In this document: in pieces, positions 1 to 64,000 of the stretch | Layout of the letters: each line of letters starts with the position of its first letter | Numbering within the stretch: position 1 is the stretch's first letter | Origin: Xiphophorus maculatus | Taxonomy: Eukaryota; Chordata; Actinopteri; Cyprinodontiformes; Poeciliidae | Reading direction: 5' to 3' | Assembly (NCBI RefSeq): GCF_002775205.1 | Contig: NC_036461.1 | Coordinates: 13,925,015-13,989,014, forward strand | DNA: 64,000 nt | Made by a program: the position numbers and the translations under genes | Notes under the pieces: model-generated | Databases searched by the model: none | What the model saw: the letters and a program-made list of their open reading frames with translations, nothing else | What the model was told of the DNA's origin: nothing

Positions 1-400
1 TCGCAACAACTGACCGACCCGCTCAAGCGATAACTTCCGGTTCAAAAGCACTGTCACAATCAGCGATCTCTCAGATCTCCAACTGGGACATACCCTTTCT
101 GTTTTGTTAATGTTGTAGTGCTTTCGTTAATGTTGTAGTGCTTTTGTAATTTGTAATTGTGCTTTCAATTTGCTGAAGTGGTTTGCACCTCAGGGCCACC
201 GTAGGTTTTGGTTCATGATAAACTTGCAACATAATTTTTGTTTCATTATTGAAACTAAGAAAATGTTCCAAACTAACTTTGTCATTGTATCCCAACACAT
301 TTTACAGTCTACTCCAACAGACAACGGCTCAGTTAAGAGATCAAGTGATGAAATACTTATGACTTATTGACCGTTTAACCTTTGCACGCGACATCTGCAG
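1..400 (+). other. nol10 intron, 3' portion
   Basis: This is non-coding sequence upstream of the first visible nol10 exon. It ends in the acceptor ACATCTGCAG at 391-400. Short open frames here have no recognisable family features. I see no other exon in it, though a small one near the left edge cannot be excluded. Confidence 0.55.
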
Positions 401-3259
401 GCTCTCCCCACCATCCTGGGAGACGACCGCTTCAAGGTGATGTTCGAGAACCCGGACTACCAGGTGGACGAGCAGAGCGAGGAGTTCCGGCTGCTCAACC
501 CCATCGTCTCCAAGGTGGGACAGAAGAGGAAGAAGAAGCTGCGGCTGCTGGCTCAGCAGGAGGCCAACGTCCAGCAGGTAACATTTAATTGTGTGGTATG
601 ATGTTGACTTTTTATTACTTCTACCAGGAGGTTAGAGTTTGTTGATTTTGATATATGGTGGGGAAAATAAGTATGAAAAGAACATAATTTGGAGAAATAG
701 CTATTTTCCCTGGTAAAGACGTGCAAAAGTCCACACAAAAAAAATTCAGATCCGATTATTTTTCTCTGAGATTTAAGTGTTGAACGTGCAATCAGATATC
801 CAGAAGGCATCTGGTGTTTATAGGGTTATATGTTTTGGATTGTTATCCTGTCTGAAAGAACAAATCGTGGCCCATTTTCAATTTTTGGCAGTTTTATTGA
901 GCTAAAGTGTCCTCGTATTTGTGTTTGTAATGTTTAAAACTCAAACAAGGTTCCAGGGTCCTTCAAAAATAAAACCAGGCCCACACTATTACACATCCCC
1001 CTCCGTACTTTACAGCGGGAATCAAATGTTGTTGTTTTTTTTATTTACATATTCATCATCTGTTTTACATGTATCTGCCCCAGAGGGTTTCCTGACAAAA
1101 TCTCACTCTTAGTCACTTCTGACAAAAATCACACAGTGGCAGAATGAGAAATAGAAAGCTTTTTCCTGGTGTATGTGGAAAAAATATGACAATATGCATC
1201 AATACCTGACTTGGGAAGATTAACACACATTTTCCTTATTTGGATGGTATGTTTTATAATTTTTGAAGAGTGGTTAATAGAAATGGGCCTTTCCGTCCCA
1301 CTTACAAGATTCTTACGCAGTCTTGAAAACTCTAGAATAGCATGGAGTTTGCTTTTATCATTTCCCAAATCAAGATAAATTTTGAAAAACATACATTTAT
1401 GTTTATGTATTCTGTTGACGAAATGCACTTGCTTGCTATTTGTGGTATTTAGGTGATATTCTCAGGAGGAACTCAAGATTCCACACTTACAACTGCTTTA
1501 TTCTGTACAAGTTCATGAGTTAGATTTTGAAATGGACAGTATTTATTTTTGTGAAGATGTCACAAAAACTGTGTAAATAGCTCTTCATTGTTGAATCTAG
1601 GCTTGCTGATCATCAAGAACTTTTTGCACATTTCTACCAATAATGCTGATGCTTGTGAAAAATGAAGTTTTTTTCATAATTATGTAATAGTAAGGTGCTT
1701 TCATTGTTATTTATCTTTTCCATACAATTTGGTCCAGAAGGTTCCAGCCAGACTTTGTATAAGAATGTTTATGAGTCAAGGAAAGCTAAAAGTATACATA
1801 AAGTTTCTCAGTTAAAATTGGAAAGTTGGAATTTAAGACAAACGTTTCATTAGGTTATTTTGGAACCTTAAACATAATCTGAAATCTTTGTGTTTAGTAT
1901 GTTGGGCTTTACCGTTGCTACATGACTACAGTAGTTAGGTGTTTATGAGGAGGAAGACTGTGTTTAAAAAGGGACATTTAAACACCATCTTTATGTCATA
2001 ATCACAAGAACAATTTTCTCTGGTTAGGCGGCAGATGAAGAAGAGGAGCCAGAAGGGCGAGCCAGCTCTGAGGAAGAGAGCTCTGACGACGACAAGAGCT
2101 GGGTGGAGGAGGTGAGGGAGCAGCGGCGGCTACTGTGGCAGGAGGACAGAGACCGACGGCGGCAGGAGAGGAGGGATGCTGACCGCAACACCGTCCTGCT
2201 GGAGCGGAAACAGGGCAGAGGAGACGAGACCGAGAGCAAGAAGACAAGTCAGCTGCAGTTTTATCAGCTCAAAGCCGGAGAGGAGTTCAGGAGTTTTGGC
2301 GACATGGCCCACAAGCAGAAACTGCAGAAGTACGTCGGGTTTACAGAGAATAGTTCTGTTCTGATCCGTCCCGTCCTCATCGCTCTGTTTGCTAAATGTT
2401 TGTTTGTTTTCAGGGCTTCTCTGGAGGAGAGGCTAAAGTTGGAGGAAAGCTCAGGAATCAGCAGCACAGCGGACACGGCGGTGGGCAGCAAACAGCTGAC
2501 CTTCACTCTCAAAAAGGTACACGGGTGCAAATAATCCAGAGTTACTGTTGCTCCTGTAAATGTTTCACATCGTTTCGCTTCAGGAGAACGGCACGCAACA
2601 ATAAAACATGGTGTTAGCTGTAAATGAAGCAGCTTAAGGTGAAGGGGAGCGAGCTGGGAAGGTCTTTGTGTTCATCTACAGAAAGATAATAAGTGCAGTG
2701 AGAGAAAGAAATGCTTACAATTTTTCACCGTAGTAAAAACAAACAGGCCCAGAGCATCACAGATCTTCTACTGTGTACAGCAATTGGCATGAGCTGCTTT
2801 CCCACTTTTTCAACCTTTGTTTCTGTCCAGATTGTTGCTGTAAAGCTCAATCTCATCTGAAGAGACCAAACACTGTCACTGAAAATCCTATTCATGTTTA
2901 GCAAATGCTTCACATTTATGAGGGAAGGACAGAAAAGGCGTCTCTCTGGCATGCCTCCAGGAAGTTTTTCTGCTAAATCGTCTTTCATAATAGCTATTTC
3001 CCAGTCAAAGATATACTGTTGTAATACAGAATATGGAAAATAGTGACAGCCAGGCTGTGACCTTACATCCACATATGGAAAAAGTTGAACATCCTTATTG
3101 ATGTCCTGTGTGCAGTCGGAGCAGCAGAGGAAGCAGCAGCAGGCGGAGAGAGAACACCACGAGGAGAGGAAAAAGCTGAGACGCTCTGCCGGGCACCTGA
3201 GCAGCGCTCGTGGGAGAGGACGGGGGAGAGGAAGAGGAAGAGGAAGAGGCCGCTTCTGA
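401..3259 (+). CDS. nol10: nucleolar protein 10 (3' part of gene, last four exons)
   Basis: NOL10 is a nucleolar WD-repeat protein tied to small-subunit ribosome biogenesis. Only the C-terminal 241 residues are here, in exons 401-577, 2028-2329, 2414-2516 and 3116-3259; all joins keep frame (phases 0, 2, 0) with AG/GT borders. The first exon reads ALPTILGDDRFKVMFENPDY, the NUC153-type motif of NOL10, followed by a lysine-rich stretch (VGQKRKKKLRLL). Exon 2028 is acidic (EEEEPEGRASSEEESSDDDK) and then strongly charged, as expected of a coiled coil. The last exon is Q/E/R-rich and ends in alternating Arg-Gly (RGRGRGRGRGRGRF) before TGA. The WD-repeat exons lie upstream of the window. Introns of 1450, 84 and 599 bp show no further coding signal. 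Identification is by remembered family motifs and by the odc1 neighbour, which matches human 2p25.1. Confidence 0.9.
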
Positions 3260-5708
3260 AGAAAGACAGCACAACTGAGATCAAATGTGTCTTTGACTTT
3301 TTTTTCCACCTAGTCTCCTCCTGCCTGTGGTCGGAGAGATTAAATCAGACTGCAAGACCAGAAAATAAGTGTCAATCCGATTTAGTGGGAAGTTTGTTCA
3401 ACTCCTGGGTGGTCTGAGCCCCCTGTCTGTGAACTCCATGGATATTAAAAACAGACTGCCGCTGTCAGTGTCTGTGTTAATGGTAAAACAAGATGACATG
3501 TCAGAGTCCTGTCTGCGAATAGATCGCTGGCTGGTTGAGATTTCAGGAAACTCCTCAAAAGGCTAGTTTCAAACCGGGAGAGGAACAAATGTGTTATTTT
3601 AACAATGTTTTGATATTTTCTATTGCTGACCCATAATTTTGTTAATGTATAAATTAAATTTTGCAATATATTTGTAGAAAGCTCTTCCTTCATTCATCAT
3701 CTAAATTTAATGATTTTAGAAATCTTTTGACCATGGTTTTTGTGGTGTCCATTCACATTGTTGTTAGATTATTTTGCAGAATTATCGGATACATTTTAGT
3801 TCTTCACGAAAGCTTTATTACCTTATAACAAAAATGTATCTTTTCTATATTTCTTAACAAACTTGTCATCTACCCTCATAGTTGTATTATAAGCATGGCT
3901 GAAGCTATGAAAAAGCTCCTAGGTGAGAGGGCTGAATGTGCTTGCAGTCATTGCATTTTGTGCACAATGGAAACATCCCAAAAAAAAGTGTGAAACTTGT
4001 ATCTAAGGATATTAATGAAAGGTTTAGTGGAAGGAAAAATGTTGTTTTTGAAAGCCAACACATAGAGATGTACCCAGAACACAAACTTCAGCTGTTGTGT
4101 TCTAGAACCACTGGGAAAGGGAAATAAAAGCCTGGACTGTCATCCGAAGTCCTCTTTTCAGATTAAGGTAATGTTTGCTGATCATTGTAGAGTTGAAGCT
4201 ACGGACGACATCATGCATCTGCTTTTCCTGTGCATTTAACACAGTCCAGCCTAACTTATTCTGTGACAAACTGCAGAAGAGATACTTTTCAGAAAATGGA
4301 AAACGTATTGATCACAACAAAAGTGTCTTCAGCCAGATGCTTTTTCAGATCTCCTGACTCCTACAGGAAATCCCTCCTCCCCACAGCTGTAACAATGTCC
4401 TACAACTCTGAATAAACTCTGATAGTTTGAGTTCTACATCTAATTTTCCTTCTGAAGTGGTACAATATTATCAACTTGTCAGTTTGGATAAAAGCATCTG
4501 CCAAACGTATAAGCAACATTAACATAAATTCAAATATGCTAGAGGAAGCTAAAGACTTAACTTTTAATTTTGATGCATTCACAAACAAACTTTAAAAAAA
4601 AAATTGCCAATCCTCTCCAAACTAAACATAAATCCACAATTGACACCAATGTGAGCAATATATTTTCTCCTACCAAAACGTTCAGTCCCAGCTCTGTTCT
4701 GGGGTTTTATTTCCACCAGATTAGGATTCACAGAGAAAGATGATCTTTCTTTTTATATAAATAACAAATACATAATTTATTTCAATTAGAAGTAAAAGCT
4801 TGACACATTTCAAATATTAGGAAGCTAAAGGCCTTTGGACTCATTAAAATGCATTTGATTCTAGTGTGTGATTCATTTGTCAGATTTTGTGTGTAAAAAT
4901 GTTTTTATTTGCCTATTATTTATTTTTAATTAAACCTAGACTTTCAGCAATGTAACATTTTAGCAAATCTTTGAATATCAAAGTATTTTTAATTTATTGT
5001 AATTTGATGACCATGTTGATGGGGGGTATTTTTTCTAAATGTGACATTTCCTACCTTTAATCCTTCCCTTCCCTCTAGTTTAAGGACACAGCCATTCAAT
5101 CACCTGCTTTGTAAATAGAGAAAGAGAGAGGTTGAGTATAAATCGTGTTTTTGTCATCGGCACAGAGTGTAAATGGGGCTTGATGACTAACCTGCAGCCT
5201 CGTTTCCTCCTTTGTGTTGGCACATCAGTCACGTTGTTTCCCTGTGTAACACATCAACATCATTGTCCTTGCAAGCATCTTGTCTCCTTTTTCTTTCTCA
5301 AAGTTACGGCTTCACCATGGCAACCAACAAATAGGAGAGAAGAAGTAGGTCACTTAAAAGCTAAAATAAAACAGGATCTGAACAAAATAACACAATGTAC
5401 CATTTAGGGCCACTGAGGCTGCATCTCTTTCAAAAATATCACATCAACCTAAGGATGATGCATCATAGGTCTTGTTTCAGGTCATTGCTGGCTCTTTTTC
5501 CTATTTCTTATAAACATAGCTTCCAGATAACGTTATAGATGATGTCTGTACCTGCTTATTGTGACTGAGAGACAGGTTTTTTATTTCTAAAAATGTTTGC
5601 ATGCAAATGAAATGTGCACTAAAACTTACAGGACAATTGTCAACAGATTCCCCCACTTGCAATCACCCTCCACAAATCTGACCTGTTTGGAGGAGTGGTC
5701 AGAAAAAA
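3260..5708. other. nol10-odc1 intergenic, left part
   Basis: This stretch is AT-rich with no supported gene. It contains the nol10 3' UTR. A short fragment near 4482-4516 (GGATAAAAGCATCTGCCAAA) resembles the 'GATAAAAGCGTCTGCCAAATG' tail common in fish repeats. The short open frames lack family features and are bounded by AT-rich sequence. Confidence 0.5.
3653..3658 (+). terminator. possible nol10 poly(A) signal (ATTAAA)
   Basis: A variant ATTAAA hexamer lies about 400 bases after the nol10 stop codon. No strong canonical AATAAA is closer. The assignment is positional only. Confidence 0.3.
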
Positions 5709-5800
5709 ATATATACAGTACAGACCAAAGGTTTGGACACACTTTCTCATTGAATTCAATGAGAAGGTGTGTCCAAACCTTTGGTCTGAACTGTATATAT
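5709..5800. mobile_element. near-perfect foldback palindrome, MITE-like
   Basis: Two 46-base arms meet at a central GAATTC (5752-5757). Each arm carries CAGACCAAAGGTTTGGACAC and its complement, and only two or three arm positions differ. The motif matches the terminal inverted repeat of a Tc1/mariner-type family widespread in fish (recalled, not searched). The structure looks like two TIRs joined head to head with the interior lost. AT dinucleotides flank both ends, which fits TA target-site insertion. Confidence 0.7.
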
Positions 5801-5839
5801 AGTCATTGAGAAAGATGTCCTGTATAGAGGTGGCTACTA

Positions 5840-6165
5840 CCCATGTATTTGACACTAAAAACGTATGGAAGAAGGTGGTCTGGTCAGAGACAAAAACTAA
5901 GCCCAGCATACAAAATGCTATGTTTGGAGGAAAACTCACTCTGAAGGTCATTCTCGTGGCGAAGCACGACGGTCGCAGCTTCATGTCACAGGGTTCTTCT
6001 CTACAGAAGTTAGACTGAAGCTGGTCAGAATTTAGTGGAAGATGGATTGACCTATATAGAGTGCAATACTTTAAGAAAACCAGTTAACAGGTGAAAAAGT
6101 CTTAAGTCTGGCACAGAGTTTCACCTCCCAATAACGATCCTAAACATACAGCCAGAACTGTTATA
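5840..6165 (+). mobile_element. decayed Tc1-like transposase fragment
   Basis: The reading frame at about 5855 gives NVWKKVVWSE, the Tc1 transposase block normally read as VWKKVLWSDE. About 270 bases on, near 6130-6160, comes AACGATCCTAAACATACAGC, which encodes NDPKHTA, the second catalytic Asp block. Frameshifts and stops separate the two, so no intact transposase remains. It abuts the foldback element at 5709-5800. Confidence 0.65.
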
Positions 6166-7529
6166 ATCAGGGGACACCAACATTTTCTATAGAAGTTGAA
6201 AAGGCTGGTGACATTTTGAAAAGAATAAATAAATAAAAACAGCCCTAGCATGTAAAATGTGCTCACTTTTATGGCAAAACTTAAGAACCAAAATTTTAAA
6301 GCTATTTTCAGGTTTTAAAGCATAGACAATACATCACACTTTTGGTTCAGTGTGAACACTAATAATATTAGCTGGCAGCAATGTCAACTTGGAAACCAAC
6401 GCAGCCTTGAAACAAGCATAAAGTGTCTGTTTGCTTGGCAGGGCTCACATTGTGTTCTCAAATATTTCAGTGTTTTACACGTCGACCTGCTGCAACTTTG
6501 TATGTGGATAGCAGACCTCCGACACTTGAACGCGTAAACCTGTGAGTTTGTCCTTCTGTCTGTGTCTTTTTCCTGCATGGGGATCAAAGGAGTAAAATAT
6601 GCTGATGCAGCCTTTTCACTGAGCTTCAGGCCAACACCCAGACTCACAAAAGATATTCCAGTGAAAATGTGGTCACTTTTGTCCTCATCTCCACACAGCC
6701 CGGAGCGTAATGTGTTGGAATCTGTGCTGAAAGAAGGATATGATGAGTCAGCAGAGTCAGATTAAACAATGGGGGCAGAAATGAGCTGAAAGTTGCAGGA
6801 ATGAACCTCGGGCTACATTTAACCTTCTGACTGATTATTGGTAATATTTTTATTAGACACATGATACAGAACTTCTTTATCATCATAACATTTTGGTGTT
6901 TGGAATACTTCCTACTTTGTATTCCTGCACAAATTTGTGTTTGTCTGTCACAGAAAATCACAATATAATTTGTTGAAATTTCACAAGCTTTTGTTGTGTT
7001 CCTTAAAAATGAATTTAAAAAACTAAATAGTTTTTGTTGTACCTTCAACATTTCACGGGTGAAAAATTGCAAATGTTAAGTTATAACATATATAACATAT
7101 ATATCTGCAGGACAAACATGAGTTTGTTCTGCAACTTGTGAGGACGGAAAATTACATAAGTAATTAGTAACAGTCTGACGGCATCAGCCTGGTGAAGAAA
7201 CCAGCCTTGGATGAGTCAACTACAAAAACGAACCTTTTAACTGAGTCTTTTTAATAAGGGTATTGTGGTAACATGCCTGACTTCACAGCCAAACCTAAAT
7301 TGCAAGTGACTGTCTTCAGATTCAGTGAAAATGTGGAACATTGTGTTTCCCTGGAATATCTCATTGTTACAGCTCACTTTTTTTTCTTTTTTTTTTCTTG
7401 AAGCAAGAAGAGAAGAACAGCAACAATATATTCTAATATGTGAATTTAGGTACAATGTTGTGAAAGAGTGTTTACGCCTTGTATAACTTTTTTTGTTTCT
7501 TTCGTCAGACGTAACAATCTGACTAAATG

Positions 7530-8220
7530 CGATCATGCCATAGCATGTTTATCAGATTTAAGTCCAGATATTGAGTGTGCCACTCCAAAGACATTCAGGA
7601 GTAGACTTGCTTTAGATCACTGTCCTGCTGCTTGACTCAAGCAAGCTTGATCTGAGCTTAATTAATAGTAGATTTGAGTTTAAGAATTGATTACTTTCTC
7701 CTACAGTAGAGAGCGGAACTCACACTTTCATCAATTACAGTAAGTCCTTGAGGTTGTTAAGCAGTTAAACAGCACCGGACATTACCACCGCTATGTTAAT
7801 TTTAGGCTAGATAATAGCATGTTGACTTCAAAAAAGTTCCACAAACAAAATATTCTTCACATATTTTCTTGTGAATATATTTTGGAAATGTGATTCAGGG
7901 ACTTGTTTTCTTTTTGTTCGGCTATGGTTTTCACTCCTATAGATGCATTTTTGTCCAGTGTCTTTCTTACAATTGAATAATAAACACTAATCTTAACTGA
8001 ATGAGGCCTACTGAGTTTCAGATGTTGTTCTGGACTATTTTGCAGCCTCTTGACTGAGTCCTTAATGAGATCTTGGAGTAATTTTGGTGGTCCTTCCTGG
8101 GAACCTTCAACACTGTTCTATGTGTATTTCAACTGTGGGTTCTCACAGTCAATTAGATATGACTGTAATAATGAAGTCAGTGGCTATTTAATCTGTTCTT
8201 GATTTGATTGATTGATCTTA
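7530..8220. mobile_element. probable decayed DNA transposon sequence
   Basis: The text from about 8040 to 8210 (CTTGACTGAGTCCTTAATGA, then GGTGGTCCTTCCTGGGAACC) matches, by memory, part of a dispersed Tc1-like repeat in fish, with the transposase on the opposite strand. It is diverged and no frame stays open. Boundaries are approximate. Confidence 0.4.
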
Positions 8221-10959
8221 TACGATGTGTGGTTGTTCTCAGTTTCTTGTGAAGTGATTTTTTTTTTTGTGAAACATGTAAATGTGTCAAAAAAAAAAAA
8301 CACGGAGAAGAAATCTGGAAGCAAGTAAAAACCTTTGTGCAAAGCTCTGCATGAAATTATTTCACAGTTTGAAGCCACATGTCTAACTGGTCAGAGTGAT
8401 AGGTAATAGAGGTTTTACCTACATCCTACCAGACTGTTGATCCCCTGCACCATCTGTTCGCTTGATACGCCAAGTGTTGAGACACCATCGTCAGCCTCTG
8501 TCTGGGTCAGCCAGAAATGTTAATCTAATGGAGGTCAAGCCCTCATGGATTTTGCTTGCTTACTTCCTAACACCTGTGATTCCCAATCTCTGACCTGACA
8601 CCTACCTATTGGTTTCACAGAGTGAATTAGCTTAAATGAATGGATGAATCAGGTGCTGGCAGCAGCTTGATGCAGCAGAGTTACCAATAGAAACCAGGTT
8701 GTTAATGTGAGATGACTGCAGCTGGAAGACCATTAGAGGATAATTTTAACTCTACTTCACCACCATTCAGTCTCTCACTTTACATGTAGATCGCTACCCC
8801 CCAACATTGTCCTGTGTCCCACTAACCTCCTGCTTATCCACTTTGATTAAAACTATTGAGCTCTTCTAACCCTAACGCTTCAACATCATTTTATCTAATT
8901 TTAAAATGTGTGAGATGATCTAAGTTGTAGGTTTAACAAAAAAAGAAAAAAAACATTGTAAGAATATGTATTCCCCAGCACTGTATCTAAGGTAGGTTAG
9001 ATACAGTAAAGAGAAACTCATTTTTATTTTAGGCAATATCAAGCTCATGAATATCCTCAAAGTGCCGGTTGCTCCAGAATGCATTGATTAAACCCACTTA
9101 CAAACTGTTAAAAATAGACATAAATAATTGTGAGTATTAAACACCTCTTCATGATGATGTAATTTGATAATATATTTAATTGCTTTTTGAAAGCTCTTTG
9201 TATGTAGAGTCTAAAGAGGGCCACATAAAAAGCAATAGTGGGACGGATTTGGCCCCCCAACTCTTGAGCTTGACACATGTGCTACCTTATATTAAAAATC
9301 CACTACCTCTTTAACTTATCTTTATTAGTATTTTTCATCAACTCTTTCTCTCTGTTGTTACCACATCTGTGAGTGTCACTCACATTGCTGAAAACTTGTG
9401 CCAGTGCATTTGTTCTGCATTTCACAAATATCTTTCCCTCTTGATAAAAGTGCACGTGGACCAACCACTTCTCTCTGCCCTTTTCATCCTCCTTCACCTC
9501 TCCCTCACCAATCCCTCCTATACACTACCTTTATTCTATTCTTTGAGTCACTGAAGACAGTTACTGGTTCGGAAAAGACCTTGGGTATTCTAAAGGCTGT
9601 TGAGGAAAATAACAGTGACATTCAGCACCGCAGTCAAGGCCTCAAATCTTGTACTGTATCTTGTGGGCACCCACCAACAATCATCATCCTTGTCTGATGG
9701 TGGGACCTTGCGACTGTGGGCGCTGGGCCACAATAGTCCACAGTTACGATAACAGACACTGTACACAGAGACGGAGCTAGACATTACAAGAGGAAGAGAA
9801 GGAGAGGGGTGAAGGACAGGATAGCATATTAGCTGCATAAAGGCAAGAAAGAAAATAAAAGACTGGAATGATGTGGAACAGTTCACCGTGACATTTGTTT
9901 TAGTGTTTCCTGTTCTTGTGATTTTAAATAAGTTAATATCTGTAGAAAATTAATTAGCCCTCAAGTATTTGCTTAGTTCCTGGATGCTTTACATAAGAAG
10001 TCAGTGCTTCAAGGGTTTGTGCTTTGCATAAAAATAACTGCAGATTATGTCAGTGTTAAAATTTCCCTGTCAACCTCATTTAAACTTTTACCAGCACAGA
10101 AACAGACAGTTTCTTAGTTTTAAAGAATTACATCTCCTGGTAAAAATGACTTCACTTAAAGACCCTGCAGAATGGAAACCCTGAAGTGTGCTGAGGACAA
10201 TCTAGATTGTGGTTTGAAGACCTGGAAAAACCATCAGGGCCACAGATATGTGGTCTGTGAGAAGCCCCAAAACTTCCTCCGATCTGATCCCTGTGCAGCA
10301 TTTCCATATGTGTTGGGTCACAATAACCAAAAACCTTAATTTTTCTCCATTTGGTAATGTCTGCATGTAACCCAAATGGCTATGAAAACGATCTTCGTGC
10401 TGATCAGAGTGTGCTGTCAGGGTGAAATGTCTGCCTGGTTTGAAAATTATAGCACTTAGAAGAAGAGTCATGAAAGCAACCTTGGTACAAACCAAGTTAT
10501 TGAGTCATAAAATGTGCCACATCAAAAAAAAAGAAAAACAATAAACATACGTATATAAACATATGAAACAGTTATTATATCTCTCTATATATATACATAT
10601 ATAATTACTGACGACTTAAAAAATGTTTTTAAATGCAAAATGTAGTTTGAATTTTTTGGAGTCTGCAGAGTAAAATGAGGAGAAGCATCAAGAAAAAATA
10701 GCTGCAAGTGTATAAAACTTGCTATGGAAAACTAAATCAGCTTGTATTTTAGGGATCCAAATAAGTGGTTGATGTAACACAGTAGTAGACACACGTGACT
10801 TCGTAGGATTGCTGTGATTCAGTGTGACTCTGCCATGTCAGTTGTCCTTTAAACCTTCTTTAATCTCATCATGCAGACCACAAGCTCACATTGAGACCAA
10901 ACAGACCTCAGTCGAGCCAGGTGACATCATTGAGACTTTTCTGTCACTCAGAACTGACA

Positions 10960-11194
10960 AATCATTGCAACCAATGATTTGGTTGCAATGATTGAGCCAA
11001 GTATGATTGAGCTTCTCTGTTAGCGACACAAACGTAATGCAGGTTTGTAAACAGAAAGCTGTCATTCACACTGACAGGTTATATTCTATTGACCTCCTGT
11101 AATTTTTGTTTTTTAAAAAGTTAGGTTTAACTTGTTAAAAGTTAAATCTAACTTTATATGTTTAAATAAGTCTTACTGAGGACTTATTTAAACA
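10960..11194. repeat. cluster of three gapped palindromes
   Basis: At 10960-10993 there are 15-base arms (AATCATTGCAACCAA) around a TGAT loop. At 11117-11155 there are 15-base arms (AAAGTTAGGTTTAAC) with one mismatch. At 11159-11194 there are 14-base arms (TGTTTAAATAAGTC) around an 8-base loop. The last two are only three bases apart. Confidence 0.75.
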
Positions 11195-11717
11195 TCGATT
11201 GCCTATAAAAAAATAATATCCAAGAACCCAACAGTGTGAACACACCTAATCCATGTTGCCATAATGTTTTCCTATTTAAGCACTTGGTGATTTAAATTAT
11301 TTACCGATATTTATTAGTTGTCTTACACGATCTGCTGACAGCCGTTGCACTAACTGACAGGTTTGCACATTGTCAGTTTGTGCAAAGGACCAGAGACACA
11401 CCTTATTTCTTCATAATTTCTTGCTACTTTGCAAGAAGTTATCTTTATGATCATCCACCACCATTCCTCCCAGTTTGTCCCTTTTTTATCTCCACTTTGT
11501 TAGAGAAACAAATCACTTGTACACAAACCACTGTTTTTGTAGATTTTTGATAGCCTATTTTATTAATAGCAGAGATACAAAATGACCCAACCCTACATAT
11601 CGTTTCATTGTATTCTTTTAAGATGAATGTACCATATATCAAGTTATTATGGTTCTTATTGGGGCTATTTGACACTTTGACACATGGAAGATTATAAATC
11701 CTAACCAAGCCAAAAAT

Positions 11718-11813
11718 AACTATTGTTTATTACAGAAATATAACAATAGTTTCTTTCAGCAGAAAGAAACAACCTTAATTTTCTTTCAAAAATGAATGCT
11801 TTTCAAGCATTCA
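11718..11813. repeat. second cluster of short hairpins
   Basis: Three inverted repeats follow each other: 11718-11751 (10-base arms, AACTATTGTT), 11749-11770 (9-base arms, GTTTCTTTC) and 11793-11813 (9-base arms, TGAATGCTT). The first two share three bases. Confidence 0.7.
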
Positions 11814-12299
11814 GTTCCTTATAAGTTCCATATAAGTAGTTGATGTTAAACCTTTTTTAAGTAATACAAAAGGAAGTCTGAGTAAAACCATTGGCACTCT
11901 TACTACAATTTGTCAACTTCTTCATAAAGAAAAAGCTATCTTGAAAATGACAAACCAGTTTGTCTAAGCATACCAGAGTAGTTATCAGAGACATTTCTTG
12001 AATGGTAATAAACTAAAAGATGTGAATGAAATGCGTTATTGCAGTAGTAGTAGCAACAAAGTTCGTATAGAGAATTGTGTATTTTATTTTACCAGTGGCT
12101 AACTTCGGAGTTTTTTTCTGTTATGTCTTAATCTCAGTGTAGAGACAAAATTAGTCTCCTCGAATAAATAAATTTGGTTTGAGGGGTCAGCTGCACCTCC
12201 ATAAACCTGGTGTGTGGTCCCTTCAGCGGAGGTTCCTCTATCCACCATGTGGATGAGTTGACAAGCCTAAACCGGTTCCTACGTGGATGGGAGGCCGGT

Positions 12300-12364
12300 T
12301 TCAGCTGGCTGCGTTGCCCTGGAAACGGCCGCTCTATAAATACTCCAGCGCTCACTCTACGCTG
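12300..12364 (+). promoter_or_regulatory. odc1: odc1 core promoter with TATA box
   Basis: TATAAA lies at 12335-12340 in a locally GC-rich stretch that stands out from the AT-rich surroundings. Just upstream is GTTGCCCTGGAAAC (about 12312-12325), which resembles an RFX-type split site. A TATA-driven start near 12365 fits the first non-coding exon, which ends at 12473. ODC1 promoters in mammals are also TATA-containing. Confidence 0.7.
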
Positions 12365-12473
12365 CACAGTCAGGCTACACCTCAAGCAGTGCGCTTCACA
12401 AGAAGGGACCTGCTTTATTTTAAACCCCAGCTCTCTGGTCTAATGGACAAACTCTTTGTAAATGCTTTTTAAG
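12365..12473 (+). other. odc1: odc1 non-coding exon 1
   Basis: The start is inferred about 25 bases after the TATA box. The end is fixed by the strong donor AAG|GTAAGA at 12474. The exon holds a single uORF and no other ATG. Confidence 0.6.
12443..12472 (+). CDS. odc1 upstream ORF, 9 codons
   Basis: The only ATG in non-coding exon 1 opens a nine-residue peptide (MDKLFVNAF) with TAA at 12470-12472. The exon donor AAG|GTAAGA follows one base later. Mammalian ODC1 leaders also carry a short translation-damping uORF (family knowledge). Whether this one is translated is inference. Confidence 0.6.
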   Translation: MDKLFVNAF

Positions 12474-12988
12474 GTAAGACTTTGCCATTCGGTGAGTCTC
12501 TGTAATTAATTGGTCGGTTAAGTTTAGTGTTGCGTTGCTCTTAAAAGCTACGACGTGGCCGCTGTGACAGTCTGTTAAGCTAGCAAGCCGTTTTCTTTGT
12601 TACCCTTACGGCGAAGCCATGAAAGACTTATTCTCTGTAGCTGGTTTTGGTGTTGTGACAAACGGGATGTTTTTGTCTTTTCTATTTTGTGATTAACTTT
12701 AATGATTAACGTTTTTTAAAAAAAAAAATCTTTTGATGAATGAGTTTCGTAATAAATTGAAAACCCAACGTTGCCTCATGGCGTTAGGCGCTCCAACGGA
12801 ACCGGCATATGAACGTCATTCATTGCTGATTGGTTAGTTTTTACTCCATCGTTCGAAATGGAAGAAGGTTCTTCATCTCTGATTGGCTAAAGCGTTAGAC
12901 TGGGTGTGACTTAAAAGGATCTCGTCTTTCAACGATTTTTTTTTCAACCCTAGCGTCAAGTTAATCATAAGTTATACAATCAGAAAGC

Positions 12989-12994
12989 CACGTG
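12989..12994 (+). promoter_or_regulatory. CACGTG E-box in odc1 intron 1
   Basis: A perfect CACGTG sits in the first intron about 620 bases after the presumed start site. In mammals ODC1 is a direct MYC/MAX target through CACGTG boxes in intron 1. Use in this species is inference. Confidence 0.5.
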
Positions 12995-13123
12995 AATGTA
13001 TCGACCAGGGCGCCAGTTTAAGACTGAGTAACAAAGTTATTCATTCACGCTGCTGTATGAGTACACATGTATTGTTTGTACTTTAGATTCTCTAGAATAC
13101 TAAATAAAAGTTCCTCCTTTCAG

Positions 13124-13272
13124 AATCTTCACTCTAGGAAGGCACACTCCAGCTGCTCAACAGGCCCAGGCCTTGAGTTGTATCTTAAGGGGTTTAACTT
13201 CACTGGTGAACCGCCTTGGCTTCTCTGCACCTGAATAACAGCAGCTCCATATTCCAACTCTTTCATATCCAA
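13124..13272 (+). other. odc1: probable odc1 non-coding exon 2
   Basis: The segment is bounded by the acceptor TCCTCCTTTCAG (ending 13123) and the strong donor GTAAGT at 13273. It contains no ATG. Mammalian ODC1 also has two untranslated exons before the start-codon exon, so this fits, but splicing is inferred. Confidence 0.6.
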
Positions 13273-13458
13273 GTAAGTGTCATGTTTTACCCAAGTGCTT
13301 TTGGAATTTCTTACATTTTTCACAGTGATTATACATGTCATATCCCCAGAGTCTAATAAAGTTGAGTAATCAATAAGAGGAAAAGATGCTGTCTTCTAAG
13401 TATTCTTTTTCTTTTTTTCTTTCAGTTTACGTGTGACAAATTGAAAGTACTGATCGAG

Positions 13459-15703
13459 ATGAACACCACCACACCCAACAAATTTGAATTTTCCTTTCTT
13501 GAAGAGGGCTTCTCTGCTCGGGACATTGTTGAGCAGAAAATCAATGAGTCATCCTTGACAGTAAGTATCCGGTGGGGTTTATGTAATGGGCAGATGGTCT
13601 GATTTGCTTTGTCAGCAGGATATACTCTGAAAATCTACACCCTTGATTAAACCGGATAACTTTGTCCAAGTGATTCTCTTTTAGAATTGTTTTTGCCTGT
13701 TAGAAGCTGGTCTAATTCACTATTCATATGTGTTAAAAGTAATCTATAACATTATTTTTGTTTTTCTATTTCAGGATGATAGGGATGCATTCTATGTCTG
13801 TGACTTAGGAGATGTTTTACGAAAACATCTCCGTTGGGCAAGAGCTCTGCCTCGCATCACTCCTTTCTACGCCGTCAAGTGCAACGACAGCCAGGCTGTA
13901 GTTATGACGCTGGCATCGTTGGGAACTGGCTTCGACTGTGCAAGCAAGGTAGACTTTGGGAGCTTTCCATCAATGCTGTTAGCACAATTTATTTATTTGC
14001 TGAAAGTGCATTGGTGCCTCCTGCGTTTTTTGCTGACTGTTGGTATTGTCCTCCCACAGACGGAGATCCAGCTTGTTCAGTCCCTGGGAGTGGATCCAAG
14101 CAGAATAATCTATGCCAACCCCTGCAAGCAGGTCTCACAAATAAAGTACGCATCTGCACACGGAGTCCAAATGATGACCTTCGATAGTGAAGTGGAGCTC
14201 ATGAAAGTGGCCCGTTGTCACGACAATGCCAAGTAAGAGTTTTGCTTTTTAAACTCAACAATTGTCTTTGATTGTTGGCCTTTGTTAAAGCCGTTTCTGT
14301 TCTCCGTTCAGGTTGGTGTTGCGCATCGCCACAGATGACTCGAAGGCTGTGTGTCGCCTCAGTGTGAAGTTTGGTGCTCCCCTCAAAGCTTGTCGCGGTC
14401 TCCTGGAGCGGGCAAAGGAACTGGGGCTGGATGTGATCGGTGTCAGTTTTCATGTTGGCAGCGGCTGCACTGATGCAGAGACCTACACCAAAGCCATTGC
14501 AGATGCTCGCTGTGTCTTTGATATGGGGGTGAGTTGCTAGTAAAGAGCGTATTCAGCTGTAATTAATGTTTTCTGCTCTGCAAAGAAGCCTGAACTTAAT
14601 GTCTGGACATGCAGGAAGAGCTTGGCTTCAACATGGATCTCCTGGACATTGGAGGAGGTTTTCCTGGTTCGGATGACACTGAACTGAAGTTTGAAGAGGT
14701 AGATTGAAATGTTTTTGTTTAACCAGTCTTCTGTGTTTTAAGTAAAATTTTACTTGACTTACGTGTGGACTCATTTCCATTTATAGATTACAGTAGTAAT
14801 CAACACGGCCCTCGACAAGTACTTTCCTGTCGACTCCGGGGTCAGGGTCATCGCTGAGCCGGGACGCTTCTACGTGGCATCTGCTTACACATTAGTGGTG
14901 AATATCATTGCTAAGAAGGTCATCATGGATGACGAATCATCTTCAGATGGTAAGGGCTTTGGTTGAACAGACAACTGAGATATTATTTATCTCAGTTAAT
15001 TATGACAATGAAACTAATTGCTTACCTTTTTCCTGCAGAGGAAGATGAAGGGACCAGTGACAGAACTCTGATGTACTACGTCAACGATGGGGTGTATGGC
15101 TCCTTCAACTGCATCCTCTATGACCACGCTCACTGTTTGCCGACATTGCATAAGGTCAGTCAGATTCAAAGCTTATCACTGCGGTGGGATCAAAGGGTAA
15201 AAAAAAAAATGCTGACCAGATCTTTATAAACTTTCTTCCGATTGTTTCTTATAGAAACCAAAACCAGATGAGGCGGTGTACCCCTGCAGCATATGGGGCC
15301 CTACATGTGATGGTCTAGATCGGATCGTGGAACTGTGTACCCTGCCTGACCTCCAGGTGGGGGACTGGCTTGTTTTTGAGAACATGGGTGCCTACACTGT
15401 AGCTGCTTCCTCCACCTTTAATGGCTTCCAAAGACCAGACATTTACTACGTCATGTCCCGTCCTGCCTGGTGAGTTTTTGTCTTAGAAATTAACTCATGA
15501 GGAAATTCTACAGTTTTTAAAGTTCCTTTTTTAAAATTATAACTTGTGCCCATTTCACCTTTAGGCAATATGTGCAGCAAGTCTGCTCCCAGGGCCTTCC
15601 AGCTCCGGTAGAGGAGTCCTCCTTGTTCGACCTTCCAGCATGCTGTGGCCGAGAGAGCAGCTTGGACATGTCCACTAAGCCTTGCCATGCCCATGTGGTT
15701 TAA
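13459..15703 (+). CDS. odc1: ornithine decarboxylase (complete)
   Basis: ODC1 makes putrescine from L-ornithine with PLP, the first committed step of polyamine synthesis in the cytosol. Coding exons are 13459-13560, 13775-13948, 14060-14232, 14312-14528, 14615-14698, 14787-14949, 15039-15154, 15255-15469 and 15565-15703, in frame throughout, giving 460 residues (human 461). Visible landmarks are the PLP lysine in PFYAVKCND (Lys69), SFHVGSGC with His197, the glycine loop [18 protein letters not shown], and the active-site cysteine in GPTCDGLD (Cys361). The antizyme-binding segment around residues 110-145 is well kept. The C-terminus ends CHAHVV with nearby cysteines, comparable to the mammalian degradation tail. 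The start is the first ATG in the exon that follows the non-coding leader exons. Regulatory signs are the uORF at 12443 and a CACGTG box in intron 1. Confidence 0.97.
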
Positions 15704-18492
15704 ACCAGCTACAGAAAGAATCTGTTTTCTTTAGATTTATTCTTTTTTAAATTTTATTGTTTTATTATTATTTTTTATTAAACTAAGCAGATAGTTCTCA
15801 AGCTAAATTTTGAGGCCAGTTACTTGACAGGAGAGAAGTGGGGATGTTGTTGCACATATTTCAGTGTTCTGTACAGAAGCTGGGAGTCAACCTTTGACTG
15901 AGGCTGAATCACACCTTGGACCATCTCTGTGGGTATTGGATAAAGTGTAACAAGCAGCTCTGTATTAATATAATTTGCTGCTGACCTCTAGTATTTGTAT
16001 GAGGTACTTAATTATGTGCCTATTTTTAGAACTGGGAAAAAAGTAAAAAAAACAAAGATTTAAATTGAAGAACTGACATCACATGTCAGAAGGACTCAGC
16101 TATGAAAGTATTTGGAGATGGAGGTGGTTGTTGGTTTTTGGGAACAATAACAAAATTCCCGACCTTATTTATGCTTACTGACCTGCACCATGTTATTAGG
16201 TCAGGGTATTTCACCGCTAGCAACTAGTCACATCTGATGTCCACAAAGCAATGGTCCGAGGTGGGATAAAGATCCTCAGATGGCTGCTATAATTATCTTT
16301 TCCATGAGCTCTACTTCTTAACAGAACTTTGCAAGTGTTGGTCTTCAAGATCTTAAGCATCTTGTGTTTTTATTTCAATGTTTGTAACTGTAACTTAGAT
16401 CTAACAACTCAAGTTTTTCAGAAAGTGTTTATACAAATTTTGTGTTAGTAGTATTCAAAAATGGATTCTCAAAGTAGAATAAAATCTTGAAGATTAACAC
16501 TTAAACACAGGGACTCAAACAGCAAACAACACCCTCTCCTCTATTTTTTTTTCTTTATGTTGTGGTAACTCTTCGATAATATTAATATGTATGTTCATGA
16601 TATTAACAAGACTCAAAGTTTGCCCATGCATGTAAACTGGATATGAAAGAGATGGGATAGCACATTCATATCGCTTTCCTATGGAAACTTTTTGAAGTTT
16701 TGTATTTTTTTAATAAATATTAGGTGCAGAACCAAATCTTGACTTTTCTTTTTAAGAGTGCACATGTCAACATTTATTTTTACAGAATCACCAACTCTGG
16801 TGCCATCTAGTGCTCACATTTTGAATTTTTTTAAGACTAAATGGAGTCAAATGATAAAAGGTACGAGGCAGTAATACGACTAATGAACTGTAGGGACTTT
16901 TTTTTCTAGGATAAAACAATAATTGCAAAGAAAATTATATTTACACCTCAATATTTGCATAATACTACCACTGATAAGTTAATTATTTCAGTTTTTTAAA
17001 ACCCTTCTAGCAGTGGTGCAATGTGCAATGATGACCATAAGGTGGAGTTCACAATTTGTGACGTTTTATTTTGTCAGTCTTGAGATTATCTTAATGTAAT
17101 GTGTGAGGGCAATCAAGAGAATTAAAGACACTGTTTTATATAATTAGGTGTAGTTTAAGTATTAATAGGCTAATGTAAATGTTATCTAACAATTTACACA
17201 TTTAAAATTCTTTTCAAATATTTTTCTATATTTAAGATTAAAACAATTTATCAATAAATTGTTTAGGAAAGAACATTCTTTTGCTGTCTATATTACTTTC
17301 AAAGTAATTTTTAACTCTAGCATCCTCCTGCTGGTGCTTTAATCTTTGAGAAAATTGGACATGCAGTAAATGGTGTATTTTGGAGAGTCACCAGATAATG
17401 ATCTTGTTGCAGATGAAGGAATAAGGAAAAAATAAAATAAAAACCCACCCTACTCAAAACCAGCATCATGTAAAAGCTTTAATTCATCCTTTTGAACAAA
17501 ATAAGAAGCCTCCTTATTGACATGTTACAGAATAAACAGGTATATCAATGCCCTTATTCCCAATAGCAAAAATATTTGATAGCATAAGGAATACAATACA
17601 GATGAAAGTGTGAAATTAGTCCAACTTCATATTATTTTGGGTAAATATAGCATTTAACTGTCATTTTCAGCAGAATTCATTTGCAATACCTTTAAATAGA
17701 AACAGATCCCCGAAATTCCCAACACCAGCATAAATAAACATGTTTTGACCTGAATCCTTTCAGGCATGACAGACTGGAATACTTTCCACAAGAGGAGATT
17801 GTTATGGCTTTGTTTTTCGAGTGATAATGTGAGCTCGATTTGATAGCCAAATACAAGCTTTCTGCACACGGTATTCTACAGAAAGAGGAAGCACGCTTCC
17901 ACAAATACATTTACTCTGCACACGGGTTTTGCATTTTATTTTTTCCCATGTTGTTAGCGTGCCATGAAATCACAAACCCAGTTTTATAGAGTTTGTTTGC
18001 TCAACAAAATATATACAACTTTAAAGGTGCAAATGTATTTTTTGCTTTTTGGCCATGCAAGGAATTCTCCATCTCCTTCAGTTTGGATTAGTTAGTTAAG
18101 TTTTTAGTAAGTAGGAAAAGCATATTTATATTTATAAAATGCTTTTCACAGACATAAAATCACAAAACCCTGTACAAGAGAAATTAATATTAAAATATAC
18201 AAATAATAATAATAGTCCTGCTAATGAAAAGCAGTGTTTTAGTTTTGCCACCATTTGCTCTGATTAAGAATTAATTTCACTGGCCTTGGGCTGCAATAGC
18301 TCTTTGTATCATTGACTGAAAACATCATGGCAGTTATAATATTTATAACAGCAGTTTTGCAAAAAGATTTTTTAAAAATATGTGGCTTTCCCTTTACATA
18401 TTTCATGCAAATCCTTGTATAGCTAAAAATAAAGTGTGTTTAGAAGAGTAAACTGAAAGGTGTAATAACAGATGGCCTAATTTGTAACTAAT
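15704..18492. other. odc1 3' UTR and odc1-receptor intergenic
   Basis: The sequence is AT-rich and runs from the odc1 3' UTR into intergenic DNA. I see no gene. Open frames are short and lack family features. Confidence 0.5.
16712..16717 (+). terminator. candidate odc1 poly(A) signal
   Basis: AATAAA lies about 1.0 kb after the stop, in a T-rich context. An alternative AATAAA lies at 16478-16483. Which one is used cannot be told from sequence. Confidence 0.4.
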
Positions 18493-18756
18493 TTAGTGGG
18501 AAGATCCATTTGAATGATCCATTTGTGTTACAATCTTAAACTTTCTAGCTGCTGCTTTAAGATGTTCGTTCACTATTTCCACATAACTTTCATTCCTTTT
18601 GATTCCATCTATTTTGTGAAATGCACCAATTCTGCCTGCAATAGAACACCCAACAACATGATGCATTACAATATGATGTGATAGATTTTTACTCTCTGAA
18701 TGGCCTTTAAGTCCATATCGATAGAGTACTAGGTTTACCCTCTTTCCATCTTTCAC
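18493..18756 (-). mobile_element. Tc1-like transposase core fragment
   Basis: An 87-residue open frame contains VGCSIAGRIGAFHKIDGI followed by YVEIVNEHLKAAARKFK. This aligns with the Tc1 transposase block normally read WGCFSAAGTGALHKIDGI plus the helix before the second Asp. The usual FQxDNDPKHT block is degraded (TQMDHSN). The frame is short at both ends, so this is a relic. Confidence 0.65.
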
Positions 18757-18920
18757 TTTAGATATTTAGTAAAGTTTTCTAGTTAGCTTACCTAACTTTT
18801 AGTCTGATTTAATGTCAAACAATGAGAAGAAAAGTTTGACTTTGTCTTTGAATACAGTTCATGTCTGGATTCTATTATATTATTTTGCAGCTCATCTTTA
18901 ACAAAGACAAGCAAGTATGA

Positions 18921-21900
18921 TCATGAAATCACGGATAAGTCCTTCCTCTCATAATGTTTCCTAATATATTCACTGATAGCATTTTGATTATTAATCTCTT
19001 TTCTGAACAACATAATGTAACACTTGGGAGCCAAGTGACAGCCAAGGATGCTGAAGCATGAGATCAAAATGGCTGCACTGCTTATAGCCGGTTTGTACTT
19101 TCCTTCCAAAGTGAGATAAATTGGGAGGAAAACAATCCATATGATTAAAAACAGCACCATGCTCACTGTGATCAATGAGGCATTTTTGTAAATGTCTGGT
19201 AGCTTTCTACCTTTGAATGCAAAGATAAAACACACAACGCCCCAGAAAGAGTTGTAGACTATTGTGGCAGCAAAAAACTTTTTGGACTTTTCGCACATGT
19301 TACATTGGTACAATATTGTGGACTCTTTCTGGTCCTTTGAAGGAAGACGTGGGAGAACGATTAGCCAAGCTAAGGATACACCCAACTGCACACCAGAGAT
19401 GATGACAACCACAGCTACTGGATGATTAAGCTTCTTAATCTTAGAGCAAACCCTCGGGTCAAAGCTAAAACCTAGCAGGATCTGAATTAAGTTGGCCAGA
19501 ATGCAGGAGATACAGAGGGAGAAACTTATACCGAACAGAGGAATGCCTACACAGGAATTTGGTGTGGGTTTTCCTATAAAGGTGAAGGTAGTGCAAAAGC
19601 CGAGGAGCAAGGAGGCCATCTCCACATAACACAGGGAACCTCCAATTGCCTTAACAATGGGAGTCCCACAGTTGAAGCCAATGACGATAGCAATGACTGC
19701 AGTAGCAATTATTGCAATAGCAGATGTCGTGACCAGAATGATGGAGAAGGGGTCTGACCACTCAAGAAACTCTTCAGTTTTATTCTCACATGTATACCTG
19801 CGGTTTGCTGGTGAGAACTCGTTCTCTTCACATAGACTGCAAAAAGTATCTGCAGAAGGAGACAAAGAGAAAGAATATGAAAAACAAACAAAAAAAAGAC
19901 ATTGGCTGCATTTTCATGTGAGACTGGGAAAAAGAGGGGGAACGATTGTAAGCTTTGGATCATTGTCCTAATAGAAACCAAATGCTTCTGAGCTAATGGG
20001 CTCAAACTGATGGCAAGTAAAGTAAGAGAGGAGAAAATTGTATTTTAGGCAAAAACAAAACATAGATAGTAAAGATAACACTGACCATTTCCATAAGAAG
20101 ACTCTTGAGGTGAACAGTTAGCACATCTATAGCAGCATTTTCCATAATGTAATTCCAATTTTTCTCCTGGTTTACATGTTTTGAAGCAGTTAAAAACAGA
20201 GACCTGTAAAAGAGACAATAGGATTAACACACTCTGTATTTTACTGATTAATATATCTTCATCTTACATTTTCAGTGGTTCTCCATTGTGACAGATCTTT
20301 GTTAAATGAAATGTTTTTATTTGGCCAGTATTCTCCGATTTTTATTTTCTCAACACCTTCTTTGGACGCAGATGTGTTCCAAAACAATATGTCGTATCCC
20401 AGACTGGGATCTCCGTTTTCATCGAAGTAGATATTTGTGTCATTCACAGTGATGTTGATCTTCCTGATTACATGAAAAAGCTGTGGAGACAATTTTTAGG
20501 CCGATATTACTTGTCATGGAATTGTAGTTTAAATATGTTTACAGACAAAAACAGACCACATAGATGGGTCCAATATCATTATTAATTTACCATAATACGG
20601 TTTAGTTATGGGAATAAAATTAATTCAATATGTTAGGACTTGGCGCCAGAGATTATACATATGGGGACATTTATATACTCCATGTCAGAACATTGCGTAA
20701 TTTGACTGTCTTGAGGACAAATGTGCAAAACTACCTGTACAGGCGATATAAATAACAAAAAGACTGATATTTGCTGAAAAACAAAAGGTACGTTTTAGAC
20801 TTTGTTCGACTAATAATCACAACCAAACATATAAAAAGTAATTTGTAACGAATGACTCAAAACAGAAGCTTGTTTACTATACCTCAATAGCAGTAAACGT
20901 GGTCCGTTCACAGCTTTGATTGTTACATTTGAGTAAGATTCTGAGGCCCTCAGCAATGACCTGAACAGCCAGGTAGATGTTGTAGGATTCATCATGATCA
21001 ATGTAGCAGTACAAGCAGTTTATGTCGGAAGTCTTATTCGCGCAGTTACACTTCATGTCATCTTTGGAGCTGTTTGTGAAAACTTGATAATAACTCAAAA
21101 TGCTGTTTGTAGTTCCATTAAACATTGAGGTGACGTAATCTTGAAAGCCCGGCACCTCCTTTTGTCTAAAATTGAAACCAAAAACTGGACCAATGCTTTC
21201 GATTCCTGTCATCTCAGAGATTTTAGAAGAAGTGGACCAGGTGTCACTTGCTATCCAGGTTCTGTTGAGATTTTTTTCAACAACTGCTTCAAGGATGATA
21301 CGAACATTGGTGTCTATGGTGAACATGATGATGGCCTCAGCGGTAGAAATTTCTATTTTTTTCAGCAGATCTCTTGCTGTTGAACAGTTTTTGACAAAGG
21401 TATCAGGGAGAATGTCCACAAAGTCAACACAAATATTATTGCCAGTGAAGAGCTTCAGGAGACTATCAGTTCCATACTTCCCATATTCATCAGTGCTTCC
21501 CACAATGGCCACTGATTGCCATGAAGAATACTTCACCAGCTCGTAAATGGCTTGCGTCTGATGTTTGTCACTGGAAACAGTCCGTAGGAAGGTGGGGAAC
21601 TTATATTTTAAACTGAGCTGCTCACTGGTTGATGCATAGCTAATCTGTGGAGAACAGCAATGCAATGAAAGAAGATATAAAAAGTCTACACATCCATATA
21701 AAATTTCATACATTTTCCTATAAATGACTGACGTTTTCTTCCCCTTTAATATGACAGGTATCCTGTACAGATCAACCAAAAAGCAAGGAAATCTGTCTGA
21801 GGAAAAATGGAAAGAACAAAAAAGCAATATAACCTGGTTGTGTAAGTGTTAACACCCTTAAATTTTTTTTGTTTGTTGAATCACTGTTTGAGTCCTCATG

Positions 21901-23498
21901 GGTAATAAACCTGCCCTCGGCTACCTGAAGCCTCAAAGGTAAGTTTGGCATGAAAACAACAAAGCCCACCAACAAAAGACTATAAGGCTGGTAAAAAACA
22001 GCTACTTGTTCTACACTATTTGTTTCGTACAATATCTGGAAGCGTGACCAACACGGATTGGTCAATGTAGCAATGTAGTCTGGAACACATTCCCGACTAA
22101 TGTCCTTCACAACTTCCTTCACAACTTCTCCTTCTGTTCGCTGATTGGCCCAATAAAAAATCTACCAGAGACAATCTGAGTCAAGAGGAGAACACTCAGA
22201 CTGAACAGAGTTACACAGGAAGGCAATAGGCAGGCTGAAAAAATATCTTCCAAACTGTGAAACACGATGGGGACTTTATTTCATGTAGCTGTTTTTATAA
22301 AGAGAATGAAATCATGAACAGCTTCATGTAAAAGTCAGTTTTACCCCCAAATCTTTAGATGAGTACTAGAAAGCTGACCGATATTGTTTTTTCAGTACCA
22401 CAATGAGTACAAGCAGACATTCAAATTAAAAAAAAAAATAACGAATTCACAAGAACAAACTTATAGTCTTGGAATGACCAAGTCAAAGTTCAGAGGTAAA
22501 TCTTTCAGAAAATTTGTGGGGTTAAAATAAAAAAGTTTTTTTCAAAATGTGAACTATTTTGAGAACTTTTGCAAAGCATTTTATAATATTCCTAGGTCCA
22601 AATGTGGGATGCTGATAGACTCAAACAGAAGAAAACCTGGAGTCAAAATGGAATCATATTTTGGCTTACTGGTGTGCATACCTTTGCAACCTTTGCAAAA
22701 AAAATTTGCAAGTTTTTTAAAATCATATTTTTCTTTCAGACAGATTTGCTCATTTTTCAGTCTTACTGTACAAGATACATGAAACATTAAAAGTGGAAAC
22801 AGTTATTTCAAGAATTTTCAAAATCTTATTCTATTAAATTTCAGTGTCATAATCTGGTATGTATCAAATTGATATATTTACATTTAAAGGGATGTTGCAT
22901 AACATATAAAACATAGTGAGAGTCAAACCTGTGTGACTGATGGTAGAGCAAGTACTCTTGCAACTGCTAAGGATACCTCAGACAATTCCTCTCCAATAAC
23001 CACCTTCGTCTCAGGTTCAGGTAAGGAGGAATTGATGGATGCAGGTATGAGACACCTCTGTGGGTCTGACTGGTCCTTCAGCAGCTGCAGAGTTGCTCTG
23101 ATGGCGAGGCTGACATCTCCACAAGTATCATAAATGTCATATCCAAGGGTGAGGTTGGGCAGCAGTCTTGGCGTTTGTTGGTTTATTTCTTGGATAGAGT
23201 AGATCATCACTTGGGCACGTAGGAATGTTTGGATATCAAACCTACAAAACGAGGCATAAAATAAACAGTACAATTTCTAGCTATGTAATTGGATTCTTTG
23301 CCAGGTATGTACTTACATTTTACAGGATATTGGACCAGGATCTGTTGTTCTGTTGGTTTGTTGGTGAATAGGAAAAAGACCTCCAATAATAACATCCCCA
23401 TGAAGGTACGTATGCTTCATTTCAGCTCTGAAATCAGTATTTTCAGAGCTGGAGTGAAATACACTCATAAAAGTTACAAGTAGCTTCAACAAAAACAT
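18921..23498 (-). CDS. class C GPCR, GPRC6A / OlfCa (5.24)-like
   Basis: This is a complete six-exon receptor of 838 residues, typical of GPRC6A/T1R/V2R genes. Exons (minus strand order) are 23317-23498, 22929-23241, 20883-21644, 20268-20480, 20086-20203 and 18921-19849, with all joins in frame. The start MFLLKLLVTFMSVF gives a signal peptide; an in-frame upstream ATG would lack one. A Venus-flytrap domain follows (GYDIYDTC, then SYASTSEQLS, then WIASDTWS; the Ser/Thr and Asp residues that contact amino acids in the family are present). Next come a nine-cysteine linker (CCYRCANC) and a 7TM domain (FGISFSLCISCI, CFIFAFKG, PKCYIMLF). The phrases CISCI...ILLGFSFDP, CFIFAFKG and KEIN near the C-terminus favour GPRC6A over T1R. 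Amino-acid sensing at the cell surface is inferred from family. Intron 2 carries a Tc1-like insert. Confidence 0.85.
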
Positions 23499-24045
23499 GG
23501 TTGAATCAGATGTGCAGGCTGTGTTTTCTACTCCTGCAGTGTGAGCTTTCTCCTGGAAAATTCTCCTCATATAAGGTTTGCCCACTGTTCTGGGTTATTT
23601 GCATTGTCAGACTGATTTCAACTGATATAATTAGAATAAGATACAGGCACGAAAGCAGAGAGATGATTTGAATCACTCACAAAGAAGAATTCATTCGCAG
23701 TTTATCCTCACTGCATGTCATCGTGACAGAGGTTTACCACATAAACCAGTCTGAACAATAAAGGTATTCATCTTTGCACTTTACCTTGAGTTCCTCTGAT
23801 ACATCTAACACTAATCTCCATGAGAGGGCAGCATGCTTCATACAATGTAGCTCTTTTGATTTAACAGGTCAACATTTTTATTCTTCTGGAAAATTAATCC
23901 ATCTCAAGCCTATCACATACTAAGACACATTTTGTCCAGGACTGCTTTGCATTTACCTCCATCCATCTTACTATCAACTCCCAGTAGCCGGAGTAAAAAA
24001 AATCATCCAAACAGCAGAATGTTGCCACCACCATTACACTGACAT
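21600..24045. repeat. segmental duplication, copy A
   Basis: Blocks at 21606-21860, 23690-23850 and 23940-24040 recur in the same order and orientation at about 25308-25550, 25680-25845 and 25960-26075. Copy A holds exons 1-2 and the first part of exon 3 of the receptor; copy B lacks nearly all of it. Shared anchors include CATAAACCAGTCTGAACAAT and CCATGAGAGGGCAGCAT. Confidence 0.75.
21665..22885 (+). mobile_element. Tc1-like element in receptor intron 2
   Basis: The left end from about 21665 (ATATAAAAAGTCTACACATC) and later TGTGTAAGTGTTAACACCCT match a recalled fish Tc1-like terminal repeat. At 22590-22650 the plus strand reads SKCGMLIDSN, the transposase C-terminal block. The sequence after 22670 (GGTGTGCATACCTTTGCAAC) matches the right terminal repeat. 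Most of the transposase interior is gone. Its orientation is opposite to the host gene. Confidence 0.65.
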
Positions 24046-24594
24046 ACAGTTGTCACTTTATTGACACACATAGTTTTGTAACTATTTTGTAACAGTTGTA
24101 ACAGTTGGTCCAACCCCTCCCCTGTTGACTGCCCCTTACAGCCACTGGCATTTGCCTAAACATTTGCTTTCACAAAGCACTGTCCATTTCCACAGCAGTC
24201 CCCAAACCAAGCTTTCTCCTCACAAACCATGTCTCTCCCTGTTTCACACTCAGCTACACCAGATTAGTGACAGCAGCAATTTGCAAACACCTGGTGTAAC
24301 TGCATGTCTGCTGAGTCCATCATAGGAATTACTTCTCAGTCCAACGATTGCTATCAACATAAGAAGTAATGCTATGATGACTTGCTGGAGGCAGAGTACT
24401 GGAAAATGCAGGAGCTTCTCACGGATTCCAGGAGTAAGATGCTAAATTCAACATATCAAATTTTGAAATCAAATTTCTTTTAGGTTATGTTTGGTATATA
24501 CAGCAATTTTATAACAACAGAAGGTAATAAAGTTAGTTAATTGTGCTATAAAATGGCACCATGTGCCAGGAAAACATATGATACCTTTAAAAAA
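23499..24594. other. receptor upstream region
   Basis: This is the non-coding 5' flank of the receptor, part of duplication copy A up to about 24045. A long inverted repeat lies at 24318-24379: CATCATAG..ATTACTTCT on the left and AGAAGTAAT.CTATGATG on the right. No gene is seen. Confidence 0.5.
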
Positions 24595-24860
24595 AAAACA
24601 ATAAAACTCAACTATATTTGGATGCTGCATAGGCCTGTTGCACTATTTACCCCCCTCCCCCCTTCAATAGGCTACATATGTTGGAGTCATACTCCCTGAC
24701 TGTTCTTCATTTGCAAAGCTGGAAGCACTACATCGCTGTTTCATGAATCTAAGCCTTCTCAGCACAAAGCTACACAATCCAGCTCCTTGCAGCATCCTGG
24801 AGATTCTACAACAACCGTTAAAGCATTGCAGGTACTGAACCTCTCTTAACACAACTAAAA
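24595..24860. repeat. local repeat, copy 1
   Basis: This block shares order and text with 27095-27330, for example CTGTTGCACTATTTA, then CAGCTCCTTGCAGC against TGGCTCCTTGCAGC, then GCAGGTACTGAAC against TCAGGTACTGAAC. Origin is unknown; it could be a dispersed element. Confidence 0.6.
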
Positions 24861-25301
24861 CTTGGAATTTGTTAGAATTGGATTTTGCACCTTAGATTTA
24901 GATTATAATATAGATTATACAGATAAAATAGATCGGGGTTTGCAACCTTTACAATCCAAAGAGCCATTTTCCCTTCAGTCTAGCTAAATAAAACATGTTT
25001 TGAGCCACAGTGAGGTCATCGGCTGATTGCTCATGACCTCTGGTTCCAAAACCAGATTGTCAATACCATATTAGCTGATTTACAGTGCTTGACTGTTTGA
25101 TGTAAGATCTCTGCAGAGGAAGAAATCACACATCAGAGTTCATGCAAGCAAAATTTCTCATTTATTTACAGGAAGCACACCACATTTATAGTGGCACAAA
25201 CATTATCTACTAGAGCAAATTTCCCATCATTTTTAAAGAACCACCATTTTATTTTTAGGTTTTAAAAATCCAGAAACATCACTGTTAGGATAATTGGTCT
25301 A

Positions 25302-25350
25302 TATTTTAAACTGAGCTGCTCACTGGTGGAAGCGTAGCTAATCTGTGGAG
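25302..25350 (-). pseudogene. relic of duplicated receptor exon 3
   Basis: On the minus strand a CTCTCCACAG acceptor is followed by ISYASTSEQLSLKY, the same 14 residues that open exon 3 of the intact receptor at 21644. Similarity stops at about 25305. No other receptor exon is found nearby, so this is a non-functional fragment. Confidence 0.75.
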
Positions 25351-26075
25351 AGCATCAATGCAATGAAAGAGGATGTAAAAGGTTTACACACCCACATAAA
25401 AATTCATAAAATTTCATATAAATGATTGGACATTTTTAAAAAATATATATCCTGTAAAGTTCAATAAAAAAACAAACAAGCAAATCTGTCTGAGGGAAAA
25501 ATGTAAACAATAATAGGTAAGTGTGCGCACCCTTAAAAAATAATTAGCTTAACCACCATCTGATTAGCTTAACCAGATGGTGACTCACTGGTCCTCATTT
25601 ATCATAGTCATCCTGTAAAAGGTTCATTTTTACCTTATAAGAATTTTGATTCTTTGGCCGCAGCCATGGTTTGAATCACCTTTCTACGGATTTATTTGCA
25701 GTTCATCCTCACTGCGTGTCGTCATCACAGTGGTTCTGCACATAAACCAGTCTGAACAATACATGTATTAATCTTTGCACCCTGAGGGCCTCTAAAACCT
25801 CTCTGTTGCAGTTTACACTAATTTCCATGAGAGGGCAGCATTTGCAACACTATAGCACATTAGTATGATTTGATTTATGCTATTTCATTTTAGTTTCAGT
25901 TCACTGGTCTTATGGAAGGTGAACCTCCACAAGGCCTTAGGATTCAAGGCCATTGAATCCTAAGACAACTTTTGTCTACTACTGGCGTGCATTTACCTCC
26001 CTCCATCATCCCATCAACTCCCAATAAGAAGAAAAACAATCTAACAGCAGGATGCTGCTGGCCTGCCACCACCAT
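25308..26075. repeat. segmental duplication, copy B
   Basis: This is the diverged partner of 21600-24045. It keeps the start of exon 3, the adjoining intron with the transposon end, and the DNA upstream of exon 1. The roughly 1.8 kb between (rest of intron 2, exons 2 and 1) is missing. Confidence 0.7.
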
Positions 26076-26662
26076 GCTTCATGTGGGGACAGTCAGTATA
26101 AGGGGATGGACAAGTCTTAGATTTGCATGTTGTACCATCCTCTTTCCATCTCACAGAGAGTTCTGTGAGATGTTGAAAGCTTAAGATATGGTTTTGAAAC
26201 CTGATCCTGCATTAAACGTCTCCACAACTTCACTACTGACCCATCTCTCTTTCTCTTACAGTCTGTTAACAGCTGAGGCATTACATGAAGACGCTGGAAG
26301 TTTGCAGTGAATTTATTGTGAAATTTACATTCACACATCGGTAGCTTTTGATGTTAATTGGTTGCATTTGAATTAACTTTGGGGTATAAAAGTCAAAGGT
26401 GTCAAACGCAAGCCAGTAAAACTAAGTTTCAGGTTGCAATGTTTTAACACACAACAGTTTTTGCCAGACACTATTATTTATGCAAAAACATTTTTATAAA
26501 ATCATCCCCAATATCAACTTCAGAAAATGAAAATATTTAAGGAGCTTTAAACTCAGAACGTCTTTAGTCTATGATAAGTTGGATTGACCCTCATTTAAAG
26601 ACTAAAAGGGTCTGGATTGGATCCCCGACTCTCCACGCCTTATGGGTAGTGGTCGTGCAGGA

Positions 26663-26709
26663 TATAAATAGGAGTGCACCCTGCTGTAAACCAGTTGGAC
26701 GAAGTCGAG
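26663..26709 (+). promoter_or_regulatory. matn3: matn3 core promoter with TATA box
   Basis: TATAAATA is at 26663-26670, in GATATAAATAGGAGTGCACC. The start codon is at 26710, so a start site about 30 bases downstream would leave a leader of only about 15-20 bases. Confidence 0.6.
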
Positions 26710-29700
26710 ATGGTTTTGTTAGTGTGGAAGGTGGTGGTGGTCTTTGGTATCCTGGCGGTGGGATCTCAGGGCTCTCTCCCACAGCCCCGGTCACAGCGTC
26801 GGGTGTCTCCAGGGCGCTATGACCGATCAGAGAACTTAGCATCGATCCCAGGGACGTCTGTAGAGGCGCAGAGTGAGGAGCGCTTTCAGGAGGTCCGGCG
26901 GGGTGACCAGAGAAGCGTCCTGCTGCAGCGGGGCGCGCGGAAAGATGCCGACATCTACCTGAGGCACGAGGGACTGAGAGATGACGCAGGTTGGACTTTC
27001 CCTGTCATTTTAACTGCTAGACCATGCAGTTTTAGATATGTAGAGTTTATTTTACATCCGAGTGCAGTAGAAATTGTTATTGGTTCATTAGCACTTAAAA
27101 TAATAATACAACTCCAATTCTGATGCATAAGTCTGTTGCACTATTTAGCTCTATTCAGACACACACACTTTCCTTAATTTGCTAAATTGGTGGCAATAAG
27201 TCTTGGTTTCATGGGTCCAAGCCATCTCAGCGTAAAGCTGCACCATCTGGCTCCTTGCAGCCTGCTGGAGATTCTCCAGCAACAATCGGCAGCAGTTCAG
27301 GTACTGAACATCTCAACATAAGAACTATATACAAAAAAATGTGTGAATTTTTTTTTCTTACAATAGATATTATATATATATATATATCTTTTCTCTTTGT
27401 TCATTGTTTTGTGCTAAACTGAACATATTTTCAATATAATTTCTGGAAGAAAATTAACCAACCAGTAAAATCAAATATAATATAATATTATATCTGTTAT
27501 GAAATCAAATATAACAGATATAATATCTGTTATTGGGCTTGTGCAACAAAAAAAAACAACAGAAAAACTTGGAAAAATACATATGGATGCCAGTGATGGC
27601 AAATACAGTGTGTGTGTGCTGTCATTTTATAAAATAAGAAAATCAATCAAATAAACAAGGAAACATGAAACACAAATGTCAAAACACAAGTAGCTACCAA
27701 AATAACTAACTCACTTTTTCTTATAAGAATATTTTTCTCTCTGCTTACAAAAAAAGAACAGAAAATGAATCTAATAAAATTGTTTTCTTTTTCCTTTACA
27801 GCAACAAGAACTAATTGCAAAAATCGCCCTATTGACCTGGTTTTCATCATAGACAGTTCCCGCAGTGTGCGCCCTGCTGAATTTAAAAAGGCCAAGGAGT
27901 TCCTGCAGGCCATGGTGGACAGCCTGGTTATTGGCAGAGATGCCACTCGTGTCGGCCTCGTTAATTATGCGAGCACAGTCAAAATTGAGTTTCTCCTCAA
28001 CACTTTTTTTGACAAATCCTCTGTGATGCAGGCACTCGGCCAAGTTGAGCCCTTAGCTTCAGGCACCATGACGGGCATGGCCATCAGGACCGCCATAGAG
28101 AAAGCCTTCACCAAGGAGGCCGGGGCCCGATCCGCTTCCATGAACATTGCTAAGGTGGCTATTATAGTGACTGATGGGAGACCTCAGGACAAGGTGGAGG
28201 AGGTGTCAGCCACAGCCAGAGCATCTGGGATTGAAATCTATGCAGTGGGAGTTGACAGAGCTGATATGGCTTCCCTGAAACTTATGGCCAGCCAGCCACA
28301 TGATGACCATGTCTTCTATGTGGAGACCTATGGTGTGATCGAGAAGCTTACGTCTAAGTTTAGGGAAACTTTGTGTGGTAAGGATGATGATAATGGGAGT
28401 GCAGATATTGATAACGGACTAGGCCTAAATGGCAGGAAAGACGATAATAAGCGTGACAGTGAAGGGAACAACGGTATGTCAGATCGGTCCTATTCTATTC
28501 ACCTGTGAGCATATGGGCAGCACCGTAGAGAGGATCTTCATTCTAAGGCTAGTGGTCCTCTTCTTTAATTTTAAGTACAACACAAAGACAACCACTAATT
28601 TATCACTAATTGGACATGCTACTGAAAAGATGTCCAGCAACTGTGAAAACACTGAGTGGTATTAATGCAGTAAGCCTTAAGCATAAATAATAAATCCCAC
28701 ACTAACCAGCTTAAAGAAGAGACGATTCAGATTCTGACCACATTCTTTAAAATGTAGGAAACTTAATATGTTGCTGTCTATTCTGTTCACAGAAATCTGC
28801 TGCTGCTGTAATAAGTGCTGCAAGCCATTAAAAAGTCGTCTAAAGCAGGAACTCACTAAAGCCAACTGCTTTGCAATTAGCTTTAAAAAAAGCATTAGAA
28901 AAGATTTTTGTTGCCATTTTTAAGTAGGAAATTTCTTTCATTCTCATGTATTTAGAAGAGCTTGACTAAACACAGCCACTTTCCTAAAGAAGCTTTAAAC
29001 CATACCTTAAAACATTTCATTTTATTCTATTTACAATATTTTTAAGGAAAATATGCTTTATACATATATCTCAGCTAAGAAACCATACTTCATCAAAGCT
29101 AATGTATACTTAGCTTGGACCTGTGCTGAAGACTAAGTACTAAATACATTTCTTACGATGGCATTCACTAGCACAAATAACCCCGACTAACAGGTCCCTT
29201 GGACCTATTTAATTTTCAGCTTTACTTTGCAGCTAAAATGTATAATTTAAAATTTAAGCTTGAGCCACATTGAACCAGATTGTTCATCTGCTAGAACCAC
29301 CACAGTTTAGCATTTCTAAGTTTACAATGTTTGTTTTGTTTTGTTTTTTTGTCTTTGCTTCATTCTCACGTACCATGGCTATCAAGATCTCTGTTGAGGC
29401 TAGGCTCAAACATCCATAACAGCCTCTTCATAATGTTATATCTTAAATTTAAAACTAAAGGGACTGAATTTAATACCTTTAGTATTACATGTTAGCACTG
29501 GCTCAAAAAAGTAAGAACTGGTTATGTTTGCTGCTTAGTATAAACTTTTTGCATGGCACTAATTTGTGAAGTTCTATTTAATTTTTATACTTACACTGCA
29601 AGCCCTTACTTTTAAGATGAGGGTATTATTAAAATTTATGGAGAGATTTTGGGATAAAAATTACCCTTGTTTGAATAACTAATTTGACTAAATTCTCAAA

Positions 29701-32700
29701 ATGCCAACTGGCGTCCAAAAACTGTTTGCACTCCCTCTCATGCAGCGTTCTCTGAACATATTTAATTTCTCCTTTTTGTTTGAGAAAAGCTGGCTAAATA
29801 TTGTTGGTAGATTACAGCTTAAGTTTCCGAATCTTAGAAATTGGATAGAAACACTGGTTTCAAAAATACTATCTTTCTCCACAGCCAAGATTAGTCGATT
29901 TGTACAAACACCTGATGTATTTTGGAAACACCTGCTGTACATTGTATTTGCTACTAACAGAAAAAGCTTCCTGTTAAACATCCAGTTGAACCTAAAGAGT
30001 ATTTTGGGGTTTTGGTGTGAACAACTTGTGCTTTACTGCAATGGTGAAATCATTACTGAAGACAAGTTTTGTGCTTGGATTCACTTTTTATTTGACTGCA
30101 TGGTTCATATAAGGATGGGCTGTAATTGGAATTTAAAGACACTGAACTACTTAAATATTCTTACAAATACTTAAAATTCAAATCACATAAGTAACCCATA
30201 AATGTAGCATCTCTTCAGCTGAATAGCAAAGATCATACAAACTTGCTTGCATGTGGCAGATTTTCTAAATACTCACAGACTAACCAAACAATAAATGAAA
30301 AGCTGATTTTACTGTGATTTTAGTAAGCATAAGCCAATCAGACAGTGAAGTGTTTCCTTTTAGGTTTGGATCCATGTGATCAAGGACACAACTGTCAGCA
30401 TATTTGTGTCAACAGTGGTGACTCGTACATCTGCAAGTGTCGCCCTGGCTACATCCTGAATCCAGACAAGAAAACATGCTCACGTAAGAATAAAAATAAA
30501 TCTTATTTCTCAGTGTTCAGCATTGCTTAAGATTAAATATTGTACAGACAAGCCTTTTGTTAGTTAGCTTTAAGATTATATCCAAATAATTAAAAATGTG
30601 CTCTAGTAAATTACAGTTGTTGACAGCAATCTTGGTGTGCTTTAAGGTTCTATATTGAGTCCTCTTCTTTTTAGTTTGTATAACAGTGACTTTCCTGATC
30701 TTTGTCCACCTCATGGTACTTGTCAAATATGTGCAGGGTGATACAGTTGTGAATTTGCATAAAGAAACAAACAGGCAAGACCTGTAACCTGTAATTACTG
30801 ATATGTCTGACTGGTTGCATAACTCGTGTTTAAACCTCAGTGTGAGTACGCAGGTTCTCTTCAAGTTCTGTAAATAGAGCTCCAGATGCTGAAGCTCTAT
30901 TGACAGAGAAAATACAGTCATTGGTACTGGATTAAAAGTGTAACAGAGTTTAACAACTTACTTGACAACCATTTACATACTGGCTTACAAAAACGAGCAA
31001 GTCTCTGCTAGTTTGAGCCATATTACTGCATATGAACGCCTAGCAGAGCACAGTTAAAAACACAGACTATTAGGTGGTGGATGTTCATAAATCCTTATTA
31101 TAATCTTCCTCCTGAAAACTATCCCAGCCTGATGTGTGAGTGACTTTTTTCAGGTGCAGATGCTTGTACCCAGGGACATGACTGCCAGCATATTTGTGTC
31201 AACACCCGCGACTCGTACATGTGCCAGTGTAGAACTGGATACGTGTTGAACACAGATAAGAAAACATGCTCACGTAAGAACATTTGATTCTTTCAATAGA
31301 TCATAAGTTTCAGCTGCGGTGACTGATAGATTTTCTGATTTTCGAAAAATAAGGGTCTTAAGTCCCAGTTTACCTCAGAAGTCAAAGGTCTTCAGGTTAT
31401 CCAGCCTGTAGATGCCTTAAAGTAAGGATTGGCAATAAACATTCATGTCTTTTCTTTGTTGTGTTTGCACAAATAACCCAAGCAATACATGTAGTTATGT
31501 AGGTTAAATAGTACTGAGTACTTGACATCTTAATCAAATAAGAAAACATTGTTAGAGGTCAGTTTGAACATGACAGCACCTCTTTTCCGGTTTAGATAAA
31601 TGACTGCCGATGTATGTGTTTCAGCAAAGGTGACTATCACATATGCAAATGTTAAGTGGGACGTGTGTTAGATGCAGACTAAAAAAAATGTAAATTACTC
31701 ATTTGTCTGTTTTCCCCCCTTTTCCTTCGAACTCAGGCAAAAGATTTCTAGGTATTGCTGATTTACATACAAAATTATGTCTAAAACCGCATTCTAGCTT
31801 GGCTGTACAGAGGAGACTTTTGTTTGTGTGTTAATGTGGAAGTTTCTCTTCGCAGGTATGGATGCATGTTCTTCAGAACATAACTGCCAACATATTTGTG
31901 TCAAAAGTGGAGATTCTTATGTTTGCATGTGTCGCAAAGGATATTTGTTGAACGCAGACAACAAAACATGCTCACGTAAGGAAACTTGCAGCCACGTTTA
32001 GTATGCTTTGCTGGTGACTATGTTGAGGTTTCACAGGGATATAGAGATATGTAGAAAATTTGTGTGAGAATGTTTCAAAAAAATGGCGTAAATCCCAAAT
32101 ATCGCAGAAAATCTTAACTTATGCTCCCTTTATTAAACATAATATGCCTACTATTCCTTTTGATTATTTTTGCACTAAAACTTTGCATTGCTTGTTTTAA
32201 TTTCTTCATCTGTTAGGTTAGAATTAATTGCAGCACTAGATATTTTGTCATGCAAATTTGTTTCTTTCCAGGTTCTGATCCATGTGCCCTTGGACACGAT
32301 TGCCATCATATTTGTGAAAATAGTGATGCATCATATGTCTGCAAGTGTCGGGCGGGATATGTGTTAAATACAGACCAGAAAACGTGCTCACGTAAGACAA
32401 AGCTATGATATCTGTGTCTCAAAAAGTTATTTGTGAGATGGAATATTGATTCTTACATTTAGTGTCAAGTATATTGTCCTCCCTCTCACTGCTTTTCTCA
32501 CTGTTTTTGGAAATGTTGGATCATGTGTGATTTCTTTTCAGGTTCTGATCCATGTTCCCATAGACATGATTGTCAGCACATCTGTGTAAACAGTGATGCT
32601 TCACACATGTGCAAATGTCAAGTGGGATATGTGTTGAATCCAGATAAAAAAACATGCTCACGTAAGATTTTTCTTTTCTGGACAAGCAGTTGTTCATTGC

Positions 32701-35700
32701 ATCTCATCTGAGGCACGCAGATGTAATATGTAATAGCTGCTCATTTCAGATTCAGGTACATGTGCAGGATAACATGGCTGCCAACACATTTGTATCAAAA
32801 CGGATGACTCGTTTGTATGTAAATGTATAACAGGATATGTTTTGAATCCCGGCGGGAAAACATGCATACTTAAGATTTGTCATTTCACTCTGCATAAAAA
32901 TATAAACAATTGAAAATCATCACAGCAGGACTGCTTCATGTGAAGCTTTTTACAGCAACACAAAATGCTCTCCAAAAGAAAAAGGATTTCTGATATCAGA
33001 AGTCTCTGCTTCCTTTTCTTTTCAGGCTCAGACGCATGTTCTCAGGGACATGACTGCCAGCATATATGTGTCAACAGTGGAAGCTCATATGTCTGCAAGT
33101 GTCGGCTGGGATATTCGCTCAACATGGACAGGAAGACATGCTCACGTAAGCAAATTTATTTTTATGTTACTTAAAATCCAGCTTGATTTTCACAAAAAAT
33201 TCCAGAAGTGTATATTTTCCAGGTTTCAAGGCGGTAGAGCATCAGAAAAAAAGTGGCATCACCTATTTGTATACTTATTATGCTAAAATGTTTGCTAAAG
33301 TGCAGAGAAGTACACTGTTAGTGTTTTAGTCACTTTTATCACTGAACACAATAATCAGCTAATCCCCTTTGGTTTCCAACTTGGTACTGGAACACATGTT
33401 AACTCGGTTGCTGTCATTAACAGACAGCAACAACAACCACTGGCTTGTTGCTGCTTACATTCATCTGCTCCTGTTCCTACAGAAAGATCTTCAAATATTC
33501 TCTTCAATTTTTTTTCCACACTTTTTATTAAACAAACATCTGTATGTAAATTATCTTTTTTACTGCAAATATTATGTCTAAAATTTAACTGGTTAACTTT
33601 TAACTTTGAAATTAAAACAAAATGTATCCTACCACTAAAAGCAGACCTTGTGCCAGCAGTGATTCTTGTGTACCAGTTTGACAACCTTGGACCTAGATGA
33701 CTTTGAAATTTGATTTCTTCTCTGTTTACAAATTTTGTCTTTGAGGCAACTTGTGTCAACTCAGGATATACTCGTTTGCATGTTTAATGTATTATAAAAC
33801 TCTTTCCGTGACTCTTTCACACAATGGGATGCCAGTGCTGTTCTGTGAAATAATTTTCATGCTCCCAGCATCATAACACAACAACAAAACTACCTTTCTG
33901 GAGGAGTAAAGTTGCAAAGCAGTTGAGCACAAACATGCTGCAAAACATGCAGCATGGCTATTCCAATTGTCAGAATAGAAACTGGCATGGTCAGTAGCTT
34001 TCTTAATTTATGGATCCTTATAAATGGGCAAAGAATCAATAGGTCAAATGATTATTTTCCATCAGCAATTTAGATTTTCTGGCATTTATAACTGCCTTTT
34101 TTCTGTAATGGAAAAAAAGGCATTGCAGAAAACAAAAAGTCTGATGTTAAAAAAAGATGACATTCTGGAACTTTTTTCTCTTATATCTGTTGAGTTATGC
34201 GATTCAAACATTCACAGGTTATGTCATAGACGAAACATTAATTTAATAAGCAAAACATGTTTGTGGACAGAGTAAACTGACTCAGTGTCTTCCTTCAGGT
34301 TTGGATGCATGTATTCAGGGACACGACTGCCAGCATATCTGTATCAACAACGGTGTTTCTTACAACTGCAAGTGTCGAATAGGATACATGCTAAATTCAG
34401 ACCAGAAAACATGTTCACGTAAGTTTTTCTGTGTTCATGGCACACTGTCCTCACACCTCAAGTTGCTTGGTTATAGATGATCTCTTGGAGTTCCAAATTT
34501 CCTGAATAAACAGTCTGGCACGGGCTTCCCTACAACTGTTGGGGTGTCTATGGAAAGTTACATAACTGTCAATACAGGCCTGTGTTAACACAATGCTAAG
34601 GCAGAAAGAAATCTACCCATTTATCCAGGGAAAGGCTGCAGGGCCATGTCCAAACAATTTAATGACCATCATTCAACTGTGGGAAAGATGAACTCAGTAC
34701 AATCTACTAAGGAGTTGGTATCTTAGTGAATTAACCCCTACTGTTAGTGTGCAATGTTCAAAGAAATTACACACAAAAAAGCAGAGCTTTATCTCACACT
34801 CTATTTAGGATGGTCATGTTAAAGGTGCAGTATGTAACTTTTCTAAAAAATATATACACATGGTTTTTTTTACATATTTGTTAAAACTGCTACTATATTG
34901 TGACAGCATAACATGAGACATAATCTGGGAAAAAAGTTAGTTTTTCTGGCCTTTCCCTGAGGTCCTACTGACATCTGCAGAAATCCACAACTCAGTCAGA
35001 AACGTATTGCTGTCAATCACTCTCGTACAGACAAAATCAGAAGCATTGTTGCAATTACCTGTTGAAGGTGAAATGTTGGAAAGGAACAGAGGTTCAATTT
35101 CAAGGTGTCAGAGTCCAAAGTCAAATTTAATGTTTGTATTTTTATAACCTCTGCAGGTAACATAGTTACTAGATTGTGTGATAAAATAGCAACATGTGCC
35201 CTTTTAATTAAGAGAGTTGTGCATAAACAAAGATCTGCAAATCTAAACAATCTGAAGAAATGTTAGAGAAAAGAAGAAATCCTTACACAACAATCTAAGA
35301 GAGTGATAAAACCTTACAGATAGTTACTGCTAAGAGTGGTTTTACTAAAGACCTAACTTCAAACAGGGACTTTGTAGTTCAATGTAGTCTTAACATTTTT
35401 GCATCATGTACTTGATTTCAGTTATTTTTAATCCATTAGTTTAAAAATTATTACTGGCTTTATTACAAAAAGGGCCAATAGCTGTGCTTTTTACCTGCAG
35501 GAACAACTCCAAAACTATTTGGGTTTAGCTCATTTCTGCACCTTTAAATTTAAATGTGTGTTTTGTTTATAACTACACAAAGATCAGAAATTGATAAAAA
35601 GTAAGTATTTAGTGGTTCTGCGCAGTTTATAGACAAGGGTTCTGTAGGAAAACTTTTAACTATTAAAATGTTAATTTCTTTGCATAGTTAGTAACATGTT

Positions 35701-36362
35701 GCTTTTATATTTGTCTGGATGTCTTTTCATTTAATAAATGTTGTGTGTCTTAATGTCCCATTTAAGGTGGACCTCATTAAGTAAGCATGTTAAGGTCGTA
35801 ATTGGTTACACTTTTTAACATTTTAGAAAAACTACTAATCTTTGTCTTAAACTAAAATCATTATAGATCTAATCTATTGTGTGTGCAATCTGAGCCACCC
35901 TATATTAAATAACACTTTCAATTTCATCTAACATTGATCTCTGATTCCAATCATCCAATCAATTTTTTACCTGCTATGTCATATACCCAGCATACGATGA
36001 TCAAACATTTCTTCTGCCCCTGTCAGACATGTGTTTTCATTGTTTCAGAGGAAATGAGGAGTGAAATTTCAGAAGATGCCTGCATGTGTGAAGCTCAAAT
36101 TGTATTCCAGAAAAAAGTGCAGTCAGCCATTCAAGAGCTCACCTGGAAAAATATCCTTTTTTGAGTCCATAAATTTAGATTTCATTTTACAACTTAAATT
36201 GGTTTTAAAGACAACAATCTTTCCGATCAGTTGATATTATTCAATATTTTTACATTAAATTTGCACTTTTCCCCATAAAATATTTGCATTTCCTTGACTG
36301 TTTGTTCACTTTCTGAACTTTCAGACAAAGTAAACGACATTGAAGGCACATTCCAACATTGA
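26710..36362 (+). CDS. matn3: matrilin-3 (complete; seven EGF domains)
   Basis: Matrilin-3 is a secreted adaptor of cartilage matrix that oligomerises through a C-terminal coiled coil. Exons are 26710-26989, 27802-28377, seven 120-base EGF exons (30364-30483, 31154-31273, 31856-31975, 32272-32391, 32542-32661, 33026-33145, 34299-34418), 36049-36150 and 36310-36362, in frame, giving 616 residues. Order: signal peptide (1-21); basic linker; one vWA domain from about residue 99 with MIDAS residues DSSRS and VTDG; EGFs at 286-565, each with the CQHIC and CKC pattern; then CMCE, the cysteines that join chains in matrilins, and a heptad coiled coil. The final intron is AT-AC. Human MATN3 has four EGFs, so this form is longer. 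One vWA domain rather than two, and the wdr35 neighbour, favour MATN3 over other matrilins. Confidence 0.93.
27095..27330. repeat. local repeat, copy 2, in matn3 intron 1
   Basis: This is the partner of 24595-24860. It lies just after matn3 exon 1, outside the coding part. Confidence 0.6.
30364..30483 (+). other. matn3: matn3 EGF exon 1
   Basis: This 120-base exon runs in from phase 1 and out at phase 1, between TTTTAG and CAC|GTAAG. It encodes [20 protein letters not shown] and on to TCS. It is preceded by a 1986-base intron. Confidence 0.9.
31154..31273 (+). other. matn3: matn3 EGF exon 2
   Basis: This 120-base symmetric exon has six cysteines ([14 protein letters not shown], then CQC, then TCS). 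Confidence 0.9.
31585..31697 (+). pseudogene. dead matn3 EGF exon (first)
   Basis: It lies between EGF exons 2 and 3. The text TGACTGCCGATGTATGTGTT, then AAAGGTGACTATCACATATG, aligns with live EGF exons, and reading that frame gives [14 protein letters not shown] followed by a stop. A second stop follows the remnant LDAD. The 5' part with the first cysteine and acceptor is deleted, and no good donor remains. Confidence 0.75.
31856..31975 (+). other. matn3: matn3 EGF exon 3
   Basis: This 120-base symmetric exon encodes [20 protein letters not shown] and continues to TCS, with all six cysteines. Confidence 0.9.
32272..32391 (+). other. matn3: matn3 EGF exon 4
   Basis: This 120-base symmetric exon encodes [20 protein letters not shown] and continues to TCS. 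It starts with the same GTTCTGATCCATG as EGF exon 5, suggesting recent common origin. Confidence 0.9.
32542..32661 (+). other. matn3: matn3 EGF exon 5
   Basis: This 120-base symmetric exon encodes [20 protein letters not shown] and continues to TCS. Confidence 0.9.
32754..32873 (+). pseudogene. dead matn3 EGF exon (second)
   Basis: It lies 92 bases after EGF exon 5. In frame it reads GTCAG, stop (TAA), then [26 protein letters not shown] and TC. The spacing is unchanged, so one substitution made the stop. The donor, GTAAG in every live copy, is TTAAG here. Retained codon pattern shows recent loss. Confidence 0.85.
33026..33145 (+). other. matn3: matn3 EGF exon 6
   Basis: This 120-base symmetric exon encodes [20 protein letters not shown] and continues to TCS. 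Confidence 0.9.
33740..33805 (+). pseudogene. possible third dead EGF exon
   Basis: The text ACTTGTGTCAACTCAGG then ACTCGTTTGCATGTTTAATG resembles the middle of live EGF exons and of the second dead exon. Only about 65 bases align and no splice sites are seen. Confidence 0.35.
34299..34418 (+). other. matn3: matn3 EGF exon 7
   Basis: This 120-base symmetric exon encodes [20 protein letters not shown] and continues to TCS. It is separated from the coiled-coil exon by 1630 bases holding a TTAA-bounded repeat. Confidence 0.9.
34819..35208. mobile_element. TTAA-bounded MITE-like repeat
   Basis: It begins TTAAAGGTGCAGTATGTAAC and ends, on the opposite strand, TTAAAAGGGCACATGTTGCT. The start matches a common fish repeat by memory. 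TTAA at both ends suggests a piggyBac-type target site. Confidence 0.5.
36151..36309 (+). other. matn3: AT-AC (U12-type) intron in matn3 coiled coil
   Basis: The donor is ATATCCTTTT (36151-36160), exactly the U12 consensus. The branch motif TTCCTTGAC is at 36290-36298, and the first AC after it is at 36308-36309, 11 bases from the branch A. Using that AC gives [18 protein letters not shown], with unbroken 3-4 heptad spacing. Two later AC choices (36318, 36326) shorten the coil and break the heptad register. Matrilin genes are known to carry a minor-class intron at this place. Confidence 0.9.
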
Positions 36363-36916
36363 GAACAAAGAGGAACTAGAGGAAAAATGTCAGCACTTTT
36401 ATTCCAATCAGTGTTATCATGTTCTGTAAAAGTTTTAATTTCCTAATGTCTGAAAATCTGCATTGTGTTTTTAATGTTACAACAAATTGCTCTGGTGCTG
36501 TGTTTCTGATAAACTTACATTGATGGCAACTGTGGTGTAATTGCCCACATTTAACAAAAGAGAACTCAACAGGACTGTGTTTATGTCTTCTTATATAAAC
36601 CAGTTAAAAGTTATATAATTTGCTTTGATTCCTAAAAGCAGGCCAAGTTTTTTGGTTTGTTTTAGCAAACAAAAAAATAGTTGAAATAGTTCAGGGAGTT
36701 CAAATGTGACTCAGACTTGGCCCAGTTTTCTTGGCAACAATGCTTTTAATTAGAGATTATGTCAAGCTAAAGGTTTTGAGAATGTATTTTCTATAAACAG
36801 TTATTTTATTTTATTTTCTGTCTTTGTGTGTCTACATTTGAACGATGTATTTTGGTGGTTTTTGAAATAGAAAACAGTTATTAATTGCATGTTTTCTAAT
36901 GGGAACGGCTGCATAA

Positions 36917-36922
36917 AATAAA
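36917..36922 (+). terminator. matn3 poly(A) signal
   Basis: AATAAA lies about 555 bases after the matn3 stop, in GCATAAAATAAAC, followed by a T-rich tract. Confidence 0.5.
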
Positions 36923-37103
36923 CTTTTATGAATCAACGTTTTCCACACAACTGTCTTCACTCTTATAAAGTCATAGTCTTTGTATTACTGTTGATACTTA
37001 TTGCTACTTTTCTATGTGATCAACAGTGATGACTTCATTAACAAAATTAGGATATTTTCATGAATACATGTTTTATGTAACAAGTGTATTGTTATTTGAG
37101 AGG

Positions 37104-38485
37104 CACATTGCTTCGAATAAGCAATGTAGTGCTTATTCAAACTATAAATTACATTGTATTTTACTAGGATTTTATTTGTTAGACCAACACATAACAGTGA
37201 AATGAAAACAAAGTTATTAATACATGGCTTTTATTGTCTTACAGCTAACAAGCTGAAAAGAGTAAAATGCACTGTGACCCTTTCTTCTGACAATCTAAAA
37301 TAAAATCAGGTGCAATCAACTGTCTTTGGTTTTCACTTAACAGTAAATGGTGTGTAATTTAATATCAGAATAAATGTGTGAAGGCTCCAGAGGTTTGCTA
37401 GAGAACATTAGTGATCAAAAAAGATCAAGACAAAGTAACACTGCAGTTTGAAAGAGATAATGTACTGTCATTTGAAGCATGATTGTTATAAAACAATATC
37501 CAAACATTTGAACATCGAATGTTGTACTGTGCATCACCTGAAAACAGAGTATGATATGAGGGCAACCCTGACATGACATGACCGCCTAAACTGACAAGGA
37601 AATAATCAGAAAAGCATCCAAGAACTCTGTGGTTGGTTTGGAGGAGCTCCAGAATTATAGGGGTCAAGTGGTGGAATCTGTTGATAGGACAAGAACTATC
37701 CATGCACTCTACAAATAACTATCATGGAGGAGTAGCAAGAAGAAATTCCCAATTTTAAAAGAGCTCTAGAAATTCTCATTTCCAGCTTTACGCGACACAG
37801 AAGTTATGTGGCACATGGAGCTCCAGACGGCCTTCTGAGAAATGCAATGTTTGACAGACAACTCACGTGAAGACATGGTAGCGGCAGCCTCATACTATGG
37901 GAATGCCTTCATTAAGCAGCGACAAGCAAGCTGATCAGACTGGAAGATACAGTGACACAAAGGAAAATCCTAGAGAAAATAACAGCTGGAGCCTGAAGAC
38001 ATGAGTCTTGGGTGAGGTTTATCTTCCAGTAGGAAAACAACTCCAAACATACAGTTTGAGAAATAATGAATTGGTTTCGACCAGTGAATTTTATGAGGTA
38101 GAATAACCTGGTCAAAGTCCAAACCTAAATAAATAAGTGAGAGACAGTGGCATGATTTGAAAAGTGCTGTTCACACACACTCTCCATTAATTCTGAGTAA
38201 GCTTGAGCTATTTTTGAAAGAATGCGCAACATTTTAGATGCACAAAGCTGGTAGAAGCATACAACAAAAGACTTGCTCCTATTGCATAAGAAGGTGTTTC
38301 TATAAAGAATTTACATTTAATAAGAGGAACTTTGAAAAACATGTTTATTCTCCTTTCGCTTATCAATGGAGCACTTTGTATTGGTGTAGCACATAAAATC
38401 CCCCAAAATTACATTGTAATTTGTGGTTGCACCTCACAAAGAAACAAACAGATTCAAAGTTGAGTATTTGGCTTTGCAATGTCTA
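37104..38485 (+). mobile_element. Tc1-like element, nearly full length but decayed
   Basis: Inverted ends are AAATTACATTGTATTTTACT then GGATTTTATTTGTTAGACCA on the left (from 37146), matching the complement of 38360-38422. Inside, in order, are degraded transposase blocks such as GAGGAGCTCCAGAATTATAG and CTGGTCAAAGTCCAAACCTA (the WPSQSPDLNP region). Many frameshifts and stops make it inactive. Confidence 0.75.
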
Positions 38486-38924
38486 TTAATGGAAAATTGG
38501 TCCCACTTATTTTTTATGAATTTTCCGCACAGATAAAAACAACAAAGTAGTTTTATCAGTAGGAAAAGTTTGTGTAATGCCTTGTTGTGTTCATGAAAGA
38601 TTTAGGTTTGCCTAATTTCTGTGCAACAGTGTGCTAGAGACAATTACAAACCTTGGCATGTTTAAATTCTTTCATGCAAAACTAGACTCAAAAAATAACT
38701 TGCAGCACAGCGATTTTATTGTATTTTACAGAAGTCAGACAAATTATGTTGCTTTAATGTTTTTTACTTTTGTTTTTCCTTTTTCGGGATGAATAGATGG
38801 AAATTTAGCTCATAATTAGTTAAGGTTTTGCAAAGCCTAATCCCATTTAGAACAACAAGCAAACGAGCAAGACTTTTCAGCGATTAGGTCGAAATGTTCC
38901 TGCCGCAGGACTTTCACGAGAAAA
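38486..38924. other. matn3-wdr35 intergenic
   Basis: This is AT-rich spacer between the Tc1-like element and the wdr35 promoter region. Nothing else is recognised. Confidence 0.5.
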
Positions 38925-38985
38925 ACTACAACTACCAGTGCAACGAAATACTTGATGCTTCCGGTCTACGGTTACCATGGGAGAC
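38925..38985 (+). promoter_or_regulatory. wdr35: wdr35 promoter: ZNF143-like and X-box-like sites
   Basis: ACTACAACTACCAGTGCAAC at 38925-38944 resembles the ZNF143/STAF site (ACTACAATTCCCAGMATGC). GTTACCATGGGAGAC at 38971-38985 has a perfect left X-box half (GTTACC), the AT spacer and an imperfect right half. RFX factors act through X-boxes on ciliary genes; wdr35 is one. No TATA box is seen. Confidence 0.5.
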
Positions 38986-39327
38986 GTTTGGAAGCTGAAG
39001 CCGTTGATGGTTGCAGGCTATCAACAAAAGCAGTAAAACTTCGTCTGTGAACTGTTTCGAAACGCTGTATCCACCGTTATCTCATATAACAAAAGAGTGG
39101 CTTTACTATGTACAGTTAAAAAAAAAACCAAAATGTGTTTCCTTTTGTTTTCGTAGGCATCTAATGCTAACCTAGCTAAGCTAACGGTGTTGGCTACAGT
39201 AAAAACGACGCATTCAAATAGGCCACGCGACTAATTTCAGCTCTTTTTAACAGTTACATTTCCTCACCGAGATATTTATTGTATATTCGTAGGTTAAAGT
39301 CAGAGTTGCTATTATCCCGCAACCACC

Positions 39328-51435
<12,108 letters not shown>

Positions 51436-51708
51436 GGAACAAAAGTTGCCTGGCGGGACTCTGTTTCAGATAGAAAAGGGAAGTTTTAAACATCTGCCTT
51501 TTATTTTGTGCTAAAGGCTCAGATTTTCTAAAAAGGCAGACATGTGATTATTAGAGACAAGCAGCTCAATGAATACATGCTGTTGATAGTCTAAGCAAGA
51601 AATGAAATCTTGAGCTTTGTTTCACTTTGTATATGTTTAAAAGTTAAATGTATTTTGTCTTCAAATGTTTTAATTACTTAAGTATAAGATGTTTGTATCT
51701 GGTTTTAC

Positions 51709-51714
51709 AATAAA
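51709..51714 (+). terminator. wdr35 poly(A) signal
   Basis: AATAAA is in TTTTACAATAAAGTC, 274 bases after the stop, and is the first good match. Confidence 0.65.
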
Positions 51715-52604
51715 GTCAAAAGTAAACACACTATTTCACTAAATTCTCAGATTTTTGATAACTTAATCTGTTTAATAAATGATAAAAGTTCTCAATTTTG
51801 GATTGACAAGCAATTTTCCAGAAATGCATTAATTATTTTTGTCTCATTCTGTTAAACATTCTTCAATCGTCTTTTGTTTCTCTGAGATTTGAAACAAGGG
51901 TTTTAGATCCAGGAGTAAAAACCCAGACATTGCTCATCCCAATGACACCCTACAACACACAATATTCTCAAAAATTCTGCTTCATCTGTGGTTTGTGACA
52001 TTTAGCTGGTATGAAAATGAACTCTAAACAATATTTCTCAAAAAAGAGCGGAGCAGATTTGCATGTTTACCCTTCTGCCGTTGCATTAATATCATTTAAA
52101 CATTTACGATTCTGGAAGAATTTCAGGGCCCAACATCAAAGCTTATTAAAATCCTTGGAGATCTCACACGAGCTGCAGCGCCATGGCCTGTCCATGCATC
52201 ACACATGAAAGTTTAAACATCTTAAGAGAGCTTCTCCCAGCCTGGGAGAAGCTGTGCAGAGTTTTCAGTCTGCTGTACGCTCAAATGCTCCTGCAGTCCG
52301 GACTGAGCAGAGCCACTCGACAACACAAGGTCAGGTGACATTATGCCGTCTCTCTGTAACAGATGTTTGTTTGTTTTTATAAGTGTTAGTGATGATGATA
52401 ATCATTTGTCCAGAATATTCTTTTAAGAAATGCTATCAGTCTCTGCCACTATTTCAGTAGAAATGACTGCTTAACCAGCTTTACATTTTGTATTCTGTAT
52501 TTTATTTATTTTGGTGCATAAATGACATTCATTTATGACACCTGTGTTCTGGTCTGCAGGTGCTCTGAACAGGAAGGAGTCTTGACAGCAGCAGGTGCTT
52601 CGTC
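51715..52604. other. wdr35-kcns3 interval and probable kcns3 leader
   Basis: No coding gene is seen. A GC-richer patch at about 52225-52330 ends in CACAAG|GTCAGG, and 52550-52560 reads GGTCTGCAGG just before the kcns3 start, so a leader exon spliced to the coding exon is plausible. A perfect hairpin lies at 52230-52252 (11-base arms GCTTCTCCCAG, one-base loop). Confidence 0.45.
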
Positions 52605-53864
52605 ATGGTGTACGGCAAAGTCCTTCACCAGGCTGATGGCTGCTTCATTAACATCAATGTTGGAGGATTCAGGCAGCGCATGGCTCACTCTGTCCTGAGG
52701 AGATGGCCACAGACCCGCCTCGCCCGCCTCCTGCACTGCGCCTCCAGAGCAGCCATTTTGGAGCTCTGTGACGACTTCTCTTCCTCTGAAAATGAGTTCT
52801 ACTTTGACCGCAACCCAATTTTTTTCTGCTCCATTCATAACTTCTACCTCACAGGGAAGCTCCATCTGGTTGACGGGTTGTGCATGGTCTCATTTTTCCA
52901 GGAGCTGGAGTACTGGGGAATCAAGGAGCACCACCTGGATTTGTGTTGCAGCAACAGATTTCAGGAGCTGATGCAGAAGATATGTTTGGATCAGGGGGAT
53001 GATGATCAGCACCGCCAAAGCTCAGGCTCCTCAGCTGAGAATCTTCCAGCTTTTGAGGACGAGCTGGAAGAGTTTGAAGGCTCCTGGTGTGCAAATGTTC
53101 GCAGGAATATCTGGATTCGACTTGAGAATCCCAGTTACTCCACCTCAGCCAAAGTGATGGCTGTGGTGTCTGTGAGTGCTGTGGTTGTTTCCATTGTTTC
53201 CATGTGCTTGAACAGCATGCCGGGCTTTCATCAGGTGGACTCTGGTGAAAAACGCATAGAAAACCCACTGCTAGTCCTGCTGGAAACCATCTGCATCCTT
53301 CTGTTCTCTGCAGAGTTTATTCTTCGTTTGGTTGTTGCTCCTTCAGCCAAGAAGTTCTTGAGCAGCACTCTGAGCATCATCGACTTTTTGTCCATCTTCC
53401 CCTTCTATGTGACTTTGATCTGTGATGGCACAAAGAAAGACGGGAATAAAGAGCTGGAGAACGTTGGCAAAGTGGTACAAATCTTGAGGCTGACCCGAGT
53501 GTTTCGTGTTTTGAAGTTGGCCCGTCACTCAGCTGGACTCCGCTCTCTCTGCTCCACACTGAGGCACAGCTCAAGGGAGATGGGACAGCTGCTGCTCTTC
53601 TTATCTTTGGGGGTTTCTCTGTTTTCTGCTCTTATTTACTTCGTAGAGAGAGAGTCCAAGGAGTCACAACTGCAGACCATCCCTGTTGGCTGGTGGTGGG
53701 CCACCATCAGCATGACCACTGTGGGTTACGGTGATACAATCCCAGTTACTGTAGCTGGGAGGCTGATAGGAACCCTGTGCATCGTCTGTGGGCTGCTTAT
53801 TGTTGCTCTTCCTATAACTAACATCTTCAACAAGTTTTCCAAGCTTCATCAGAGGCAGAGATGA
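52605..53864 (+). CDS. kcns3: voltage-gated K+ channel modifier, Kv9.3 type
   Basis: Kv9 subunits do not conduct alone; they join Kv2 channels at the plasma membrane and change their gating. This intronless coding region gives 419 residues. The T1/BTB domain (about 15-118) shows INVGGF, ILELCDDFSS, EFYFDRNP and ELEYWGI. Six membrane segments follow: S1 183-201, S2 221-243, S3 254-273, S4 290-310 with R/K at three-residue spacing (RLTRVFRVLKLAR), S5 328-347, and the pore with TTVGYGDT (371-378). S6 ends ALPITNIFNKFSK, lacking the PVP gate motif of conducting Kv channels, as in Kv9. Resemblance to KCNS3 (CCSNR, ENVGKVVQILRL) and human 2p24 synteny support the symbol. The tail stops right after S6, about 70 residues shorter than human KCNS3. 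Confidence 0.87.
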   Translation: MVYGKVLHQADGCFININVGGFRQRMAHSVLRRWPQTRLARLLHCASRAAILELCDDFSSSENEFYFDRNPIFFCSIHNFYLTGKLHLVDGLCMVSFFQELEYWGIKEHHLDLCCSNRFQELMQKICLDQGDDDQHRQSSGSSAENLPAFEDELEEFEGSWCANVRRNIWIRLENPSYSTSAKVMAVVSVSAVVVSIVSMCLNSMPGFHQVDSGEKRIENPLLVLLETICILLFSAEFILRLVVAPSAKKFLSSTLSIIDFLSIFPFYVTLICDGTKKDGNKELENVGKVVQILRLTRVFRVLKLARHSAGLRSLCSTLRHSSREMGQLLLFLSLGVSLFSALIYFVERESKESQLQTIPVGWWWATISMTTVGYGDTIPVTVAGRLIGTLCIVCGLLIVALPITNIFNKFSKLHQRQR

Positions 53865-53888
53865 TATAGCTTGAGGTAGAACACCTTG

Positions 53889-53894
53889 AATAAA
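53889..53894 (+). terminator. possible kcns3 poly(A) signal
   Basis: AATAAA occurs 25 bases after the stop codon in TTGAATAAATAAATTC. If used, the 3' UTR would be exceptionally short. Later signals exist. Confidence 0.35.
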
Positions 53895-56800
53895 TAAATT
53901 CACATAAATATTTATTAGAATTTTAGAACATTAGTTCACACAATTCTTTAAGTTGTTAAAAACCAAAAAAAAAAAAAATCCCAACTTCACTGTTGGAGCA
54001 AGTGTACTGATCTGTATCCAAATCTGTTTCAGTGGCAGCTGAGAGCATTTAGTGCAGCTGTCAGTACTTAGTCTGAGGTTTCAGCTCAGATAAATATTTA
54101 AATCAGCACTTAGAGACATCTAGTTCATCCTCCTGTGACACGTCTTCACACTTTAAATCACATGGTGCCTCACTTTGATTTTATTTCACTGCTTTTCTGC
54201 ATGAAAGTCACAGTCGGCAGGATAGCAGCCATCTCAGAATCGAGAAGGTTCTAATACAGACGTTCTGCCTGTACAAAAGCTGATTACATTAATCCTTTCT
54301 GGCTGAAGAATACATGCAGTTCAAATAAAAACAACAAAGAGCACATCCACCAGTAGATATATATGTAAAAAGAGCTGTAAAAGGATCAACTTTGCAAAAT
54401 TGCAATTTTATGAAACTAGTTAAAGATGTAAAAAGAATGGCATCCTCAGAGAGAGATACTGCCTTCCTTTTCACAGATGATACTCCACTTTCCTCCAGAG
54501 TCTAAGCCACTTATGATAGGATTTTCTTTCATGACAAATAAACAAATGCAAATATATGTAATTATTCAGTTATGTGTGATGTGACGACCCCTGTCAGGCC
54601 ATAATAAACATTTAGGTTGTAGTTTCCCCAGGTCAGGGGTCATCGAACGTTCAATCTAAAAAGATGTTTTTGCCTTTATTACATATTTAGAGCCATTAAA
54701 CCTATGTACTGTGTAAATTGTGTTTCAGACTTAAATTAAAGAGCTACAAATGTATATTTAATCTTAGGTTTTAGAACAAACAAAAATGTCAAAATACTTT
54801 AAATTCACCTTATAATGGAGTAGGTGGTGTGTGCATTTCATGATAGTTCGATGGAAGTTTTGGAAGGTTTTCTGTCCGTTCTTGGAACGCAGAGTCTCTG
54901 GAAAGGAATCTGTAAGTTGTGGGGGGAAAAAAACAAGTAAGTCCTGGAACTATTGTGAAGGTATAAATGGTACAGTCAAATTCAAGAATCCAATTGTAAA
55001 AGTTTGGACTGACTACCTGATGCAATAGGACCACGCCCAAAAACTCAACTTTTTAAATTCCATCAGAATCGGAATACCTTAATTGTCGTGGTTGATCTGG
55101 GTTTCTGTTTACAAAGTAGCATTAAATCCCAGCTAACGTCATGAAACTGTCTGAAACAACCTTAATAGTCTCACTAATGTCACACCAAGCTCTCTTCAAT
55201 TCTGTATAATAGAAAATTTCTTTTGTGTTGCAGGTGAAAGATTTTCTGAATCATAGTGAAAACAAACATTATAGGCGTGCATGTCTGAGAAATGGTGCAG
55301 CGCAGTGATCCTGTAGTTCAGGTTGTTATTAAAGCCAAGCCTTCTTCTTTGTGTTGTAATTCCACAACAGTTCCACTTGAGGGCAGCAAACGCTAAGATG
55401 TTTACCATTGCACCCAGAAGGAGAAGCCTCAGCCTTTTTACTAAAATTCTTATTAGCAGGAAACAGAAACACAAAAGAAAGTTGAACCCTTTTGACAAAA
55501 ATCTTGTATCGAAAATGATCCTGCTCTCTCATAGGTGGTTCATTTTTATCCAAACGTTTAGTCTAAATAACCAGAAAATAATCAGAAATAGAAAGTCAGA
55601 AAGAATCCATGATTAGAAGAACATATTGTGGCTATTTTTTCTGAAAATCCAAACTTACATTCCCTTGTAAAATTTTAAACATGCTTAGTTGTCATCATTG
55701 AATTTATAAAACTTCAAAAACTCATCTTTATGCCAGAAATAACATGATAAAAGTGATCCATGATCCGAACTAGATAACCTATTGTGGCTATTTTACTAAA
55801 AATCCAAACTTAAATTCAGTTCTAAAATTTAAAATGTGCTTGTATTTTAAACATATTTAAAATACAAAATAAAGCATATATAAAATAAAAAAATATTTTA
55901 TTTTAAATATGAATTTAGGTATTTTTCATAAAGTCAGTGAATTTATGAAAATTACAAATAATGATCTTTTCAGCCTAAATTGGTGTTGCATCCAAGGTCT
56001 TGAACTGCTAGTAATACACTCTACGCATATCAGAATTTAAATTTAAAATAAACTTTTAGGCAGAATCAGTTCTTCTGGTTTACGTTTATCGGCCCTGAAA
56101 AAAACAGTTTGAGATCAACTTGACAACAGTGACTGAACTTTTTCTGAGGCACCTTCCATATTTTTCTCCAAAACAGACTATGTTTAATTGTATCTAGTTG
56201 AACTAGATTTGCTACAGTTGAACAAAAAAAGATCAATGTTTTACGTGAAACGCTGAAGTTAGGCGTAACTAGTATTTTGCATTTCTTTGATATAGTTTAA
56301 AGCTACTCTAATAATTTTGAAAATTTGAAGATAATTTTTGTCTTTATGTCAAAATCTGTATACGTCATTATTTCTTTGTCATGTTGATGCAATATAGTTC
56401 ACAGGAAAATATGGACAATATATATCTCTGAATATGGACTCTCTTGGGGCAAATTTTCAACTTTATGTAGATATTTGATGTCTTCATCTAAGTCACACAG
56501 ACCTATAACAGATAATATATAAACATCTATGTTGATGATATTATGACATTGAATCTGTTTACTGAGAATCCTACAGCAGTTTGAGTCATGATTTAAAATG
56601 TTCTATTTGAGTTCTTGAAAATGGTTTTCTGTGTTTTATCACACCTATGACAATGTGAGTCTTTGAAAATTTCTGTATTTTAGTAATATAGAAGTGGAGT
56701 GGTCTGGGATTTTTTTTTATTGTTTTTCAGGACATCAAGGCTTATTATCTTTCCCCACACCTGGATTATTTTTGCATCATTTACTGCTGAGGCATCAGCC

Positions 56801-57540
56801 AAGTTACAACACCTGTTGATTTTCAGGAGAAATAGATATTCTTGGCTTAACACCATTTAGCTCACAGCCACATGTGGACAAATGTTTTTTCCAAATTAAT
56901 TCACTGTCTGAGCAAAATGTCTGGGACTTTTTTTATGCACATTTGCGACACCTGCTGCATCATGGTATATGCTGATGACATTCTCATATTTTCTGCTAAG
57001 TAGTTATTCATGAAAAATGTTTTCTCTGTCCCGTTTTATTCCTATGGACAATTTTATTACCTGAAGGTTTCTGTAATTTAAAAGGTGTTGTATAATTGCT
57101 AATGCTTATTCAGAATACAAGGACGGCTATTGTAACACTCCAGGATTATTTTGAGTCTTTTACCACGGAAAGCATCTACACTGTTGTTTTGCACACTCAA
57201 AACAAATCCAAGCTGAAATACACTTTTTTCTACTACATGTAGAAAACAAGTTAATTTCTGTCTAATTGCAAATTTCTTTTATTGCATTTTATATTTTCAA
57301 TTTCATGCATTTTATTTTTCACTCAATATTAAAGTAAAAATATATATATATAGTTTGCATTCCTCAGAGAAGGGTAAAAAATAGAAGTGCTGAGGAAAGC
57401 TTTGATTTTATTTTGTGCCTCATATGAAACGTATTTATAACATTGCCATAATTAGCAAAAGTAATGGACCTAAATTAAGTCTCAACATTCGGTGACCTGA
57501 ACGAAAGCATGAAAACAGACATTTCCAAGATGAAAATTAT
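53895..57540. other. kcns3-fosl2 intergenic
   Basis: This is AT-rich with no supported gene. The short text TCAGAATCGGAATACCTTAA (55066-55085) resembles a common fish repeat. A TA run lies at 57340-57350. Open frames are short and without family features. The two flanking genes converge here. Confidence 0.45.
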
Positions 57541-59551
57541 TTTATTATTACTCTTTTAAATTAACAAACACTGCTATACATATTGCTGTTTTTATTCATT
57601 TTGAATCATTTTGAACAGTTAAAGCATTTGGGAAAACAAAAAGAAGAAGAAATTGTAGTTCAACAGGCGACAGACAGCAGATGACATATACAGTAGAACA
57701 TCTACAGTCAATGGCTTTCCTATGTGTGTGGAGAGGGGGCTCCAGAACACTCCGACATACAGACATTTAGGCGGTTTTGGTTCTCAGATCTCTCCCTTTG
57801 TGCTGTCCAGCCAAATTAAAGACCCCCGTTGATTTACAACAGCCAGTCAAATTAAAATTACATCAAAAACAGCTGACAAGTTCTTTCTAAACGAATAGCA
57901 GCAGCTTGGATTGGCTTTAAAATGTAGTCTTCTGCATCCAGAATCATCTCAAGTTCTTGTCATTAGAAAAAGAAAAGGGATGTTTGGGTTCAAACCCCGT
58001 CACGTTAAATTCATATGGAATGTTTTGAGTAAACTGAATATATGGAAAATATCGCTGTTCTGTCAGTGCATGATAGCCCAAGCCCACTTCCCTTTAACAT
58101 ATACAAATGATGAACAAGAAGTTCTTCAAAGTGTTTGCTCTTTCACGTCAGACCAGCTGTAGAGAGAGTCTTCTTCATCCTATTCTTCGTCGTCTAAAGT
58201 ACCTCCTGCACCCAGAAACCAGCCCGTCTGAGTTGGGTTTAAACATCTTTGTTGTACTAAAAGTGACTGCTTTACAAACACCATATAGCCTATACATATT
58301 TAAATCTATAAACAGGGTTGACATCATTTGGCAGCTGGCGACAATCTGGACCACCGTGGCTTTTGTTCAAGTTTGACCAAAAATCCCTCCTTCTATTTTA
58401 GACAAGGACTGATGAAACACAGGATTTACACGTGCCGAGAAAAAACGGATTTGGCTTTTTGAAACCCGAGCGGCCCCTGAGAAGGCAGCGGCGGAACAAA
58501 AGGATGTTTATTTAGAGAATGAAGCGGAGGAGGTTCAAACTTTGTTTTTTGTTTTTTCTGGGTTTTTGTCAAATGTCGGAGCAGAAAACGACTCACAACA
58601 ATTAAATTAAATCTTTTTTTTCTTCTTTTTTTTTTTTAAAGTACCACCTCTGCCACAGTCACTCGTCACGAACGACGGGGGTTCTACTAAAACACATGAG
58701 AGATAATCCCTGACATCAATGTAAATCACATACACTTTGTCCAAAAAAACAAAAAAAAAAACAGGGTTCAGGTACAGAATCACCAAGGAAGAAAAAAAAA
58801 AGCACACACTACTACTGCAAATTCAAGCCACTATGGCAAAGAAGAGAAAGTATTGAGGAGCTGGATGGCTCAAATTCTCTGTAATGCTGAGGTCACCCTC
58901 AGGTCACCTTGCAGATTTAAAGGAGAGGACAAGAAAATTCCACCAGCACAGGTCATAAATACACAGAGAGAGATGGAAATAACATGAGAAAGTGTGCACT
59001 CTGTCCTGAATTGAGTCATAAGAGTCTGAGAGGAAAAAATAAAATAAAATGAGAGTCTTGGCCTCTCTGCAGAAATCCCAGCAGAATGCTGACCTCGCTT
59101 GGTGATTTGTTATAGATTGATCAGCAGAGTGCAAGCGTTGACCGCATGGCTTTTTAGGTGTTTTCAGAAAAATATATTAACAAGTCGCTCTCTGGATGGT
59201 TGTGTTTTTCTTTTTTTGTCGGAAATGTCAGTAAACAAATCAACACTCTGCAGTTGAAATGCTGAAGGGATGGCGGATGATTGCACACACGTTGATGGAT
59301 ACAAAAACGTTCACGCTGAAGAAGTAGAAGAAGAAGAAACGCGGCGTAGCCCTTACGGGTCTCCCCCTCCCTGACCTCCCTTGCCTCTCATCAGGAGGGG
59401 GAACCGGCTCACACGGTCAGCTTGGTCTGGACTTTTTCAATGTGCTTTAGCGAGACCAGAGGGCCTCGGGATGGAGGGGCAGTCTGTCCTCGTTGTTTTC
59501 AACCACAGTGTTTGTTTCCCAGCTGGGCCTCGGCGCCCCGCCCCGGCTGAC
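57541..59551 (-). other. fosl2: presumed fosl2 3' UTR and downstream
   Basis: The stretch downstream of the fosl2 stop on the minus strand has no coding signal. It holds poly-A/poly-T tracts (58612-58640, 58745-58800). Several TTTATT hexamers on the plus strand (e.g. in 57539-57550 and 58507-58512) would be AATAAA for fosl2. The real end cannot be fixed. Confidence 0.4.
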
Positions 59552-62544
<2,993 letters not shown>

Positions 62545-64000
62545 CTGGAAAAAATAAAAACAAAAGAGAAGAGAGAAAAAAGAGTGATGAACGGGTTGAA
62601 AAACAGTCACCATGTTCGGCCAAAACTCGTCTTCGCCTCTTAATCCTCTGAGCATCTCAGTGCATAAATTTGCTGGAAGCACCAACATGGGTGTTGCGTC
62701 CAACGCCTCCCACCATTATTAAATTCACACATGGCGCCCCCTGTTTAAAGGCTTATAGTAATGATTCAATCCATGTCGACTGTAACCCCCAGAGTGGAAC
62801 GGTGACACATGCAGTGAATCATGTGGGAAAGCCCAAAGGTGTCCGGCACATCTCATTGTTCTACAAAAAGCAGAATGAGACCAACGGTGATGATCTGCTC
62901 TGCGAAACGGGTCGGTTTGCTACCCAACTGGAAACTGTAGAAAACATTAATTTGTGGAAAACTTTAAACCCAAAACAGGCGCCAGTTTCATTTCTTTTTA
63001 TTTTCATATCCACAGTTGCATCTCCAAGGGCATCCAGAGAGGGTAATGATCCAGAGAGGGTAATGTCCACCCCAAACCAAACACTCCAAAGAATATCTTT
63101 CTTTATGAACAGGAATTCAAGAAAGGAATGGGTTGTCAACTAGATTTAAAAAAAAGTTTTTATTATTTGCTCATTTATTTTTGATTTATCATGGCCCTTT
63201 TAATATTCAACTTTTGAGCATCCTTCCAATATAACATGTAACAGCAGCATACTAAAACCCACACATTTCTCTTTTTTTTCTGCGATGGTTCATTACACCA
63301 AGATAGTAATTTTAATCCTTTACAAAGTTTTCTGAGTTCGACCCTGTTTCACAATAAAATCCAACTGAAGAAGAAGCAGCAGGGGTTTCGTCGGGTGTCT
63401 CTACATTGAATAAACACTTTTCTGCGCAGATTGCTGCTCCTCCACAGATGGAGGACGTGTCAGCTGCGCGTAATTTACGCGCGTCCCGGGCTCCCCGCGC
63501 CTTCCCCCCTTCCACTTATTCCCGACTTTCCGTCGGATATCCCGGCAGTCTATTGGAACTTTGTTTATCACAGTGACTCACTGTGTATGGGATTTGTCCA
63601 GCACGTGTGAACCGAGCTGAGTTCCAGTAAGAAAGGGGGAAGCGGCCAGCTCGAACAAGCCGGGAATTCTTATCCAGAAACATGGCACGGAGAATAAAAA
63701 AGAATTCCTGTTAAGTAATAAAACAAGCATGGATGGATAAACTCGCTGAGGCAGAGGCGCAGACATTCCTTGGGAGTCGTTATATGAAATGCTAGAGGCG
63801 TGATAAAATATTCTATTGCTCCAATAAACAGAGAAACAGGAGGTCATGTAATGGAAAACTGGCACTGAGTGATTACAGGCTGATAGATGCGGGCCAAAAG
63901 TCGTTTACTGTAAGGTTGCGTGAGCCTGACGCCACTTTTCCACAGAAGTGCAGCAGACGTTAAGACCGGGGTGTGGGGAAATAACATGCCTGGTCCTGGA
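62545..64000 (-). other. fosl2: fosl2 first intron, 3' part
   Basis: This is non-coding sequence upstream of the first visible fosl2 exon. An imperfect tandem GATCCAGAGAGGGTAATG occurs at about 63032-63066. A GC-rich patch with CpGs lies at 63465-63560 (TGCGCGTAATTTACGCGCGT). No FOS N-terminal exon was recognised. Confidence 0.5.

Follow-up and report, generated by a model that had tools for sequence, protein, structure and literature searches.

The 64,000-nucleotide stretch of Xiphophorus maculatus DNA analyzed here (the window) contains a complete matrilin-family gene on the forward strand, extending from ∼26710 to 36362 (Table 1). The features of the matrilin family are all present: one vWA domain, EGF-like domains encoded by an array of exons, a C-terminal matrilin coiled coil and an AT-AC (U12) intron. 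The EGF array is matched above cut-off by the Pfam FXa_inhibition and EGF_CA models and by other EGF models. Exon 1 has a putative donor (GGCGGG/GTGACC) that would leave phase 1, as required by the vWA exon. A tblastn search of the whole window with its own vWA protein (E up to 1) returned only the self-match, at 27816–28472, and no second vWA domain. A single vWA in the window, with none between the EGF repeats and the coil, corresponds to the matrilin-3 layout as described in the cited part of PMC2427018.

Table 1. Features of the matn3-type gene and its neighbors, in positions of the window
Feature	Position	Strand	Evidence
Ornithine decarboxylase-like gene	13685–14236	+	Orn_Arg_deC_N
Class C GPCR gene pieces, upstream of matn3	18921–21848	-	7tm_3, ANF_receptor; taste- or vomeronasal type 2-like by eye
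matn3 exon 1 (signal peptide and N-terminal region)	26710–26902	+	ORF from ATG 26710; donor tentative
vWA domain exon	27802–28473	+	Pfam VWA E 3.3e-50; donor GTATGT; phase 1 at end
EGF exon E1, intact	30364–30483	+	120 bases, six Cys
EGF exon E2, intact	31154–31273	+	120 bases, six Cys
D1, dead EGF exon	∼31590–31695	+	nhmmer E 6.6e-10; alignment and translation
EGF exon E3, intact	31856–31975	+	120 bases, six Cys
EGF exon E4, intact	32272–32391	+	120 bases, six Cys
EGF exon E5, intact	32542–32661	+	120 bases, six Cys
D2, dead EGF exon	32750–32869	+	nhmmer E 3e-17; one TAA, lost donor
EGF exon E6, intact	33026–33145	+	120 bases, six Cys
EGF exon E7, intact	34299–34418	+	120 bases, six Cys
First coiled-coil exon	36049–36150	+	Pfam Matrilin_ccoil
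U12-type AT-AC intron	36151–36309	+	ATATCCTTT at start, branch site TTCCTTGAC at 36290–36298, AC at end
Last coding exon, including stop codon	36310–36362	+	sequence, coil frame
Putative degraded Tc1-type transposon, downstream of matn3	36990–38000		by eye
Voltage-gated potassium channel with BTB domain, downstream of matn3	52569–53864	+	KCNS3 suggested by eye and synteny
fosl2-like exons	59552–62715	-	by eye; two pieces tried in Pfam, no match

The AT-AC intron splits the coiled coil and preserves the reading frame across the junction. Its start and branch site were recognized by the U12 consensus motifs, and its acceptor was placed by the frame of the coil; another in-frame AC lies nine bases further on. 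When the coil is joined across this intron, it matches the Pfam Matrilin_ccoil model with an E of 8.4e-15 and a score of 54.7 bits (cut-off 26.3). The best match of the coil among solved structures is the coil of cartilage matrix protein (1aq5), which is a weak match (E 0.0028). No matrilin was found in the structure searches among the best 60 of 111 matches for the vWA domain, or among the best 60 of 97 for the array plus coil.

Mammalian MATN3 likewise has one vWA, EGF repeats and a C-terminal coiled coil (PMC2427018), and it shares the minor intron, since all four matrilin genes are reported to contain minor introns (PMC6865273, in which a conserved AT-AC intron appears among the references). 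The surroundings may also be similar. MATN3 lies near WDR35 and, at a greater distance, KCNS3 in the human, mouse and chicken genomes; two MATN3 paralogues, MATN3a and MATN3b, are retained in fish (zebrafish and Tetraodon), and WDR35 adjoins one of these in Tetraodon (cited section of PMC1464127). Here, a WDR35-type piece downstream of the gene matches the WDR35/TULP4 profile at 51.7 bits, below the cut-off of 80, and a second downstream piece that resembles WDR35 by eye gave no match to the profile; the BTB plus ion-channel gene further on is a KCNS3 candidate by eye. The gene is most likely fish matn3, a vertebrate cartilage-matrix gene. In making this assignment, EGF repeat number was not taken as defining matrilin-3. 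The first-pass annotation gave four EGF exons for human MATN3, in line with the four EGF repeats of mammalian matrilin-3 stated in PMC2427018, whereas the present array contains seven intact EGF exons and two dead ones.

The intact exons (E1–E7) are uniform in structure. Each is exactly 120 bases long, with an AG acceptor, a GTAAG donor, phase 1-1 and six Cys; seven intact, symmetric exons of this length had been described in the first-pass annotation. Because all of the exons are phase 1-1, the gain or skipping of any one of them preserves the reading frame. The EGF repeats of human matrilin-3 would be ∼two residues longer than those encoded here.

Two further exons in the array, D1 and D2, are dead. 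When a profile of the seven live exons was compared with the whole window using nhmmer, D2 and D1 stood far above noise and the next match had an E of 0.75. In D2, a TAA stop lies at 32770–32772 and the donor reads TTAAG in place of GTAAG; the acceptor, the full exon length, all six Cys and 16 of the 19 invariant residues are retained. Both lesions had been noted in the initial reading of the sequence, although the exon was placed at 32754–32873, four bases away from its true span. The mean identity of D2 to the live exons is 63%, as compared with 73% among the live exons themselves. D1 has a 14-base net deletion at its front that removes the first Cys codon, leaving five of six, and two TAA stops in the inherited frame, and it retains 9 of the 16 invariant residues compared. 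Deletion and stops had been proposed for D1 at 31585–31697 and are found, and the alignment indicates that both splice sites have been lost as well (acceptor CG in place of AG, donor TA in place of GT).

No further EGF remnants were found in 6,496 intronic bases by either a gapped profile scan or a pairwise scan, each judged against shuffles. The best gapped profile score in the masked introns was 20.7, compared with a null median of 19.5 and a 95th percentile of 24.0 (200 shuffles). Two segments that appear EGF-like by eye, 30674–30769 and 33749–33796, scored 103 and 102 in the pairwise scan, where the shuffled introns gave a mean maximum of 101 and a 95th percentile of 118 (100 shuffles). 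Because these scores lie within the shuffled-intron range, the two segments are not counted as remnants. In the intron scans and in the blastn comparison of introns, the first intron was begun at 28477, three bases late.

The divergence of the live exons bears on when they arose. Across the 21 live pairs, dS ranges from 0.79 to saturated (two pairs are beyond estimate), dN from 0.13 to 0.29 and dN/dS from 0 to 0.26, with a wide error on dS at 39 whole codons per exon. The pair with the lowest dS, E1 and E7 (0.79), is non-adjacent. At an assumed neutral rate of 3–10 substitutions per site per billion years, even this pair would date back roughly 40–130 million years. Comparison of the introns between exons by blastn (plus strand, E up to 0.1) revealed no significant similarity; three rows of 24–26 bases, two of them reciprocal, had E values of 0.038 to 0.044 and were taken as chance. 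As a control, the same settings linked all 21 live pairs, D2 to six of the seven live exons and D1 to four of seven, and left D1 and D2 unlinked. Because the control misses the D1–D2 pair and some of the D1–live pairs, intron similarity near 60% would escape detection. High dS together with the lack of significant intron similarity indicates that none of the live exons, which are old copies under purifying selection, was born recently.

The first-pass annotation had interpreted the array as active birth and death of domains. The death of individual exons is shown, but active birth is not, given the high or saturated dS, the lack of significant similarity between introns and the non-adjacent position of the closest pair. 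The description of the array as expanded presupposes a starting state of four exons. A two-way turnover, with exons now being born and lost in this lineage, would accord with the symmetry of the exons, with the two deaths and with the adjacent E4 and E5 exons, which are 79% identical and are grouped with a support of 84. However, E4 and E5 differ by a dS of 1.16 and their introns lack significant similarity, indicating that even the clearest adjacent pair is old, and we regard ongoing turnover as unlikely.

A tree of the EGF exons had been suggested as a check on this interpretation. The supports are too weak to give the order of births: the DNA tree is poorly resolved, with supports of 84 and 70 and all others at or below 58, and the best support in the protein tree is 56. 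In the DNA tree, the branches of D2 (0.48–0.50) and D1 (0.61–0.63, the longest) exceed those of the live exons (0.14–0.22) by ∼0.3 and ∼0.45 substitutions per site, respectively. Simulations of neutral decay provide a second clock. For D1, retention of 9 of 16 residues falls between 0.2 and 0.3 substitutions per site; five retained Cys and at least two stops seldom coincide at any simulated distance (1.3% at best). For D2, retention of 16 of 19 residues fits ∼0.08 substitutions per site, and the simulated odds that all six Cys survive are 5.5% at 0.2 and 1.7% at 0.3 substitutions per site. For both dead exons the branches imply more change than the residue counts, and this conflict leaves the date of D2 death (∼0.3 by branch, ∼0.08 by residues) uncertain; a period of relaxed constraint before death could reconcile the two clocks. 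D1 died before D2, by residue counts and branch lengths alike, and both deaths postdate the births.

Two other explanations concern D2. Its lesions, only two in number in an exon with six intact Cys, might be assembly errors or mark a segregating null allele, a reading that we consider very unlikely in view of the independence of the two lesions, the loss of 3 of the 19 invariant residues and the long D2 branch. Still less probable is that D2 is a poison exon, with acceptor and in-frame stop maintained for unproductive splicing that tunes the matn3 level: the CAG acceptor, the unchanged length and the single stop would suit such a role, but the GTAAG donor is gone, the sole GTs within the 90 bases that follow (32879, TTT/GTCATT; 32940, CAT/GTGAAG) are poor or far, and D2 is less similar to the live exons than those are to each other.

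We consider it probable that the matn3 EGF exons derive from old tandem duplication and that an array of at least nine was reduced to seven by the successive decay of D1 and then D2. The duplications would most likely have involved unequal crossing-over between similar exons. The seven survivors remain under purifying selection; the dead exons would be skipped in the mature transcript, and the distance separating the vWA domain from the coiled coil would be slightly shortened. Judged from this sequence, only the losses can be placed in order, from at least nine exons to seven. It is also possible, at somewhat less than even chance, that a fish matn3 once contained nine or more EGF exons and is losing them stepwise under strong constraint on the survivors, so that exon death is altering, in this lineage, the EGF spacer length of a cartilage filament protein. 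EGF number is stated, citing earlier work, to be without effect on matrilin assembly (PMC2427018, in the part cited), which suggests that exon loss is likely to act on spacer length instead. Loss from an exon array is a known and ordinary kind of gene evolution and is not new. Dead exons lying among live ones are of value in showing which domain was lost earlier and which later; domain losses otherwise appear as interspecies differences in repeat number. Should the set of live exons vary among relatives, matn3 would be a neat case linking spacer length to cartilage structure.

A comparable system is teleost piccolo b, in which one zinc-finger exon has been amplified 8 to 16 times and single exons have been gained and lost between species, with unequal crossing-over proposed as the cause (PMC3484663). 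Both arrays consist of repeats of one exon with gains or losses of single exons; the zinc-finger exons are of varied length, whereas the EGF exons here are exactly 120 bases and the dead ones are still visible. The cited section of the same study counted 1598 genes with two co-orthologues in zebrafish and one in mouse. Where one copy retained the mouse domain count, the other had increased in 132 cases, and by three or more domains in only four, two of them misannotated; the author cautions that annotation is poor (PMC3484663). Given how rare increases of three or more are in that survey, a gain from four to seven, once confirmed, would hold some interest. In a literature search by titles and abstract starts, none of the matches listed had a title on the number of EGF exons in fish matn3. 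A 2005 abstract by Ko et al. reportedly says that EGF numbers vary among zebrafish matrilins.

Cys codon usage within the live EGF exons is position-specific. The first, third and fifth Cys are TGT and the fourth is TGC in all seven exons. Minority codons account for 3 of 42 Cys codons and for 14 of 49 codons at other fixed two-fold residues (hand count; Fisher p 0.014, for exons that are not independent and a contrast picked post hoc). A Ser TCA codon is present at the 3′ end of all seven exons despite the high overall dS, perhaps reflecting a splicing constraint.
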